Of a stretch of 64,000 nucleotides of DNA, positions 1 to 64,000 are shown piece by piece. Positions within the stretch are counted from its first letter, which is position 1; the number at the start of each line of letters is the position of its first letter. The position numbers and the translations under genes were made by a program. The notes under the pieces were generated by a model. That model was not told the origin of the DNA and ran no database searches. It worked only from the letters and a program-made list of their open reading frames with translations. This stretch comes from Tsukamurella paurometabola DSM 20162 (GTDB taxonomy: Bacteria > Actinomycetota > Actinomycetes > Mycobacteriales > Mycobacteriaceae), in assembly GCF_000092225.1 (NCBI RefSeq), contig NC_014158.1:1674001-1738000 (forward strand), in the 5' to 3' direction.

Positions 1-363
1 CGCATCGGGTGTCATCGGCCGCCCGCCTTCCGCGACCGCCGCAGCGACGAGATGCGACTGTGCCGCCGGCAGGAGCTCGGGTGCGAGGAGGACCGCGGGG
101 ACAGGAGCACCTGAGAGGAATCGCTCACGCATCCAATGCGCCGCAACACGCCGCAACCATGACCGCTTGGGACCGGGCTGCGCCCAACCGCAGCCGATCA
201 GCAGCAGTTCCCGCGCGCCGCCGTCGGTGGCGTCATCGAGAACGTCGACCAGCGCCGGGTCGTACACCTGGAGGAAGGCCGCGTGCGCTCCCGCATCGGC
301 GGCGAGGGCAGTCAGCTCATCCGGATCGATACCCGCCGACATCCCCACCAGGATCACGGTCAC
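1..363 (-). CDS. CbiX/SirB-like chelatase family protein (partial, 3' end outside window)
   Basis: The minus-strand frame is open from a GTG at 361-363 to the window edge, giving 121 residues without a stop. The N-terminus (VTVILVGMSAGIDPDELTAL) and the later stretch ending in GARELLLIGCG look like the CbiX/SirB sirohydrochlorin chelatase fold, which inserts cobalt or iron during corrinoid or siroheme synthesis. The GTG overlaps the stop of the upstream binding-protein gene by 4 bp (GTGA), so the two are probably translationally coupled and share the upstream cobalamin riboswitch. The family call rests on pattern and context; I cannot confirm the metal-binding histidines because the C-terminal part is missing. 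Confidence 0.5.
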   Translation of the reverse strand, partial: MTVILVGMSAGIDPDELTALAADAGAHAAFLQVYDPALVDVLDDATDGGARELLLIGCGWAQPGPKRSWLRRVAAHWMRERFLSGAPVPAVLLAPELLPAAQSHLVAAAVAEGGRPMTPDA

Positions 364-1325
364 GGCAGGGCCCGGATCCCGTCGGCGATACGGCGCGCAC
401 CATCGAGCAACCGGACCCCGGACGTGGTCTCCGAGAAGGGGATCACCACGAACCGGTTATCCCGCACGGCGCGTAACCGGCTCATCGCCGGATCGGACCG
501 AGCGAACTCGATGCGGGCCTGTGCCGGACTCCCGGTGGAATCGGCGACGACGATCACGTCAGGATTCGACCCGATCACATTCTCCATCGAGACATCGGCC
601 CAGTTGCCCGGGCGGTCGGCGAAGACGTTGACACCGCCCACGGATTCGACGAGCAATTGCGGCGAACCCTTGCCCGCGCCGACGAACGGGATATCAGTCT
701 TCGAATCCCACCACAGGATGCGTTGTCCCCGGGCAGCACCCGCGAGCGCCTCGCTGCCGAGCTCGGACTTCTGGTCCGCGGTGAGCTTCGCCGCGGCGGC
801 CTCGGCGCCGAAGGCCTTTCCCGCCGCGGCGAACTCGTCCCAGATGAGATCCCAGGTGGCGCGTTCGGGCTTCTTCTCGCACCCCGCCGGGGCGAGCAGC
901 GTGGGGACACCTCGATCCGCCCACTTCCGGCGTTCCCCGCCCGCCCGGTCCCGGAACGCGGAAGCGTACGAGGCGTACACCAGATCCGGATTCACCGACA
1001 AGATCTTCTCCTGCGTCGGGTACTTCGGCGCGAGCACGGTGACCTTCGCGTAGTCGTCCCGGTAGCGCGGGGCGACCTCGTCATCGAGATACCCGGTCCC
1101 CGCCATCCGACTGCGCATACCCAGCGCGAGCGCGACCTCGGTGGCGCCCTGATTCATGGTGACGATGCGCTGCGGAGCCGACCTCACCTCGGAGGCGAAG
1201 CCGCACGTGGTGACCGTGGTCGGGAAGGGACCCGTCGCGGCGGGCGGCGCGCTCGACGGTGCGCTGCCGCACCCGGCGAGCAGGGCTGCGGACAGGATGA
1301 GAAGAGGGGGTGCGGCGATGCGCAT
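360..1325 (-). CDS. ABC transporter substrate-binding lipoprotein, cobalamin/corrinoid type (BtuF-like)
   Basis: A 321-residue exported lipoprotein. The signal peptide (MRIAAPPLLILSAALLAGCG) ends in the lipobox LAGC, so it should be anchored outside the cytoplasmic membrane. The body has the look of the TroA/FecB/BtuF periplasmic-binding fold: an N-terminal domain with 'RIVTMNQGATEVALALGM', a connecting helix, and a C-terminal domain with 'VIGSNPDVIVVADS'. Such proteins deliver siderophores, heme or cobalamin to an ABC importer. A cobalamin-riboswitch-like leader directly upstream (about 1370-1495) argues for corrinoid or cobalt uptake. No cognate permease or ATPase is visible; they may lie beyond the left edge. 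The gene is coupled to the CbiX-like gene by a 4-bp overlap. Confidence 0.8.
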   Translation of the reverse strand: MRIAAPPLLILSAALLAGCGSAPSSAPPAATGPFPTTVTTCGFASEVRSAPQRIVTMNQGATEVALALGMRSRMAGTGYLDDEVAPRYRDDYAKVTVLAPKYPTQEKILSVNPDLVYASYASAFRDRAGGERRKWADRGVPTLLAPAGCEKKPERATWDLIWDEFAAAGKAFGAEAAAAKLTADQKSELGSEALAGAARGQRILWWDSKTDIPFVGAGKGSPQLLVESVGGVNVFADRPGNWADVSMENVIGSNPDVIVVADSTGSPAQARIEFARSDPAMSRLRAVRDNRFVVIPFSETTSGVRLLDGARRIADGIRALP

Positions 1326-1369
1326 GGAAACTCGTTTCGTCGGCCACCCCGTGCGCGGGGGCGGCGATG

Positions 1370-1495
1370 GACATCACGAGCCGGGCGGTATCGGACTCGA
1401 GGCGGTTCGTTCACCGCCTCACACCGTTGCGCGCCAGTCCCGGATTCCCACCGGATTCCCGCGGCCGACTCGAATCGTGACGCTATCAGGTGGAC
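1370..1495 (-). promoter_or_regulatory. Cobalamin riboswitch (candidate)
   Basis: Read on the minus strand, the leader of the BtuF-like gene contains GGGAATCCGGTGGGAATCCG (1441-1460), then GGACTGGCGCGCAACGGTG and, after a GAGGCGGT/ACCGCCTC hairpin, GAGTCCGATACC. This series (GGGAA, GGTG..AATCC, CTGGCGCGCAACGGTG, GAGTCCGA) is the conserved core of actinobacterial cobalamin riboswitches. It lies 45-170 bp upstream of the start codon. Limits are approximate because the P1 stem was not folded by computation. Confidence 0.8.
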
Positions 1496-1517
1496 CGATA
1501 TGCCCGGACCGCTCCGT

Positions 1518-3008
1518 TCACCACCGCCGGCTCCCGGCGATGGTGAGCGCACCCGACCAGGCCGCTAGCACCCCCAGTGCCACCCACCACGGCCAACCGA
1601 TCGTGTTCGCCGGGACTGCGATCGTGGCGAACTGCGCGTTCGTGGCGGGTAGCCAGGCGAGCACCGACCGCCCGAAGGGCAACGCGGGAATCGCGATGGC
1701 CTCCACCAGGAACCACCAGCCCACGACTGCACCGACCGCTGTCGTCGTCGACGAGGCGAGATACCCGACGGCCAGTCCGAGCACCGAGAGCAGCGCCCCC
1801 GCCGCCGGCGCGGCGACCAGTGCCCGCAGCACCTCCGACGCGGGTGCGGACAGTCCGGCTACCGCTCCGATCGCCACCGCCGCTGCTGCGGATACGAACC
1901 CCGCAGCGGCACCGCCGACCGTGACGACCAGTGACTTCGCGGCGTACACCAGCCCGGGCCGGGGAAGAAGTACCCGGGTCAATTGCAGCGTTCCCTGGTC
2001 ACGATCGAGCCCCACCACCAGCGCACCGGACACTGCGAGCAGCGCGCCGCCCACCAGGCCGAACCCGTACACGGCTGTCGTCACCGTGGCGCCGTGGAAG
2101 GCGGAGGCGAACACCCCCACCACGATCGCCACCGTCGCGGTCACCGCCAGCACGGCACCGAGCACGGCGCGATACCCCGGCGACGTCCGGGCCTTGCGTG
2201 CCTCCGCGGCGACCGCCCGCCGCAGGGCGCCGTGCGAGGTCGGCTCGGTCGGGGCAGGGGAGATCGCGACGGTCGAGCTGTCACTACGGCCGTCGCTCGC
2301 GCCATCGTCTGCGAGCCGGAAGTACAGCTCCTCCAGTCCGGACCGGTCGGTCTGGGGCGTCGCAACGAGTTCCCGCAGAGGCGCATCCGCGACCACCACG
2401 CCGCCGCGCAGCGCCACCACCCGATCAGCGGTCTGTTCCAGTTCGGCGAGCAGGTGCGAGGACAGCAACACCGTACGGCCATCATCGGCGAGCCGTCGCA
2501 GCGTACCCCGGATCCACGCGATGGCCTCGGGATCCAGACCGTTCACCGGCTCGTCGAACACCACGGTGCGCGGATCACCCAGTACCGCACCGGCGATCGC
2601 GAGCCGCTGCCGCATCCCCAGCGAGTAGGAACCGACCGTCTGTTCGGCCACCTCGTGCAGCCCGACCAACTCCAGTGCGGCGTCCACCCGGTCGTCCGGT
2701 AGCCCCATCGCCGCGGCGAGCCAACGCAGGTGGGCACGCGCCGACCGCGACGGAGACACCCACTCCGCATCGAGTAGGACCCCGATCACCGTGCCGGGGT
2801 TCGGGAGTGCGCCGTACGGCGCACCGTCGATGGTCACGGTGCCCGAAGTAGGACGTTCCAACCCGGCGATCAAGCGCAGCGTGGTCGACTTCCCGGCCCC
2901 GTTCGGCCCGATCAGCCCGGTCACCGCCCCCGACGGCGCCACGAAACTGACGCCCTCGACGGCCACCGTCGAGCCGTACCGCACCGTGACATCGCGGAGC
3001 TCGATCAC
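1518..3008 (-). CDS. Fused ABC transporter: ATP-binding domain plus ABC-2-type membrane domain
   Basis: A 496-residue protein. The N-terminal ATPase (about 1-220) has Walker A GPNGAGKST, the signature-like SYSLGMRQR, Walker B TVVFDEP and a switch histidine in LLSSHLLAEL. After a Ser/Asp/Pro-rich linker (about 230-260), the C-terminal half has roughly six hydrophobic segments, typical of an ABC-2-type permease half. ATPase subfamilies of this kind usually drive export. Its ATG overlaps the stop of the secreted-protein gene upstream (ATGA at 3005-3008), making it the last gene of the surface-protein operon. The likely role is export or assembly of a surface component; the substrate is unknown. 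Fusion of both domains in one chain suggests a homodimer. Confidence 0.8.
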   Translation of the reverse strand: MIELRDVTVRYGSTVAVEGVSFVAPSGAVTGLIGPNGAGKSTTLRLIAGLERPTSGTVTIDGAPYGALPNPGTVIGVLLDAEWVSPSRSARAHLRWLAAAMGLPDDRVDAALELVGLHEVAEQTVGSYSLGMRQRLAIAGAVLGDPRTVVFDEPVNGLDPEAIAWIRGTLRRLADDGRTVLLSSHLLAELEQTADRVVALRGGVVVADAPLRELVATPQTDRSGLEELYFRLADDGASDGRSDSSTVAISPAPTEPTSHGALRRAVAAEARKARTSPGYRAVLGAVLAVTATVAIVVGVFASAFHGATVTTAVYGFGLVGGALLAVSGALVVGLDRDQGTLQLTRVLLPRPGLVYAAKSLVVTVGGAAAGFVSAAAAVAIGAVAGLSAPASEVLRALVAAPAAGALLSVLGLAVGYLASSTTTAVGAVVGWWFLVEAIAIPALPFGRSVLAWLPATNAQFATIAVPANTIGWPWWVALGVLAAWSGALTIAGSRRW

Positions 3009-3805
3009 CGCGGCTTCGCGACCACGACCGGCGACGGTGCCGGACGCGGCGAGGACTTCGGCGGCCCCGGCTTCGCGGCGCCAGCTGCCCCTGGGGCGCC
3101 GCCCTTCCCGCTGCGGGCGAGCTCGGCCAGTTCACCCAATCCGCTGAACACGATCGGCGACCACTGGCCGGTCTGCAACCCCTTGAGTACCTGCGCTTCC
3201 CAGGCCACGAAGCAGGCGCCCAGTGGCGTCGCCACCATCTCCTGAAGTACCGGAGCGAGATCGTTGCCCGCTGTGGTGAGCGCGTCGATCACTTTTGGCC
3301 GGTACTGGGCGTACCAGGGTTTGATGGCGTCGTACACCGCTTGCTCGGCACCGTTGAGAGCCCCGACCGGGCCCGCCAGGGCGGGTTGCGCCTTCTCGAT
3401 CTGCGGGGACAAGGCCGCCAGGAACGGCCCGAACAGGCTGAGGATCGGGTCGTAGGCCTGACCCGCCGCGAAGGCCTCGTCGGTGAACGCACCGGCCGCG
3501 GGCGCCAACAGGATGAGCGAAGCGAGACCGCCCTTCTCCGGGGGCTTGGGCCAGCCCAGCGGGCACTGGATATCAGCCGGGTTCACACCGGGAACCACGC
3601 CCGCGATACCCGGCGCGGCCGCCGTTGACGGTGCCGACCCCGCTGGTGCCGACCCCGCTGGTGCCGACCCCGCTGGTGCCGACGCCGCCGGTGGCGTGGG
3701 CTTCGGCGCGGGCGAGGGGGCGGCCGTCGCGGTCCCGGAGAGGGGAACGGTCACGGCGACCGCAGCGGCGAGCGAGAGGCCGAGAGTGCGCGGAAGGCGA
3801 TACAT
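3005..3805 (-). CDS. Secreted Ala/Pro-rich protein with AGSAP repeats
   Basis: A 266-residue protein I do not recognise. It has a clear Sec signal peptide (MYRLPRTLGLSLAAAVAVTV..., cleavage probably after ATAA). A low-complexity mature N-terminus (about residues 30-65) follows, with three AGSAP repeats encoded by a 15-bp tandem repeat at 3630-3689. The globular part (about 75-235) is rich in helix formers and has two cysteines, in 'DIQCPLGWPKPP' and 'LGACFVAWEAQ'. This size and spacing recalls small helical hemophore-like secreted proteins of mycobacteria, but that is only an impression. A Pro/Ser/Lys tail ends the protein. It sits between the lipoprotein (39 bp) and the ABC gene (4-bp overlap), so it belongs to the operon. 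Confidence 0.75.
   Translation of the reverse strand: MYRLPRTLGLSLAAAVAVTVPLSGTATAAPSPAPKPTPPAASAPAGSAPAGSAPAGSAPSTAAAPGIAGVVPGVNPADIQCPLGWPKPPEKGGLASLILLAPAAGAFTDEAFAAGQAYDPILSLFGPFLAALSPQIEKAQPALAGPVGALNGAEQAVYDAIKPWYAQYRPKVIDALTTAGNDLAPVLQEMVATPLGACFVAWEAQVLKGLQTGQWSPIVFSGLGELAELARSGKGGAPGAAGAAKPGPPKSSPRPAPSPVVVAKPR
3630..3689 (-). repeat. 15-bp coding tandem repeat (about 4 copies)
   Basis: The plus-strand unit GGTGCCGACCCCGCT occurs three times in perfect tandem (3630-3674), followed by one degenerate copy (3675-3689). It encodes the repeated AGSAP segment just after the signal peptide of the secreted protein. The unit keeps the reading frame, so copy number could vary without breaking the gene. 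Confidence 0.85.
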
Positions 3806-3844
3806 GCGTGGCTCTTTCGTCGGATGAAGGGCAAGCGGGGAAGG

Positions 3845-4636
3845 TCAGCGGGTAGGCGGCAGACCGGGTTCGAAGACGCCTTCGAGATGCCAGACGCCGG
3901 TGAAGTCGTTGAACGGTCCACCCTGGATGTGACTGGTCCAGTCGAGGGTGAAGCGACGGGTCGCCGGATCGAACGTGCCGGTGGCGGCCGGGCCGGTGGA
4001 TTTCGCCGCAGCGGGCTGCGCGAGCCACCGTTGCGAGACCACATCCCACGCCTTCGCCACGTTCTGCTGCCCGGCAGCGGTCGCATCGGTCTTCGGGACC
4101 GGCTTCGGAGCGCCCTGGTTGAACTCCTGGTTGTTCCAGGAGGCGGCCCACGCGGACACGTCCGCGGACAGCGTGCCCCCGGTCCTGGTCACCGACGGTG
4201 CGGGCAGCGCAGCCTTGGTCTGCGGATCGACGGCGTTGGTGGAGATGCCGAACAGCACGTCGAAGAACTTGGTGGGCGTGATCACCGAGCCGGAGACCGA
4301 ATCGCCATTGCGGAAACCGGGACTGGCCTCCGATTGGTACGCACCGGTGCGGAGGCCGCCCGCCGTTCCGGGCTTGAGAGCAGTGACCTCGCCTCCGGCG
4401 ATGGGGGAGTTGGCGTTCGATACGAACGGCCCCTCCGCGGTTCCGCCCACGATCGCCATCTTGAAGTAGGTGCCGGTGGGTTTGCCGTCCGCGAATCCCC
4501 CGGGGGTGAAGCGGAACAGGCCGACGAGTTGTTCGGGCGTCTCGGCCGGCGCACCGTCGGACTGCGAACCGCAGGCGACAGCACCGCCCAGCGCGAGCGT
4601 GACGAGCACGAGGGACAGGGACCTGCGGGCGGTCAT
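3845..4636 (-). CDS. Lipoprotein paralogous to the secreted protein at 5607-6203
   Basis: A 263-residue lipoprotein; the signal peptide MTARRSLSLVLVTLALGGAVACG carries a lipobox AVAC. The mature part shares an ordered set of motifs with the protein encoded at 5607-6203: GTYFKM/GSYFRM, GPFVSNANS/GPFLANGNS, TGAYQS/SGSYQS, DPQT, FNQGAPKP and, near the C-terminus, GGPFN(D/N)FTG(V/L)WHL. These conserved turns suggest a beta-rich extracytoplasmic domain present twice in the operon, once membrane-anchored and once soluble. The lipoprotein has an extra insert of about 35 residues (around 170-205, 'NVAKAWDVVSQRWLAQP'). Its ATG overlaps the stop of the membrane-protein gene (ATGA 4633-4636). The function is not known to me. 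Confidence 0.8.
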   Translation of the reverse strand: MTARRSLSLVLVTLALGGAVACGSQSDGAPAETPEQLVGLFRFTPGGFADGKPTGTYFKMAIVGGTAEGPFVSNANSPIAGGEVTALKPGTAGGLRTGAYQSEASPGFRNGDSVSGSVITPTKFFDVLFGISTNAVDPQTKAALPAPSVTRTGGTLSADVSAWAASWNNQEFNQGAPKPVPKTDATAAGQQNVAKAWDVVSQRWLAQPAAAKSTGPAATGTFDPATRRFTLDWTSHIQGGPFNDFTGVWHLEGVFEPGLPPTR

Positions 4637-5610
4637 GGGCCCACCTTTCGTCGGAGCGCGAGCACGGCGCCGGCTGCCGCGACGCCGAGTGCGAGCTCAA
4701 CCCACGGGAGCAGGGCGAACGTGCCCCCGGGCGTCGGAGCGAGCCGATTGGTGCGCGCGAGCCGTTGGTAGTCGGGGAGGTTGTCGTTGATCGCACCGGT
4801 GAGGGTCGCGAGATCGGACGACACGGTCTGCCAGGACGCGGTGAACGCGCGGATCTCCGGGGTGCGGTGCACCGCACCGCCGCGGTCGATCTCGCCCACC
4901 GCACCCACCAGCGTGAGGAAGTCCTGCTGCAGCGTCACCACTTGCTGCTGCGTCATGATCGGCGCGAACCGATCGATCACCCGCTGAGCGGAGCCGGCGT
5001 TCGCGGCGAGACCCGATGCGAACGGATGGATCACCAGCACCGCCGCCGCGAGGAGCGCCGCCGCGGTGGCCCAGCGTCGGGGGCCGGTGGCCCGGACCCA
5101 GAGGAGTACCGCGCCCGCGACCCCGAGGCCGATGCCCACGAGCAGCAGAACCTGCGGCAAGGTGGCCAGACCCCGGATACCGGCGAGCCGATCCACATCG
5201 CCCCGGGCCGCGGTGGCCGAGTCGAGGAGCCCGCGTGCATTGCCCTCGATCGCCGCGGACCGTCCGGCGAACTCCGCGGTGCGTGGGGCATTTCGGAGCC
5301 GGCCCGCGGCGGCCTCGGTTCGGGTGGCCTCGCCGAACGCGGCCACGGCGTCGATGTCGCTCCCGAGCCGGGTGAGCGACTCGGTGGACAGCTGCGGGCC
5401 GAAGGCGTCGAGCATCTTCGTGGCCCCGGCGGTGGTCGTCGGAAGCCCGCCGGCGATCGCACCGACCGCGAGACCGAGGCCGATCACCAGGAGCAGCAGC
5501 CCCGGCCATCTCCGGGGCGGGGGCGTCGCCGCGGTCCGCGGCGGGGCCACCGCCCGGAGCCGGGGGACGCCACCGAGCAGTGCGGCGCCCGCGTCGGGCG
5601 CGGCGGTCAC
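4633..5610 (-). CDS. Four-helix membrane protein with two duplicated extracytoplasmic domains
   Basis: A 325-residue protein. I chose the GTG at 5610 because it overlaps the stop of the upstream gene (GTGA 5607-5610), and residues read from further upstream are only a shadow of that gene. Four hydrophobic segments are visible: LLLLVIGLGLAVGAIAGG, LLLVGIGLGVAGAVLLWV, AAALLAAAVLVIHPFA and WVELALGVAAAGAVLAL. Each pair brackets a hydrophilic loop of about 80-100 residues, and the loops align: 'MLDAFGPQLSTESLTRL...DRLAGI' against 'VIDRFAPIMTQQQVVTL...QRLARTN'. This implies an internal TM-loop-TM duplication. It lies between the two paralogous exported proteins, suggesting an interaction with them. 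No known family recognised. Confidence 0.75.
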   Translation of the reverse strand: MTAAPDAGAALLGGVPRLRAVAPPRTAATPPPRRWPGLLLLVIGLGLAVGAIAGGLPTTTAGATKMLDAFGPQLSTESLTRLGSDIDAVAAFGEATRTEAAAGRLRNAPRTAEFAGRSAAIEGNARGLLDSATAARGDVDRLAGIRGLATLPQVLLLVGIGLGVAGAVLLWVRATGPRRWATAAALLAAAVLVIHPFASGLAANAGSAQRVIDRFAPIMTQQQVVTLQQDFLTLVGAVGEIDRGGAVHRTPEIRAFTASWQTVSSDLATLTGAINDNLPDYQRLARTNRLAPTPGGTFALLPWVELALGVAAAGAVLALRRKVGP

Positions 5611-6203
5611 CCGTTGTAGGTGCCCGTGAGGTGCCACAGGCCGGTGAAGTTGTTGAACGGCCCGCCGACGATCTGGCTGGTCCACTGCAGCGTGTAGGTG
5701 CTGCCGTTGATCGAACCCGTGACCGCGCTGGTCTTGCCCGGGAAGCCGCCGCCCGGCTTCGGGGCGCCCTGGTTGAAGACCTGGCCGTTCCAGGCGACGC
5801 CGAACGCGGACAGGTCGCCCGACAGCGACGAGCCGTTGCGGGTGATGCTCGGCACCGACGTGCCCTTGCCGGTCTGCGGGTCGGTGGCCTTCGTCGAGGT
5901 CACGAAGTCGGAGCCGAAGAAGGTCCGGGCGCCGGTGACCTGCGACTGGTACGAGCCCGAGGTCAGTGAGCCGGACAGCGGCGTAATGGTCTTGTCCGAG
6001 TTGGTGGAGTTGCCGTTGGCGAGGAACGGGCCCGACTGCGAACCGCTCGGCAGGATCATCCGGAAATACGAACCCGAGCCGATCGAGAACGTGCCCTTGA
6101 GGGCGTCGGCATGGGCGGCAGGCGCGGCGACGATCGTGCTCGCTGCGGCGGCGACAACGGATACCCCTGCGATCAGGGCTCGGCGGGGGAAGTTCTTACG
6201 CAT
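5607..6203 (-). CDS. Secreted protein, soluble paralog of the lipoprotein at 3845-4636
   Basis: A 198-residue exported protein and first gene of the minus-strand operon. The start is the ATG at 6203, giving a classical signal peptide (MRKNFPRRALIAGVSVVAAA..., cleavage after AAHA). The frame is open further upstream, but nothing there looks coded. The mature protein of about 160 residues is Gly/Ser/Thr-rich and shares DPQTGKG, FNQGAPKP and GGPFNNFTGLWHL with the lipoprotein downstream. It has no cysteines and no lipobox, so it should be released or cell-wall associated. It is followed by a 4-bp overlap with the membrane-protein gene. A beta-sandwich fold seems likely from the alternating pattern; the ligand is unknown. 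Confidence 0.8.
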   Translation of the reverse strand: MRKNFPRRALIAGVSVVAAAASTIVAAPAAHADALKGTFSIGSGSYFRMILPSGSQSGPFLANGNSTNSDKTITPLSGSLTSGSYQSQVTGARTFFGSDFVTSTKATDPQTGKGTSVPSITRNGSSLSGDLSAFGVAWNGQVFNQGAPKPGGGFPGKTSAVTGSINGSTYTLQWTSQIVGGPFNNFTGLWHLTGTYNG

Positions 6204-6363
6204 GAGTCGATCTCGCTTTCGGTGGAGTGAATGACCCGGTGGACGTGACGGTAGCCCCGGTAGTACGGACGGCGAATAATTCGGCTCACCACGAATCCGA
6301 AGGTGTGATCTGCGCTTCGTTGGGGGCTTGTCCGCTGCGTTCACCGGACGTAGATTTCAACGC

Positions 6364-7605
6364 ATGATGAATACTAGGTGTCTCATCGTGGGCGGCGGCC
6401 CTGCCGGAATGGTGCTCGGCCTGCTGCTCGCGCGGGCCGGCGTGCAGGTCACCGTGATGGAGGAGCACAGTGACTTCCTGCGCGACTTCCGCGGCGACAC
6501 CGTGCATGCCTCGACGCTGCGGCTGCTCGACGAGCTCGGTCTGGGCGCGCGGTTCGCGGCCATCCCGCACCGCCTGGTCGAACAGATGACGGTGCAACTC
6601 GACGCCGGTGACGCGGTGGTCGCAGACTTCCGCCGACTTCCGGGGCGGCACAAGCACATCGCGTTCGTGCCACAGTGGGACTTACTGGACCTGCTCGCCG
6701 AAGCCGCTGCCACCGAGCCGAGCTTCACCTTGGTGCGCGACGCCGAGGTGATCGACTTGGTCCGAGACGGGGAAGCGATCGGCGGCGTGCGATATCGCGA
6801 TCGCCGGACCGGGGCCGAGCACGAGGTGCGGGCCGCGCTCACCGTCGCGTGCGACGGCCGCGACTCCGCCGTGCGCGCGGCGGCGGGAATCGTTCCGCGC
6901 CGGTTCGGGGTACCGATGGACGTTCTCTGGTTCCGGCTGCCCCGTCGTGCTGGCGATCCCGACGGGGTGTTCGGCCGCATGAGTGCGGGGCGATTCGCCG
7001 TGACGATCGACCGCGGGACGTATTGGCAGTGCGCCTATGTAATCCCGAAGGGCAGCGACATCGCGCTCCGCGCGGGCGGGCTCGACCGCTTCCGGCGCGA
7101 GGTTGCCGGGCTTGCGCCGTGGACCGCCGACCGCGTCGCCACCCTCGAATCGCTGGAGGAGGTGAAACTGCTCAACGTAGAACTCAATCGAGCGCGCGGA
7201 TGGTACGCCGAGGGACTGCTCCTGATCGGCGACGCCGCCCACGCCATGTCGCCCGTTGGTGGCGTCGGGATCAACCTCGCCGTCGCCGATGCGGTCGCGG
7301 CCGCGCGGATCCTGGGGCCCGCCCTGAGGACAGGAGAACCCCTGCCGGTTGGGCTACTATGTCGCGTCCAGATTCGGCGGTGGCTCCCCACGGTGCTGGT
7401 TCAAGGTGTTCAGCGCGTCGTGCACCGGGCGGTGCTCGCGCCCGCGCTCGCCGCACCCGGCACCGTCGGTACGGAAAACCGGATGCCCCTGCCCATCCGG
7501 GTCCTCCGCCGATTCCCTGTGCTCCGGGGCCTGACGGCGCGCGGTGTGGCAATCGGACCACTGCCCGAACACGCCCCCGATTGGGCGTGCCGGGCGTCCG
7601 CATGA
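6364..7605 (+). CDS. FAD-dependent monooxygenase (PHBH-like)
   Basis: A 413-residue flavoprotein of the aromatic-ring hydroxylase/UbiH superfamily. The FAD-binding Rossmann motif is at the N-terminus (CLIVGGGPAGMVLGLLLARAG). The second, flavin-contacting motif is GDAAHAMSPVGGVGINLAVADA (about 295-315), and a DG-type motif 'VACDGRDSAVRAAAG' lies at about 165. The reaction should be NAD(P)H- and O2-dependent hydroxylation of a small hydrophobic substrate, which cannot be named. Start at ATG 6364 (a second ATG follows at 6367) places the FAD motif at the usual distance from the N-terminus. The gene stands alone, divergent from the surface-protein operon. Confidence 0.85.
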   Translation: MMNTRCLIVGGGPAGMVLGLLLARAGVQVTVMEEHSDFLRDFRGDTVHASTLRLLDELGLGARFAAIPHRLVEQMTVQLDAGDAVVADFRRLPGRHKHIAFVPQWDLLDLLAEAAATEPSFTLVRDAEVIDLVRDGEAIGGVRYRDRRTGAEHEVRAALTVACDGRDSAVRAAAGIVPRRFGVPMDVLWFRLPRRAGDPDGVFGRMSAGRFAVTIDRGTYWQCAYVIPKGSDIALRAGGLDRFRREVAGLAPWTADRVATLESLEEVKLLNVELNRARGWYAEGLLLIGDAAHAMSPVGGVGINLAVADAVAAARILGPALRTGEPLPVGLLCRVQIRRWLPTVLVQGVQRVVHRAVLAPALAAPGTVGTENRMPLPIRVLRRFPVLRGLTARGVAIGPLPEHAPDWACRASA

Positions 7606-7646
7606 GCGCCGATCCGCACCGTAACGGCGTTGACTAGAGTCGTGGG

Positions 7647-9086
7647 GTGACTACTTCGACCATCGCGATCCTGATCGCCGTCGTCGCCGTTGTGCTGGTG
7701 CTGATCGCACTGGCGACCGGCTACTACCTGAACAAGCGGCGGCAGGTCTCGCTCAAGGACGAGACGGTCGAGCCCAAGAGCCTCGACAAGTCGGGCGGCT
7801 ACAAGGCCGGCGGCGGGTTCAGCTTCAGCGAGGGCACCCACGAGAAGGAGCCCGTCCCCGCGACGTCGAAGGTCGAGCCGAAGCCGAAGGTCGAGGCCGC
7901 GCCGGTCGCCCCCGAAGCCGCGTCGGCGGAGCCGGCGGCACCAGCGGAACCCGAGCCCGAAATCACGCTCGCCGATCTGGCCGAGACCGAGGAGCAGCGG
8001 CTCGCCGAGGAGAAGCAGGCGCAAGAGGACGCGCGGCGCACCTTCGCCGAAGAGATCGCACCCGATATCGCGACCGTCGCCCCGCAGGCACCCACCGAGA
8101 TCGAAGAGCTGGAAAACGAGCGCGCCGAGCACGGCGAGAGGCCGCTCACGCAGCTCGACGAGATCGCCCCCACCGAGGGCCGCCTCGACCGGCTCAAGGG
8201 CAGGCTGGCCCGCTCGCAGTCGACCGTCGGCGCCTCGCTGCTCGGCCTGCTCGGCGCCGGCGATCTGGACGAGGATTCGTGGGAGGAGATCGAGGACACC
8301 CTCCTGATGGCCGATCTCGGCACCCCCACCACCTTGAAGGTGGTCGAGGAACTGCGCGAGCAGGTCGCCACTCACGGCGTCGCGAACGCCGCCGAGGCCC
8401 GCGCCCTGCTGCGCAAGGTCCTCATCGCCGAGGCACACCCCGAGTACGACCGCAGCATCAAGGCGCTGCCGCACGCGGGTGCACCGTCGGTGCTGCTCGT
8501 GGTGGGTGTCAACGGCACCGGCAAGACCACCACGACCGGCAAGCTGGCCCGCGTTCTGGTCGCCGACGGCCGCCGCGTTCTACTCGGTGCCGCCGACACC
8601 TTCCGCGCCGCCGCCGCCGACCAGTTGCAGACCTGGGCCGAGCGGGTCGGTGCCGATGTGGTGCGCGGTAAGGAGGGAGCCGACCCGGCCGCCGTCGCCT
8701 TCGACGCGGTCGCCAAGGGCACCGAAGAGGGCGTCGACGTGGTGCTCATCGACACCGCGGGCCGCCTGCATACCAAGACCGGCCTGATGGACGAACTCGA
8801 CAAGGTCAAGCGCGTCGTCGAGAAGAAGGCCAAGGTCGATGAGGTACTGCTCGTGCTCGACGCCACCATCGGCCAGAACGGCCTCTCCCAGGCCAAGGTG
8901 TTCGCCGAGGTCGTCGACATCACCGGCGTCGTGCTCACCAAGCTCGACGGCACCGCCAAGGGCGGCATCGTCTATGCGGTACAGCACGAGCTGGGCGTGC
9001 CGGTCAAACTCGTCGGCCTGGGGGAGGGCGCCGATGACCTCGCCCCGTTCGAACCGGGCGCCTTCGTCGACGCGCTGCTCGGCTGA
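7647..9086 (+). CDS. ftsY: Signal recognition particle receptor FtsY
   Basis: A 479-residue SRP receptor GTPase, which docks SRP-bound ribosomes at the membrane. It begins at GTG 7647. Unlike many bacterial FtsY proteins it has an N-terminal membrane segment (about residues 5-27), as in other actinobacteria. An Ala/Glu/Pro-rich acidic region follows to about 180, then the NG domain with GVNGTGKTTTTGKLA (about 287-301), DTFRAAAADQL, DTAGRLHTK and TKLDGTAKGG. The partner Ffh is encoded five genes on, at 13438. The ftsY-amt-glnB-glnD-ffh order is the known mycobacterial arrangement. Confidence 0.97.
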   Translation: MTTSTIAILIAVVAVVLVLIALATGYYLNKRRQVSLKDETVEPKSLDKSGGYKAGGGFSFSEGTHEKEPVPATSKVEPKPKVEAAPVAPEAASAEPAAPAEPEPEITLADLAETEEQRLAEEKQAQEDARRTFAEEIAPDIATVAPQAPTEIEELENERAEHGERPLTQLDEIAPTEGRLDRLKGRLARSQSTVGASLLGLLGAGDLDEDSWEEIEDTLLMADLGTPTTLKVVEELREQVATHGVANAAEARALLRKVLIAEAHPEYDRSIKALPHAGAPSVLLVVGVNGTGKTTTTGKLARVLVADGRRVLLGAADTFRAAAADQLQTWAERVGADVVRGKEGADPAAVAFDAVAKGTEEGVDVVLIDTAGRLHTKTGLMDELDKVKRVVEKKAKVDEVLLVLDATIGQNGLSQAKVFAEVVDITGVVLTKLDGTAKGGIVYAVQHELGVPVKLVGLGEGADDLAPFEPGAFVDALLG

Positions 9087-9095
9087 CCTGGAGCG

Positions 9096-9111
9096 GTAAC
9101 ACCGCCGTAAC
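9096..9111 (+). promoter_or_regulatory. GlnR-type box 1 upstream of amt (candidate)
   Basis: GTAAC-ACCGCC-GTAAC fits the actinobacterial GlnR half-site pattern (GTnAC - 6 nt - G(A/T)AAC). It lies 125 bp upstream of the amt GTG. GlnR activates ammonium-uptake genes under nitrogen limitation in this order. Confidence 0.55.
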
Positions 9112-9137
9112 CGTGGGTCCGAAGTTCGCCCGGACCG

Positions 9138-9153
9138 GTTACACGAGAGCAAC
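9138..9153 (+). promoter_or_regulatory. GlnR-type box 2 upstream of amt (candidate)
   Basis: GTTAC-ACGAGA-GCAAC matches the same pattern less well (GCAAC as second half). It starts exactly 42 bp after box 1, about four helical turns, so both boxes would lie on the same DNA face. Confidence 0.5.
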
Positions 9154-9235
9154 ATCAGCGCGACCGGCGGGAAACCCCCGCAGCACAAGCTTTTCTCACC
9201 TGCGCCGCAAGGGCGCTCGCGAGGAGGTTTCACCC

Positions 9236-10564
9236 GTGCTCTTGGCATCCGTCCCCGATGAACTGTTCGGGAAAGTCGATACCGGCACGACCGCGTGGAT
9301 GCTCATGTCCGCCGCGCTCGTGCTGCTCATGACGCCGGCACTGGCGTTCTTCTACGGCGGCCTGTCGCGCCAGAAGTCCGTCCTGAACATGATGATGATG
9401 TCGGTCGGCTCACTCGGCGTGGTCTCCGTGATCTACGTGCTGTGGGGCTACTCGACGTCGTTCTCGGGCGAGGGCAACTACCTGGGCCTCTTCGACAACC
9501 CGTTCACGTACTTCGGCCTGGACCAGCTCACCCAGACCAAGGAGGTCGCGGGGGAGACGCAGTACGTGCTGAGCGCGGCCGGCAGCGGACTTCCGGCCAT
9601 CGTCTTCGCCGGTTTCCAGCTCACCTTCGCGGTGATCACCGTGGCCCTGATCTCCGGTGCGCTGGCCGAGCGCGTGAAGTTCGGCACCTGGCTGCTGTTC
9701 ACCGCGATCTGGACCACCATCGTGTACCTGCCCCTGGCGCACATGGTGTGGGGTGGCGGCCTGCTCTCCGGTAAGGAGGGCGGCATCGCCGCCGCGATGT
9801 TCGGCACCACCGACGGTGCGGCCAACGTGGCGCCCATCGACTTCGCCGGCGGCACCGTGGTGCACATCAATGCCGGTATCGCGGGCCTGATCCTGGCCAT
9901 CGTCGTGGGCAAGCGGCTCGGCTTCGGCAAGCAGTCCTACCGCCCGCACAACATCCCCTTCGTCATGCTGGGCGCCGCCCTGCTGTGGTTCGGCTGGTTC
10001 GGCTTCAACGCCGGCTCCGCGGGCACCGCGAACATGACCGCCGGCCTCGCCTGGGTCAACACCACCGCCGCCACCGCCGCCGCGATGCTCGGCTGGCTCG
10101 CCGTGGAGAAGTTCCGCGACGGCCACGCCACCACCGTCGGTGCCGCGTCCGGTGTGGTCGCCGGTCTCGTCGCCGTGACCCCGGCGTGCGCGAACATCAG
10201 CCCCGTCGGCGCCATCGGCCTGGGCATCGTCGCCGGTGTCGCCGCCGCCTACGGTGTGGGACTGAAGACCAAGTTCGGCTTCGACGATTCGCTCGACGTG
10301 GTCGGCGTCCACCTGGTCGCGGGCCTCATCGGCACCATCTCCCTGGGCTTCATCGCCAAGGACACCGGCCTGTTCTACGGCGGCGACTACAAGCAACTGG
10401 TGGTGCAGGTGGTGATCGCCCTGGTCGCCATGGCGTTCACCGCAGTTCTCACCATCGCCATCGCGTACGCGCTCAAGCCCCTCGGCTGGCGGGTCGACAA
10501 GGAGTCCGAGGCCGACGGCATCGACAACTCCGAGCACGCCGAGACCGCGTACGACCTGGTTTGA
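9236..10564 (+). CDS. amt: Ammonium transporter
   Basis: A 442-residue Amt/MEP/Rh channel with about 11 membrane helices. The GTG at 9236 is chosen over the far-upstream in-frame ATG because of a good AGGAGG at 9222-9227 and because the protein then starts just before the extracytoplasmic N-terminus (LLASVPDELFGKVDTGTTAWML). Family hallmarks: FYGGLSRQKSVLNMMMMS, FAGGTVVHINAGIAGL with the pore histidine region (about 203-218) and GFNAGSAGTAN. It imports ammonium and is normally plugged by the PII protein, which is encoded immediately downstream. Two GlnR-like boxes precede it. Confidence 0.95.
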   Translation: MLLASVPDELFGKVDTGTTAWMLMSAALVLLMTPALAFFYGGLSRQKSVLNMMMMSVGSLGVVSVIYVLWGYSTSFSGEGNYLGLFDNPFTYFGLDQLTQTKEVAGETQYVLSAAGSGLPAIVFAGFQLTFAVITVALISGALAERVKFGTWLLFTAIWTTIVYLPLAHMVWGGGLLSGKEGGIAAAMFGTTDGAANVAPIDFAGGTVVHINAGIAGLILAIVVGKRLGFGKQSYRPHNIPFVMLGAALLWFGWFGFNAGSAGTANMTAGLAWVNTTAATAAAMLGWLAVEKFRDGHATTVGAASGVVAGLVAVTPACANISPVGAIGLGIVAGVAAAYGVGLKTKFGFDDSLDVVGVHLVAGLIGTISLGFIAKDTGLFYGGDYKQLVVQVVIALVAMAFTAVLTIAIAYALKPLGWRVDKESEADGIDNSEHAETAYDLV

Positions 10565-10602
10565 GCGACCGGCACCTAAGCTGACTCCCACCGACTGAGT
10601 AA

Positions 10603-10950
<348 letters not shown>

Positions 10951-10964
10951 GGCGGGGAGCACCG

Positions 10965-13418
10965 GTGGCGGCTCCGCACGAGTCCACGACTCCCGGGCGT
11001 TCCGGCGCGGCGACCGAGCTGGTCGCCGCGCGGAACCGCCTGCTGGACCGGGCATCCGGGCCGCATCGCATCGACCCGCACACCCTGCGGTCATCGATGG
11101 CCGATCTCGCCGAGGTGTGGCTCGCCACCCACGGTGCGGCCGCGGGCATCGGCCCCGACAGTGGCCTCGCGCTGGTCGCGGTCGGGGGCCTCGGCCGCCG
11201 GGAGCTGCTGCCGTACAGCGATTTCGACCTGATCCTCCTGCATGACGACGGTGTCGCGCCGGAACGCGTCACCGAAGCGGCCGAGAGCATCTGGTACCCG
11301 CTGTGGGACGCCCATATCAAGCTCGACCACAGCGTCCGTACCGTGCCGCAGGCGGTCCAGGTGGCCGCATCCGACCTGTCCGCGGCGCTGGGGCTGCTCG
11401 ACGCCCGGCACATCGTGGGCGACGAGGAGATCACCAACCTGCTGATCAGCGGAGTCCGTAGGCAGTGGCGCGCGGACATCCGCTCCCGCCTCGACGATCT
11501 GATCGCCCAGGCCGGCGACCGGTGGCGTCGCTCCGGTGAGATCGCTCACCGGGCCGAACCGGACCTCAAGAGCGGTCGCGGCGGCATGCGCGATGTGCAA
11601 CTACTGCAGGCGCTCTCGTTGGCGCAGCTCACCGACGGGATCCCGACACCGTCGGGCTCGGGCGTGGGGCGGTCGGGCAACGACCTCGCCCACGCTTACG
11701 AACGTCTCCTCGACGTACGCACCGAACTGCATCGCATCTCCGGCCGCGCCCGCGATCAGCTGCGCGCGCAGGACGCCGACGAGATCGCCGCCGCCCTCCG
11801 TCTCGGCGACCGATTCGACTTGGCCCGGATCATCAGCGATAGCGGACGCACCGTCGCTTTCGCCGTCGACACCGGACTGCGCACCGCCTCGAACGCGCTG
11901 CCCCGCCGCGGTGTGTCCCGGCTGCGCCGCACGCCCGTCCGGCGGCCGCTCGCCGACGGCGTGGTGGCGCACGCCGGGGAGGTCGCACTCGCCCGCGACG
12001 CCCGACCTGAACGCGATCAGGGGCTCACCGTGCGCGTCGCGGCCGCTGCGGCGGCGTCGGGACTGCCCATCTCCGCGTCCACCCTGCACCGTCTCGCCGA
12101 TGTAGCGCCGGCGCCGAGAAGCCCGTGGCCCGCCGAGACCGTCGCCGACTTCCTCGCCCTGCTGGGGGCCGGCCGCAACGCCGTCCCGGTGATCGAGGCG
12201 CTCGACCGCACCGGCCTGTGGGGACGTCTGCTGCCCGAATGGGGCGCGGTCCGCGACCTGCCGCCCCGCGACGCCGTGCACACCTGGACCGTGGACCGAC
12301 ATCTCATGGAGGCGGCGGCGTACGCGGCGAACCTCGCCACTCGCGTCGCGCGCCCCGACCTGCTGGTGCTCGGCGCCCTCCTGCACGACCTGGGCAAGGG
12401 GCGCGGCGGCGATCACAGCGTGATCGGTGCGGAGATCGCTGTCGCGATCGCGGCCCGGATGGGACTCAGCGCCACCGACACCGCCACCCTCGAGGCGATG
12501 GTGCGCCACCACCTCCTGCTTCCGGCCACCTCCACGCGGCGTGATCTCGACGATCCGGACACTCTGGAATTCGTCGCGGACCGGATCGGTCGCGACCCGG
12601 TTCTACTGGAACTACTGCACGCGCTCGCCGAGGCCGATTCGCTGGCCACCGGTCCGGGCGTGTGGGGTGATTGGAAGTCGGGACTCATCGGCGAGCTGGT
12701 GCGCCGCACCGGACGCGTGCTCGACGGCCATCCGCCGCCCGAGCCCGAGCCCGTGGACCCCGAGATCGTCGCGCTCGCCGCCGACGGCGGAACCCATGTG
12801 CGGATCGACCCGGCGCCGAAGCTGGGACCGCACACCTACACCGCCACCGTCGTCAGCCCCGACCGGCGCGGTGTGCTCGCGCGGACCGCGGCCGTGCTCA
12901 CCCTGGCCGGGCTCCGGGTACAGAGCGCCATCGTCAACGTCGCCGGAGAGAGCGCTGTGGACAGCTTCGTGGTGGTCCCCGTGTTCGGCGATCCACCCGA
13001 TCCGGCCGTCGTGCGCCAGCGCCTGCTGGCCGCCCTCGACGGCACCGATGTCATCGCCGAGCTGCGCGAGCGCGACGCTGCGGCGCCGGTCCAGGGCGAC
13101 GAGGCGGCGCCGCCGTTGCGGGTCGCCGCGCCCCCGCAATTGCGCTGGTTCGACGGCACCGCGGGCACCGCGGTCCTGGAGGTCCGCGCGGGAGACACGC
13201 CCGGTCTGCTGGCCCGGATCGCAGCCGCCCTCGACCAGGCCGGGCTCGACGTGCGCTGGGCCCGCGCCGCGACCCTCGGCGCCACCGTCGACGACGTCTT
13301 CTGTCTCGATGCGAACGGCGACGAGACGGCGTTCCGGGCCCGTGCGGAGGCCGCCGTCGCCGCCGTTCTCCCCGAGGCCGCACCGCCCGCCCCACCGGAG
13401 GACACGCAACGTCCCTAG
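10965..13418 (+). CDS. glnD: PII (de)modifying nucleotidyltransferase GlnD
   Basis: An 817-residue bifunctional enzyme that attaches and removes a nucleotide on PII. The GTG start at 10965 follows GGGGAG. Domains in order: nucleotidyltransferase with GGLGRRELLPYSDFDLILLHD (about 74-94, catalytic SDFD); a helical linker; an HD phosphohydrolase domain around HDLGKGRGGDHS (about 473-485); and two C-terminal ACT domains (about 624-690 and 735-800), each beginning with a 'V.....GLLARIAAAL'-like pattern. The ACT domains sense glutamine. Length and order are normal for the family. Confidence 0.95.
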   Translation: MAAPHESTTPGRSGAATELVAARNRLLDRASGPHRIDPHTLRSSMADLAEVWLATHGAAAGIGPDSGLALVAVGGLGRRELLPYSDFDLILLHDDGVAPERVTEAAESIWYPLWDAHIKLDHSVRTVPQAVQVAASDLSAALGLLDARHIVGDEEITNLLISGVRRQWRADIRSRLDDLIAQAGDRWRRSGEIAHRAEPDLKSGRGGMRDVQLLQALSLAQLTDGIPTPSGSGVGRSGNDLAHAYERLLDVRTELHRISGRARDQLRAQDADEIAAALRLGDRFDLARIISDSGRTVAFAVDTGLRTASNALPRRGVSRLRRTPVRRPLADGVVAHAGEVALARDARPERDQGLTVRVAAAAAASGLPISASTLHRLADVAPAPRSPWPAETVADFLALLGAGRNAVPVIEALDRTGLWGRLLPEWGAVRDLPPRDAVHTWTVDRHLMEAAAYAANLATRVARPDLLVLGALLHDLGKGRGGDHSVIGAEIAVAIAARMGLSATDTATLEAMVRHHLLLPATSTRRDLDDPDTLEFVADRIGRDPVLLELLHALAEADSLATGPGVWGDWKSGLIGELVRRTGRVLDGHPPPEPEPVDPEIVALAADGGTHVRIDPAPKLGPHTYTATVVSPDRRGVLARTAAVLTLAGLRVQSAIVNVAGESAVDSFVVVPVFGDPPDPAVVRQRLLAALDGTDVIAELRERDAAAPVQGDEAAPPLRVAAPPQLRWFDGTAGTAVLEVRAGDTPGLLARIAAALDQAGLDVRWARAATLGATVDDVFCLDANGDETAFRARAEAAVAAVLPEAAPPAPPEDTQRP

Positions 13419-13437
13419 CCTCCGATAAGCTGGAGCA

Positions 13438-15006
13438 ATGTTCGAATCCCTCTCCGATCGGCTCGGCGGCGCACTCTCGGGACTGCGCGGCAAGGGCCGG
13501 CTCACCGACGCGGACATCGATGCCACCGCGCGGGAGATCCGGCTCGCCCTGCTCGAGGCCGATGTCGCGCTGCCCGTGGTGCGCGCCTTCGTCTCCCGCA
13601 TCAAGGAGCGCGCCAAGGGCGCGGAGGTCTCCGCCGCGCTGAACCCGGCACAGCAGATCGTCAAGATCGTCAACGAGGAACTCGTCGGCATCCTCGGCGG
13701 CGAGACCCGGCGGATCAACCTCGCCAAGACCCCGCCCACCGTGATCATGCTGGCGGGCCTGCAGGGCGCCGGTAAGACCACCCTGGCGGGCAAGCTGGCC
13801 CACCACCTCAAGAAGCAGGGCCACACGCCCATGCTGGTGGCCTGCGACCTGCAGCGGCCCGGCGCCGTCGATCAGCTCAAGATCGTCGGTGAGCGCGCCG
13901 GCGTACCCACCTACGCCCCGCACCCCGGCACGTCCGTCGGCGGCGAGGGCACGCTCGGCGTCAGCGCGGCCGACCCGGTCGAGGTGGCGCGTGGCGGTAT
14001 CGAGGAGGCCAAGGCCAAACAGCACGATGTGGTGATCGTCGACACCGCCGGCCGGCTCGGTATCGACGAGGAGCTGATGGGCCAGGCCCGCGCCATCCGC
14101 GACGCCGTCGACCCCGACGAGGTGCTGTTCGTCCTCGACGCCATGATCGGCCAGGACGCCGTCACGACGGCGCAGGCCTTCGCCGAGGGCGTCGACTTCA
14201 CCGGTGTGGTGCTCACCAAGCTCGACGGCGACGCCCGCGGCGGTGCCGCGCTCTCGGTGCGTGAGATCACCGGCAAGCCGATCCTGTTCGCCTCCACCGG
14301 CGAGAAGCTCGACGATTTCGACGTCTTCCACCCCGACCGGATGAGCTCGCGGATCCTCGGCATGGGTGATGTGCTCACCCTGATCGAGCAAGCCGAGCAG
14401 GTCATGGACCAGCAGAAGGCGGAGGAGGCCGCGGCCAAGATCACCTCCGGCGAGCTGACGCTGGAGGACTTCCTCGATCAGATGCTGATGATCCGGAAGA
14501 TGGGGCCCATCGGGAACCTGCTGGGCATGCTGCCCGGCGCCGGACAGATGAAGGACGCACTCGCGGCCGTCGACGACAGCCAGCTCGATCGCATCCAGGC
14601 GATCATCCGCGGTATGACCCCGGCCGAGCGTGCCGATCCGAAGATCATCAATGCCTCGCGCCGGCTGCGCATCGCGAAGGGCTCGGGTGTCGCCGTATCG
14701 GATGTGAACCAGCTGGTGGATCGGTTCTTCGAGGCCCGCAAGATGATGTCGCAGATGGCCGGTTTCGGCGCTCCGAAGCGGATCCCGAAGCGGAAGCAGA
14801 AGGGCAAGAAGGGCAAGAAGGGCTCGGGACGCGGTCCCACCCAGCCGAAGATGCGCGGCGGTTTCCCCGGGATGCCCGCGGGCATGCCGGGTATGCCCGC
14901 CGGAATGGACCTGTCGAGCATGCCCAAGGGTCTCGATCAACTGCCCCCGGGACTCGAAGGCATCGATATGGCCGCTCTGGAGGAGCAACTGCGCAAGAAG
15001 CGGTGA
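13438..15006 (+). CDS. ffh: Signal recognition particle protein Ffh
   Basis: A 522-residue SRP54 GTPase. The N domain (1-90) is followed by the G domain with GLQGAGKTTLAGKLA (about 105-119), CDLQRPGAVDQL, DTAGRLGIDEEL and TKLDGDARGG. The methionine-rich M domain (about 320-430, 'DFLDQMLMIRKMGPIGNLLGMLPG') binds signal peptides and 4.5S RNA. A basic stretch (KRKQKGKKGKKGSGRG) and a Met/Pro/Gly-rich tail (GMPAGMPGMPAGM) extend the C-terminus, as in other actinobacteria. I did not find the 4.5S RNA gene here. Confidence 0.97.
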   Translation: MFESLSDRLGGALSGLRGKGRLTDADIDATAREIRLALLEADVALPVVRAFVSRIKERAKGAEVSAALNPAQQIVKIVNEELVGILGGETRRINLAKTPPTVIMLAGLQGAGKTTLAGKLAHHLKKQGHTPMLVACDLQRPGAVDQLKIVGERAGVPTYAPHPGTSVGGEGTLGVSAADPVEVARGGIEEAKAKQHDVVIVDTAGRLGIDEELMGQARAIRDAVDPDEVLFVLDAMIGQDAVTTAQAFAEGVDFTGVVLTKLDGDARGGAALSVREITGKPILFASTGEKLDDFDVFHPDRMSSRILGMGDVLTLIEQAEQVMDQQKAEEAAAKITSGELTLEDFLDQMLMIRKMGPIGNLLGMLPGAGQMKDALAAVDDSQLDRIQAIIRGMTPAERADPKIINASRRLRIAKGSGVAVSDVNQLVDRFFEARKMMSQMAGFGAPKRIPKRKQKGKKGKKGSGRGPTQPKMRGGFPGMPAGMPGMPAGMDLSSMPKGLDQLPPGLEGIDMAALEEQLRKKR

Positions 15007-15029
15007 ACCGCTGAGCTAATGTGCCGGGA

Positions 15030-16106
15030 ATGAGCAGTGTGCACTTCTCGGGATTCACCCTCCCCGGTGGGGAGCGCGACGAGTTCTGGGTGACCGGCGG
15101 TGCCATCACCCGCGACCGAGCACCCGCCGATGCCCGATTGACCGGCTGGGCCGTGCCGGGGTACGTGGATGCCCACTGCCACGTGGGCATCGTCGCCGAC
15201 GGCGAACCCGATCTGGTACAGGGCCGGGCACTCGCCCTCGACGACGTCCGAGTGGGTGTCACCGTGATCCGCGAGCCCGGCTCCGACCTCGACACCAGCC
15301 CGTTGGACGGGCAGCCCGGGCTGCCGCGATTCGTCCGGATGGGCCGGCACATCGCCCTGGTCAAGCGGTATACGCGTGGCCTTGGAGAGCAGCTCGACGA
15401 TCCGTCGCAGTTGGTGGACGCGGTGCGCCGGCGGACCGCCGAGGGGCATCCGTGGATCAAACTGGTGGGCGACTGGATCGACCGGTCGGCCGGTGACCTC
15501 GCCCCGCTGTGGCCGGACGACGTGCTCGCCGAAGCCGTCCGGGTGGCCCACGACGCCGGCGCGCGGATCACCGCCCACGTCTTCGGCGAGGATGCGCTGC
15601 CCGGTCTGCTGGCCGCCGGGGTCGATGCGATCGAACACGGCTCCGGGCTGACCGAGCAGACGATCGCAGTCATGGTGGAGAAGGGGATCGCCCTGGTGCC
15701 CACCATGATCCAGATCGAGAACTTCCCCTCGATCGCCGCGCCAGCACAGGAGAAGTTCCCGGTCTACCACCGGCACATGATCGCACTCTTCGAGCGCCGC
15801 GAAGAGACCTTCCGCGCGGCCTGGGAGGCGGGCGTGGCGATGTATGCGGGCACCGACGCCGGCGGCTTCAACGTGCACGGCGCCCTGCCGCGGGAGATCG
15901 CTGCCTTGGCGGCGGTGATGCCGCCGGAGGAGGCGATCGCCGCGGCATCGTGGCGATCGCGGCAGTGGTTGGGCTTCGCCGGGATCGAGGAGGGCGCACC
16001 CGCCGATCTCGTCGTGTACGCCGAAGACCCGCGGCCCGCACTGGCCGCCGGTGCGCTGCCCGCCCCGTCGGCCGTGCTGGTGCGAGGTGATCTGGTCCCG
16101 CTGTAA
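15030..16106 (+). CDS. Amidohydrolase family protein
   Basis: A 358-residue metal-dependent hydrolase (imidazolonepropionase/prolidase-like branch). The metal-binding DAHCHVG motif is near residue 47, a lysine-containing 'HPWIKLVGDW' strand follows, then histidines in ITAHVFGEDALPGLLAAGVDAIEHGSG, and the final metal ligand in YAGTDAGGFNVHG. A short C-terminal beta domain ends in 'GAPADLVVYAEDPR', characteristic of the composite barrel. The substrate is unknown. ATG 15030 is used; an in-frame GTG at 15021 is equally possible. It directly follows ffh (23 bp), perhaps by read-through. Confidence 0.85.
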   Translation: MSSVHFSGFTLPGGERDEFWVTGGAITRDRAPADARLTGWAVPGYVDAHCHVGIVADGEPDLVQGRALALDDVRVGVTVIREPGSDLDTSPLDGQPGLPRFVRMGRHIALVKRYTRGLGEQLDDPSQLVDAVRRRTAEGHPWIKLVGDWIDRSAGDLAPLWPDDVLAEAVRVAHDAGARITAHVFGEDALPGLLAAGVDAIEHGSGLTEQTIAVMVEKGIALVPTMIQIENFPSIAAPAQEKFPVYHRHMIALFERREETFRAAWEAGVAMYAGTDAGGFNVHGALPREIAALAAVMPPEEAIAAASWRSRQWLGFAGIEEGAPADLVVYAEDPRPALAAGALPAPSAVLVRGDLVPL

Positions 16107-16109
16107 CGC

Positions 16110-16137
16110 TTGACCAAATACCCCTAGGGGGTATGGT
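16110..16137 (+). promoter_or_regulatory. Copper-type promoter with CsoR/RicR-like operator
   Basis: The dyad ATACCCCTAGGGGGTAT (16118-16134) lies between a -35-like TTGACC (16110-16115) and a -10-like TATGGT (16132-16137) with a 16-bp spacer. C-tract/G-tract dyads of this form in the promoter spacer are bound by CsoR/RicR repressors and opened by Cu(I). It is placed 40 bp before the metal-binding-type lipoprotein gene. Confidence 0.7.
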
Positions 16138-16175
16138 GGGCGGTGTCGAGAACCTCTCCATCGAAGGCGGACATC

Positions 16176-17060
16176 ATGCGCACCTCCCGGACCCTCCTCG
16201 CCGCCGCAGTCGCCGTCGCGGTGGCCACCACCGTTGTGGCCTGCAGCAACACCGGCGACGACGGCTCCGGCGGCCATGCCGGCCACGGAGCGGCCCCGTC
16301 GGCCTCGTCGGCCTCGTCGCCGGCCGGTGAGCACGCCGGTATGCCGGGGATGGGCGATGACAGCCTCTCCGCCACCCGCAACGGCTACACCCTCACTGCG
16401 AAGGACCCCGGCCAGACCGGCGGCATCGCCTTCACCATCACCGGGCCCGACGGCAAGCCCGTCACCGACGTGGTGGACGAGCAGACCGAACCGATGCACC
16501 TGTACCTCGTGCGCAGCGACCTGACCGGATTCCAGCACGTGCACCCGAAGGCCGCCGCCGACGGTTCGTGGACCGCGCCGATCGCAGCACCCCTGCCCGG
16601 TGACTACCGCGTGTACACCCAAGTGATCCCGAAGGCGGCCGAGAAGGACGGCGCGATCATCCTGTCGACACCCGTTTCCGTCGCGGGCCTCGGCAAGGAC
16701 GCCACAGCGCCGCTCCCGCCCGCCGCGGCTTCGGCCACTGCGGGCGAGTTCGGTGTGACGGTGGCCGGAACACCGAAGGCGGGCACCGAATCCCGGCTCT
16801 CCATCAGCATCTCCCGCGGCGGCGCCCCGGAGACCGCACTGCAGCCCTACCTGCAGAGCTTCGCGCACGTCACCGCGATCCATGAGGGCGATCTCGCACT
16901 CTCGCACCTGCACCCCGTGGGCGGGCCCGCGACCGGAACCGGTGGCCCCACCGTCGAGGTCGACGCCCTGTTCGGTACCCCCGGGAACTACCGGTTGTTC
17001 GTCCAGTTCCAGGTCGACGGGCAGGTGCGCACCGTGCCGATCACGGTCGCGGTGTCCTGA
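16176..17060 (+). CDS. His/Met-rich lipoprotein, putative extracytoplasmic copper-binding protein
   Basis: A 294-residue lipoprotein starting at ATG 16176. The signal peptide ends in VVAC with the lipid cysteine at about residue 23. Immediately after it comes a His/Met/Ser-rich segment (GGHAGHGAAPSASS..., EHAGMPGMGDD) suited to soft-metal binding. Two similar beta-rich domains follow, each carrying a conserved histidine patch: 'MHLYLVRSDLTGFQHVHP' (about 108-125) and 'DLALSHLHPVGG' (about 238-250). The upstream CsoR/RicR-like operator supports copper-induced expression and a role in copper binding or resistance at the cell surface. Mycobacterial RicR regulons also contain a lipoprotein (LpqS), but orthology is not claimed. 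Confidence 0.75.
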   Translation: MRTSRTLLAAAVAVAVATTVVACSNTGDDGSGGHAGHGAAPSASSASSPAGEHAGMPGMGDDSLSATRNGYTLTAKDPGQTGGIAFTITGPDGKPVTDVVDEQTEPMHLYLVRSDLTGFQHVHPKAAADGSWTAPIAAPLPGDYRVYTQVIPKAAEKDGAIILSTPVSVAGLGKDATAPLPPAAASATAGEFGVTVAGTPKAGTESRLSISISRGGAPETALQPYLQSFAHVTAIHEGDLALSHLHPVGGPATGTGGPTVEVDALFGTPGNYRLFVQFQVDGQVRTVPITVAVS

Positions 17061-17075
17061 TCGCGGGACGGCGCC

Positions 17076-17963
17076 TTACGGATGCGCCCGCAGGGCCGCG
17101 ATCACCCAGAGCGCCACGGTCACCATCGCAGGCCGCGGCGGCCAGCCGTTGAGCACGCCCAACAGCGACCAGTAGCGCTCCACCCGGGCGTCGGTGAAGG
17201 TCACCATCTGATCCGCCATCGCGGCCCGGTCAGTTCCCACGGGGAGCAGTGCCTCCAGCAGGGCTCCCGCCTCCGCGGACGCCGGATCCGTTCCGGCCTC
17301 CGCGGGGCCACGGGCAGCCTCCAGATCCACCATCACCGGCGGCTCCGTGGCCTGCGCCCCGGTCACCGCCATCTCCCGCGCGCGGGCCCGGAACTCCGGA
17401 TCGGAGACCAGGGCCGCCAACTCGATCCACGCGTCCACCTGTGTGGGCGTCGGATCGTCGGGCAGGACCGCCGGCATCGACCGCATCCCGGTGGCGATGT
17501 GCGCCCCGGGTGCCTCCGGCGCGATCCCGGCGAAAGCCTCGTCGACGAATTCATCAATGATCCGCTGCCGCTCGGCAGCCGACAACGTCGCCATCTCGTG
17601 CATGATTCTCAACTCCTCGGTCGTACTGTTCCTGGTCGCGACCGACCGGAGCACCGCCCGCCGCACGCGCAGCGTGCGGATCTCGGCATCGAGAGCCCTC
17701 GCATGGGCGTCCGCCACCTCGGCCAGGCTGGTCTGCTGTGCGAGAACGGAACGCACCGTCTTCACATCCAGCCCGAGGGTGCGCAGCGTGTGCACCAACT
17801 CCAGCCGGGCCACCGCCTCTGCGTCGTATAGGCGGTAGCCCGCCGCGCTGCGGGTGGCCGGTGGAACCAGGCCCTCGTCGGACCAGAACCGGATCGTCTT
17901 GACCGACAGTCCGGTTCGGGCGGCGAGATCAACGATGCTGAACAGCTCGTCTCGTTCGGTCAC
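17076..17963 (-). CDS. MerR family transcriptional regulator
   Basis: A 295-residue regulator with an N-terminal MerR winged helix (LFSIVDLAARTGLSVKTIRFWSDEGLVPPATRSAAGYRLYD, shown by residues 8-50), a dimerisation helix, and a larger C-terminal helical region (about 110-295) that probably binds the effector. No cysteine pair for metal sensing is apparent, so a small organic ligand is more likely than a metal. The GTG start at 17963 is placed at the predicted transcription start of a MerR-type promoter (17971-18001), implying a leaderless message and autoregulation. It converges on the copper-lipoprotein gene. Confidence 0.88.
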   Translation of the reverse strand: MTERDELFSIVDLAARTGLSVKTIRFWSDEGLVPPATRSAAGYRLYDAEAVARLELVHTLRTLGLDVKTVRSVLAQQTSLAEVADAHARALDAEIRTLRVRRAVLRSVATRNSTTEELRIMHEMATLSAAERQRIIDEFVDEAFAGIAPEAPGAHIATGMRSMPAVLPDDPTPTQVDAWIELAALVSDPEFRARAREMAVTGAQATEPPVMVDLEAARGPAEAGTDPASAEAGALLEALLPVGTDRAAMADQMVTFTDARVERYWSLLGVLNGWPPRPAMVTVALWVIAALRAHP

Positions 17964-17970
17964 GAGGACC

Positions 17971-18001
17971 AGCCTGGAGTCTCCAGTGAGGGGAGAGTCA
18001 A
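17971..18001 (-). promoter_or_regulatory. MerR-type promoter with 19-bp spacer (autoregulatory, candidate)
   Basis: On the minus strand, TTGACT (17996-18001) and CAGGCT (17971-17976) are separated by 19 bp, the overlong spacing that MerR proteins correct by twisting DNA. Inside lies TCTCC-N7-GGAGA. The predicted start of transcription falls on or within 1-2 nt of the regulator's GTG. Confidence 0.65.
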
Positions 18002-19215
18002 GAGATCTGCTGCGGCGACCGCGCCGGACGGGGCTTCTGGCGGGGCCGGCCCACCCACCACTGCGCCTTCGGTGCGCGGCTGAGCAGTTCGACGATGCCG
18101 AGCGTGACCACGATCGTGATCACGTAGGCGACGACGGTGCCGACCGGGCTGGGGAGCACCGCGGTGAGCCACGGCGTCCCGTCTGCGGTCTTCGGCAGCA
18201 GCAGCGCCGACAACACCATCACGTGCACCAGGAACACGCCGAAGGAGCGCTTGGTGCCGTAGGCGGCGAACCGCGTCAGCCGGGGAACGCGGTGGCGGTG
18301 GCGAGCCAGCAGCAGTCCGGTGGTGTAGACGGCTGCCACCAGTGCCACGTACAGGACGAAGTTCGCAGGCTGGAACACCGCGGATGCCACGATCGGCGCG
18401 GTTTCGTCGTCGATCCGCATGCTGTAGAGCGCCAGCGCTCCCGCCATGGTGGCGCCCGCGACGCCGAACACGAGGGGCACGTTGCGCAGGAGCATCGCCT
18501 CGATCCGGTCGCGGTGGAAGGCGGTGAGAACGCCCAGCAGGATGAAGAACTGATACGGGATGAAGGTGGCGTAGATGTGCCAGAAGTTCTCGCCCCACCA
18601 GCCGGTGGTGGGATTCCAGTAGGTGGCCAGTGCGTAGATCGCCACCTGCACGACGCCGCTCACCACGAGCACCCGGCCGTGCGCGCCACGGGTGCGTTCG
18701 GCGAGCGCCAGCACCAGCGGGAACAGGAGATAGATCTGAATGGTGACGAAGATGAAGTACAGCTGGTAACCGTTGAGGCCGCCCCACTTCAGGTTGTCCC
18801 AGAACTCTCCGAAGTTCGACGGAATGGTCGAGAACCGGCCGTCCAGTGCCATATCGAAGACCCAGTAGGCGAACGCCCAGATCACGAACGGGATCACCAC
18901 GAGGGGCAGTCTCTTGCGCCAGAACTGCACCGGGCTCAGGCGCGCGCCGCGCTCGACCACACCGTAGGCCAGCACCAGGCCGGTGAGCGCGAAGAACGTA
19001 TTGCGGGTGAAATGCAGGTTCATCGCGATGGCGTTGGTGACGACGCCGTTCACCTCGTCGTTCGTGTTCGTCATGGCATGCATGAACACGACGAGAAGGA
19101 AGGTGATGGTGCGTACGAAATCGAGTTGATGCAGGTAGCCCCGACCTCGGGCCGCACCCGGCGCGACAGCCCGTGTGGGCGCCACCCTTCGGGTGCTGTC
19201 CAGGTACGAAGCCAT
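17998..19215 (-). CDS. Acyltransferase 3 family membrane protein
   Basis: A 405-residue integral membrane protein of the acyltransferase-3 family, which O-acylates sugars or lipids of the envelope. Start chosen at ATG 19215 (MASYLDSTRRVAP...), shortly before the first hydrophobic segment; the frame is open to 19374 but that part is not protein-like. The typical opening is present: 'LDFVRTITFLLVVFMHAM' with the conserved Arg and His, and about ten further membrane helices are visible. The substrate is unknown. The last codons overlap the MerR promoter downstream. A perfect TTTACCG-N2-CGGTAAA palindrome lies about 100 bp upstream. Confidence 0.8.
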   Translation of the reverse strand: MASYLDSTRRVAPTRAVAPGAARGRGYLHQLDFVRTITFLLVVFMHAMTNTNDEVNGVVTNAIAMNLHFTRNTFFALTGLVLAYGVVERGARLSPVQFWRKRLPLVVIPFVIWAFAYWVFDMALDGRFSTIPSNFGEFWDNLKWGGLNGYQLYFIFVTIQIYLLFPLVLALAERTRGAHGRVLVVSGVVQVAIYALATYWNPTTGWWGENFWHIYATFIPYQFFILLGVLTAFHRDRIEAMLLRNVPLVFGVAGATMAGALALYSMRIDDETAPIVASAVFQPANFVLYVALVAAVYTTGLLLARHRHRVPRLTRFAAYGTKRSFGVFLVHVMVLSALLLPKTADGTPWLTAVLPSPVGTVVAYVITIVVTLGIVELLSRAPKAQWWVGRPRQKPRPARSPQQIS

Positions 19216-19317
19216 GGAGAAGATGGTGCTGTCCAATCCTGCGGGGTTGCTGGACGCGGCCTGGCAAGGGGCTACACCGGGCAGTGGTGCGGAGCTCAGA
19301 CTGCGACGTCCGTTGAG

Positions 19318-19333
19318 TTTACCGGTCGGTAAA
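19318..19333. promoter_or_regulatory. Palindromic operator candidate upstream of the acyltransferase
   Basis: TTTACCGGTCGGTAAA is a perfect inverted repeat (TTTACCG, 2-nt spacer, CGGTAAA), resembling TetR-family operators. It sits in the 199-bp gap between the acyltransferase start and the 3' end of the decarboxylase gene. No adjacent TetR gene exists, so the regulator must be elsewhere. Confidence 0.5.
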
Positions 19334-19414
19334 CTTGCTCCTGCAACGAACGCGCCGACAGTGGCACGGATCACGCGGCACCGTGTCCGATATCTAGTTT
19401 AGCCGTGTGCTTGT

Positions 19415-20803
19415 TCAGTAGTGGAACACCGACCGCGGGGCGGCGCGACCGTCCGCCGCGGACAGGCGCGTGAGCGCCGCCGCGAAATCGTCGCGCAGCT
19501 TGCCCGCCAGATCGCCGGAGAAGCCCTCCCGCACCACGATTCGCAGCACCGTCACCTCCTGCGCGTCGGCCGGCATCGTGTACGCCGGCACCTGCCAGCC
19601 GCAGGTGCGCAGCTCGTGCGAGACGTCGAACGCGGTGAACGGCGCGTCGTCGGCCAAGTGAAGGGTGACCACGGGCAGTGCCGAACCGTCGGTGATCACC
19701 GACAGGTACGGCTGCGCCGCCAACTGGCGTGCGAGCCAGGTGGCGGTGCCGCGCAACGACTCCATCACCCGGGTGTATCCATGCCGCCCGAGCCGCACGA
19801 AGTTGTAGTACTGCCCGATGATCTGCGCGCCCGGACGGGAGAAGTTCAGGGTGAACGTAGGCATGTCGCCCCCGAGGTAGTTCACCCGGAACACCAGGTC
19901 CTCGTCGAGGGCGGCGCGGTCGCGGAAGACCACGAATCCGATGCCCGGATAGGTGAGACCGAACTTGTGGCCCGAGACGTTGATGGACGCGACGCGGGGA
20001 AGCCGGAAGTCCCACTCCAGGTCGGGATCGAGGAACGGCGCCACGAAACCGCCGCTGGCCGCGTCCACGTGCACCGGCACATCGGGACCGCCCGACTCCG
20101 CCACTGCGTCCAGTGCGGCGCAGATGCCTGCGACGTCTTCGTATTCACCGGTGAAGGTGGTACCGAGGATCGCGACGGCGCCGATCGTGTCCGCGTCGAC
20201 CGCGTCCCGCACCTGCTCCGGCGTGATGGTGTACCGGCCGGGCGCGATCGGCAGGTACACCGGCTCGACGTCGAAGTATCGGCAGAACTTCTCCCACACC
20301 ACTTGCACATTGCTGCCCAGCACCAGTTTGGGGCGGCTCGCATCGCCGCCTGCGGCGAGCCGCGCCTTGCGCCAGCGCCACTTGAGCGCCAGGCCCGCCA
20401 GCATCACCGCCTCCGACGAGCCGATCGTCGTCGTTCCCGTCGCCGACAGTGGATCGGCCGGATCGAGGCCGGGAGCGTGGAACAGCTCGGCCACGATCGC
20501 GACGGTCCGCGCATCGATCGCGGAGGTCGCCGGGTACTCGTCGTGGTCGATGGCGTTCTTGTCGAAGGCCTCCGCCATCAACGCCTGACCCTGTGGTTCC
20601 ATCCACGTGGTGACGAAGGTCGCGAGGTTCATCCGGGACTGCCCGTCGAGCATCAGCTCGTCGTGGATGAAGCGATACGCCTCGGCCGGCCCGGTCTCGT
20701 GATCGGCGAGCCGGGCACGGGGGACGGGCTCCGTTCCGAGCCGCCCCGAATACGCGGGCATGAGGACCGAATCATCATCGAGTGGCGTGCTGAACTCGCT
20801 CAT
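19415..20803 (-). CDS. gad: Glutamate decarboxylase
   Basis: A 462-residue PLP-dependent group II decarboxylase that converts glutamate to GABA and CO2, consuming a proton. Start at ATG 20803 (MSEFSTPLDDDSVLMPAYSGR), matching the usual N-terminus. Visible motifs: 'HDEYPATSAIDARTVAIVAELFHAPG', 'GTTTIGSSEAVMLAGLALKWRW', the cofactor pocket 'VDAASGGFVAPF' and the PLP-binding lysine in INVSGHKFGLTYPG (about residue 278). The length is typical. No GABA antiporter gene is adjacent. Confidence 0.92.
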   Translation of the reverse strand: MSEFSTPLDDDSVLMPAYSGRLGTEPVPRARLADHETGPAEAYRFIHDELMLDGQSRMNLATFVTTWMEPQGQALMAEAFDKNAIDHDEYPATSAIDARTVAIVAELFHAPGLDPADPLSATGTTTIGSSEAVMLAGLALKWRWRKARLAAGGDASRPKLVLGSNVQVVWEKFCRYFDVEPVYLPIAPGRYTITPEQVRDAVDADTIGAVAILGTTFTGEYEDVAGICAALDAVAESGGPDVPVHVDAASGGFVAPFLDPDLEWDFRLPRVASINVSGHKFGLTYPGIGFVVFRDRAALDEDLVFRVNYLGGDMPTFTLNFSRPGAQIIGQYYNFVRLGRHGYTRVMESLRGTATWLARQLAAQPYLSVITDGSALPVVTLHLADDAPFTAFDVSHELRTCGWQVPAYTMPADAQEVTVLRIVVREGFSGDLAGKLRDDFAAALTRLSAADGRAAPRSVFHY

Positions 20804-21018
20804 GCGCCGCACGCTACCGGCGAACCGTCCCGTCGGCAGGGCGCCGCGGGCGGCCGTGATTTCCCCCTGCTCGCGGGGCATGGCAGAATGGACCGCTGCT
20901 GACCGGCGCCGGTACGTATGCCGCCCGGCGGTCACGCATCGAGATGGCAAAACCGGGTGCGCCACCCAGGCGCATCGCTGAATTGCACAGTGACTACAAC
21001 GTAAGAGGAACACAGCAG

Positions 21019-21486
21019 ATGTCTGTCAAGATCAAGCTCACGCGGCTCGGCAAGATCCGCAACCCGCAGTACCGCGTCGTGATCGCCGACGCCCGCACCC
21101 GCCGCAACGGCCGTGCCATCGAGTCGATCGGCAAGTACCACCCCAAGGAGGAGCCCTCGCTCATCGAGATCGACTCCGAGCGCGCTCAGTACTGGCTGGG
21201 TGTCGGTGCGCAGCCGACCGAGCCCGTGCTCGCCCTCCTGAAGATCACCGGTGACTGGCAGAAGTTCAAGGGCCTCCCGGGTGCCGAGGGCACCCTGAAG
21301 AAGGCTGCCGAGAAGCCCTCCAAGCTGGACCTGTTCAACGCCGCCCTCGCCGAGGCCGACAAGGAGCCCGCCGCTTCGGCCACCACGCCGAAGAAGAAGG
21401 CCGAGAAGAAGGCCGATGAGGCGCCCGCGGAGGCCGCCGAGGCTCCGGCCGAGGCCGCCGCCGAGGCTCCGGCCGAGGGCGAGTAA
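21019..21486 (+). CDS. rpsP: 30S ribosomal protein bS16
   Basis: A 155-residue bS16. The conserved core is residues 1-80 ([32 protein letters not shown]...). The rest is an Ala/Glu/Lys-rich tail ([22 protein letters not shown]), the usual actinobacterial extension. ATG 21019 follows AGAGGAA. The in-frame ATG at 20944 is rejected because the core starts here. First gene of the rpsP-khpA-rimM-trmD operon; khpA begins at the very next base after its stop. Confidence 0.96.
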
Positions 21487-21735
21487 ATGAGCGCCGTCGT
21501 CGCTGATGCCGTCGAGCACCTCGTTCGCGGCATCGTGTCGAATCCCGACGACGTTCGCGTCGATCTCATCACCGGCCGTCGCGGCCGTGTGATCGAGGTG
21601 CACGTGAACCCGGACGACCTGGGCAAGGTGATCGGCCGCAGCGGCCGCACCGCTACCGCCCTGCGCACCCTGGTCACCGGCATCGGTGGCAAGGGCATCC
21701 GGATCGACGTCGTCGACACCGATCGGGTCCGCTGA
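21487..21735 (+). CDS. khpA: KH-domain RNA-binding protein KhpA
   Basis: An 82-residue single-KH protein. The KH signature is in DDLGKVIGRSGRTATALRTLV (about 47-67), with GKVIGRSG as the RNA-contacting loop. KhpA works with KhpB in RNA chaperoning and is always found between rpsP and rimM in this group. ATG 21487 directly abuts the rpsP stop codon. Confidence 0.93.
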   Translation: MSAVVADAVEHLVRGIVSNPDDVRVDLITGRRGRVIEVHVNPDDLGKVIGRSGRTATALRTLVTGIGGKGIRIDVVDTDRVR

Positions 21736-21740
21736 CTCCG

Positions 21741-22262
21741 ATGGAGCTGGTAGTCGGGCGGGTCGCCAAGTCGCACGGCATTCGCGGCGAGATCGTCGTG
21801 GACGTGCGCACCGATTCGCCCGAGCTCCGCTTCGCGGACGGCGCCGTCCTCACCGGACGGCGCCCCCGCGCGAAGGACACTCAGACGTACACCGTGGCAG
21901 CCTCCCGGGAGCATTCCGGGAGGCTGCTGGTGCGTCTGGAGGGCGTCACCGACCGGACCGCCGCCGACGAGCTGCGCGGCACGCTCTTCGTCATCGACTC
22001 CGCCGATGTGCAGCCGAGCGACGATCCCGATGAGTTCTACGACCACGAACTCGAGGGCCTGGCGGTGCGTACCGCGGACGGCACCGAGGTCGGCGTCATC
22101 GCCGAGGTATTGCACCCGCCCGGCGGCGAGCTGCTGTCGGTGAAGGCTCCCGACGGCCGCGAGATCCTCATCCCGTTCGTCACCGCCATCGTCCCGGTGG
22201 TCGACGTGGCCGGTGGGTTCATCGAGATCGATCCGCCCGAGGGGCTGCTGGACCCCGAATGA
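21741..22262 (+). CDS. rimM: Ribosome maturation factor RimM
   Basis: A 173-residue 16S rRNA processing factor that assists assembly of the 30S head. The N-terminal RimM domain opens [28 protein letters not shown]. The PRC-barrel domain (about 95-170) includes '[14 protein letters not shown]' and '[28 protein letters not shown]', the usual C-terminal signature. The gene starts 6 bp after khpA and overlaps trmD by 4 bp (ATGA). Confidence 0.95.
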
Positions 22263-22951
22263 TGCGCCTCGACGTCATCACCATCTTCCCCGAGTACCTC
22301 GCGCCGCTGCGCCAGGCGCTGCTGGGCAAGGCCGTCGACAAGGGATTGCTCGACATCGGCGTGCACGATCTGCGGGACTGGACCCACGATGTGCACAAGG
22401 CCGTCGATGATTCGCCCTACGGCGGCGGACCCGGCATGGTCATGAAGCCCACCGTATGGGGGCCCGCGCTCGACGACGTGTGCCCCGACGATGCGCTGCT
22501 CGTGGTGCCCACTCCGGCGGGCGTTCCGTTCACCCAGGCCATGGCCCAGGAGTGGGCGGGCGAACAGCACATCGTGTTCGCCTGCGGCCGTTATGAGGGC
22601 ATCGACCAGAGGGTCTTCGACGACGCGGCCCGGCGTGTGCGGGTGGCCGAGGTATCGATCGGCGACTACGTCCTGATCGGTGGTGAGGTCGCCGTCCTCG
22701 TCATGGTCGAGGCCTTCGCCCGGCTGATCCCGGGAGTGCTGGGCAACAAGCTCTCCCATCAGGACGACTCCTTCTCCGACGGTGCCGGCGGTCTCCTGGA
22801 GGGCCCGTCGTACACCCGCCCCGAAACCTGGCGCGAACTGACGGTGCCGCCGGTGCTGCTGTCCGGCGACCACGCCAAAGTCGCCGCGTGGCGCCGCGAG
22901 CAGTCCCGGCGGCGGACTGCGGAGCGCCGCCCCGACCTCCTGGGTGAGTGA
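22259..22951 (+). CDS. trmD: tRNA (guanine-N1)-methyltransferase TrmD
   Basis: A 230-residue knotted SPOUT methyltransferase that makes m1G37 in tRNA. The start [18 protein letters not shown], the SAM-binding knot region '[17 protein letters not shown]', '[33 protein letters not shown]' and '[30 protein letters not shown]' are all present. Either of two adjacent ATGs (22259 or 22262) may be used; the first overlaps the rimM stop. Confidence 0.96.
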
Positions 22952-22983
22952 CGAAAAACATTCTCGTACAATTGATTTCATCA

Positions 22984-23024
22984 ACCTGAAGAATCTTTCA
23001 GGTTGCTTCAGGTGCGCTTCAGCC
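22984..23024 (+). promoter_or_regulatory. TTCAGGT direct repeats, candidate response-regulator binding site
   Basis: TTCAGGT occurs at 22997-23003 and 23007-23013, followed by a partial TTCAGCC at 23018-23024, so the phasing is 10-11 bp. An inverted copy (ACCTGAA, 22984-22990) forms a 9-bp stem with the first. Heptamer direct repeats spaced one helical turn are typical of OmpR/PhoB-family operators, and such a regulator is encoded at 23467. The hairpin may also serve as the trmD terminator, although no T-tract follows it. Confidence 0.5.
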
Positions 23025-23096
23025 GACCGACGGCACGGTGAATGCATCGGAGCGAACGCTTCGACCCGGGAATCCGGGAACCTCGAAGGAGAACTC

Positions 23097-23387
23097 ATGA
23101 ACGCATCGACGATCCGACGCACGGCGGCCACCATCGGCATGCTCGCTCTGGGAGGCACCGCACTGGGCGTGGGCGCGGCTTCGGCTGCTCCCGCCGCGCC
23201 CGCCCCCACCCAGGATGCAGGGTGTGTCCTGATCACCGATCCCGCGGCACCGGAGGACTACTCGAAGGCGACCTGCACGCCGGTCAGTATCGATAAGGAC
23301 GGAAACCTCCGCGACGCGACGGGGAAGATCTACGGCAAGGCCTCGGACGCGGTCGCCGCGCCCGACGCTGACACCCGCGGGCGCTAG
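23097..23387 (+). CDS. Small secreted protein of unknown function
   Basis: A 96-residue exported protein starting at ATG 23097 with AAGGA upstream. The signal peptide (MNASTIRRTAATIGMLALGG...) is cleaved probably after ASAA. The mature part of about 60 residues has two cysteines ('DAGCVLITDP' and 'KATCTPVS') that could form one disulfide, and a short 'DKDGNLRDATGKIYGKASD' segment. No family recognised. It sits between a run of TTCAGGT repeats and the two-component genes, which suggests it is a target of, or partner to, that system. Confidence 0.7.
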   Translation: MNASTIRRTAATIGMLALGGTALGVGAASAAPAAPAPTQDAGCVLITDPAAPEDYSKATCTPVSIDKDGNLRDATGKIYGKASDAVAAPDADTRGR

Positions 23388-23466
23388 CACCTCGCGGTAC
23401 GACCGGCGGCGGTAATGTCGATGGCGCATGTGCGATCGCCGCCGGTCGTGGCCTGCGAAGGAGTTC

Positions 23467-24141
23467 ATGGTGCCCAGGGTGCTCATCGCCGACGATGATC
23501 AGCGTCTCGTACGCGGGCTCAGTGAGGGGCTCGCGTGCGAGGGCTACGCCGTGGAGACGGTCGGTGACGGTGAGGCCGCACTGATCGCGGCGGACGCCGG
23601 GGAGTTCGATGTGATCGTCCTCGATGTCCAGATGCCCGGCCGCAACGGTTACCAGGTGGTGCGTGAGCTGCGGCGCCGGGAGAATTGGACGCCCGTGCTG
23701 ATGCTGACCGCGAAGGACGGCGAGTACGACGTCGCGGACGGGCTCGACGCCGGCGCCGACGACTACCTGACGAAACCCTTCTCGTATGTGGTCCTGCTTG
23801 CGCGACTGCGCACCCTGCTGCGGCACGGGGCGGCGCGGCGGCCGGTGGTGCTGCGCGTGGGCGGTTTGGAGATCGATGTCGCGGCCCGCAGTGTGACTCG
23901 CGATGGCACGCCGATCAGTCTGACCGCCAGAGAGTTCGATGTCATCGCGACCCTCGCCCGCGAAGCGGGGCGGCCGGTCGCGAAGTCCGACCTCGCTCGC
24001 GCGGTCTGGGACGAAGCGGAAGATGTCGCAGGAAACCGGATCGAGGTCTACATCAGCGCATTGCGCCGCAAGGTCGACGCTCCTTTCGGTACGGAGTCGA
24101 TCGAGACGTTGCGCGGCTACGGCTATCGGATCCGACAGTGA
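23467..24141 (+). CDS. OmpR-family response regulator
   Basis: A 224-residue regulator. The receiver domain (1-115) has the acidic pair ADDDQ, the phospho-acceptor Asp53 in VIVLDVQMPG, and the conserved Lys in 'DYLTKPFSYVVLLAR'. The C-terminal winged helix (about 130-222) contains 'LTAREFDVIATLAREAG' and 'VEVYISALRRKVD'-type sequence ending in RGYGYRIR. ATG 23467 gives the standard N-terminus. It overlaps the kinase gene by 4 bp (GTGA), so the pair is translationally coupled. Confidence 0.93.
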   Translation: MVPRVLIADDDQRLVRGLSEGLACEGYAVETVGDGEAALIAADAGEFDVIVLDVQMPGRNGYQVVRELRRRENWTPVLMLTAKDGEYDVADGLDAGADDYLTKPFSYVVLLARLRTLLRHGAARRPVVLRVGGLEIDVAARSVTRDGTPISLTAREFDVIATLAREAGRPVAKSDLARAVWDEAEDVAGNRIEVYISALRRKVDAPFGTESIETLRGYGYRIRQ

Positions 24142-25214
24142 ATCCGCGAGGCTCGGTGCGGCTGCGGCTCGCGTTCCTGACCGGTGCGGTGGTCTTCGTG
24201 GGGTATGCGGCCGTCGCATGGGGCTTGCTGTGGTTGTTCGGTGACTCCGTGGTCGCGCGGTTGGATGAATCCGTGGTTCCCGGTGATCCGTTCCGAGACA
24301 CCGGCACCGTGGCGGTGGAACAGGTCTTCACCCGATGGGCGCGCATCGGCGTCGTCATCACCGCGCCACTGGCGGGACTGATCACGGGTGTCATCGCCTG
24401 GTACGTCGCCGGGCGGGCTCTGCGGCCGGTCGGGGCCATCGAGCAACGCTTCCGCGCGCTCGCGTCGGGCGATCTGAGTCTTCGGGTGCCGGAGCCCGGA
24501 GGGGACGACGAGGTCGCCAGGCTCGCCCGGACCATGAACGAGACGCTCGAACGCATGGAAGCAGCAGGGGAGCGGCAGCGGCGCTTCGTCGCCGACGCCG
24601 CCCACGAGCTGCGCGGGCCGATCGGCGCGGTGCGCACGGATCTCGAGGTCGCTGCCCGGTATCCGGATCGGATCGACGCGGCGGGTGCGCTGAACGAGGC
24701 ACTGGTCGACGTCGAACGACTGCAGACGGTCGCGACCGATCTGCTCACCTTGGCGCGCCTGGAGTCGGGCGATTCGCCTCCCGCCACGACCTTCCGGATC
24801 TCGGACGTGCTCGACGAGATCGTCACCACCGGCGGGACGGTGACGCCCGTTCGGGGCGCCGTCGAAGCCACGGTGCGTGGTTCGCGGCCACAGCTCACTC
24901 GTCTGGTGCAGAACCTGGTCGACAACGCCGCCCGGCACGCGCGGTCGACGGTGAGCATCACGGTGAGCGCCGACGATACCGCCGTCACCATCGACATCGA
25001 TGATGACGGTTCCGGAATCCCCGCAGCGCACCGAGACCGGGTCTTCGACCGGTTCTACCGCCTCGACGAGGCGCGCAGCAGTGAGGACGGTGGGTCGGGG
25101 CTCGGTCTCGCCATCGTCGCCGAGATCGCCCGCGCGCACGGCGGCACCGTCGTGGTCGAGGACTCGCCCCTGGGCGGGGCCCGCTTCCGCGTGCGCTTGC
25201 CGGCGGCGAAATAG
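24138..25214 (+). CDS. Sensor histidine kinase
   Basis: A 358-residue membrane kinase starting at GTG 24138, within the regulator's stop codon. Two membrane helices (about 8-34 and 70-92) bracket a short outside loop of some 35 residues, so there is little room for an external sensor domain. A HAMP linker follows, then the phospho-acceptor box FVADAAHELRGPIGA (His at about 156) and the ATPase domain with NLVDNAARHA, DDDGSGIP and GGSGLGLAI. It phosphorylates the OmpR-type regulator encoded just upstream. The signal is unknown. Confidence 0.92.
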   Translation: MNPRGSVRLRLAFLTGAVVFVGYAAVAWGLLWLFGDSVVARLDESVVPGDPFRDTGTVAVEQVFTRWARIGVVITAPLAGLITGVIAWYVAGRALRPVGAIEQRFRALASGDLSLRVPEPGGDDEVARLARTMNETLERMEAAGERQRRFVADAAHELRGPIGAVRTDLEVAARYPDRIDAAGALNEALVDVERLQTVATDLLTLARLESGDSPPATTFRISDVLDEIVTTGGTVTPVRGAVEATVRGSRPQLTRLVQNLVDNAARHARSTVSITVSADDTAVTIDIDDDGSGIPAAHRDRVFDRFYRLDEARSSEDGGSGLGLAIVAEIARAHGGTVVVEDSPLGGARFRVRLPAAK

Positions 25215-25295
25215 CGCAATCCGGCCCGCGGTCCCGGTGCCACGCGCGAAGATGATCGCTGTGGGCGTGGGGGCGCCCGCAGACTTGGGGGAGTC

Positions 25296-25598
25296 ATGTC
25301 CGAACACACCGCCGCCGCCGCGCTGCTCGCCGAGGCGCAACGGCGCGAAGCCGCCCTCACTGCGCTGGACGAGGAATTCCGTGCAGCCCGTGTCACCGCC
25401 CGGTCCGGCGATCGGCTGGTCGCCGTCACCGTCGACGTGCGCGGACACGTGGTGGAGGTCGAGCTCGCACCGGGCACACCGCGGTCGCATCCGCCCGAGC
25501 GGCTCGGTCCGTTGATCGCCGAACTCGCCGGGCGCGCAGCGGATTCTTTGGAGGCGCACTACCGGTCGCGGGCCGATCTCGCTGCGGTACCCCGATGA
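25296..25598 (+). CDS. YbaB/EbfC-like small protein
   Basis: A 100-residue protein with a helix - three strands - helix pattern: an N-terminal amphipathic helix (about 3-30), then 'VTARSGDRLVAVTVDVRGHVVEVELAPGT' and a C-terminal helix. This matches the YbaB/EbfC nucleoid-associated fold. In mycobacteria, YbaB-like proteins also occur beside type VII secretion genes. It is the first of four tightly packed genes; its stop overlaps the next start by 4 bp. It is not the canonical YbaB, which sits with recR. Confidence 0.7.
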   Translation: MSEHTAAAALLAEAQRREAALTALDEEFRAARVTARSGDRLVAVTVDVRGHVVEVELAPGTPRSHPPERLGPLIAELAGRAADSLEAHYRSRADLAAVPR

Positions 25599-25873
25599 GC
25601 TTCGAACTCGATCCGGCGGCCTGGGAGCGCGCCGCACGCGCCGTGGACAACCTCGCGGACGGCCTCCCGGCCCCGGTGCACCTGCCGTTGCCGGAGGACC
25701 GCTATGTGCGCGCCCTCGGAACCGTGCCCACCGACTCCGATGCGGCAGCGGTACGGGCACACCGCGCCGCAGTCGCCGAACTGCGCGACCTCGCCGCCCG
25801 GATCCGCGCGGGATCGCGCGCCGCGGTCGACGCCGACGTGGCCGGGGCGGACCGGATCGCGGCCGCCGGATGA
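25595..25873 (+). CDS. EspC/WXG100-like small helical protein (tentative)
   Basis: A 92-residue, almost entirely helical protein (MSFELDPAAWERAARAVDNLADGL...). The opening 'F-x-hydrophobic-DP-x3-x3-A' followed by two Ala-rich helices split by a Pro/Leu turn resembles the EspC and WXG100 families of type VII secretion substrates, though no WXG turn is present. Start ATG overlaps the YbaB-like stop (ATGA 25595-25598) and its own stop overlaps the next gene (ATGA 25870-25873). Assignment rests on length, helicity and company only. Confidence 0.5.
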   Translation: MSFELDPAAWERAARAVDNLADGLPAPVHLPLPEDRYVRALGTVPTDSDAAAVRAHRAAVAELRDLAARIRAGSRAAVDADVAGADRIAAAG

Positions 25874-26757
25874 GTGCCGACGACTTCTGGCCTCGCGAGC
25901 CGGGGGAGTTCATCGACGCGCGCGCCGAATACCTCGACGCCGACCGCGAGGCTCGGCGCCTTGCCGCGGAACTCGGAGTGGCGGCACCGTCGGGCGAGCT
26001 GCGTGCCGCCGCCGAACTGAGCACCGCCCGAGCCGGATTCATGAGCGCCTATGCGGGCCTCGTGGAGCGCACCCGCGCCGAGCTGACCGCGGTGGCGGCG
26101 CGTACCACCATCGCCCGGCTCGAAGCCCGTACCGGTGCGCCGCCCGGAGATCCCGCAGCCGAACAGGCCGCGGACCTGGCCGATCTGCGCGGGCGGGCGG
26201 AGGCGGAGGAGGCCGCCGAGGCGGCGCAATCGCGTTCCGCGGAGCTCGCCGCCGGACACGGCGCCGCGCTCGGCGGGTTCGCCCCGATGACGGCGATGAT
26301 GGGAGCCGCGGCCCGCGGCGGCGGTGGCGGGCTGCACCGGAGCACGCACTACGACGTACCGTCCTCGGCGCCGACGGACCTCGACCTGCGGCTGCGGGAA
26401 CTCTGCGCCGGGCTCGACGGCCCCGCCCGCGACTGGGCCCGGCTCGCCGTGGCCGCCGTCACCGACGAGGCCGGGCGCCCCTGGAAGCTGATCGGGACCA
26501 CCGAACTCGACGGCTACCTCCGGCCCGGAATAGTGCTCCTCGACGGCGAATTGGCAGCCGGCAACGAGGCGTGGCCCGAGCTGTCGATCGCCACCTTCTG
26601 CGCCGCACACGGCTTCGCACCCGGGCCCGTGGTCGGTGCCGTCGAACCCCCGCCGGAGGTCTGCGATCACCTGCGGGCGTTGGGATTCGAACCATCCTGG
26701 GCGTCGGATGCCTGGGATTCGTCCAGTTGGGAGCACGACGATGCATCGCTCCGCTAG
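25870..26757 (+). CDS. Two-domain protein of unknown function in YbaB/EspC-like operon
   Basis: A 295-residue protein without signal peptide. Residues 1-140 are Ala/Glu/Arg-rich and helical, including a possible coiled coil (about 55-125). A flexible Gly/Ala/Met-rich linker follows (GFAPMTAMMGAAARGGGGGL, about 138-157). The C-terminal globular domain (about 165-290) has 'DLDLRLRELCAGLDGPARDWARLAVAAVTD', 'GYLRPGIVLLDGELAAGNEAWPELSIATFCAAHGF' in pieces, and two cysteines. Helical N-terminus plus linker plus globular tail is how many type VII secreted effectors are built, but no toxin or enzyme motif is recognised. Coupled to its neighbours by 4-bp and 17-bp overlaps. Confidence 0.65.
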   Translation: MSADDFWPREPGEFIDARAEYLDADREARRLAAELGVAAPSGELRAAAELSTARAGFMSAYAGLVERTRAELTAVAARTTIARLEARTGAPPGDPAAEQAADLADLRGRAEAEEAAEAAQSRSAELAAGHGAALGGFAPMTAMMGAAARGGGGGLHRSTHYDVPSSAPTDLDLRLRELCAGLDGPARDWARLAVAAVTDEAGRPWKLIGTTELDGYLRPGIVLLDGELAAGNEAWPELSIATFCAAHGFAPGPVVGAVEPPPEVCDHLRALGFEPSWASDAWDSSSWEHDDASLR

Positions 26758-27160
26758 CCTGCCCGATCTGATGGACGCGGTGGCCTCCGTCGCCCCCGAT
26801 CGGCGGCACGCGGCGGCGCTCGCGGTCGTCGGCGACGCCCTCGACCGCACCGCGGATCCGCGATTGGACGGCACCGGAGCGGTGCTGCTCGACGAGATGC
26901 GGGCGCCCGGATCGAGGTACAGCGAGGCGCAGCGTATCGCCGTGGCCGTGGACGAGGCGGACCGCGATGCGCACGCCCGCCGTGCCGAGGGCGACCACAC
27001 CGGTTACGTGCTCGGCTTCCAGGCGGCCCGTGCGCTGTCGGCGCTGCTGTTCCTGGTTCGGGACGGCGGCGCGGGGCTCGCCGATGTGGCGTACGAGGCG
27101 GTGATGGTGTGCGGCGCGACCGAGCCGGTGGTCGCGGTTCTCGTCGGTGGCCGTCGGTAG
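26741..27160 (+). CDS. Small protein of unknown function, last gene of the YbaB/EspC-like operon
   Basis: A 139-residue, helical, probably cytoplasmic protein. ATG 26741 (MHRSASLPDLMDAVASVAPDRR) overlaps the end of the previous gene by 17 bp; an ATG at 26771 is an alternative. Features seen: 'AVVGDALDRTADPRLDGTGAVLLDEMRAP', 'AEGDHTGYVLGFQAARALSALLFLV' and a hydrophobic C-terminus. It could be a chaperone or immunity-like partner for the larger protein encoded before it, which would fit the gene order, but nothing in the sequence proves that. tex follows 9 bp later. Confidence 0.6.
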   Translation: MHRSASLPDLMDAVASVAPDRRHAAALAVVGDALDRTADPRLDGTGAVLLDEMRAPGSRYSEAQRIAVAVDEADRDAHARRAEGDHTGYVLGFQAARALSALLFLVRDGGAGLADVAYEAVMVCGATEPVVAVLVGGRR

Positions 27161-27169
27161 GGTGGCCGG

Positions 27170-29560
27170 GTGAATTCGAGCGCGCCCGTGAAGTCCGTGT
27201 CCGCCCGCATCGCCGAGGAACTCTCGGTGGGGGAGAACCAGGTGGCCGCCGCGATCCAGCTGCTGGACGAGGGGTCGACGGTGCCGTTCATCGCCCGGTA
27301 CCGCAAGGAGGTCACCGGCAGCCTCGACGACGCGCAGCTGCGCCGGCTCGAAGAGCGGCTCGGTTACCTGCGCGAACTCGACGACCGCCGCGCCGCGGTG
27401 ATCACCTCGATCGAGGAGCAGGGGAAGCTGACGCCCGAGCTGCGTGCCGCGCTGCTCGCGGCCGACACCAAGGCCCGCGTGGAGGACATCTACCTGCCGT
27501 ACAAGGTCAAGCGGCGCACGAAGGCGCAGATCGCCCGCGAGAACGGCCTGCAGCCGCTGGCCGAACGGTTGCTCGCGGATCCGACCCTGGTGCCCGAGGA
27601 GCTGGCCGCCGAGTACCTCGGCGAGAACGTCGCCGATGCGGCGGCGGCGCTCGAGGGTGCGCGACACATTCTCGTCGAGCGGGCGTCCGAGGACGCCGAG
27701 CTGGTGGGCACGGTCCGCGAGAAGTTCTGGACCGACTCCACCCTGCGCACCGGACTGCGCGAGGGCGCCGACCCGCAGAAGGCGCAGAAGTTCCGCGACT
27801 ACTTCGAGTTCTCCGAGCCGCTCGAGCAGATGCCCAGCCACCGCGTGCTGGCGGTGCTGCGCGGGGAGAAGGAAGAGGTGCTCTCCCTGCAGTTCGACGG
27901 CGGCGAGGACTCCTCGTACGAGTCGCTGGTCGCGTCCACTCTGGGGGTCGCGAACCAGGGCCGCGCCGCCGACAAGTGGCTCGGCACCGTGGTGCGGTGG
28001 GCGTGGCGCACCAAGCTCATGGTGTCCGCCACCGTCGACGCTCGCACCCGGTTGCGGCAGCGCGCCGAAGACGATGCGGTGAACGTCTTCGCGACCAACC
28101 TCAAGGACCTGCTGCTCGCGGCGCCGGCGGGTACCCGCCCCACCCTGGGCCTGGATCCCGGCTTCCGCAACGGCGTCAAGACCGCCGTCGTGGACGGCAC
28201 CGGCAAGGTGCTCGACACGCTGATCATCTACCCGCACCAGCCGCAGAATCAGTGGGACAAGTCCAAGGCGTTGCTCGGTGCACTCATCGCCCGGCACGAT
28301 GTGGAACTGGTCGCCATCGGCAACGGCACCGCCTCGCGCGAGACCGATGCCCTGACCACCGAACTGATCGCCGAGATCCGTGCCTCCGGTGGGAAGGTGC
28401 CGGCGAAGGCCGTGGTCAGCGAAGCCGGCGCCTCGATCTACTCCGCCTCCGAGTACGCCTCGCAGGAGCTGCCCGATATGGACGTCTCGCTGCGCGGCGC
28501 CGTGTCCATCGCGCGCCGGCTGCAGGATCCGCTGGCCGAGCTGGTGAAGATCGACCCCAAGTCGATCGGCGTGGGCCAGTACCAGCACGACGTCTCGCAG
28601 GCCAGCCTCGCGAAAAGCCTCGATGCGGTGGTCGAGGACGCGGTGAACGCGGTCGGCGTCGACCTCAACACCGCGTCGGTGCCGCTGCTCGCGCGGGTCT
28701 CCGGCGTGACCGAGAACCTGGCGGCCGCGATCGTCGCGCACCGCGACGGCGCGGGCGCCTTCCGCAGCCGCAAGGCGCTGCTGGACGTGCCGCGCCTGGG
28801 CCCCAAGGCCTTTGAGCAGTGCGCGGGTTTCCTCCGCATCAGTGGCGGCGACGATCCGCTCGACGCGTCCGGTGTGCATCCCGAGGCCTACCCGGTGGTG
28901 CGGACGATCCTGTACCGCTCCGGGTTGCAGCTGGCCGAATTGATCGGTAACAGCGCGGCGCTGGCGAAGCTCCGGCCCGCCGAGATCGCGGCCGAACTGG
29001 CCGACGAGCGGTTCGGTGTTCCGACGGTGACCGACATCCTCGCCGAGCTCGACAAGCCCGGCCGGGATCCGCGCCCGGCGTTCGCCACCGCCACCTTCGC
29101 CGCCGGCGTCGAGAAGGTCTCGGATCTGCAGCCCGGCATGGTGCTGGAGGGAGTGGTCACCAATGTCGCCGCGTTCGGCGCGTTCGTCGACGTGGGCGTG
29201 CACCAGGACGGCCTGGTCCACGTCTCGGCGATGTCCGATCGGTACGTCTCCGATCCGCACGAGGTGGTCAAGTCCGGTGAGGTGGTCAAGGTCAAGGTGG
29301 TCGACGTGGACGTCGAGCGCCAGCGCATCGGCCTCTCCCTGCGCCTGAACGACGATGCCGCCCCGAAGGAGCGCGGCGCGCGCGGAGGCCAGCAGCGCGG
29401 CGGGCAGAACCGGGCGAATCAGAACCGTGGCGGGCAGAACCGGGCGAACCAGAACCGCGGAGGGCAGAACCGGGGCGGCCAAGACCGAGGCCAGCGCGGC
29501 GGGGCGGCACCTGCGGGCTCGATGGCGGACGCACTGCGCAAGGCCGGCTTCGGCAGGTAG
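27170..29560 (+). CDS. tex: RNA-binding transcription accessory protein Tex
   Basis: A 796-residue Tex/Spt6-like protein starting at GTG 27170. In order: the N-terminal helical Tex domain (VSARIAEELSVGENQVAAAIQLLDEGSTVPFIARYRKE in pieces), the YqgF-like nuclease fold around 'LGLDPGFRNGVKTAVVDG' (about 325), the helix-hairpin-helix region (about 480-560, 'SVGVGQYQHDVSQASLAKSLD'-like) and an S1 domain (about 653-725, 'GMVLEGVVTNVAAFGAFVDVG'). The last 50 residues form an unusual Asn/Gln/Gly/Arg-rich repeat tail (GGQNRANQNR units). Confidence 0.95.
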   Translation: MNSSAPVKSVSARIAEELSVGENQVAAAIQLLDEGSTVPFIARYRKEVTGSLDDAQLRRLEERLGYLRELDDRRAAVITSIEEQGKLTPELRAALLAADTKARVEDIYLPYKVKRRTKAQIARENGLQPLAERLLADPTLVPEELAAEYLGENVADAAAALEGARHILVERASEDAELVGTVREKFWTDSTLRTGLREGADPQKAQKFRDYFEFSEPLEQMPSHRVLAVLRGEKEEVLSLQFDGGEDSSYESLVASTLGVANQGRAADKWLGTVVRWAWRTKLMVSATVDARTRLRQRAEDDAVNVFATNLKDLLLAAPAGTRPTLGLDPGFRNGVKTAVVDGTGKVLDTLIIYPHQPQNQWDKSKALLGALIARHDVELVAIGNGTASRETDALTTELIAEIRASGGKVPAKAVVSEAGASIYSASEYASQELPDMDVSLRGAVSIARRLQDPLAELVKIDPKSIGVGQYQHDVSQASLAKSLDAVVEDAVNAVGVDLNTASVPLLARVSGVTENLAAAIVAHRDGAGAFRSRKALLDVPRLGPKAFEQCAGFLRISGGDDPLDASGVHPEAYPVVRTILYRSGLQLAELIGNSAALAKLRPAEIAAELADERFGVPTVTDILAELDKPGRDPRPAFATATFAAGVEKVSDLQPGMVLEGVVTNVAAFGAFVDVGVHQDGLVHVSAMSDRYVSDPHEVVKSGEVVKVKVVDVDVERQRIGLSLRLNDDAAPKERGARGGQQRGGQNRANQNRGGQNRANQNRGGQNRGGQDRGQRGGAAPAGSMADALRKAGFGR

Positions 29561-29616
29561 CGCGACGATCGATGGCTTTGACCTGGTATGACCGAATCCG
29601 GCGCTAGGTTGGAGGT

Positions 29617-30594
29617 ATGTCCACCTGGTTCACCCGCGACATCGTGGAGGCGGGACGGCTGCCGCTGTTCGCCTTCTTCGTCGGGCTGATCGTGGGCTTC
29701 CTGTGCATCCGCGCCAGCGTGCGGTTGATCCGCGCCGAGGTCCGCTGGTGGTTCGGCAATGTCCGGCCCGGTGGCCTGCACGTGCACCACGTGGTGTTCG
29801 GTGTGGTGCTGTGCCTCGGTTCCGCGGTGGGGCTCATCGCGAACTTCGGCACCGCCACCCAGACCACCGCGGCGGTGCTCGCCGGGATCTTCGGTCTGGG
29901 GGCGGCGCTGGTGCTCGACGAGTTCGCGCTGATCCTCTATCTGCGCGATGTGTACTGGCAAGAGGAGGGACGCACCTCCGTCGATGCGGTCTTCGTCGCG
30001 ATCGCGATGACCGGCCTGCTGCTGTTGGGCCTGCGGCCGCTCGACCTGGTCGACGTGGCCGGATTCCGGGATTCGCCGCAGCGCACCGCGCAGATCGGAT
30101 TCGCACTGGTGAGTCTGGGGACGGCGGCGATCGTGCTGCTCAAGGGCAAGATCTGGACAGGTCTGCTGGGGTTGTACTTCTTCCCGCTGCTGCTGGTCGG
30201 CGCGATTCGACTGTCCCGGCCCGGCGCGCCGTGGGCTCGCTGGCGCTACGACCGGGACTCCCGCCGGATGCTGCGCGCGCTGCGCCGCGAGCGTCGGCTT
30301 CGGCGTCCGCTGATCCGCGTCAAGATCGCGGTGCAGGACCTGATGGCGGGGCGCCCCGACCTGCTGCCGCACCTGAGGGAAGACACGGAGAAGGAGTTGG
30401 ACCGCACCGTCGTGCCCGCGCCGGCACCGCCGCAGCGACCGCGTTCGATGGCCAGCCGCCTCACGATTTCTCGAAAGCGGCGCCGATCTGGCACAATTAA
30501 CAGGTTGCCTGGGCTGCGTGCTGCCCGGGCCTATCCGACTGCCCAGCAGTCGGCAAGCCAGGAGTACGAACCGGTCGAACCCCCACGGCAGTAG
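29617..30594 (+). CDS. Conserved-type integral membrane protein of unknown function
   Basis: A 325-residue protein with about six membrane helices in its first 215 residues ([95 protein letters not shown]). A His motif '[11 protein letters not shown]' and an acidic '[15 protein letters not shown]' lie at the membrane face and could bind a metal. The C-terminal third is basic and disordered ([16 protein letters not shown]...). The last about 30 codons run into what is probably the rplS leader. I do not recognise the family. Confidence 0.75.
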
Positions 30595-30655
30595 TCGTGA
30601 CGGGCCGCCAGGGTCCTCTGCTCGCGAAGAAGAAGCAAGAAACGGTGATCCAGCG

Positions 30656-30997
30656 ATGAACACGCTCGACTTCATTGACCAGCAGTCCCTGCGCAGCGAT
30701 GTGCCCGACTTCCGCCCCGGCGACACCCTTGACGTGCACGTCAAGGTCATCGAGGGCAGCAAGGAGCGCGTCCAGGTGTTCAAGGGCGTCGTGATCCGCC
30801 GCCAGGGCGGCGGCATCCGCGAGACCTTCACGGTGCGCAAGGTGTCCTTCGGCGTCGGTGTGGAGCGCACCTTCCCGGTGCACTCCCCGAACATCGCCAA
30901 GATCGACGTGCTCACCCGCGGTGATGTGCGTCGCGCGAAGCTGTACTACCTGCGCGACCTGCGCGGCAAGGCCGCCAAGATCAAGGAGAAGCGCTGA
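30656..30997 (+). CDS. rplS: 50S ribosomal protein bL19
   Basis: A 113-residue bL19 of normal length at the 30S-50S interface. It starts at ATG 30656 ([31 protein letters not shown]) and has the family signature '[22 protein letters not shown]' and '[19 protein letters not shown]'. In mycobacteria rplS is followed by lepB and rnhB exactly as here. The in-frame extension upstream of 30656 is not protein-like. Confidence 0.97.
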
Positions 30998-31051
30998 CAC
31001 CAGCGCCGGTCGCGGTCCGGTTGGACGGCGCCGCCTCGCCCGCTCGGTAGG

Positions 31052-31927
31052 GTGTATCCCGTGCCCGAGCAGACGAACTCCCAGGAGACCCCCGAGCCCG
31101 ACGATTCCGCATCGTCGGCCGGGGGTTCCTCCGTATCCGGGGCCGGTGAGCCCGCGCAGGGCGACGGTGCCCGTGGCCGCCACGCCGGCCCCGAAGAGGT
31201 GGCCGGCGACGACGCGGACGCGAAGAAGCAGAAGAAGACGAACTGGCCGCTCGAAGTGGCCGTCGTCGTGCTGGTCGCCTTGGTGCTCACTTTCTGCCTG
31301 CAGACCTTCGTCGGCCGTCAGTGGTACGTGCCGTCGGAGTCGATGGAGCCCACGCTCATCGGTTGCGCCGGGTGCACAGGTGACCGGATCGTGACGCAGA
31401 AGATCAGCTACTTCACCGGCGACCCCCAGCCGGGTGACGTGATCGTCTTCAAGGGGCCCACCTCATCGTGGGACGTCGAGGGCCGGCCCAGCGTGCGGTC
31501 GAGTAACACCGTCCTGCGCGGTATCCAGGAGGCGCTGTCGTACGTGGGGCTGCAGCCGCCGGACGAGAACGACCTCGTCAAGCGAGTGGTCGCCGTGGGT
31601 GGACAGACGATTCAATGCCGCCCCGAGACCGGTGTCACGGTGAACGGGAAGAAGTTGAACGAGCCGTACATCGCCGATACCGCGAAGGAATTCGCCGCGA
31701 ATCAGGATGCGTGCTGGGGCAAGCCTTTCGGGCCGGTCACCGTGCCCGAGGGGAATGTCTTCGCGATGGGTGACAACCGGATGTTCTCCGCGGACTCGCG
31801 CTATCACATCGAGGACCGGCTGCAGGGCACGATCCCGAAGGCCGATATCCGCGGCAAGGTCGTGGCGATCATCTACCCGTTCGACCGCTGGCAGACCGTC
31901 AAGGCGATCAACCCGCAGCAGGGCTGA
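31052..31927 (+). CDS. lepB: Signal peptidase I
   Basis: A 291-residue leader peptidase that removes Sec and Tat signal peptides. A long acidic cytoplasmic N-terminus (about 1-65, Glu/Ser/Pro-rich) precedes one membrane helix (VAVVVLVALVLTFCLQTFV, about 68-87). The catalytic serine lies in PSESMEPTL (about 94) and the general-base lysine in 'DLVKRVVAVGG' (about 174). The conserved 'GDNRMFSADSRY' is near 250. It begins at GTG 31052 or the GTG at 31061. Neighbours rplS and rnhB are the conserved order. Confidence 0.95.
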   Translation: MYPVPEQTNSQETPEPDDSASSAGGSSVSGAGEPAQGDGARGRHAGPEEVAGDDADAKKQKKTNWPLEVAVVVLVALVLTFCLQTFVGRQWYVPSESMEPTLIGCAGCTGDRIVTQKISYFTGDPQPGDVIVFKGPTSSWDVEGRPSVRSSNTVLRGIQEALSYVGLQPPDENDLVKRVVAVGGQTIQCRPETGVTVNGKKLNEPYIADTAKEFAANQDACWGKPFGPVTVPEGNVFAMGDNRMFSADSRYHIEDRLQGTIPKADIRGKVVAIIYPFDRWQTVKAINPQQG

Positions 31928-31933
31928 GAAACC

Positions 31934-32620
31934 GTGCGTGACCGTTGGCCGCCGCGCCCGGTGGTGCGGTCCTCGTCGGGCTTGTCGACCATGGAGTCGG
32001 TGCTCGGCCGGGCCGGGCTCGGTCCCGTGGCGGGGATCGACGAGGCCGGGCGCGGCGCCTGCGCCGGACCGATGACGGTGGCGGCATGCATCCTGCCGCG
32101 GAAGATCCCGCCCTCGCTGGCCCGGCTCGACGACTCCAAAAAGCTCAGTGAGATCGCCCGGGAGAGGCTGTATCCCGAGATCCTCAAGCACGCGGTGAGC
32201 TGGTCGGTGGTCACGATTCCGGCCGCCGAGGTGGACCGGCTCGGGGTGCACGTGGCGAACATCTCCGGGATGCGGCGCGCGATCGCCACCCTCCAGGTGA
32301 CGCCCGGGTACGTCCTCATCGACGGCTTCACCGTGCCCGGCCTGGGCATCCCCTCACTGCCGGTGATCGGCGGCGATGCCTCGGCATCGTGCATCGCGGC
32401 GGCGAGTGTGCTGGCCAAGGTGACCCGCGACCGGGTGATGGCCGAATTGGACGCGGACTACGACGGGTACGGCTTCGCGGTGCACAAGGGATACTCGACC
32501 GCGGCGCACATGGCCGCACTGGGCGAGCTGGGCCCGAGCGACCAGCATCGGATGCGCTATCAGAACGTGCGGGCGGCGCTTCGGGCCACGTCGAATGAGG
32601 GAACGGCGGCGGCGCGTTAG
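31934..32620 (+). CDS. rnhB: Ribonuclease HII
   Basis: A 228-residue RNase HII that nicks RNA-DNA hybrids and misincorporated ribonucleotides. The catalytic motif [13 protein letters not shown] (about 35-47, Asp-Glu pair), '[16 protein letters not shown]', a third acid in '[10 protein letters not shown]', and '[28 protein letters not shown]' are present. The GTG at 31934 starts it, 6 bp after lepB. An internal start near 31991 would give a more usual N-terminus. Confidence 0.93.
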
Positions 32621-32662
32621 TCTGATCGGGTCGTCGGTTCGGAAGAAGGTGAGGAGGCCCCG

Positions 32663-32968
32663 GTGAGCGCAGAGGATCTCGAGAAGTACGAGACCGCCAT
32701 GGAGCTGTCCATGTACCGCGAGTACAAGGACGTGCTGAGCCAGTTCACCTACGTGGTGGAGACCGAGCGCCGGTTCTACCTGGCCAACGGGGTGGACCTG
32801 ATCCCGCGCAACGCGGACGGCGAGGTGTACTTCGAGGTGCGGATGACGGATGCGTGGGTGTGGGACATGTACCGCCCGGCGCGCTTTCTCAAGCAGGCCC
32901 GCGTGGTCACGTTCAAGGATGTCAACATCGAGGAGCTGGACAAGCCGGACCTGCGACTGCCGGACTGA
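32663..32968 (+). CDS. DUF2469 family protein
   Basis: A 101-residue protein, MSAEDLEKYETAMELSMYRE... through 'EVRMTDAWVWDMYRPARFLK' to 'VNIEELDKPDLRLPD'. This is the highly conserved actinobacterial DUF2469 protein always found after rnhB; its function is not established. Starts at GTG 32663 after a GGAGG. Confidence 0.92.
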   Translation: MSAEDLEKYETAMELSMYREYKDVLSQFTYVVETERRFYLANGVDLIPRNADGEVYFEVRMTDAWVWDMYRPARFLKQARVVTFKDVNIEELDKPDLRLPD

Positions 32969-33040
32969 CCTCGTGCCCGCGGAGCGGTTCCTTCGGCACT
33001 CATCAGCAGTGCCGGCGGTCACGGGGACCGCGTGGGACAC

Positions 33041-33103
33041 GGAGGCCCTTCGGGGATCGAGCGGAGAGTCCCACCACCTCCATCCGACCCCCGAAGGACC
33101 TCC
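33041..33103. terminator. Stem-loop between convergent genes (likely bidirectional terminator)
   Basis: GGAGGCCCTTCGGGG (33041-33055) pairs with CCCCGAAGGACCTCC (33089-33103) with one mismatch. It lies between the DUF2469 gene and the convergent small gene ending at 33116. There is no T-tract, so termination would be of the actinobacterial hairpin-only kind. Confidence 0.5.
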
Positions 33104-33115
33104 GCGTCCCGCGCG

Positions 33116-33382
33116 TCACCAACCCCGCCGGGGCGGTGCGTCACCGGGCCGAGGCGCGGATACCTCTGCTCCCCGGGGTGCGCTGCGTTGCGTCTGAATC
33201 GCTTGGATATCGATCAGTTCCGGGCGGCCGACGACGATGACGCGACCGTCGTCCAGCAGCACGTTCACGCGACCGGCCTCGGGCGAGGTGATCACAGATC
33301 CGTACGTGCACGGTTCGGTGAGCAAACGAACCCGATCACCCCTCTTCATGGCGGTCATCCTGTATCTGTGGACGGCGTTCAT
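33116..33382 (-). CDS. Small KOW/SH3-like protein coupled to the oxidoreductase gene
   Basis: An 88-residue protein whose ATG (33382) overlaps the oxidoreductase stop codon in an ATGA (33379-33382), arguing that it is real. After a short N-terminus comes a compact beta-rich stretch 'MKRGDRVRLLTEPCTYGSVITS' (in two parts) and 'GRVNVLLDDGRVIVVGRPELIDI', which resembles a small SH3 or KOW barrel. The last 30 residues are Arg/Pro-rich and probably disordered. Function unknown; perhaps a regulator or partner of the sugar locus. Confidence 0.55.
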   Translation of the reverse strand: MNAVHRYRMTAMKRGDRVRLLTEPCTYGSVITSPEAGRVNVLLDDGRVIVVGRPELIDIQAIQTQRSAPRGAEVSAPRPGDAPPRRGW

Positions 33383-34602
33383 GTGAGCGCCTCCGGTGCG
33401 TCGCCGAAGTCCGGAACCGGCAGACGGACGCCGCCTTGGAGTGCTGATTGGTGCGCGGCGATCCCTGGGAGGGTGAATCGGGCGGCGGTCCATGCATTGA
33501 TCGGAGGCAGCGTGCCGTCGATCGCGGCACGCACGAAGTCGTCGACCAGAAAGTGGTGGCTTCCCTCGTGGCCGGTGGGCACGCCGTCGAACTCCGCGGG
33601 TAGTCGGTCCACATCGTGCACCGCGGAGTGTCCTGAGACGAACGCTTCACGGAGCTCCGGTGCGATATCGGCGAGGCGCGGGTCATCGAGCGGCATGGTC
33701 GGTTGCGAATCGATCTGGTCGCTGATGTCGTAGGAGTCCGTCTTGTCCTGCCACACGCTCACGCGCGCAAGCTGCTCGAAGCTGCCCTCGGTGCCGAAGT
33801 AGCGGAACCGAGACTCACGGATCGGCGATGGGTAGCCGACGCGCCGCATCTCGTTGATGCGCATCACTGCTCCGGTATTGAGCTCGAACAGTGCACTGGC
33901 ATTGGAGAAGTCGTTGTCGAATTGACTGACTTCCTTGTCGAACACACCGTCGCCGCGGTCGTCCTTGACTCCGATGCAGCTCACGCTGACGGCGTGGCCC
34001 GGGACCGCCCCGAGCACGCCGCCGACGGAGTGGGTGGGGTAGAGCATGGGCGGGTAGCTGGCGGTCTTCTTCCAGTCGGTGCCGCCGCTGTACTGGTACG
34101 CGGCGTAGAAGCCGAGGTCCATATCGTGGACGTAATCGCCTTCGGCGTAGAAGATCCGGCCGAACCTGCCCTCATCGACCGCTGTGCGGGCGAAGACGGT
34201 GGCGGGGTTGTAGTAGCTCGTCTCACCCATCATGTACGTCAGACCGGTGGCGCGGACCGCATCGATGATCGCGCGGATCTCCTCTTCCGAAATGGCCATC
34301 GGCACAGCCGAGTACACGTGCTTCCCGGCTTCCAGAGCCCGGAGGACGAGGGGGCCGTGGGTCCAGCGCTGCGTGAAGATCGCGACTGCGTCCACATCCG
34401 ATGCCAGTACCGCATCGAAGTCGGCGAACGTGCCCGCGAGAGCCTCGCGTTCCGCGAGGTCGGCAGCGCGCTCGGGGATCAGGTCGGTGACGTACACGCC
34501 ATCGACGTCGGGGTGGACCGCGAACAGCATGGCGAAATGCGCAGCGAACTGTCCGGCACCGACCACGGCAATGGAGATCGTGTTATCGGCTCGGGTAGGC
34601 AA
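33379..34602 (-). CDS. Gfo/Idh/MocA-family oxidoreductase
   Basis: A 407-residue NAD(P)-dependent sugar or inositol dehydrogenase-like protein. The Rossmann motif AVVGAGQFAAHFAML is near residue 12 and 'DAVAIFTQRWTHGPLVLRALEAGKHVYSAVPMA' gives the usual EKP-like lysine region, here read as Ala-Val-Pro rather than Glu-Lys-Pro. The C-terminal alpha/beta domain carries 'YPPMLYPTHSVGGVLG' with the catalytic-type His. I chose the TTG at 34602 because AGGAGG lies 4 nt upstream and no ATG or GTG gives a sensible N-terminus. It follows the sugar ABC ATPase by 34 bp. Confidence 0.85.
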   Translation of the reverse strand: MPTRADNTISIAVVGAGQFAAHFAMLFAVHPDVDGVYVTDLIPERAADLAEREALAGTFADFDAVLASDVDAVAIFTQRWTHGPLVLRALEAGKHVYSAVPMAISEEEIRAIIDAVRATGLTYMMGETSYYNPATVFARTAVDEGRFGRIFYAEGDYVHDMDLGFYAAYQYSGGTDWKKTASYPPMLYPTHSVGGVLGAVPGHAVSVSCIGVKDDRGDGVFDKEVSQFDNDFSNASALFELNTGAVMRINEMRRVGYPSPIRESRFRYFGTEGSFEQLARVSVWQDKTDSYDISDQIDSQPTMPLDDPRLADIAPELREAFVSGHSAVHDVDRLPAEFDGVPTGHEGSHHFLVDDFVRAAIDGTLPPINAWTAARFTLPGIAAHQSALQGGVRLPVPDFGDAPEALT

Positions 34603-34636
34603 TGACCCTCCTGCTTTCTGTCTGGGTGCGGGGCGC

Positions 34637-35707
34637 TCAGCCGAGCCGCAGGCCGGTGTCCGAGGAGAACCAGTGGACCTGGTCGGGGAGGACGCCCAGC
34701 CGAATCGACGTTCCCGCCTGCGGTGCCGGCCGGGTGTTGAGGCGCGCGATGATTCGTCCCGTCTCGGGACCCACCAGGTCACCGTGAACGAACTCGTCCG
34801 CGCCGAGATCTTCGACCAGCGTGACGGCGACGGTCGCTCCGTTCTCCTGCGCGACCCACCCCTCCGGTCGCACGCCGACCGTGACCTCTCGAGCGTTGTT
34901 CTTGGCCGCGATCTCGCGCGGCATGGGGATCGCCAGATCACCGACGAACGCAGTCGAGCCCTCGACCCGCGCGCTCAGCAGGCTCATCGCGGGCGAACCG
35001 ATGAACCCGGCGACGAAGGTGTTGATCGGCCGGTCGTACAGCTCGCGCGGCGAGGCGCACTGCTGAAGCAGGCCGTCCTTGAGGATCGCGACGCGGTCAC
35101 CCATGGTCATGGCCTCGACCTGGTCGTGAGTGACGTACACCGTCGTCGTGTTGAGCCGACGCTGCAGTGCCCCGATCTGCGAACGGGTCTGAACCCGCAG
35201 TTTCGCGTCGAGGTTCGACAGGGGCTCGTCCATGAGGAAGACCTGCGGCTCGCGGACGATCGCGCGCCCCATCGCGACACGCTGACGTTGGCCGCCGGAC
35301 AGCGCACCGGGCTTACGGTCGAGATACTCCGTCAGGTCGAGCAGTCGGGCCGCCGCGGCGACGCGCTCGGTGATCTCCGCAGCGGATCGGCGAGCGAGCT
35401 TGAGCGAGAAGCCCATATTGTCGCCGACCGTCATGTGCGGATACAGCGCGTAGTTCTGGAAGACCATCGCCACGTCGCGGTCCTTCGGGGGCACCGCGGT
35501 GACGTCACGATCGCCGATACGGATCGCACCCGAGTCGACCTCCTCGAGTCCCGCCAACATGCGCAGTGACGTCGACTTGCCGCAACCCGAAGGGCCGACG
35601 AGTACGAGGAATTCGCCATCCTCGACGACCAGGTCGAGCTTGTCGACTGCGGGCTTGTCGGTTCCCGAGTAGAAGCGAGATGCCTGATCGAATGTTACTG
35701 AGGCCAT
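34637..35707 (-). CDS. Carbohydrate ABC transporter ATP-binding protein (MsmK/UgpC type)
   Basis: A 356-residue ATPase of the CUT1 sugar importer family. Walker A GPSGCGKST (about 38-46), signature LSGGQRQRVAMGRAI, Walker B VFLMDEPLSNLD and the switch 'VYVTHDQVEAM'. The C-terminal regulatory TOBE-like domain (about 245-356) contains 'NAREVTVGVRPEGW'. Expressed divergently from its presumed partners: two permeases and a binding protein start at 36224. A GAAGGAAG precedes the ATG. Confidence 0.93.
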   Translation of the reverse strand: MASVTFDQASRFYSGTDKPAVDKLDLVVEDGEFLVLVGPSGCGKSTSLRMLAGLEEVDSGAIRIGDRDVTAVPPKDRDVAMVFQNYALYPHMTVGDNMGFSLKLARRSAAEITERVAAAARLLDLTEYLDRKPGALSGGQRQRVAMGRAIVREPQVFLMDEPLSNLDAKLRVQTRSQIGALQRRLNTTTVYVTHDQVEAMTMGDRVAILKDGLLQQCASPRELYDRPINTFVAGFIGSPAMSLLSARVEGSTAFVGDLAIPMPREIAAKNNAREVTVGVRPEGWVAQENGATVAVTLVEDLGADEFVHGDLVGPETGRIIARLNTRPAPQAGTSIRLGVLPDQVHWFSSDTGLRLG

Positions 35708-36223
35708 TGGTCGTCTTCCTTCGTGAGAGCGGTGTGGCGGGAGGAACTATCGGTGGTCGGTGTGGCCGGGATTCGTCGGTCGACGCTGACGAGTCCGTGT
35801 GCGGGACGCGCGGGCAGTGGTAGCGCCGCCGGTCCGAGTGTGATGGGCCTCACAGTAGCATCATTATCGCACTTAATACAACGAAAAGCAACACTTGCGA
35901 ACACGAGATGAGTGTGCAAATGTGTGTCGCACGCCACATTCGGGTCATGTTCGCGCGGTTGCCGGCGAAACAACCAGATGTTTCACAAGACAAATGTTCA
36001 GTGTCGTTCGGTTCGCGCTCCGTGGCGTGCGGCGGACCGTGCCGCAGAGGTCGCGTCCGGAGGCTGTCGTGGATCTGTCCCACCTCGGGTGTTGGTCGGG
36101 CGATCCAACTGTTCCGCCCCCGGACGGCCTCGCGCGTCGCCGCGACCTCCCGATCGCGCGCCGCTATCTCGTTTCGTCGCCCTGGGCCGGCGGAGGGCCC
36201 TTCATCGAACGGAGACACCAGAA
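35708..36223. promoter_or_regulatory. Divergent promoter region of the sugar transporter locus
   Basis: A 516-bp gene-free interval with AT-rich stretches (about 35850-36000) unlike the coding DNA around it. It contains an imperfect 25-bp dyad, TTGCGAACAC...GTGTGCAA (35895-35919), a reasonable operator for a LacI- or GntR-type sugar regulator, although no regulator gene is nearby. No protein-like frame was found; those open across it lack sensible composition. Confidence 0.55.
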
Positions 36224-37135
36224 ATGACAGCAGTGACCAGAAGACCCGAGGGCAGGCGGAGAGCGCGACGTTCCGACGACACCCGGCTCGCTCTGTTGTT
36301 CATCCTCCCCGCGGGGATCGGGCTCGCTGTCTTCATCATCTGGCCCCTCATCCGGGGCATACAGCTCAGCTTCACCAAATACAACATGCTCACGCCCGCG
36401 GAGTTCAACGGGGTCGAGAACTACGTGCGCATGTTCCAGGACCCCGTGTTCTGGCACTCAGTGCGGGTCACGCTCTACTTCGTGGTCCTGAACATCGTGG
36501 TCCAAATGGTTTTCGCCTTGGTCATCGCCGTGCTGATGCACCGCCTGACGCAGTCGTCGTTCGTCCGCGGGATCGTGCTCTCCCCGTACCTGATGGCCAA
36601 CGTGGTCGCCGGCATGCTCTTCCTCTGGATCCTCGACTACCAGATGGGCATCGGCAACCATGTCCTGGAATGGATGGGGCTCGACAAGCTGGCGTTCTTC
36701 AACGATCCCGATCTGGCGATGCCCACCATCGTGCTGGTGAACGTGTGGCGCCACGTCGGTTACACCGCCCTCCTCATTTTCGCCGGGCTGCAAATGATCC
36801 CCGCCACCGTCTATGAAGCGGCGAAGTTGGACGGAGCCAGCGAGACCGCGATGTTCTTCCGCATCACCGTTCCGCTACTGCGCCCGATCCTCGCACTGGT
36901 GCTCATCGTGTCGGTGATCGGTTCGTTCCAGGTGTTCGACACGGTCGCGGTGACGACCGCCGGCGGTCCGGGCAATGCGACACAGGTGCTGCAGTACTAC
37001 ATCTACGACGTGGCCTTCGGCAGGTTCCAGTTCGGCTACGCGTTCGCCATGTCGGTGGCGCTCCTGGTCCTGCTGTCAGTTATCACCTTCGTGCAATACC
37101 GATTGACGCGGGCCGACTCCTCCGACTTGGACTGA
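36224..37135 (+). CDS. Carbohydrate ABC transporter permease (MalF/UgpA type)
   Basis: A 303-residue inner-membrane permease with six helices. The ATG at 36224 puts a short basic N-terminus before the first helix (LALLFILPAGIGLAVFIIWPLI). The cytoplasmic coupling EAA loop reads EAAKLDGASETAMFFRITVPLLRP (in 221-245), which docks on the ATPase. First gene of the plus-strand arm; 13 bp before the second permease. Confidence 0.93.
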   Translation: MTAVTRRPEGRRRARRSDDTRLALLFILPAGIGLAVFIIWPLIRGIQLSFTKYNMLTPAEFNGVENYVRMFQDPVFWHSVRVTLYFVVLNIVVQMVFALVIAVLMHRLTQSSFVRGIVLSPYLMANVVAGMLFLWILDYQMGIGNHVLEWMGLDKLAFFNDPDLAMPTIVLVNVWRHVGYTALLIFAGLQMIPATVYEAAKLDGASETAMFFRITVPLLRPILALVLIVSVIGSFQVFDTVAVTTAGGPGNATQVLQYYIYDVAFGRFQFGYAFAMSVALLVLLSVITFVQYRLTRADSSDLD

Positions 37136-37148
37136 GAGGGAACAGACA

Positions 37149-38084
37149 ATGACGGATACAGCAATCGTCGACGGAGCGCCGTCGGAGAACCGTTCCGAGC
37201 GGGGAGCGGCGAAGGCCCGCATCGGCCGCATCGGTGCATGGATCGTGATGGTGGCGGTGATCCTCGTCAGCGTCCTGCCGATCTATTGGGCGCTGCGCAC
37301 CGCACTGTCGAGCAATGCGGCTCTGTACGCGGGCAATTCGAGTCTGCTCCCAGCGGACTTCACCTGGGACGCGTTCAAGCGGGTGTTCGGTCTGCAGACG
37401 GGGCAGGAGGCGGTCGATGCCGGCGGATCGGGACAGGCGATCAAATTCTGGCAGTACCTGTTCAATTCGGTGGTCGTCGCCACGCTCGTCACCGTGGGGC
37501 AGGTGCTGTTCTCCGCGATGGCGGCGTATGCCTTCGCTCGGCTGCGGTGGAAGTACCGCAACCTGGTCTTCTCGGTCTTCCTCGCCGGCCTGATGGTCCC
37601 GAGCATCTTCACCTACCTGCCCAACTTCGTGCTGATCAAGCAGTTGGGCCTGGTCGATACGCTCCTCGGGATCGCCTTGCCCAACATGCTGATGACGCCG
37701 TTCGCGGTGTTCTTCCTCCGCCAGTTCTTCCTGGGCATCTCGCGCGAGATCGAGGAGGCGGCCACGATGGACGGCGCTTCCAAGGTGACCATCTTCCGGA
37801 AGTTGATCCTGCCGATGTCGGTGGCGCCGATATCGACGCTGGCGATCCTGACGTACATCACCACGTGGAACGACTATCTCTGGCCGCTCATGGTGTCGTA
37901 CACGGACTCGTCCCGTGTGCTCACCGTTGCGCTGGGTGTGTTCAAATCCCAGACCCCGCAGAGCGGTCCGGACTGGTCCGGTCTGATGGCGGCGACCCTG
38001 GTGGCGGCGCTGCCGATGTTGATCCTGTTCGCGGTGTTCGCCAAACGCATCGTGAACTCGATCGGATTCAACGGACTCAAGTGA
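37149..38084 (+). CDS. Carbohydrate ABC transporter permease (MalG/UgpE type)
   Basis: A 311-residue second permease. A hydrophilic N-terminus (1-30) precedes the first helix, then a periplasmic loop of about 50 residues and five more helices. The EAA loop is EEAATMDGASKVTIFRKLILPMS (about 205-225). It forms the heterodimeric channel with the permease upstream. Its stop codon overlaps the next gene's ATG by one base (TGATG at 38082-38086). Confidence 0.93.
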   Translation: MTDTAIVDGAPSENRSERGAAKARIGRIGAWIVMVAVILVSVLPIYWALRTALSSNAALYAGNSSLLPADFTWDAFKRVFGLQTGQEAVDAGGSGQAIKFWQYLFNSVVVATLVTVGQVLFSAMAAYAFARLRWKYRNLVFSVFLAGLMVPSIFTYLPNFVLIKQLGLVDTLLGIALPNMLMTPFAVFFLRQFFLGISREIEEAATMDGASKVTIFRKLILPMSVAPISTLAILTYITTWNDYLWPLMVSYTDSSRVLTVALGVFKSQTPQSGPDWSGLMAATLVAALPMLILFAVFAKRIVNSIGFNGLK

Positions 38085-39475
38085 TGAGTAGGACGATGAA
38101 CAAGACGTTTTCTCGATTCGTGACAGCGGTCGCCGCGGTATCCGTGGTGACCTCCACTGCAGGGTGCGGTTCCGGTGGCACGGCGCCCTCGAACGTGATC
38201 AATTACTGGCTGTGGGATAACAATCAACAACCCGTCTATCAAAAGTGCGCTGACGCTTTCGAAGCGGCGCACCCGGGCCGGAAAGTCGCGATCACCCAGT
38301 ACGGCTGGAGCAGCTACTTCACGAAGCTCGCATCGGGCTTCATCGCCGACACCGGACCGGACGTCTTCACCGATCACGTGTCCAAGCTCGGACAGCACCT
38401 CGACCTCGAGGTGCTCCAGCCCCTGGACGAACTCGCCGCCACCAAGGGGATCAAGGACGAGGACTACCTTCCTCAGCTCGCCGCGCTGTGGAAGGGGCCC
38501 GACGGTCGGCGGTACGGCGTGCCCAAGGACTGGGACACCGTCGCGTACTTCTACAACAAGGACGCCACCGCCGCCGCAGGCGTGACCGACGCCGAGCTCC
38601 AGAGCATGACCTGGAACCCCGACGACGGAGGCACACTCGAGAAGGTCCTCGCCCGGCTCACCGTCGATGAGAAGGGTGTACGGGGTGACCAGCCCGGCTT
38701 CGACAAGACGCGAGTGAAATCGTACGGTCTCGCGGGGACGGATTCGGGCTACGGCGGATTCGGGCAATCGCAGTGGTCGCCGTACACCGGTTCGATCGGG
38801 TGGAACTTCACCGACAAGAATCCCTGGGGCGCGAGGTTCAACTTCGATGACCCCAAGGTCCAGAAGACGATCGACTGGTACTTCGGGTTGGCGAAGAAGG
38901 GGTTCATGGCCCCCTTCGCGGTGGCCGGTAACAACACGTCCGGGATCGGTGCCGACAAGCAGATGAGCGCGGGCAACGCCGCCATGGCGCTCGCCGGATC
39001 CTTCATGATCTCGTCCTACTTCAAGCTCGTCGATCCGCAGGGCAAGCCCCTCCCGATCGGTTTGGCGCCCACGCCCGTCGGGCCGTCCGGGAAACGGGCG
39101 TCGATGTTCAACGGACTCGCGGACGTCGTCTCGAAGCAGTCGAAGAATCCGGAGCTTGCGGGGGAGTGGGTGGCGTTCTTGGGAAGTGACGCGTGCCAGG
39201 ACATCGTCGGGGACTCCGGTGCGGTTTTCCCCGCCCGGCCCAACGGTATGACCATCGCGAAGCAGCGCCAGGCGGCGGCCGGTGTGGACATCACCCCGTT
39301 CACGATGCATGTGGACGACGGCACGACATTCACGATTCCGGTGACCACCGATGCCGCCGACATCGTCCCGCTCATGCAGTCTGCGTTCGACCCGATCTAT
39401 CTGGGATCGGCGTCGGGATCGTCGCTGTCCACGCTGAATCGGCAGATGAACAGGCTGCTCGAGAGCAACAGCTGA
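38084..39475 (+). CDS. Carbohydrate ABC transporter substrate-binding lipoprotein
   Basis: A 463-residue extracellular solute-binding protein (family 1). The signal peptide MSRTMNKTFSRFVTAVAAVS... ends in a lipobox STAGC. The mature protein begins 'NVINYWLWDNNQQPVYQKCADAFEA', a classical sugar-binding opening, and contains 'AADTGPDVFTDHVSKLGQ'-like and 'YGVPKDWDTVAYFYNKD' segments. Start ATG 38084 or 38096. It determines the specificity of the importer; the sugar cannot be named. The dehydrogenase in the divergent arm suggests a polyol, inositol or deoxysugar. Confidence 0.9.
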   Translation: MSRTMNKTFSRFVTAVAAVSVVTSTAGCGSGGTAPSNVINYWLWDNNQQPVYQKCADAFEAAHPGRKVAITQYGWSSYFTKLASGFIADTGPDVFTDHVSKLGQHLDLEVLQPLDELAATKGIKDEDYLPQLAALWKGPDGRRYGVPKDWDTVAYFYNKDATAAAGVTDAELQSMTWNPDDGGTLEKVLARLTVDEKGVRGDQPGFDKTRVKSYGLAGTDSGYGGFGQSQWSPYTGSIGWNFTDKNPWGARFNFDDPKVQKTIDWYFGLAKKGFMAPFAVAGNNTSGIGADKQMSAGNAAMALAGSFMISSYFKLVDPQGKPLPIGLAPTPVGPSGKRASMFNGLADVVSKQSKNPELAGEWVAFLGSDACQDIVGDSGAVFPARPNGMTIAKQRQAAAGVDITPFTMHVDDGTTFTIPVTTDAADIVPLMQSAFDPIYLGSASGSSLSTLNRQMNRLLESNS

Positions 39476-39601
39476 CACGCGAATTCCGCCGAGGGCGGGT
39501 CGGGCGCAATCATGGCCACGGTCGTGGTCGACGGTCTCCCGGCCCGCCTCGTCGTCGCTCACGGATCGCCCGTCCGACGACCGAAGCACCGAGGAGAAGT
39601 A

Positions 39602-40870
39602 GTGACCGCCCCCGATATCAGACTGCGGTTCATGTCCCCTGGGCTCCTGCTCTTGCCCTGGGACCGTCCGCTCGCGCAGTGGAGTGTGCCCGACGTGCCG
39701 CTGCGCGACATCGCGGTCGGTGTGAGCCGGAACCTCGTGAAGTTCGTCGAGACCGATGGTGATGTGTGGGCGGTGAAACAGCTGTCGGTCGAGTCGGCGG
39801 AGCGCGAGTACCGAGTTCTGCGGCGCCTGCAGGAGTTGGAGCTCCCCGCCGTGCGGCCGGCGGGAGTGGTCAGGCAGGCGGGCGGCAGGGCGCTGCTGGT
39901 GACGCGGTACCTGTCCGGATCGTGGCAGTACCGCAGGCTCTTCATGCGGTTGCCGCTGGACGAACCGAAGCATCGAGCGCGGCTGTTGGACGCGATGGCG
40001 AGTCTCATGGTCGAGCTGCACCGACACGGAATCTTCTGGGGCGATTGCTCACTCGCCAATACGCTGTTCTGCCGCGACGGCCAAGTCCTGCAAGCGCAGC
40101 TCGTCGACGCGGAGACGAGCGAGATCCATGCCGCGCTCAGCGACGGCCAGCGCGGATACGACCTCGACATCCTCGTCGAGAACGTCGCCGCCGGCTTCTT
40201 CGACATCTGCGAACGCCTCGGGCAATCGGAGATGGCGGACGGCCTGATCGCCGAAGCGCGTGGGATCCGGCGCAGATACGAACGGCTCTGGGCGATCCTG
40301 CACGACGAGCCCGTCGTGGGCTACTCCGATCGGTTCCACATCGACGGGAAGATCCGCCAGCTCAACGACTTGGGGTTCGCGGTGGAGGAGCTGACGCTCA
40401 ACCCCGTTGAGGGCTCGGCCGACGACCTGCGGGTGCGCGTCGCGGTCGGCGATCGGAGATTGCACTCCAATCGTCTGCTGAGGCTCACGGGTTTGGAGGC
40501 CGGAGAAGGCCAGGCGCGCATCCTGATCGGTGACATCCAGGGATACCAGGCCCAGCTGTGCATGGAATTCGGGCAGGACGTGGACGAGTCGACAGCCGCG
40601 CGATTGTGGATGACCGAGGTGGCGATGCGTGGCATGCACGTGGCGCACGAGGCGGTCGGTGGTCGCGGCTCGGCTGTGCAGGCCTACTGCGATCTGTTGG
40701 AGATCAGGTGGCTGCTCAGCGAGCGTGCCGGCCGGGATGTCGGAACGGATGTCGCCCTGGCGGCGCTCTCCCGCGAGGGTGCGCCGGAGGGGTCCGCGGC
40801 GCGGCTCGCCGTCATCGAGACCCCGACCAGTCCGCTGCCGATCGTCGAGATCGATACCGACGGCGCGTGA
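39602..40870 (+). CDS. DUF4032 protein with lipopolysaccharide-kinase-like domain
   Basis: A 422-residue protein starting at GTG 39602 behind GAGGAG. The N-terminal two-thirds look like an atypical protein/sugar kinase fold: 'VWAVKQLSVESAEREYRVLRRLQ' supplies a Lys and Glu pair, and 'LHRHGIFWGDCSLANTLF' (about 137-154) the catalytic-loop His-x-Asp-Asn, followed by 'QLVDAETSEIH' as the Asp motif. The C-terminal part (about 220-390) matches my memory of DUF4032. It may phosphorylate the imported sugar or regulate the transporter, but this is inference. It lies 126 bp after the binding-protein gene, on the same strand. Confidence 0.75.
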   Translation: MTAPDIRLRFMSPGLLLLPWDRPLAQWSVPDVPLRDIAVGVSRNLVKFVETDGDVWAVKQLSVESAEREYRVLRRLQELELPAVRPAGVVRQAGGRALLVTRYLSGSWQYRRLFMRLPLDEPKHRARLLDAMASLMVELHRHGIFWGDCSLANTLFCRDGQVLQAQLVDAETSEIHAALSDGQRGYDLDILVENVAAGFFDICERLGQSEMADGLIAEARGIRRRYERLWAILHDEPVVGYSDRFHIDGKIRQLNDLGFAVEELTLNPVEGSADDLRVRVAVGDRRLHSNRLLRLTGLEAGEGQARILIGDIQGYQAQLCMEFGQDVDESTAARLWMTEVAMRGMHVAHEAVGGRGSAVQAYCDLLEIRWLLSERAGRDVGTDVALAALSREGAPEGSAARLAVIETPTSPLPIVEIDTDGA

Positions 40871-41062
40871 TCGATTCCGGACGGTCCGCCCGGCGGGACC
40901 CGATAACGCGCGGATAGGCACTGCCACGCTTCCGAATGAACCGCCGGCGGCGGTGCACGGGTTGGCGGTGCTTCGTCCCCAGTTTGGGTATGAAACGTTC
41001 ATTTCTCCACAGGTGGCGTTCGCGGGGCGCGGAGCGTCCGGAGCCCGGCGCAGGATCGCCGC

Positions 41063-41431
41063 ATGGGCAACAACGAGGTGGGTCGCGCCGGCGAAGACCT
41101 GGTGTGCGAGTACCTGACCGGCCGGGGATGGCGAGTACTGGACCGGAACTGGCGGTTCTCGGGTAGCGGCCTGCGCGGCGAGCTCGACGTGATCGCCCAG
41201 AGCGCGGACGGAGTGCTCGCGGTGGTGGAGGTGAAGACCCGCTCGGGCACCGCATACGGCAGTGGATTCGAGGCGGTCACGCCGCGGAAGGTCGCGCAGT
41301 TGCGGGCGCTCACCGCGCGTTGGCTGGCGGAGAGCGAGAACGCCTACCGGCGGGTGCGGATCGACGTGGCGTCGGTGTTCACCCCGCCCGGTGGCCCGGT
41401 GACGCTGGAATACCGGGTGGGGGTCGCCTGA
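41063..41431 (+). CDS. YraN family endonuclease-like protein (UPF0102)
   Basis: A 122-residue protein with the UPF0102 nuclease-like fold: 'NEVGRAGEDLVCEYLTGRGWRVLDRNWR', 'GELDVIAQSADGVLAVVEVKTRSG' carrying the Asp and Glu-x-Lys of the PD-(D/E)xK pattern, and 'VTPRKVAQLRALTARWL'. It is found with comM-like and dprA genes across actinobacteria. One-base overlap with the next ATG (TGATG). Confidence 0.92.
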   Translation: MGNNEVGRAGEDLVCEYLTGRGWRVLDRNWRFSGSGLRGELDVIAQSADGVLAVVEVKTRSGTAYGSGFEAVTPRKVAQLRALTARWLAESENAYRRVRIDVASVFTPPGGPVTLEYRVGVA

Positions 41432-42951
41432 TGTCAGCGCTGAGCAAGGTGCACTCGGTGGCGATCACCGGGATCGACGGTGCGGTGGTCGAGATCGAAG
41501 GCTGCATCGGAGGTGGCCTGCCGGCGGTGCACCTGGTGGGCCTGCCCGACACGGTGCTTCAGGAATCTCGCGACCGGGTGCGTGCGGCGATCGTCAACAT
41601 CGGGCTGAAGTTCCCTGATACCCGTGTCACACTGGCACTCTCGCCCGCCACGCTGCCGAAGGTGGGATCGGTGTACGATCTGCCGCTCGCGATCGCGATC
41701 CTGCGTGCCGCAGAGCGGGTTCCGGAATCACTGCTCATCGGAAGCGTCCTACTCGGGGAGCTGGCACTCGACGGACGGGTGCGTCCGGTGCGGGGTGTGC
41801 TGCCCGCGGTTCTCACAGCGAGGGAAGCAGGATTCACCCGCGCTGTAGTGCCGCTCGGCAACCTGGACGAGGCCGGGCTGGTCGACGGGATCGAGGTGCT
41901 CGGCGCACTCCATCTCGCGGACGTGGTGGCCTGGCTCGCCGGTGAGGGCGTGCTGGTCGCGCCTTCGGACGCGCTCCCCGCGCAGGAGAGACCGGCATAC
42001 CCGGACCTCGCGGATGTGGTCGGGCAGCCCGAGGCGAAATTCGCGCTGGAGGTGGCGGCCGCGGGCGCACACCACGTGATGATGACCGGGCCGCCGGGGA
42101 TCGGAAAGACGATGCTGGCCTCACGGTTGCCGGGAATACTGCCGCCACTGGGTCCGCGAGAGGCGCTGGAGGTCAGTGCGATCCACTCGATCGCCGGGAA
42201 CCTGCGCGCCGACTGCCCGCTGATCACCGTGCCGCCCTTCGTGGCACCGCACCAGACCTCGTCGGTGAGCGCACTGGTGGGCGGCGGCAGTGGGCTCGCC
42301 AAGCCGGGTGCGGTGTCGCTCGCCCATCGCGGTGTGCTGTTCCTCGACGAATGCGCCGAGATGGGCCCGAAATCGTTGGAGGCGCTGCGCACCCCGCTCG
42401 AGGAGGGGCAGATCCGACTGGCCCGGCGCGACGGGGTGGTGAAGTACCCGTCGCGATTCCAACTGGTGCTGGCGGCGAATCCCTGCCCCTGCTCGCCCGC
42501 GCGGGACAGTGATTGCACCTGTACGGCCACGGTGCGCCGACGCTACCTCGGACGCCTGTCCGGGCCGCTGCTCGACCGCGTCGATCTGTGGGTACGCATG
42601 GAGCCGCCCGGCACCGGTGCACTGCACCAGGACGACGAGGCGGGCGAGTCGAGCGAGGTGATCCGGGCCCGGGTGCGTGCGGCGCGTGAGGCGGCCGCCG
42701 AACGCTGGTCCGCCGAGGGGTGGCTGACCAACTCCGAAGTCCCCGGGGTGGTGTTGCGGCGCCGCTTCCGGCTCTCCCGTGCCGCGTTGCGACCGCTCGA
42801 GAGCTCGCTGCGCGAGGGGCGCACCACCGCACGCGGCGCGGACCGCTGTCTGCGCGTCGCGTGGTCGCTCGCCGATCTGCGGGGCCTGACGATGCCGGGG
42901 GAGGCCGAGGTTGCCGGCGCGCTCGGTTTCCGGGATCGGGACCGGCGATGA
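41431..42951 (+). CDS. YifB/ComM family Mg-chelatase-like AAA ATPase
   Basis: A 506-residue AAA+ ATPase related to ComM, the branch-migration helicase used in natural transformation. The N-terminal Lon-substrate-like domain starts 'HSVAITGIDGAVVEIEGCIGGGLPAVHLVGLPD'. The ATPase has Walker A GPPGIGKTM (about 216-224), Walker B 'GVLFLDECAEM', a zinc-type cysteine cluster 'NPCPCSPARDSDCTC' and the C-terminal sensor 'RLSRAALRPLES'. Overlaps dprA by 4 bp (ATGA at 42948-42951). Confidence 0.93.
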   Translation: MSALSKVHSVAITGIDGAVVEIEGCIGGGLPAVHLVGLPDTVLQESRDRVRAAIVNIGLKFPDTRVTLALSPATLPKVGSVYDLPLAIAILRAAERVPESLLIGSVLLGELALDGRVRPVRGVLPAVLTAREAGFTRAVVPLGNLDEAGLVDGIEVLGALHLADVVAWLAGEGVLVAPSDALPAQERPAYPDLADVVGQPEAKFALEVAAAGAHHVMMTGPPGIGKTMLASRLPGILPPLGPREALEVSAIHSIAGNLRADCPLITVPPFVAPHQTSSVSALVGGGSGLAKPGAVSLAHRGVLFLDECAEMGPKSLEALRTPLEEGQIRLARRDGVVKYPSRFQLVLAANPCPCSPARDSDCTCTATVRRRYLGRLSGPLLDRVDLWVRMEPPGTGALHQDDEAGESSEVIRARVRAAREAAAERWSAEGWLTNSEVPGVVLRRRFRLSRAALRPLESSLREGRTTARGADRCLRVAWSLADLRGLTMPGEAEVAGALGFRDRDRR

Positions 42952-44114
42952 CCGGCGCCCGAACGCGACGTGCCTGGGCATACCTGAGCCGGGTGGCGGA
43001 GCCGCCGTGCGCGCCACTGATCGCACTGATCGACGCGGTGGGACCGGACGCCGCTGCGGAGGCGGTGCGACGCAGGGAGTTCCCCGCCGGATTCGAGGAT
43101 GTCGCCGAGGCCACCGCCGCGCGCGCTGATCGCGACCGCGCCGAGGCGGATCTCGACCACATCGAGCACCTGGGCGGCCGCCTGCTGACCCCGGACGACG
43201 GGGAATGGCCGGAGTACCGCCTTGCCGTGCTGGCGGCGCGCCCCCGGACGCCGGCGCAGGTCCATGAGGATCAGTGGCGCGAACTGCGGCCGATCGCCCT
43301 CTGGATGGTCGGCGGCGGCCACCTCGACGATCTGCTCGATCGATCGGTGGCGATGGTGGGTACGCGGGCGCCGTCGGGCTACGGGGAGCGGGTGGCCGAT
43401 CACTTCGCGGGCGATCTCGCCGCGGAGGGGTTCACCGTGGTTTCGGGCGGCGCCTACGGCATCGACGGCGTGGCCCACCGCGCTGCGCTCGCGGCGGGCG
43501 GACCGACGGTGGCGTTCGTCGCGGGCGGCCTGGACCGTCCCTATCCCGCGGGGCACGCCGGCCTGTTCCGCAGGATCGCTGAGGACGGCGCCGTGATCTC
43601 GGAGTATCCACCGGGCACCGTTCCCGCGAAGCACCGCTTCCTGCAACGCAATCGGATGGTGGGTACGGTGACCGGCGGGGTGGTGGTGATCGAGGCGGGA
43701 CTGCGCTCGGGAACACGCAATACCGCCACCTGGGCCGGGCACCGGGACGTCCCGGTGTGCGCAGTGCCGGGACCGGTGACGGTGGCCACTTCGGTCACCT
43801 GTCACCAACTGATCCGGGACGGCGCGCGGCTGGTCACCCGGCCCGCCGAGGTGATCGAGGAGGTCGGCCGGATCGGCGAGCTGGCGCCTGAGCGGGAGGT
43901 GCCCGTGCATCGCACCGACGGTCTCGCCGCCGGTGAGTTGCGGGTCTACGATGCGCTGCCGGCGCGATCGGGTCTACCGGTGTCCGAGATCGCCTCCGTG
44001 GCCGGCCTACCCGCTCGCGCGGTCCTCGGGCACCTGGCGATGCTCGATGCCAGGGGCTTGGTCACCAAGGACGGGGCACTGTGGCGCTTGCGCTCACCGA
44101 CGGAGGACCGCTGA
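42948..44114 (+). CDS. dprA: DNA-processing protein DprA
   Basis: A 388-residue DprA, which loads RecA on incoming single strands. The Rossmann core (about 105-310) shows 'LDRSVAMVGTRAPSGYGERVADHFAGDLAAEGF', 'VVSGGAYGIDGVAHRAALAAGG', 'GLDRPYPAGHAGLFRRI' and 'FLQRNRMV', the standard motifs. A C-terminal winged-helix (about 325-385) ends the protein. Last gene of the yraN-yifB-dprA operon, convergent with the small gene at 44132. Confidence 0.95.
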   Translation: MTGARTRRAWAYLSRVAEPPCAPLIALIDAVGPDAAAEAVRRREFPAGFEDVAEATAARADRDRAEADLDHIEHLGGRLLTPDDGEWPEYRLAVLAARPRTPAQVHEDQWRELRPIALWMVGGGHLDDLLDRSVAMVGTRAPSGYGERVADHFAGDLAAEGFTVVSGGAYGIDGVAHRAALAAGGPTVAFVAGGLDRPYPAGHAGLFRRIAEDGAVISEYPPGTVPAKHRFLQRNRMVGTVTGGVVVIEAGLRSGTRNTATWAGHRDVPVCAVPGPVTVATSVTCHQLIRDGARLVTRPAEVIEEVGRIGELAPEREVPVHRTDGLAAGELRVYDALPARSGLPVSEIASVAGLPARAVLGHLAMLDARGLVTKDGALWRLRSPTEDR

Positions 44115-44131
44115 CACCGCATGCGCTCCGA

Positions 44132-44584
44132 CTACTGCTCGGACGACCGGGGTTGCGGGAGAGGGCGACGCAGCGTGGTGCGGGTCCGGTACCTGATCCG
44201 CATCGTGTGTTCGATCAGGTTCGGTACCGGGACGCCGAATGTCCGGGCGACGTCCGCGGTCGCAGTGGCGCTCCGGGCGTGTGCATTCCAGGCTTGGTCG
44301 AGTGCTTCCTTGGGCATGAGGAAATGGCAGGCGAAAGCGTTGGCGAACAGGTCGGCGTGCGGGTCGGGCGGGCGAGGCGGGTACGTACGGACGAAGTCCG
44401 GGCGGTCACCGCCCCGGTGCGCCTCTCGCTCGCGCATCAAGACGTAGTGGCCGAGCAGGGTGGCGGTGGCGAAGGTCCGGATGGTCTCGGTGACATCGCT
44501 GTTGACCAGGAGTGTCAGCTCGCCCGCGACACGCCGTAGTGACGCGGAGGTGGTGCGATCGAGTGGCAGCTTCCGGACGGCCAT
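44132..44584 (-). CDS. Degenerate ImmA/IrrE-like protein, zinc motif lost
   Basis: A 150-residue frame from ATG 44584. 'LTLLVNSDVTETIRTFATATLLGHYVLMRE' and 'DLFANAFACHFLMPKEAL' follow the ImmA/IrrE pattern (LVN..., F..HELGH..., EANRFAA.LLMP), but the HELGH zinc site reads TLLGH (about 42-46), lacking the first His and the catalytic Glu. Homology-like sequence continues upstream in frame (…DPSIDTDIAAESAAQKLRTAL…) to a stop at about 44743 with no ATG or GTG. So the true start is probably lost or shifted. Likely non-catalytic or a decaying gene. Its reader-frame partners are unclear. Confidence 0.5.
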   Translation of the reverse strand: MAVRKLPLDRTTSASLRRVAGELTLLVNSDVTETIRTFATATLLGHYVLMREREAHRGGDRPDFVRTYPPRPPDPHADLFANAFACHFLMPKEALDQAWNAHARSATATADVARTFGVPVPNLIEHTMRIRYRTRTTLRRPLPQPRSSEQ

Positions 44585-44753
44585 GTGCAGGGTCGTGGCC
44601 GCGACGGCCGGGTCGACCTTCGTCGTGGTGACGTGGAGGGCTGTCCGGAGCTTCTGCGCTGCGGATTCGGCTGCGATATCGGTGTCGATGCTCGGATCCT
44701 GAGGTCGAGGGCTGAGGGCTGAGGCTGAGGGGGCGGTGCCGTGTCACGGAAGG

Positions 44754-44891
44754 TCAGGTCAGGAGATCGTGGAGGGTGCTGATGAAGATGACCAGGCTCA
44801 CGGCGAAACCACCGAGGATCACGATCAGCGAGAGCCCCACTCGCCAGGACCAGAAGCGGTCCTTGTTCGATGGCGGTTCATCGGCTGTCAT
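44754..44891 (-). CDS. Small single-helix membrane protein
   Basis: A 45-residue frame, MTADEPPSNKDRFWSWRVG then one strong hydrophobic helix (LSLIVILGGFAVSLVIFIS) and a short tail. A basic/aromatic flank before the helix suggests an N-in orientation. Too short for family assignment. It precedes the degenerate ImmA/IrrE-like gene on the same strand. Plausible but not proven. Confidence 0.4.
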   Translation of the reverse strand: MTADEPPSNKDRFWSWRVGLSLIVILGGFAVSLVIFISTLHDLLT

Positions 44892-45495
44892 GGCGGTGCC
44901 TGTCCGGAGAGAGGGGATGGTGCCCGCTTCCGGGCCCGGCGCAGAGAGGGGCGCCGAGCCCGGAGGGGCCACCCGCGATACGAGGAGCGCGGAAGTGTGG
45001 GGATGTCGCGGCCGCGGCGGCGCAGGACTGCGAGCGCTGGGACCGGTCGCGTGGCACTGTCTCGCGTCGGATCACACCGGTCACCTCTCTTGCCGCAGGC
45101 TGATGGCATAACACGTTGTGCAAACGAGTAGAGTATGCAGTGTTCGCGATCGATTCTTCGTGAATGTAGCGTGCCGTCCATTGTGCCACAAGAGCGGAAC
45201 GTGAACATTCCACAACTGTGCGCATACGGCGCGTGTATCGGTTCCCGGCGTGCCCTGCGCGTCTGCATGGTGTACGCCGTACAGAACTGATCGCGGGACG
45301 ACCGTGTTCACAGAATCGTCATAAACGCCCCAACTGGAACGCTTTCGGGAGCGCGATGCGTGCGCGTCATTTCTTGATCGTGGGGTGGCCGATCCGTCCG
45401 GTGCGGCTGCCGGGGCGTCGTCATCGCGGAGGGGGAGACGGTCACATCCGGAACATTCATATTCCAGAAATGCTCTCGAGTAGCCGGCGGAGGGG
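44892..45495. promoter_or_regulatory. 604-bp gene-poor stretch with three dyads
   Basis: No credible coding frame. It holds two related dyads, GGAACGTGAACATTCC (45196-45211) and GGAACATTCATATTCC (45450-45465), both GGAA-N8-TTCC with matching inner bases, and TGTACGCCGTACA (45271-45283). The middle (about 45100-45300) is less GC-rich than the flanks, as expected for promoters. Presumed operators for the minus-strand small genes or a lost neighbour. Confidence 0.45.
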
Positions 45496-46594
45496 TCAGT
45501 CCGCCAGCGTGAACGCGCGCAGGTTTCGGAGGACCTCGGTGGCGAGGGGTGTGGGATTGTCGCCACCGGACAGGTCCACGTTGAGGCGGCCGTCGAACGA
45601 GGAGACGATGGCGAAGACCATCTTGGCGGCCATCGCCGCCCAGTCGGCGGCGCCCGGTCCGTCCGGTACCTCCAGGTGGAACGCGGGGTAGAACTCGCTG
45701 AGCGACAGGCCCTCCGGTGTCGGAAGGTGGGGCACCGGACCCCAATTTGTGATCACCGCGACGGCGCAATCCTCGGGAAGGGCGCCGCCCGCCCCCATCG
45801 GGCCGGCGGCCATCGACATCGGTCGCTGCACCAGCCCCGCCTCGAGATCGCCGGCGAGCCGTGCGCCCACCTGGGCGGCCAGCTCATCCAGACTCGGCTC
45901 CTCGGTCTCTGCCTGGAAGAAGGCCATGCCGAGCGCATTGGTGACATCGGTGAATCCGGCGGCCGGTTCACCCAGGCGTCGACGCAGGTCGACGGGATAG
46001 CCGTAGAGCACGCGCGTCGTGCCGATCCCGCGGACGGCGGCGGTGGCGGCGATGAAGGCTGCCGATACCAGCTGATTCACGGTGCGACCGGTGCGGTGGC
46101 CGTAATCGATGAGTGCCGTTGTCTCCGCTGCGGAGAGTTGTGCCCGAGTCAGCGCGGGCACACCTGAACCCGCCCCTGCGTTGTCGTGTCCAGCTGAGGT
46201 CGCGGTGGTGACTGTGGGGGCCGGCTCGGCGGCCGCGGGGTCGATCAGCGGCTCGCTCGGATAGCCGCGCTCGGCGAGCATGTCCTCCAGCGCTACGGGA
46301 AAATCCGGACGCTCCGCGAGGTCGCCGTCGCCACCTGCGACGATCGCGGTGTACGCGGTCCACAGCTCGTGCAGCAGAGCGAGGGCGTGGTGGCCATCGG
46401 CGAGCGCGTGATGCACCAGCAGGTACACCGCCTGCTCGGCGCCGTGGCCGGTCACGACGTGAACCTGGGCGATCGCGGTGCCCTGGTCGATCGACAGTCC
46501 GTGCAACTGCTCCATCCGGGTGGGATCGGGCCTTACCCCCTGTTCTTGGACACGTGTAATCCAGCACATGGCTGGGGGAAGTGAGAATCCAAGG

Positions 46595-46924
46595 ATGGCC
46601 AGGAAGAGTTACACCGATGAGTTCCGGTGCCGGGCGGTGGACTTGTATGAGTCGACGCCGGGTGCGACGTTGCAGGGGATCGCGGCGGATTTGGGTGTGT
46701 CCCGGGGATCGTTGAAGGGGTGGGTCGACAAGCTCGGCTCCGGGACGAGGACCGCGTCGGCTGCGGCGGGGGTGTCAGTGGGGCGGCGGGAGTCGCAGGC
46801 GGCGAGGATCACGAGGCTGGAGGCCGAGAATGGGGTGTTGCGGGTCGAGCAGGCAAAGCTTGCTGAGGAACGCGACATTCTCCGTCAGGCGGCGAAGTAT
46901 TTCGCCGGGGAGACGAGTTGGTGA
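46595..46924 (+). CDS. IS3-family transposase OrfA
   Basis: A 109-residue DNA-binding subunit: 'MARKSYTDEFRCRAVDLYES' leads to a HTH_Tnp_1 helix-turn-helix (about 8-45, 'LQGIAADLGVSRGSLKGWVDKL') and a leucine-zipper-like coiled coil (about 70-100, 'RITRLEAENGVLRVEQAKL AEERDIL' in heptads) for dimerisation. Ends SW-stop; the final bases overlap OrfB, which is read in the -1 frame. Confidence 0.93.
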   Translation: MARKSYTDEFRCRAVDLYESTPGATLQGIAADLGVSRGSLKGWVDKLGSGTRTASAAAGVSVGRRESQAARITRLEAENGVLRVEQAKLAEERDILRQAAKYFAGETSW

Positions 46925-47829
46925 ACCGCTTCCAGTTCGTTGAGGACCACAAGGACGCCTACGGCGTGAAGCGGTTGTGCCAGGTGATTGGGATCGCGCG
47001 GTCGTCGTTCTACGCGTGGCTCGCTGCAGCGCAGGGGCGGGCCGCGCGGACGGCGGCTGACTCGGTGCTGGCGGGCCGGATCCGGGTGCTGCAAGACCCG
47101 AAACAGGGCGGGGATCGTGCTTACGGAGCGCCTCGGATCACCGCTGACCTCAACGCCGGCGCAGCCGAGAGTGAGCGGGTCAACCACAAGCGCGTGGCGC
47201 GCGTGATGCGTGAGCACGGCCTGGCCGGAATCCGGCTCCGCAAGCGTGTGAAGACAACCGTCCCGGATCAGTCCGGTCGACGCTTCCCAGATCTGATCGG
47301 CAGGAACTTCAGCACCGGCGGTCCTGGTCGCCGCTACGTCGGCGACATCACCTACCTGCCCATCGCCGACGGCAGCAACCTCTACCTCGCGTCGGTCATC
47401 GACCTGGGCTCACGCAAGCTGGCAGGCTGGTCGATGGCCACTCACATGCGCACCGAGCTCGTCGAAAACGCACTACGGGCCGCGCAGCGCGAACGCGGCA
47501 CCCTGGCTGGGGCGATCTTTCACTCCGACCACGGGTCGGTCTACACCTCGAAGGCCTACACCGCCCTCTGCGAGCACTTCGGCGTGACCCAGTCGATGGG
47601 AGCGATCGGCTCGTCCGCGGACAACGCCCTCGCTGAGAGCTTCAACGCGACCCTCAAACGCGAACTCCTCCAAGGCCGACCAGCGTTCGGCGACCAGGCC
47701 ACGGCCTACCGGGCCGTGTTCCGGTGGGCCAACCGCTACAACACCCGCCGCCGGCACTCCGCGATCGGCAACATCACACCAAACACCTACGAAACCGCCT
47801 ACCGCGCTACGCTCACGCAAGCGGCATAA
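46921..47829 (+). CDS. IS3-family transposase OrfB (DDE integrase)
   Basis: A 302-residue integrase-like subunit from GTG 46921 (TTG 46918 also possible), in the -1 frame relative to OrfA; GTG overlaps the OrfA stop (GTGA). 'VNRFQFVEDHKDAYGVKRLCQVIG' is the HTH_21 region. The catalytic triad is visible: Asp in YVGDITYLPI, Asp in FHSDHGSVYTS, and Glu in ADNALAESFNATLKREL, with the spacing of an rve domain. OrfAB fusion by -1 frameshift is expected for this family. Confidence 0.93.
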   Translation: MNRFQFVEDHKDAYGVKRLCQVIGIARSSFYAWLAAAQGRAARTAADSVLAGRIRVLQDPKQGGDRAYGAPRITADLNAGAAESERVNHKRVARVMREHGLAGIRLRKRVKTTVPDQSGRRFPDLIGRNFSTGGPGRRYVGDITYLPIADGSNLYLASVIDLGSRKLAGWSMATHMRTELVENALRAAQRERGTLAGAIFHSDHGSVYTSKAYTALCEHFGVTQSMGAIGSSADNALAESFNATLKRELLQGRPAFGDQATAYRAVFRWANRYNTRRRHSAIGNITPNTYETAYRATLTQAA

Positions 47830-48322
47830 CCGAAATGACATCGTGTCCAAGATCCAGGGGCAAGGCCCATCACCGGGCGACGTGGTCACGGCCACCGGTG
47901 TGTCGCCGTCGTTCACCACGAACGTTCCCTCGTTGCGATCTCCGGTCTCGATCCGCGCGCGCAGGCCCGGGTACGCGGCGCTGAGCCGGGCGGCTGCCGC
48001 CGCGAGCGCGTCGAGGTCGACCGGGCCGTTGGTCACCACGCCGTAGCCGACGTACATGCCTGCGCCCAGGGTGAAGAAGGACTCCGTCGCCGCCAGTGTC
48101 CGGATAGGAGCGGGAGAGATGTTAGTTGCGTATCGCATGTAATTCACGATAGGCGGGTCCGGGAGTTGTGTACCACCATCTGTGATGGATGGCATACGGA
48201 ATCCCGGCGCACCGCGCGGAGTCTTTCGTTCGCTGTTCACATGGTCGTGAACAGGGCGTCCGTCCGGGTACGATTCCCCGGATCCTCTGCTGGATCACCC
48301 GTTCCCGAGCCCGAGGAAGCCG

Positions 48323-49600
48323 ATGACGACCGAAGCGAATCCCGCGGTGGCGGCGCATCGACGGCGGCAGATTCTCACCGGCTCGGTGGGGCATCTCGTC
48401 GAGTACTTCGACTGGAGCGCGTACTCCTTCCTCGCGATCTACTTCTCCCGGCAGTTCTTCCCCGGTGACGCCGGATCGGTCGTCCCACTGCTGTCGACCT
48501 TCGTCGTCTTCGCACTCGGCTTCCTGACCCGCCCCATCGGTGGGGTGCTCATGGGCCGCATGGCAGACCGCTACGGACGCCGACTCGCGCTCACCGTCGG
48601 CGTTGGGATGATGGGCGTCGGGAGCCTGATGATCGGTCTCGCTCCCACCTACGCGCAGGTCGGGATTCTCGCGCCGATCATCCTGGTGGTCGCCCGCCTG
48701 ATCCAGGGCCTGTCCACCGGGGGCGAGCTCGCCGCTGCGAGCGCCTTCCTCATGGAGTCCGCACCCGCGCACCGTCGCGGGGTGTACACCAGCCTCACCA
48801 ACATCAGCTCCAGCCTCGGCAAAGTGCTGTGTCTGGTGCTCATCACCGTGCTGGTCAACGCCGTCGGCAGCGATGCGATGGCCGAGTGGGCGTGGCGAGT
48901 GCCCTTCCTGCTGGGCGCCGTGGCCGCCCTGGTGGCGTGGTGGATCCGGCGCCGGGCCGAGGAGACCTACCGGGCCGACGGCGCGTCGAGCGCCGGGCCC
49001 GCCTTCCGCGAGCTGGTCACCGAGCACCGGCCGGCGCTGTGGCGCGCCTTCGTGCTCGCCTCCGTGACCGCAGCCATGTTCTACACCTGGAGCACCTACG
49101 CGCCCACCTGGGCGGTGATCACCGAGGGGCTCGACAAGCGCCAGGCCGTCACCATCTCCGCGATCGCCTTCGTCGTCTACGGACTGGTCCAGCTCCCGCT
49201 CGGGCAGCTCTCAGACCGAATCGGTCGGCGGCCCATGATGTTCGCCTTCTACGCCGGCAACATCGTTTTCACCGTCCCGTTGTTCGCGGCCATGTCGGCG
49301 AATCCCACGACGATGCTGCTGGTCCAATGCGCGGGCATGTTGCTCTCGGCGATCCTCATGTCGGTGGCCGCGGCAATGCTCGGGGAGATGTTTCCTGCAC
49401 GGATCCGGGTGCTCGCGACGGGCGCCGCCTTCTCGGTGGCGACCGCCCTGTTCGGCGGCACGGTGCCGGCGATCGGTACCGCCATTCATGAGGCCGGCGC
49501 CGATGTCGCCTTCCCGATCTACCTCGTCGTCCTCAACGTCATCGCGCTCGCGCTGACGATCCGCCTCCCGGAGACAGCGCACGCACCACTGCCGAAGTGA
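48323..49600 (+). CDS. MFS transporter, metabolite:H+ symporter type
   Basis: A 425-residue 12-helix transporter of the MHS branch (ProP/ShiA/KgtP-like). The loop 2-3 signature 'GRMADRYGRRLAL' and the entry 'LTGSVGHLVEYFDWSAYSFLAIYFS' with an acidic residue in the first helix are typical for organic-acid or betaine uptake. The second half repeats the loop motif as 'GQLSDRIGRRPMM'. The substrate is not known. Starts at ATG 48323, divergent from the disrupted acyltransferase. Confidence 0.88.
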   Translation: MTTEANPAVAAHRRRQILTGSVGHLVEYFDWSAYSFLAIYFSRQFFPGDAGSVVPLLSTFVVFALGFLTRPIGGVLMGRMADRYGRRLALTVGVGMMGVGSLMIGLAPTYAQVGILAPIILVVARLIQGLSTGGELAAASAFLMESAPAHRRGVYTSLTNISSSLGKVLCLVLITVLVNAVGSDAMAEWAWRVPFLLGAVAALVAWWIRRRAEETYRADGASSAGPAFRELVTEHRPALWRAFVLASVTAAMFYTWSTYAPTWAVITEGLDKRQAVTISAIAFVVYGLVQLPLGQLSDRIGRRPMMFAFYAGNIVFTVPLFAAMSANPTTMLLVQCAGMLLSAILMSVAAAMLGEMFPARIRVLATGAAFSVATALFGGTVPAIGTAIHEAGADVAFPIYLVVLNVIALALTIRLPETAHAPLPK

Positions 49601-49603
49601 CGG

Positions 49604-50137
49604 CTATGGGGCGCCGATCAGCCGGCCGCTCTTCGACAGTTCCGGATCGGTGCACGACGCGAGGTCGAAGCAGCACGGCCGGCGCTTACCGGAGCGCATC
49701 TTGTCCACCGTGACGTCGATCCGCTTCGCGCGGGTCGCCGGGTTCTTCGTGGCGCCCACCCACCGGACCCACTCCCAGCGGGCCATCGGGGTGATGTCGT
49801 CCCACACGTCCTCGATGTCCGGTGCCGCGGCGAGGGCGGCCGACAGATCGTCGGGGACCTCCGGCTCCGGCCACTGTTTGGTCGGCGTGATCTCCAGCGC
49901 CACCGGCCCGTCGCCGTGGGCGCCGGGGAGCTCGTCGAGGTCGAGCCAATGCCCCTTGCGCCCATCCGGTTCGACGACGGTGCCGAACTCCCGGCCGTCG
50001 ACGGTGCCGGTCACCGCGACCTGACCGCGGGACGGCAACGCCGCGCTGGCCTCGTCGGGTAGCCGCAGGATCGTCCGGCCGGCCAGCTGTTCGGGTGCCG
50101 CGGTGAAGCGGATCGGGGTGAGGGTCTTCGCTGCCAT
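49604..50137 (-). CDS. YdeI/OmdA-like protein with DUF1905 domain
   Basis: A 177-residue protein from ATG 50137 after AGGAGG. The N-terminal DUF1905-like barrel shows 'TPIRFTAAPEQLAGRTILRLPDEASAALPSRGQVAVTGTVDG' (in short pieces) and 'VALEITPTKQWPEPEVP', and the C-terminal YdeI helix region 'DDLSAALAAAPDIEDVWDDITPMARWEWVRWVGATKNPATRAKRI' (in pieces) is the family signature. Function poorly known, sometimes linked to bacteriocin or stress tolerance. Convergent with the MFS gene, 3 bp apart. Confidence 0.82.
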   Translation of the reverse strand: MAAKTLTPIRFTAAPEQLAGRTILRLPDEASAALPSRGQVAVTGTVDGREFGTVVEPDGRKGHWLDLDELPGAHGDGPVALEITPTKQWPEPEVPDDLSAALAAAPDIEDVWDDITPMARWEWVRWVGATKNPATRAKRIDVTVDKMRSGKRRPCCFDLASCTDPELSKSGRLIGAP

Positions 50138-50404
50138 GGTTCCTCCTGGGGCGGTCGTCTCCACGAGACTACGAGCGCCGCACCGCCTCGGCTTCTCGAT
50201 TCGTGATCGATACCGCGACCGGCCGTAACCGGGTCCGGACCGTTTCATACACGCATGAGTCAAACCCCGGGCGGACCGTCGAACCTGGTCAGTCGACAAT
50301 CGGACGAACCCGGACCGGTCGTTGTATCGCGGATGTACCAACCGGTAGGTATCGTTGCGCAACCGGGAGAACCCCGTATCCATCGACGTTGGAGAAACAA
50401 AGCC
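50138..50404. other. Leader region before the MetQ-type operon
   Basis: A 267-bp gap between divergent genes with several ACCGG-containing short repeats but no strong palindrome. I looked for a SAM riboswitch and did not recognise its core elements. Presumed promoters for both flanking genes. Confidence 0.4.
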
Positions 50405-51280
50405 GTGAAGATGAAGCGTTTCGCGCTCGCCCTGGTCGTGCCCCTCGCCCTCGCCACTACCGCGTGTGGCTCCGGCTCGGGCGACGGCGACACCATCAAG
50501 ATCGGCGTCACCGACGGCGCCCAGCAGTTCTGGCAGGTCTACAAGGATCTCGCGAAGGAGCAGGGCATCACGGTCGAGACCACCAACTTCAGCGACTACC
50601 AGCAGCCCAACGCCGCGCTCAACGACGGTGACCTGCAGATCAACGAGTACCAGCATCTGCAGTTCCTGGCCGAGTACAACGTCAAGAACAAGACCGAGCT
50701 GGTGCCGATCGGCGCCACCGCGATCTACCCGCTGCCGCTGTACTCGAAGAAGCACAAGTCGGTCGCCGAGATCCCGCAGGGCGGCACCGTCGTGGTTCCC
50801 GACGACCCGACCAACCAGTCCCGCGCACTCGGTGTGCTGTCGTCGGCCGGCCTGATCAAGCTCAAGGGCGAGGTCAATCGGCAGGTGACTCCGGCCGATA
50901 TCGATACCGCCGCCTCGAAGGTCTCGGTGAGGCCGGTCGACGCCAACCAGACCGCACTCAGCCTCGACAGCGTCGACGGCGCCGTGGTCAACAACGACCC
51001 CGCCGAGAACGCCAAGCTGGGTAAGGACCTGATCATCGCCAAGGACGATCCGGCCAGCCCGCAGTCGCAGCCCTTCATCAATGCTTTCGTGGTCCGCAAG
51101 GCCGATAAGGACAACGCCACCTACCTGAAGCTGGCGCAGCTGTACAAGGACCAGAAGGTGCTCGATCAGCTGAAGAAGGACAAGGGCGACTCGTTCATCC
51201 TCGTCGATAAGCCCGCCGCCGAGCTGCAGAGCCTCACCGAGAGCCTCCAGCAGCAGGTCACGGCCCGCGGCACCAAGTGA
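50405..51280 (+). CDS. metQ: MetQ/NlpA-family substrate-binding lipoprotein
   Basis: A 291-residue lipoprotein (GTG 50405; GGAGA 8 nt upstream). The signal peptide VKMKRFALALVVPLALATTAC ends in TTAC, the lipobox cysteine. The mature NlpA fold has 'IKIGVTDGAQQFWQVYKDLAKEQ', 'NDGDLQINEYQHLQFLAEYN' and 'GGTVVVPDDPTNQSRAL'. Family members bind methionine or its derivatives and feed MetN/MetI, both encoded directly downstream with 4-bp overlaps. Confidence 0.92.
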   Translation: MKMKRFALALVVPLALATTACGSGSGDGDTIKIGVTDGAQQFWQVYKDLAKEQGITVETTNFSDYQQPNAALNDGDLQINEYQHLQFLAEYNVKNKTELVPIGATAIYPLPLYSKKHKSVAEIPQGGTVVVPDDPTNQSRALGVLSSAGLIKLKGEVNRQVTPADIDTAASKVSVRPVDANQTALSLDSVDGAVVNNDPAENAKLGKDLIIAKDDPASPQSQPFINAFVVRKADKDNATYLKLAQLYKDQKVLDQLKKDKGDSFILVDKPAAELQSLTESLQQQVTARGTK

Positions 51281-52323
51281 CCGAGCGCACCCGCCCCCGG
51301 GTGGCCATCGAATTCCGCGATGCCACCCGGGATTTCGGTTCGACCAAGGCGCTCGATGGCGTCAGCTTCGCGATCGACGAGGGCACCATCACCGGCGTGA
51401 TCGGGCAGTCCGGCGCCGGCAAGTCCACGTTGATCCGCACGATCAACGGCCTGGAGAGCACCACCTCCGGTGAGGTCCGGGTGCTCGACACGGTGGTCGG
51501 TGACCTGGGGGAGCGCGACCTGCGCGAGCTGCGGGCCGGCATCGGCATGATCTTCCAGCGGTTCAACTTGATGAACTCGCGGACGGTGGCGGGCAACGTC
51601 GAGTACCCGCTCACCCTCACCGACATGCCCAAGGCCGAGCGGAAGAAGCGGGTGGCGGAGTTGCTCGACTTCGTCGGCATCGGTGACAAGGCGTCGCAGT
51701 ACCCCAGCCAGCTCTCCGGCGGCCAGAGTCAGCGCGTGGGTATCGCGCGCGCGTTGGCCCGGAACCCGAAGATCCTGCTCGCCGACGAGGCCACCAGCGC
51801 GCTCGATCCCGGCACCACCAGTGAGGTCCTCGACCTGCTGCTCCGGGTGAACAAGGAGTTCGGGACCACCATCGTGGTGATCACCCACGAGATGGACGTG
51901 ATCCGCCGCATCTGCGACAGCGTCGCCGTGCTCGACCGCGGCAAGCTCGTGGACTACGGGCCGGTCTACGACGTCTTCGCGACCTCGGAGTCCGAGGCCA
52001 CCGCGAATCTGGTGCACGCGGCCGTCGGCGACGATGTCGCACCCGAGACGCTGCAGCGGCTCCTGGACGCGAGGCCCGGCACCGTCGTGACAGTGGACGT
52101 CCGCGACGATATCGACGCCCCCGACGCCGCGGAGGTCTTCGCGACGCACGGCGCCACCGCGCGCGTGCTGTACGGCGGTGTCGCCGAGGTGGGCGGCCGC
52201 CCGTTCGGCTCGCTGACCTACTCCGTGACCGGCGACGACGCCGCGATCACGCGGGCGATCGACCAGCTCGGACCGCTCGCCCACGTCAAGGATCCGCAGA
52301 CCGGGCAGGAGGTCGCTCGATGA
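51277..52323 (+). CDS. metN: Methionine-type ABC transporter ATP-binding protein
   Basis: A 348-residue ATPase starting at a GTG that overlaps the lipoprotein stop (GTGA). Walker A GQSGAGKST, signature LSGGQSQRVGIARALARNP, Walker B ILLADEATSALDP. The C-terminal NIL domain (about 265-348) is the methionine-sensing ACT-like fold found only in MetN proteins, supporting feedback inhibition of uptake. Confidence 0.93.
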   Translation: MTERTRPRVAIEFRDATRDFGSTKALDGVSFAIDEGTITGVIGQSGAGKSTLIRTINGLESTTSGEVRVLDTVVGDLGERDLRELRAGIGMIFQRFNLMNSRTVAGNVEYPLTLTDMPKAERKKRVAELLDFVGIGDKASQYPSQLSGGQSQRVGIARALARNPKILLADEATSALDPGTTSEVLDLLLRVNKEFGTTIVVITHEMDVIRRICDSVAVLDRGKLVDYGPVYDVFATSESEATANLVHAAVGDDVAPETLQRLLDARPGTVVTVDVRDDIDAPDAAEVFATHGATARVLYGGVAEVGGRPFGSLTYSVTGDDAAITRAIDQLGPLAHVKDPQTGQEVAR

Positions 52324-53012
52324 CCGGCAACTACGTGACCTTCCTCGACGACGTCTTCCCTCCCGGCACGAAGGAGGTCTTCGTCGATGCGATCTTCGAG
52401 ACCATCCGCCTGGTCGGCATCACCATGGTCGTCGGCGGCCTGCTCGGCCTGGTGTACGGCACCCTGCTGTACGCCACGCGCCCCGGCAACCTGCTGGAGA
52501 ACAAGTTCGTCTTCGGCGTGCTCAACGTGCTGGTGAACATCATCCGGCCGATTCCGTTCATCATCTTCATCACGGCCATCGCGCCGATCACGAAGGCGGT
52601 GATCGGCACTCGGATCGGTGTCGAGGCGGCGGCGTTCGCGATGACGGTGATGGCCACCTTCGTGATCGGCCGCGTCGTGGAGCAGAACCTGGTGACGGTG
52701 GATCCCGGTGTGGTGGAGGCCGCACGGTCGATGGGCGCCAGCAAGTGGCGCACCCTGGCGACGGTGGTGATCCCCGAGGGGCTCGCACCGCTGGCGCTGG
52801 GATACACGTTCATGTTCGTCGCTGTGGTCGACATGTCGGCCATGGCCGGCTACGTCGGTGGCGGCGGTCTGGGCGATTTCGCCCGCCAGTACGGCTATCA
52901 GCAGGCCAACTGGCAGCTGACCCTCGTGGTGATCGTGGTGCTGATCGTGGTGGTGCAGGTCGTCCAGTTCTTCGGTAATTGGCTCAGCCGCCGCCTACAG
53001 CACCGCGGCTGA
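52320..53012 (+). CDS. metI: Methionine-type ABC transporter permease
   Basis: A 230-residue permease with five predicted helices, starting with an ATG overlapping the metN stop (ATGA). The coupling loop is 'VEAARSMGASKWRTLATVVIPEGL' (about 130-150) and the C-terminal 'GYVGGGGLGDFARQYGYQQ' motif is typical for MetI. Followed by a long stem-loop (53048-53113). Confidence 0.93.
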   Translation: MTGNYVTFLDDVFPPGTKEVFVDAIFETIRLVGITMVVGGLLGLVYGTLLYATRPGNLLENKFVFGVLNVLVNIIRPIPFIIFITAIAPITKAVIGTRIGVEAAAFAMTVMATFVIGRVVEQNLVTVDPGVVEAARSMGASKWRTLATVVIPEGLAPLALGYTFMFVAVVDMSAMAGYVGGGGLGDFARQYGYQQANWQLTLVVIVVLIVVVQVVQFFGNWLSRRLQHRG

Positions 53013-53047
53013 CCCGCGAATCCCATCCCGCGGCTGAGCCGCATCTC

Positions 53048-53113
53048 CCGATTGAACACTGTTACCGTGTGCGTTTTCCCAGGTGGCGACCCGCGGTAAC
53101 GGTGTTCAATCGG
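53048..53113. terminator. Long inverted repeat between metI and xerC
   Basis: CCGATTGAACACTGTTACCG-type arm (53048-53067) faces CGGTAACGGTGTTCAATCGG (53094-53113), giving a 20-bp stem with one mismatch and a 26-nt loop. Longer than most terminators; also a candidate recombination or protein-binding site because the next gene is a tyrosine recombinase. Confidence 0.6.
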
Positions 53114-53147
53114 ACGGTGGGGTGGGGGTAGGCCCTATCGTTGGGGT

Positions 53148-54044
53148 ATGAGCGGGGCGCTGGCGGAGTACGAGCGGTATCTGCGGCTCGAACGCGGGCG
53201 TAGTGAGCACACGGTGCGTGCGTACCTCGCCGATCTCACGGCACTGTTCGAATTCGCCGCCGAGCGTGGGGTTGCCGTCGACCGGCTCGATCTCGCGACG
53301 CTGCGGGCGTGGTTGGGCGAGCGTGCGGCTTCGGGGGCGGCCCGTACCACCCTGGCGCGGCAGGCCTCCTCGGCGCGGAACTACACCGCGTGGGCGGCCC
53401 GGCGCGGTCACCTCGACGGCGATCCGGGCGCACGACTCAAGGCGCCCCGTCCCCGCCGGACCCTGCCCGGGGTCCTCTCCGCCGACGATGCCGCGGCGGC
53501 GCTCACCAACGCCGCCTCCGGTGCCGCCGAGGGCGATCCGATCGCCGTACGCGATCAGGCGATCACCGAACTGCTCTACGCCACCGGCATCCGCGTCAGC
53601 GAGCTGTGCGGCCTCGACGTGGGCTCGGTCGACCGGGACCGCCGCGTGGTCCGGGTGATCGGCAAGGGGAACAAGGAGCGGACCGTGCCCTACGGCGCGC
53701 CCGCCGCCGAGGTATTGGGCCGGTGGGTCGACGAGGCCCGGCCACAACTGGTGGCCGAGAAGTCCGGCGCGGCCCTCTTTCTCGGTGCCCGCGGTGGCCG
53801 GCTCGACCCGCGGCAGGCGCGCACCGTCGTGCATCAGGTGACGGGTTCGGTGCCCGGTGGACGCGAGGTGGCGCCGCACGGGCTGCGGCACACCGCGGCG
53901 ACCCATCTGCTCGACGGTGGTGCCGACCTACGGGTGGTGCAGGAACTCCTGGGACACAGCTCACTCGCTACCACCCAGCTGTACACCCACGTGAGTGTGG
54001 CTCGGTTGCGCGCGGCGCACGAGCAGGCGCACCCGCGCGCCTGA
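53148..54044 (+). CDS. xerC: Site-specific tyrosine recombinase XerC
   Basis: A 298-residue recombinase of normal XerC length. The N-terminal SAM-like domain (1-90) binds the half-site; the catalytic domain has Arg in [10 protein letters not shown], Lys in '[14 protein letters not shown]', His-x-x-Arg in [29 protein letters not shown], and the nucleophile Tyr in TTQLYTHVS. The position between dprA and the M23 peptidase/rpsB region is the mycobacterial xerC position, which favours XerC over XerD. It resolves chromosome dimers at dif, which is not here. Confidence 0.9.
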
Positions 54045-54069
54045 CGATGCGCCGGGATACGGTCGGCGG

Positions 54070-54408
54070 GTGACGAACCCGGTCTTCTCCTACGGAACCT
54101 TGCGGCTGCCGAGCGTGCAGGCGGCGATCTTCGGCGGCCCGGTGCCCGCGCGCGCCGCGGCGCTGGTGGGCTATCGCAGTGAACCGCTCACCATCACCGA
54201 CCCCGCGGTGATCGCGCGGAGCGGCACCGATGTGCACCCGATGCTGGTGCCCACCGGCGACCCGGGCGACCGGATCGAGGGCACCGTCCTCGAACTCGAC
54301 GACACCCAGTTGGCCGCTGCCGACGACTACGAGGTCGACGACTACCGCCGGGTCCGGGTGCTGCTCGAGTCCGGCGAACAGGCGTGGGTGTACGCGTTCG
54401 CCGGGTGA
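54070..54408 (+). CDS. Gamma-glutamylcyclotransferase family (AIG2-like) protein
   Basis: A 112-residue protein from GTG 54070 with the family start 'NPVFSYGTLRLPSVQ' (YGTL substrate loop) and the catalytic-type Glu in 'IEGTVLELDDTQLAAADDYEVDDYRRVRV'. Cyclotransferase folds cleave gamma-glutamyl amines; the substrate here is unknown. Convergent with the zwf pseudogene, 1 bp apart. Confidence 0.82.
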   Translation: MTNPVFSYGTLRLPSVQAAIFGGPVPARAAALVGYRSEPLTITDPAVIARSGTDVHPMLVPTGDPGDRIEGTVLELDDTQLAAADDYEVDDYRRVRVLLESGEQAWVYAFAG

Positions 54409-54409
54409 C

Positions 54410-55985
54410 TCAGTCGTGCCAGCTGCGTTCGAACGGCAGCCGCCAGGCGTTCGGCGCGATCAACTGGTGGATGGAGTTCGGGCCCCATGAACCGGGCTCG
54501 TACAGCTTCACCGGCGGCGGATCGTCGAGGAGGGGAATCGAACGCTCCCAGAGGGATTCGATACCTTCGGCGGTGGTGAACAAGGTGTGGTCGCCGTGCA
54601 TCGCGTCGAGGATCAGCCGCTCGTAGGCTTCCAGGACATCGCCGGCGCGATCGGTGTCCTCGGTGGAGAACTGCATCGCCAGTTTCTCCAGCCGCATCCC
54701 GGGGCCGGGCCGTTTGCCGTAGAAGGACAGTGACACCTTCGACTCGTCGGCCAGATCGAAGGTCAGGTGGTCGGGGCCCTGCTGACCGATGCCGGAGCCG
54801 GCGGGGAACATGGACTTCGGCGCTTCCTTGAACGCGATCGAGATGATCCGCATCCCTTCGGCCATTCGCTTACCGGTGCGCAGGTAGAACGGCACACCCG
54901 CCCAGCGCCAGTTGTCGATCCGGGCCTCCAGCGCGATGAAGGTCTCGGTGTCGGACTCCGGATCGACGCCCTTCTCGTGCCGGTATCCGTTGTACTGCCC
55001 GCGCACCACATCGTCGGGCCGGATCGGTTCCAGCGACCGGAAAACCTTGTTCTTCTCCTCCGAGATGGCTCGCGGTTCGAGCGCGGTGGGGGGGCTCCAT
55101 CGCGACGAAGGCCATCACCTGGAACAGGTGGGTGACCACCATGTCCTTGTACGCGCCCGTGGGCTCGTAGAACGCGGCGCGGGCGTCCAGCCCCAGCGAC
55201 TCGGGCACGTCGATCTGCACGTGGTCGATGAAGTTGCGGTTCCAGATCGGCTCGAACAGGCCGTTGGCGAACCGGAACGCCAGGATGTTCTGCGCCGCCT
55301 CCTTGCCCAGGAAGTGGTCGATCCGGAAGATCTGCTTCTCTTTGAAGGTCTTGTGCACCTCGGCGTTCAAGGCCAGCGCGGATTCCAAGTCCTCGCCGAA
55401 GGGCTTCTCCATGATCACCCGTGACCCCTCGGTGAGACCCGCTTTGGCGAGGGTGTCGATCACCGAGGTCGCTGCTTTCGGCGGCACGCTGAGGTAGAAC
55501 AACCGGCGCACTCGCTGCCCGCGGCCGGCGCCCAGCTCCCGCTCCTTCTCGGCGACCGCCTTCGCGAGCCCTTCAGGGCCCGCGGAGGTGTTCACGTACG
55601 ACAGATCGGGCGCGAACTCGCGCCACTGCTCAGCGCTGAGCTTGCGGGCGCCCACCTCGTCGACCGCGGTCCGGGCGAATTCCCGGAACTGCTCGTCGGT
55701 CATATCGTCGAGGCTGGTACCGATCACCCGCATATCCGGTCCCAGGCCCGAGACCGCCAGGTATCCCAGGCCGCACAGCAGCTTCCGGCGCGACAGGTCA
55801 CCCGTCGCGCCGAACAGCACCACCACCGTCGGATCGTGTTCGGGCTTCTTGCGCCGGCTGCCGCCGGACATGCTGGGGTACGCGATGGTCTGCGCCTCCT
55901 GGAGCCGTTCGGCCTTGGCGTCGTCGTCCGCCGCCGCGGGGGCGGTCGCAGGGGCGGGAGTGCTGTCTGCCGGTTCGCCTGTCAC
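54410..55985 (-). pseudogene. zwf: Glucose-6-phosphate dehydrogenase, interrupted by +1 frameshift
   Basis: Two overlapping minus-strand frames together encode G6PD. The 5' part (from GTG 55985) contains FGATGDLSRRKLL (NADP site) and RIDHFLGKEAAQNI (active site); the 3' part ends in 'SWGPNSIHQLIAPNAWRLPFE'. They shift at a run of seven Cs on the coding strand (plus 55088-55094): with six, the frame reads …MEPPTALEPRAISEEKNK… through both parts as 524 residues. So a single extra base breaks the gene. The homopolymer context means sequencing error is as likely as true loss. No opcA or tal/tkt genes lie beside it, so it may be a second zwf copy. Confidence 0.9.
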
Positions 55986-56035
55986 CCTGGCATCGTTGCA
56001 CTCCGAGCCGAAGAGCGCGCGGCGCGCCCCGGCGT

Positions 56036-56545
56036 TCAGCCGGACGGTGCTGCGCCGGCGTCCGGTAGCAGACGCACGGGAGCGGCACCGACCAGCAGCA
56101 ATGGATTGAAGTATCGCGCCGCGTGGCCGGACCCGCGGCGCAGTCCCCAGTGCAGGCAGACGGCGACCGGGCAGCCCGGATGACCGGCGGCGAGGGTGCC
56201 GAGCGCAGTGCCGACGGTCACCTCGTCGCCCTCCGCGACGCCGGATTCGGTGATCGGCTCGTAGGTGGTGAGGAGGCCGTTGGGATGCAGCACCGAGATC
56301 ACGATGCGGTCGTCCACGCGGCCTACGTGATGGACCCGCCCGGCGCCCGCGGCGTGCACCGTCTGTCCGGCCGAGCCCGCGAGGTCCACGCCGCGATGGC
56401 CCGGTTGCCAGCGCTCATCGGGATTCGCGAACGGACGGGCCACGGCCGGCCGTGGGTCCAGCGGCCACGCGTACTCCGACGCCGCCCGGACCGGCGTGGC
56501 CGCGGGCAGCAGGAGGCAGAGCAGGAACCCGGCGATGATGCGCAT
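56036..56545 (-). CDS. M23 family metallopeptidase (LytM-like)
   Basis: A 169-residue secreted peptidase: signal peptide (MRIIAGFLLCLLLPAATPVRA) then a compact LytM domain. Zinc ligands His and Asp in GHRGVDLAG (about 49-57) and His in LHWGLRRGS (about 133) are present, as is 'VHAAGAGRVHHVGRVDD'. Its domain is short but complete. It acts on peptidoglycan cross-links. In mycobacteria an M23 gene precedes rpsB at this point in the order; rpsB is not within this window. Confidence 0.9.
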   Translation of the reverse strand: MRIIAGFLLCLLLPAATPVRAASEYAWPLDPRPAVARPFANPDERWQPGHRGVDLAGSAGQTVHAAGAGRVHHVGRVDDRIVISVLHPNGLLTTYEPITESGVAEGDEVTVGTALGTLAAGHPGCPVAVCLHWGLRRGSGHAARYFNPLLLVGAAPVRLLPDAGAAPSG

Positions 56546-56647
56546 GCGCCGAGCATCCGCGACGGCAGGACCGTGGCGCCGGCCCGGCGGCGATGCCTGT
56601 GCAGGAATCGAGTTCCTCCACAGGTGCGGTCCGAGGCCCTTGCGGGA

Positions 56648-57706
56648 TCAGTCCTCGTCGTGCTTGCGCGCCGAATTCCGGCGCCACTCGTCGATCTTGC
56701 GGCTCACGCCGGTCGCGACATCGGTGACGCCCTGCCCGACGGTGTTCACCGCCGACGCCCCGTAGTCACGCAGCGTGGTGATCAGCGGGTCGGCGGAGGC
56801 ATCGAAGTTCTCCTTGTAGCCCTTCGCCGCGCTCTTGAACTCTTCGGCGGGATTCGCGCGAGTATCGTCCTCGCGCCGCGGATAGTCGCCACCTACGATG
56901 CGGCCGTAGTCGCCACGCTCGACCCAGCGGTTCAGATCTCCGGCACGCAGGACGGAGAACGGGTGCGACTGCAGTTCCAGATTGAGCAGCTTGAGCACGC
57001 CATCGCGCAGGTCACCGGTCCGCTCGTACTCTGCCGCCTGCGCCAGGAACCGCTGCGAATCCATTGCGGCGAGCCGAGTTCCGCCCGCCGTCTTCATGTG
57101 CACCCGCAGTGCCACATCGGGATCCTGCACGCAGAGTAGCCCCGCCCGGTCGCCGGACAGCTCGGACTTGCGCTGCCACTCCATCAATGCGGCGACCATC
57201 GCCCGCAGGCCCCAGCCGCCGATCGGGACCCAGCCGAAACTCCCCGCCAGTCTCAGCAAATGCATGAGCATGGTGCGGTACACGGCGTGCCCCGACAGCG
57301 CGTGTCCCAATTCGTGGCCCAGGACGAAGCGCTGCTCCTCGTCATCGAGCAGGTCGAGTAGGCCCGTGGTGACCACGATGAACGGTGTGTCCATGCCGAT
57401 GGTGAGCGCGTTCACCGTGGGCGACTGCACCACGTACAGTTCCGGCACCGTATCGGTATCCAGGATCGAGGCGCATTCGTGCAGTGTGGCGTGCAGGTCG
57501 GCGAACTGTCGCTCGTCGGCGCGGACACCGGAGGCGAGGTAGAGCAGCCGGTGCTGACGCTCCCGGAGCAGCGCCGAAATGCCCTTGAGCAGGGTGTCGA
57601 AGCCCCGGAGGCTGCGCAGGGCGACGAGAGCGGCGCGGTCGGCGGGGTGCTCCCACGCACGCGTACTGATCCCCGGAAATTCGGCTCTTTGACGTGAAAG
57701 TGTCAT
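56648..57706 (-). CDS. M48 family zinc metallopeptidase
   Basis: A 352-residue protease-like protein. The zinc motif HELGH is in VLGHELGHALSGH (about 132-144), with a downstream acidic ligand in 'ELSGDRAGLLCVQD' (about 188-201). One hydrophobic stretch around 145-165 may be membrane associated. The C-terminus is hydrophilic (EEFKSAAKGYKENFD...). Possibly involved in quality control of envelope proteins. It starts 9 bp after the MFS gene stop, so both are likely co-transcribed. Confidence 0.85.
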   Translation of the reverse strand: MTLSRQRAEFPGISTRAWEHPADRAALVALRSLRGFDTLLKGISALLRERQHRLLYLASGVRADERQFADLHATLHECASILDTDTVPELYVVQSPTVNALTIGMDTPFIVVTTGLLDLLDDEEQRFVLGHELGHALSGHAVYRTMLMHLLRLAGSFGWVPIGGWGLRAMVAALMEWQRKSELSGDRAGLLCVQDPDVALRVHMKTAGGTRLAAMDSQRFLAQAAEYERTGDLRDGVLKLLNLELQSHPFSVLRAGDLNRWVERGDYGRIVGGDYPRREDDTRANPAEEFKSAAKGYKENFDASADPLITTLRDYGASAVNTVGQGVTDVATGVSRKIDEWRRNSARKHDED

Positions 57707-57715
57707 ACAACAAAC

Positions 57716-58912
57716 TTAGCGCGCGGCGGTTGGCGCTCGCTTGGCCGCGACGAAAGCCATCAGGGCACCGACGGCACAGACGACCATCACCACCCCCAGC
57801 ACCGTCGGATTCCCGCCGATCCCCGCGACCAGCGCGGCCAGGCCGCCGAAGACGAAACGTGCCGAACCGAGCGCAGCCGACGCGGTGCCCGCGAGCGCGC
57901 CGTGATCCTCGAGTGCGAGAGCGGCCACCGTCGGCATGACGAGACCGAGGCTCGAGACCGCGAGGAACAGCGAGCCGACGAGGAGGGGCAGAAGATCGGC
58001 GCTCAGGGCCAGGACCGCGACGCACGAGCCCAGCGCCATTCCCGCCAGCCCGGTCCACACCAGCACCGAGGTGGACACCCGGCCCACCAGTCGGCCCCCG
58101 ATCAGGTTGGTCACCAGCAGGCCCACCGCGTTCGCGGCGAAGACCACGCTGAACTGCGTGGCGGTGAACCCGTAGTGGTCCTGGAAGACGAACGACGAGG
58201 TGGAGATGTAGGCGAACATGACGGCGAAAGCGAGGCCGCTGGTCGCGGTGAGCGCGACGAACCGCCGGTCACGCGCCAGGCTGTAGTAGCCGGCGCCCAC
58301 CGCGCGCCACCCCGAGGGGCGACGGTCCGCCGTGGGCAGCGTCTCCGGCACCAACAGCGCCGCGACCGCGAGGAGCGCGACGCCGAGCACCGCGAGGACC
58401 ACGAACAGGCCGCGCCAATCCAGCACGCGCAGCAACTGTGCTCCGGCGAGCGGTGCGACGATCGGCGCGACACCGCTGACCGCCATCAGCGCCGCGATCA
58501 TCCGCGCGGCGGCCACACCATGGAACAGGTCGCGCACGATCGCCAGGCTCAGCACGATGCCCGCCGCGCCGGCGAGCCCCTGCAGCAGCCGGGCGGCGTC
58601 GAGCAGGTACACGGACGGGGCCACTGCGCACAGCAGCGAACTCACGATGAACAACGCCATTCCGGCGATCATCGGGCGGCGGCGGCCGATCGAATCCGAC
58701 AGCGGTCCCACCACGATCTGTCCGATCGCCAGGCCGACCAGGCACGCTGTCAGCGTCGCCTGCATCGCCGGCTGCGATGCACCGAGATCCTCAGCGGCCG
58801 AAGGAAGCCCGGGGAGATACAGGTCGGTGGTGATCGGCCCGAACGACGACAGTGAGCCGAGGATCAGGGCGATCCGCAGCTTCGGAGGCGCCGGGCGTTC
58901 GGTCGGGGTCAC
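57716..58912 (-). CDS. MFS drug transporter, Bcr/CflA type
   Basis: A 398-residue, 12-helix efflux protein. The drug-resistance opening 'RIALILGSLSSFGPITTDLYLPGLPSAAEDLG' and loop motif 'GPLSDSIGRRRPMI' place it with Bcr/CflA proteins (sulfonamide, bicyclomycin, florfenicol export). 'LLQGLAGAAGIVLSLAIVRDL' matches the family's motif C. The actual substrate is unknown. First of a two-gene unit with the M48 peptidase. Confidence 0.88.
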   Translation of the reverse strand: MTPTERPAPPKLRIALILGSLSSFGPITTDLYLPGLPSAAEDLGASQPAMQATLTACLVGLAIGQIVVGPLSDSIGRRRPMIAGMALFIVSSLLCAVAPSVYLLDAARLLQGLAGAAGIVLSLAIVRDLFHGVAAARMIAALMAVSGVAPIVAPLAGAQLLRVLDWRGLFVVLAVLGVALLAVAALLVPETLPTADRRPSGWRAVGAGYYSLARDRRFVALTATSGLAFAVMFAYISTSSFVFQDHYGFTATQFSVVFAANAVGLLVTNLIGGRLVGRVSTSVLVWTGLAGMALGSCVAVLALSADLLPLLVGSLFLAVSSLGLVMPTVAALALEDHGALAGTASAALGSARFVFGGLAALVAGIGGNPTVLGVVMVVCAVGALMAFVAAKRAPTAAR

Positions 58913-59133
58913 TACTGGTCCTTTCGCTCGCGAAGCATCACCCTACGCGGACCGCGGTTCGCTCCGGGGCCCGGCAGGGGGCTACCGTGGTCGGGTGCAG
59001 TGCCTCCTGACGAGTCGACGCTTCGTCGACCAGGTGCAGACGGCCAGCGCGCTCTGTCGCCGCTGAAGCCCGTCGACCTCGCTGCACCCTCTTCCTGATT
59101 CCAGGACCACACATCTCTGACAAGGACACCGTC

Positions 59134-60498
59134 ATGTCCACTGCCGCTACCCCGGCTACGGCCCCCTCCCGCATTCCGCCCCTGATGAAGAACTTCGGCT
59201 TCCAGATCACGCTCGGCCTGATCGTCGGCGTGCTGCTCGGCCTGCTCGCGCGCCGACTCGGCCCCGCCGCCGACGGCAACGAGAATTGGCTCGCGGGCAC
59301 ACTCGACACGATCGGCTCCAGTTACGTGAAGTTGCTCACCGTGGCCGTGGTGCCGTTGGTGGTGACCGCGGTGGTCGCGTCGATCGCCAACCTGCGCAAC
59401 GTGACCAACGCTGCGCGCCTGGCGGCCAAGACCCTGGTGTGGTTCGCCATCACGGCCTTCATCGCGGTGGTGATCGGCATCATTCTCGGCCTGGTGCTGC
59501 AACCGGGCGAGCACACCACCGTCACCGGGGAGGGCAAGGCGCCGTCGAGCTCCGGTTCCTGGTGGGCCTTCCTCACCGGCCTCGTCCCGTCGAACTTCCT
59601 GGGCCTGCAGGCCAAACTGTCCAACGGCTCGGTGTCGCTGAGCTTCAACGTGCTCCAGGTCCTGGTGATCGCCATCGCGATCGGCATCGCCGCGCTCAAG
59701 GTCGGCCAGAAGGCCGAGCCCTTCCTCCAGTTCAACGCCTCGCTCCTGGCGATCGTGCAGAAGGTGCTGTGGTGGATCATCCGGCTCTCGCCGATCGGTA
59801 CCGCCGCGCTGATCGGTAACGCGGTCGCCACCTATGGCTGGAGCTCGATCGGTTCGCTCGGTGCCTTCACCGGGGCGATCTATCTGGGGCTCGTGATCGT
59901 CGGATTCGTCGTGTACCCGATCCTTGTGCGGGTGCACGGCCTTTCGGTGCGGCAGTTCTACTCCGGCGTGTGGCCCGCCGCGCAGCTCGGATTCGTTTCG
60001 CGCAGTTCGATCGGCACACTCCCGGTCACCGAGCGGGTCACCGAGCGCAACCTCGGTGTGCCACGCGAGTACGCCTCGTTCGCCGTCCCGCTCGGCGCCA
60101 CCACGAAGATGGACGGGTGCGCCGCGATCTACCCGGCGATCGCGGCGATCTTCGTCGCCCAGTACTTCCATATCGACCTCCAGTTCACCGACTACCTGCT
60201 GATCGTGGTGGTCGCCGTGATCGGCTCCGCGGCAACGGCCGGCACCACGGGCGCCACGGTGATGCTCACGCTCACCCTCTCCACGTTGGGACTCCCGCTC
60301 GCGGGTGCCGGTCTGCTGCTGGCCGTGGAACCGATCGTCGATATGGGCCGTACTGCGCTCAACGTGACCGGACAGGCACTGGTGCCCACGTTGGTCGCCA
60401 AGCAGGAGGGCATCCTCGACGAGGACGCCTACAACGCGCCCCGTACGGACGTCTACGCCGACGAGTCCACCGATGCGGAGCCTGTTACCGCAGCGTGA
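59134..60498 (+). CDS. Dicarboxylate/amino acid:cation symporter (DAACS)
   Basis: A 454-residue glutamate-transporter-fold protein with eight helices and two re-entrant loops. Typical stretches: 'FQITLGLIVGVLLGLLARRLGP', 'LLTVAVVPLVVTAVVASIANL', the hairpin serine-rich 'FVSRSSIGTLPVTERVTERNLGVPREYASFAVPLGATTKMDGCAAIYPAIAAIFVAQ' (in pieces) and 'VDMGRTALNVTGQALVPTLVAKQEG'. It should import C4-dicarboxylates or acidic amino acids with protons or Na+. Convergent 14-bp overlap with the oxidoreductase at 60485. Confidence 0.92.
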   Translation: MSTAATPATAPSRIPPLMKNFGFQITLGLIVGVLLGLLARRLGPAADGNENWLAGTLDTIGSSYVKLLTVAVVPLVVTAVVASIANLRNVTNAARLAAKTLVWFAITAFIAVVIGIILGLVLQPGEHTTVTGEGKAPSSSGSWWAFLTGLVPSNFLGLQAKLSNGSVSLSFNVLQVLVIAIAIGIAALKVGQKAEPFLQFNASLLAIVQKVLWWIIRLSPIGTAALIGNAVATYGWSSIGSLGAFTGAIYLGLVIVGFVVYPILVRVHGLSVRQFYSGVWPAAQLGFVSRSSIGTLPVTERVTERNLGVPREYASFAVPLGATTKMDGCAAIYPAIAAIFVAQYFHIDLQFTDYLLIVVVAVIGSAATAGTTGATVMLTLTLSTLGLPLAGAGLLLAVEPIVDMGRTALNVTGQALVPTLVAKQEGILDEDAYNAPRTDVYADESTDAEPVTAA

Positions 60499-61393
60499 GA
60501 ACCACCCGCTTGCCCGCCGGATCGCGTCGCCAGATCTCGGCGATCCGCTCGGCGGGCACCGGGTCGACGTCCATCGTGATGCCGAGGCCGCGGATCGCGT
60601 CGAGGATGTGCGGCCGTGCCGCCGCCAGCTCGTCGAGGGTGAAGGAGCCGAACCCGCTGCCCAGCAGCCGGATGTCGGTGGAGCGCAGCAGTGCCCCGGG
60701 CAGCGCGATCTCGGCTCCGGCCATGGTGCCCACCTGGACGAACTCGGCGGGCCCGCGGTGCGCGAGAGCTGCGAGCGTGAGTTCGGCGGGCCGCCCCCAC
60801 AGATAGTCGAGCACCACGTCGATCTTCTCGGCGCCTAGGGCGGCTGCGACCTCGCCTTCCGGCGCGGTGAGGTCGATCGTCGCGTCGGCGCCCACGGCGG
60901 CGAGGGTCTCGGCGTTGCGCCCGGCGGCGATGACGCGGGCGCCGAGGTGCCGCGCTACCGCGACGGCGGGGCGGCCCGACCCACCGGTAGCGCCGAGAAC
61001 GAGTACCGTCTGCCCGGGCCGGACCTGGGTGCGCACCGTCATCGCCATCCACGACGACATGACGGCGTTGACCGCGGCGGCGGCCTGCACGTCGTCGAGC
61101 CCGTCCGGGACCTCGGTGAGCGCGGATTCCGGGACGTGGACCACCTCTGCCGCCGTGCCGGGCGTGGTGACGTAGACCCGGCGCCCGTCGGCGGTGATGC
61201 CCACTCCGTCCACGCCGATCACGAAGCCCGGATCGGCGGGGGAGGCGTAGTGCCGGCCATCGGCGACGCCGCGGGTGAGGTTGTGCAGCGCGACGGCCGA
61301 CATGTGCACGGGAATCAGGACGTCCGACGGTGTCGGGGCGGGCAGGTCGGCGAGGACGGGGGTCTCGGCGTAGGTGGCGATCACGGCTTTCAC
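60485..61393 (-). CDS. Zinc-containing alcohol dehydrogenase superfamily / quinone oxidoreductase-like
   Basis: A 302-residue medium-chain reductase. The GroES-like N-terminus (MKAVIATYAETPVLADLPAPTPSDVLI) and NADPH-binding AxGGSG-type motif 'VLVLGATGGSGRPAVAVARHLGARVIA' (about 128-150) are present; the catalytic-zinc Cys/His and structural-zinc cysteines are absent, so it is a zinc-independent quinone oxidoreductase-like enzyme. Divergent from a TetR gene with paired operators between. Confidence 0.9.
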   Translation of the reverse strand: MKAVIATYAETPVLADLPAPTPSDVLIPVHMSAVALHNLTRGVADGRHYASPADPGFVIGVDGVGITADGRRVYVTTPGTAAEVVHVPESALTEVPDGLDDVQAAAAVNAVMSSWMAMTVRTQVRPGQTVLVLGATGGSGRPAVAVARHLGARVIAAGRNAETLAAVGADATIDLTAPEGEVAAALGAEKIDVVLDYLWGRPAELTLAALAHRGPAEFVQVGTMAGAEIALPGALLRSTDIRLLGSGFGSFTLDELAAARPHILDAIRGLGITMDVDPVPAERIAEIWRRDPAGKRVVLTLR

Positions 61394-61400
61394 GACATCT

Positions 61401-61443
61401 CCTTAACGGCGTTAAATCAATCTCGAATCTAACACCGTTAAGG
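61401..61443. promoter_or_regulatory. Paired operator between the oxidoreductase and TetR gene
   Basis: TTAACGGCGTTAA (61403-61415) and TAACACCGTTAA (61430-61441) are two TTAAC/GTTAA-type dyads with centres about 26 bp apart. Together they also make an outer inverted repeat (CCTTAACGG...CCGTTAAGG, 61401-61443). Both divergent promoters lie here, so one repressor dimer set could control both genes. Confidence 0.7.
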
Positions 61444-61444
61444 T

Positions 61445-62092
61445 GTGCGGGTGGCATTGAATCGCGCGGACGTGGTCGAGGCGGCGCTCGCCGTACTCGA
61501 CGAGGTGGGTATCGACGGGCTGACCCTGCGCCGGATCGCCGACCGCCTGGAGGTGAAAGCCCCGGCTCTGTACTGGCACTTCGCCTCCAAGCGCGATCTC
61601 ACCGATGCGATGGCCACCGAGCTCATGCGACGCGCGCTGCCGGATACGCCGCCGTCGGGCGACTGGCGCGCCGATCTCGCGGCCGGTGCCCACCGATTGC
61701 GGGCCGTGCTCCGCGCGCACACCGACGGTGCCCGGGTGTTCAGCGGCTCGAAGTTCACCGACATCGATGTGGTGCGCGCGAGCGAGGCGCCGCTGCGCGC
61801 TCTCGTTGACGCCGGCTTCGAGCTGCGCGATGCGGCTCTTGCGTCGTCGACCCTGCGCGATCTGGTCGTGGGCTTCGTCATCGAGGAGCAGGAGGTCTTC
61901 GGGATTGACGGTGCGCCTCGGCCGGGCTACGACCCGGCCGCTCGCGCCGCCGCGATCGGGGAGCGTGAATACCCGTTGGCCGTCGCCGCCGGGCCCACCG
62001 CCTGGGGCGCGCCTGACGAACGTTTCGCCGATGCGGTGCGATTCCTGATCGACGGCCTCGCCGCGCGCCGGCGCGAGGGCGGGGCTACCTGA
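61445..62092 (+). CDS. TetR family transcriptional regulator
   Basis: A 215-residue repressor (GTG 61445, or 61451). The TetR_N helix-turn-helix is 'VVEAALAVLDEVGIDGLTLRRIADRLEVKAPALYWHFASK' (about 10-48, read in pieces) with the classical ALYWHF. The C-terminal ligand domain (about 70-215) resembles the TetR_C subclass of tetracycline-type repressors. It probably represses itself and the divergent quinone oxidoreductase through the paired dyads. Confidence 0.9.
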   Translation: MRVALNRADVVEAALAVLDEVGIDGLTLRRIADRLEVKAPALYWHFASKRDLTDAMATELMRRALPDTPPSGDWRADLAAGAHRLRAVLRAHTDGARVFSGSKFTDIDVVRASEAPLRALVDAGFELRDAALASSTLRDLVVGFVIEEQEVFGIDGAPRPGYDPAARAAAIGEREYPLAVAAGPTAWGAPDERFADAVRFLIDGLAARRREGGAT

Positions 62093-62096
62093 CCGG

Positions 62097-63572
62097 TCAG
62101 GCCGGGGCGAAGGGTGTCGGCGGGCGGTCCTGCCAGATGCGGCGCGAACGCTCCTCGGGATACGGCGCCGTCGTCGACGGGTCGTCGACGAGCCGGGTGC
62201 TCCGGCGCTCGGGGTCGTAGCGGGGCCAGCCCGGATCGCCCGTGGCGCAGAACCGCACCCAGGAGCGGAGCAACTCGTCCGACACCGCGCGCGCACCGTC
62301 CGGCGCGTCCTCGCCGAAGAAGAGGACACCCGTGGGGCAGTCGAGAGTGCCGAAGGCGAGTGGGACGTCGATGCTGTGGCAGGCGCCGTAGACCTCGGAC
62401 TCCCAACACATCTCGAACAGGAACGAGGTCCCTCCGGCCGCGGCGTTCGCCTCGGCGAGCAGCACGGATGGCATGCGAAAGGTGGCGTCGGAGTAGACGA
62501 TCTCGACGGTCTCGTCGGCCGTTGCGCCCGGATACGCGGCGCGGTACTCGGCGGGGTCGCCGGGCGCGAATACCTCGAGGGCCGTGGCGGCGTCCTCCTC
62601 GGTGAAGGTGCCGCGCACGCCCATCATGATGCTGAACAGTCGGAACTCGTCGCGCATGTGTCCGGCGAGCAGGTCGACGCCCGCGGCGTTTCCGTCGGCC
62701 AGCGCCTCCCATGGGGTCTGCGGCAGCAGGTCCCCGTCGATGACCGGGCAGACGACGATCCCGAGGTGGGCGAGGCGTCCCCACCGGTTCTTGTACGCGG
62801 GGGAATCGGCGCAGAGCGCGGTGACCTCCTCGGCCAGGCGTTGCGGCGGGACCTGTGCGAACCCCGCCGCCGTCGGCGCGACGCGCAGGCGCTCGGCGAG
62901 CGCGGCCGTGACCTCCGTCGCCAGCGCAGGGGTGATGTTCAGGCCGGGGACGGAGTGGGTGATGGCTCGCCGGAACAGGGGGCGCGCACCGGGGATCGTG
63001 AGCAGTGCCGCTACGGATCCCGCTCCGCCGGAGGTCCCGGCGATGGTGACCGCATCGGGATCGCCGCCGAACGCGGCGATGTTCCGCTGGATCCATTCGA
63101 GCGCGGCGATCTGGTCGAGGAGACCGCGGTTCGACGGTGCGCCGTCGAGTAGCGCGAAGCCTTCGGCGCCCATCCGGCACTGGACGGTCACGACCACGAG
63201 GCCCGCGGTCGCGAGCGCGGTCGGATCGAACATGGGATCCGCCGCGGTGCCGGCCATGTAGCCGCCGCAGGAGATCCACACCAGGACCGGCAGCGCGGAC
63301 CGTCCTGGGTCCGGGGTGCACACCGCCACTGTGAGCCAGTTCGCATCGTCCGACACCTCCGCCTTCGGGCCGGGGCCGGATTGCGGAGGCGGGGGGCCGA
63401 ACTCGATCGCGGGGCGGACACCGTCCCAATGCGGGACCGGCTCGGGGGCGGCGAACCGCAGCGCGCCGACGGGCGGCTGTGCGTAGGGGATGCCACGGAA
63501 GGTCGCGGTGCCGTCGCGGTACTCGCCCTCGACGGTGCCTTCCGCGGTCGTGACCCTGGGTCGCTCGTGCAT
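62097..63572 (-). CDS. Carboxylesterase, type B
   Basis: A 491-residue esterase/lipase of the cholinesterase fold. The opening 'VTTAEGTVEGEYRDGTATFRGIPYAQPPVG' and oxyanion 'PVLVWISCGGYMAGT' are canonical, and the nucleophile serine is in TIAGTSGGAGSVAALL (GxSxG, Ser about 192). The C-terminal His is near 'GACHSIDVPLAFG'. It hydrolyses carboxylic esters. No signal peptide is apparent. Divergent from the TetR gene at 63669, which probably controls it. Confidence 0.92.
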   Translation of the reverse strand: MHERPRVTTAEGTVEGEYRDGTATFRGIPYAQPPVGALRFAAPEPVPHWDGVRPAIEFGPPPPQSGPGPKAEVSDDANWLTVAVCTPDPGRSALPVLVWISCGGYMAGTAADPMFDPTALATAGLVVVTVQCRMGAEGFALLDGAPSNRGLLDQIAALEWIQRNIAAFGGDPDAVTIAGTSGGAGSVAALLTIPGARPLFRRAITHSVPGLNITPALATEVTAALAERLRVAPTAAGFAQVPPQRLAEEVTALCADSPAYKNRWGRLAHLGIVVCPVIDGDLLPQTPWEALADGNAAGVDLLAGHMRDEFRLFSIMMGVRGTFTEEDAATALEVFAPGDPAEYRAAYPGATADETVEIVYSDATFRMPSVLLAEANAAAGGTSFLFEMCWESEVYGACHSIDVPLAFGTLDCPTGVLFFGEDAPDGARAVSDELLRSWVRFCATGDPGWPRYDPERRSTRLVDDPSTTAPYPEERSRRIWQDRPPTPFAPA

Positions 63573-63668
63573 GCCGCGGTCTCCTTCGGCTCGGCGTGTC
63601 CTCGCCTCCGACGTTATCAGCCATCTGTATTATTTCAAGTGTATTGGTGAGGATCGGAGGGTGGCCGG

Positions 63669-64000
63669 GTGCCGAAACAGGTGAACCATCAGGAGCGACG
63701 CGAAATGATCGCGCGGGCGCTGTGGCGCGTCGTGGACCGGCACGGGGTGCTGAAACTGAGCCTGCGCGAGGTCGCCAAGGAAGCGGGCATGTCGCACGGC
63801 CAGCTCCAGCACTACTTCGCGAGTCGTCGCGAGCTGCTCGCGTTCGCCATGGACTTCGCGTCCGAGCAGACCGCCGCCCGGGTGGCCCTCGGACTCGCCG
63901 AGCTCGGGCCGGACCCGCACCCCCGCGATGTGCTGCGCTTGACCCTCACCGAGATGCTGCCCCTGCATTCCGACGCCCGGGTGACCAGTCGTATGAGCGC
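63669..64000 (+). CDS. TetR family transcriptional regulator (partial, 3' end outside window)
   Basis: From GTG 63669 the frame is open to the window edge (110 residues). It reads VPKQVNHQERREMIARAL..., with a TetR-type helix-turn-helix 'KLSLREVAKEAGMSHGQLQHYFASRREL' (about 28-55, in pieces). The 97-bp gap to the esterase start contains AT-rich sequence with repeated TGTATT (about 63623-63646), a possible operator. Confidence 0.85.
   Translation, partial: MPKQVNHQERREMIARALWRVVDRHGVLKLSLREVAKEAGMSHGQLQHYFASRRELLAFAMDFASEQTAARVALGLAELGPDPHPRDVLRLTLTEMLPLHSDARVTSRMS

What the first reader, a model, noticed from the sequence alone, without database searches (positions are those of the whole stretch)
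45496..48138. IS3-family element inserted in a PapA-like acyltransferase; excision in silico restores the frame exactly
The element (46528-47868) has 27-bp terminal repeats and a 3-bp ATC duplication. Deleting it plus one ATC joins the halves in frame (…AVTTSPGD + PTRMEQLHGL…), giving a full condensation-domain acyltransferase with HHALADG. Both gene halves remain otherwise undamaged, so insertion is recent. It should have removed an envelope acyl-glycolipid activity from this strain.
Basis: seen in the sequence. Interest (0 to 1): 0.7.

Follow-up and report, generated by a model that had tools for sequence, protein, structure and literature searches.

The report
Mobile element interrupts lipid-acyltransferase gene
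In this bacterium a copy-making mobile DNA element has landed, apparently recently, inside a gene for a PapA5-like acyltransferase and cut it in two; this is an ordinary kind of gene loss, and which lipid, if any, the strain lost is unknown.

Summary
A complete 1,341-bp IS3-family element (46528-47868) lies inside a PapA5-like acyltransferase gene (45496-48138, minus strand), flanked by a 3-bp ATC duplication. Both halves are open; aligned separately, they meet at the same codon of the intact orthologue in genome G014. I did not remove the element or join the halves.

The genome matches Tsukamurella paurometabola DSM 20162 by replicon sizes. Six complete copies of the element were found there, five identical and one with a single difference, all six with 3-bp duplications. 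In the 15 other Tsukamurella genomes searched no match exceeds 56 bases. The burst looks recent.

The functional reading is only partly supported. Of four PapA_C genes in the genome, the broken one alone has canonical HHxxxDG; the other three carry NHxxxDG or SHxxxDG and lie near a glycosyltransferase and acyl-CoA carboxylase genes, a likelier glycolipid locus. Orthologues of the broken gene occur in only 3 of 15 other Tsukamurella; its substrate is unknown. Gene lost: very likely. Envelope glycolipid lost: not shown. Ordinary event, low interest.

The parts
45496..46527 (-). C-terminal part of the interrupted PapA5-like acyltransferase gene (343 aa plus stop; holds HHALADG and the PapA_C domain)
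   Evidence: PF16911 E 9.3e-58; matches 1q9j PapA5 E 4.5e-25; 72% identical to G014 residues 173-512
46525..46527 (.). left copy of the 3-bp target duplication ATC
46528..47868 (+). complete IS3-family insertion sequence
   Evidence: six complete copies in the genome
46528..46554 (+). left terminal inverted repeat, 27 nt
46595..46924 (+). OrfA, helix-turn-helix protein of the transposase
   Evidence: PF01527 E 4.7e-9; NF033516 E 1e-8, below its curated cut-off on its own
46918..47829 (+). OrfB, integrase-core (rve) transposase; likely start GTG 46921, which overlaps the OrfA stop (by eye)
   Evidence: NF033516 E 4.6e-86, over cut-off; PF00665 E 1.1e-24
47842..47868 (+). right terminal inverted repeat, 27 nt
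47869..47871 (.). right copy of the 3-bp target duplication ATC
47869..48138 (-). N-terminal part of the interrupted gene (90 codons from the predicted start ATG 48138; the frame is open further up to GTG 48240)
   Evidence: NF006787 PapA5 subfamily E 6.8e-10; 71% identical to G014 over the 90 codons
48323..49600 (+). neighbouring MFS metabolite:H+ symporter gene, divergent from the papA-like gene; the same pair is kept in G014

Best explanation
A recently acquired and recently active IS3-family element transposed into codon 90 of a stand-alone PapA5-like acyltransferase gene of Tsukamurella paurometabola (type-strain genome). It made a 3-bp target duplication and cut the N-terminal part of the enzyme about 38 residues before the catalytic HHxxxDG. 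The N half now runs into antisense IS sequence; the C half lacks its own start and the first part of the fold. The gene is therefore most likely null (inferred). In the intact state the protein most likely moved a long acyl group to an alcohol or sugar acceptor, as PapA5 does with alcohols (inferred from family; substrate unknown). IS3-family elements are recalled to copy themselves out rather than excise precisely, so the loss is expected to be stable.
For: Ends, terminal repeats, duplication and transposase frames. Six complete copies, five identical and one with one difference, all six with matching 3-bp flanks. No match longer than 56 bases in the 15 other Tsukamurella genomes searched. 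Open orthologue at the same place (comM-dprA-papA-MFS) in G014. Halves free of stops, dN/dS against G014 0.30 (N) and 0.25 (C). PapA5 solved structure 1q9j is the only PDB match at E <= 0.01.
Against: No expression or lipid data. An ATG at 46569 inside the element opens a frame into the C half, so a truncated protein cannot be excluded, though no Shine-Dalgarno-like sequence stands before it by eye. dN/dS of the halves is above all four neighbouring genes compared (MFS 0.215, comM 0.083, xerC 0.068, metQ 0.064), so constraint on this gene was looser even before the insertion. Identical copies can also arise by gene conversion.
Confidence: 0.92

Rival explanations
1. The loss matters: this was the strain's only canonical HHxxxDG PapA-type enzyme, so the insertion removed an envelope lipid or glycolipid that relatives with an intact copy make.
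For: Four PapA_C matches in the genome at E <= 0.01. The three others have NHAVADG, NHALGDG and SHAATDG in place of HHxxxDG. Some T. paurometabola strains are reported to produce glycolipids (PMC3156402, passage).
Against: The orthologue is found in only 4 of 16 Tsukamurella (own included) and 4 of 201 genomes of the family at E <= 1e-60, so it is accessory. The paralogues keep the second histidine and lie near a glycosyltransferase and acyl-CoA carboxylase genes, so they may serve glycolipid acylation. Trehalose lipids are reported from other Tsukamurella species (PMC4365757, passages); which of those species carry this gene was not determined.
Confidence: 0.25
2. The C half is still made as a truncated, partly active protein from a start inside the element.
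For: An open frame from ATG 46569 in the left end of the element runs through the C half and keeps HHALADG.
Against: It lacks the 90 residues before the site; the matching part of the G014 protein aligns with the start of the PapA5 chain in 1q9j (from residue 6 to about 89, counted by hand). No ribosome-binding site is evident by eye.
Confidence: 0.05
3. The gene was already dispensable or loosely constrained and the element merely hit it.
For: Patchy presence; dN/dS above all four neighbouring genes compared; the same element also hit other loci, among them an Na:alanine symporter and an IS110 transposase.
Against: Both halves are open and own deviations at conserved columns (18 of 187) are only just above those of the intact orthologues (12-17 of 181-186), so no pseudogene decay before the insertion is visible.
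Confidence: 0.4

Closest known systems
IS3-family insertion sequences of actinobacteria (e.g. copies on Kocuria rosea and Rhodococcus plasmids)
   Same: Annotated IS3-family transposases; 82-83% DNA identity over 99-100% of the length for the best three of 40 plasmid records and 82% in one genome of the family, G299
   Different: Not the same element at the DNA level; subgroup and ISfinder name not determined
PapA5 (phthiocerol/phthiodiolone dimycocerosyl transferase), PDB 1q9j
   Same: PapA_C domain, HHxxxDG motif, G014 orthologue aligned over residues 11-373 of 429 with 6-372 of 422; NCBIfam PapA5 subfamily is the best family match
   Different: Scores well below every curated PapA5 cut-off (232.9 against 396 bits for the G014 orthologue); no polyketide synthase among the neighbours scanned; acceptor and donor unknown
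Loss of a mycobacterial lipid by mutation of a papA gene (PapA2 mutation and sulfolipid, PMC6996325; title and abstract start in search listing only)
   Same: A defect in a PapA-type gene can remove a specific surface lipid
   Different: There a point mutation with a lipid change reported; here an IS insertion in another genus without lipid data

Membership tests
IS3 family | transposase profile match (OrfB with rve core; OrfA with helix-turn-helix) | tested here: met
   NF033516 E 4.6e-86 over cut-off for OrfB; OrfA weak match E 1e-8, under cut-off; PF00665, PF01527
IS3 family | two partly overlapping frames, the second in the -1 frame (feature recalled) | tested here: met
   OrfA 46595-46924 and OrfB from 46918 in frame -1 (phase by hand); whether by frameshift or by restart was not tested
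IS3 family | terminal inverted repeats and a short (3-5-bp) target duplication (feature recalled) | tested here: met
   27-nt repeats at 85%; 6 of 6 complete copies with 3-bp matching flanks
PapA-type acyltransferase (PapA_C, PF16911) | PapA_C domain over the curated cut-off | tested here: met
   195.4 bits against a cut-off of 30, C half alone
PapA-type acyltransferase (PapA_C, PF16911) | HHxxxDG motif (feature recalled) | tested here: met
   HHALADG in the C half and in the three orthologues
PapA5 equivalog (phthiocerol dimycocerosyl transferase) | score over the curated PapA5 cut-off | tested here: not met
   G014 orthologue 232.9 bits against 396 (subfamily) and 88.7-118.8 against 539-873 (equivalogs)
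PapA5 equivalog (phthiocerol dimycocerosyl transferase) | acyl transfer from Mas to phthiocerol | not testable with these tools
   no biochemical data

The most novel reading that the evidence does not exclude
The type strain, the laboratory reference of the genus, lacks its only canonical HHxxxDG PapA-type enzyme through a strain-specific IS burst, so lipid chemotaxonomy based on this strain under-reports a lipid that other members of the species make.
Probability: 0.12. Interest if true: 0.4.

Novelty: new member of a known kind. Interest (0 to 1): 0.2.

Why it matters
It is a clean example of apparently recent gene loss by an insertion sequence that spread in one genome. It is a caution for anyone who reads the type strain's lipid profile as that of the species, and the open orthologue gives a defined gene to test in relatives. 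It does not change any general picture.

Tried and rejected
A scan of genome contigs with the C half gave one weak Clostridia locus (35% identity, query residues 75-140) and no orthologue; it was not used. Two family scans failed because one frame included a stop codon and were repeated with corrected coordinates. Literature searches, judged by listings: Tsukamurella paurometabola with genome sequence, 15 of 42 listed; Tsukamurella with glycolipid, 15 of 53; with PapA, 3 of 3, none relevant by title; with trehalose lipid, 10 of 11; with IS3 family, 1 of 1; with insertion sequence, 10 of 14, none on this element by title. A search for PapA5 with HHXXXDG led to one paper looked at by passages; its reference list names work on the motif in wax ester synthases and it adds nothing on this gene. 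A frameshift or nonsense decay in the halves was looked for and not found. In one search dprA was listed but not computed, since I gave no partner. Whether the original GenBank annotation already marks this gene as a pseudogene was not checked (the genome paper reports 93 pseudogenes). No other strain of the species was available: the genome search holds one genome per species.

Full report
What is there. The minus-strand gene at 45496-48138 is interrupted by a 1,341-bp element at 46528-47868. The element has 27-nt terminal inverted repeats, 85% complementary, ATC on both sides, and two transposase frames on the plus strand that match IS3-family models, OrfB over the cut-off and OrfA under it. 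OrfB starts at or near GTG 46921, overlapping the OrfA stop, in the -1 frame (read from the sequence).

Whose genome it is. The window is G000:C1:1674001-1738000 of a genome of 4,479,724 bases in two contigs, with contig 1 of 4,379,918 bases. The genome paper of Tsukamurella paurometabola DSM 20162 gives a 4,379,918-bp chromosome and a 99,806-bp plasmid, 4,479,724 bp in all (PMC3156402, passages). The identification rests on those sizes. The abstract calls the species a human opportunistic pathogen (abstract start in the search listing), so I did not remove the element or join the halves.

The two halves, kept apart. The C half (343 aa and a stop) carries HHALADG at its residues 39-45 and a PapA_C domain at 195.4 bits against a cut-off of 30. 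The N half (90 codons from ATG 48138) matches only PapA5 models weakly, best E 6.8e-10, and no Pfam model. Three other Tsukamurella genomes hold an uninterrupted orthologue: G014, G006 and G001 (74, 63 and 62% identity to the C half). In a separate comparison the N half ends at residue 173 of the G014 open frame and the C half starts at residue 173, which is what a 3-bp duplication of one codon predicts. With G006 and G001 the local alignments of the C half begin at its residues 11 and 8, so they do not fix the junction. In G014 the gene sits in the same place, comM - dprA - papA - MFS - metQ; in G006 and G001 none of the other window neighbours that I tested matches within the 18-kb stretches around it. 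In the alignment of the G014 protein to PapA5 (1q9j) the site falls at about residue 89 of 422 and HH at 123-124 (counted by hand).

No other damage. Both halves are open. Against G014, dN/dS is 0.30 (N, 90 codons) and 0.25 (C, 337 codons); MFS is 0.215, metQ 0.064, xerC 0.068 and comM 0.083. At columns of the C half invariant in the three orthologues this strain differs at 18 of 187; leaving out each orthologue in turn gives 12 of 181, 12 of 181 and 17 of 186. The strain is thus the highest of the four by a small margin. There is no visible decay, but the gene was under looser constraint than all four neighbours compared, only slightly so against the MFS gene.

How recent. In the whole genome the element gives ten matches: six complete copies, three long incomplete ones and one 71-base end (40 of 81 first-look candidates were scored). 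Of the six complete copies, the window's and four others are identical and one has a single difference; all six have matching 3-bp flanks (GGG, ATC, ATC, ACC, AGG, GTG). The three incomplete copies do not match at the positions where full ends would lie. In the other 15 Tsukamurella genomes there are only matches of 32-56 bases, in 9 of them (25 candidates scored per genome). The nearest relatives are 82-83% identical, on plasmids of Kocuria and Rhodococcus, and 82% in one genome (G299) among the 298 searched in the order; 16 of 298, own included, matched at E <= 1e-50, with two candidates scored per genome. So the element most likely came in from outside the genus sample and spread recently. 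Gene conversion among copies is a caveat.

Other targets of the same burst. Another complete copy splits a sodium:alanine symporter gene, with pieces on both sides matching PF01235 positions 7-59 and 60-392. One splits an IS110-family transposase, and one abuts a hexapeptide-repeat frame. At the remaining two complete copies no frame longer than 129 codons touches the element. The papA hit is one of several, which fits chance insertion at least as well as selection for loss of this gene.

What the gene did. The closest solved relative is PapA5 (1q9j, E 4.5e-25 with the C half; E 1.5e-24 with the G014 protein). The G014 protein nevertheless stays far below the curated PapA5 cut-offs, so I call it PapA5-like and not PapA5. 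PapA5 moves mycocerosyl groups to phthiocerol and accepts other alcohols such as n-octanol in vitro (PMC5064953, passages). By analogy this enzyme most likely esterifies a long acyl chain to an alcohol or sugar; the substrate is unknown.

Was a function lost? The genome has four PapA_C matches at E <= 0.01. The three others lie at 1062-1067 kb in open frames and show NHAVADG, NHALGDG and SHAATDG. Near them are a glycosyltransferase, a condensation-domain protein and two acyl-CoA carboxylase subunits. That cluster is the better candidate for a trehalose-lipid type product, which other Tsukamurella species are reported to make (PMC4365757, passages); this link is inference. I did not survey other HHxxxDG families such as wax ester synthases. 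Six of the 15 others (G001, G002, G006, G010, G011, G014) carry a further gene of the kind, 32-36% identical to the C half and also with HHxxxDG; this strain shows no match of that strength besides the interrupted gene. The statement that an envelope acyl-glycolipid activity was removed is possible but not shown.

Verdict. This is an ordinary IS inactivation, a new instance of a known kind. No paper on it was seen in the listings, which in four of the six show only part of the papers found; whether the GenBank annotation already marks the pseudogene was not checked.

Noticed in passing
window 44114-45496: Between dprA and the papA-like gene this genome has about 1.4 kb holding an ImmA/IrrE-like Peptidase_M78 gene (44132-44584, minus). 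In G014 the two genes are at most about 30 bases apart, so the stretch was gained here or lost there.
   Followed up: partly
L039 (G000:C1:1738661-1740001), 0.7 kb past the window's end: Another complete copy of the same element splits a sodium:alanine symporter gene; the pieces on both sides match adjacent parts of PF01235.
   Followed up: partly
G000:C1:307276-309912 (L042, L043): Two matches to the element, positions 1-1275 and 1271-1341, on one strand about 1.29 kb apart with 5 bases in common: possibly one copy interrupted by another mobile element with a 5-bp duplication.
   Followed up: no
window 48323-49600 and L046-L054: The MFS gene lies next to xerC in 9 of the 11 Tsukamurella genomes with a match at E <= 1e-100, but next to the papA-like gene, on the dprA side of metQ, in this genome and G014: a local rearrangement shared by the two.
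   Followed up: partly
G000:C1:1056138-1071062 (L055, L056): Cluster with three PapA_C genes lacking the first histidine of HHxxxDG, a condensation-domain protein, a macrolide-type glycosyltransferase relative and two acyl-CoA carboxylase subunits; candidate glycolipid locus.
   Followed up: partly
window 1366-1489, minus: Cobalamin riboswitch (RF00174, 36.4 bits, gathering 31.5) just upstream of the minus-strand frame 360-1325, which by eye looks like a substrate-binding lipoprotein.
   Followed up: no
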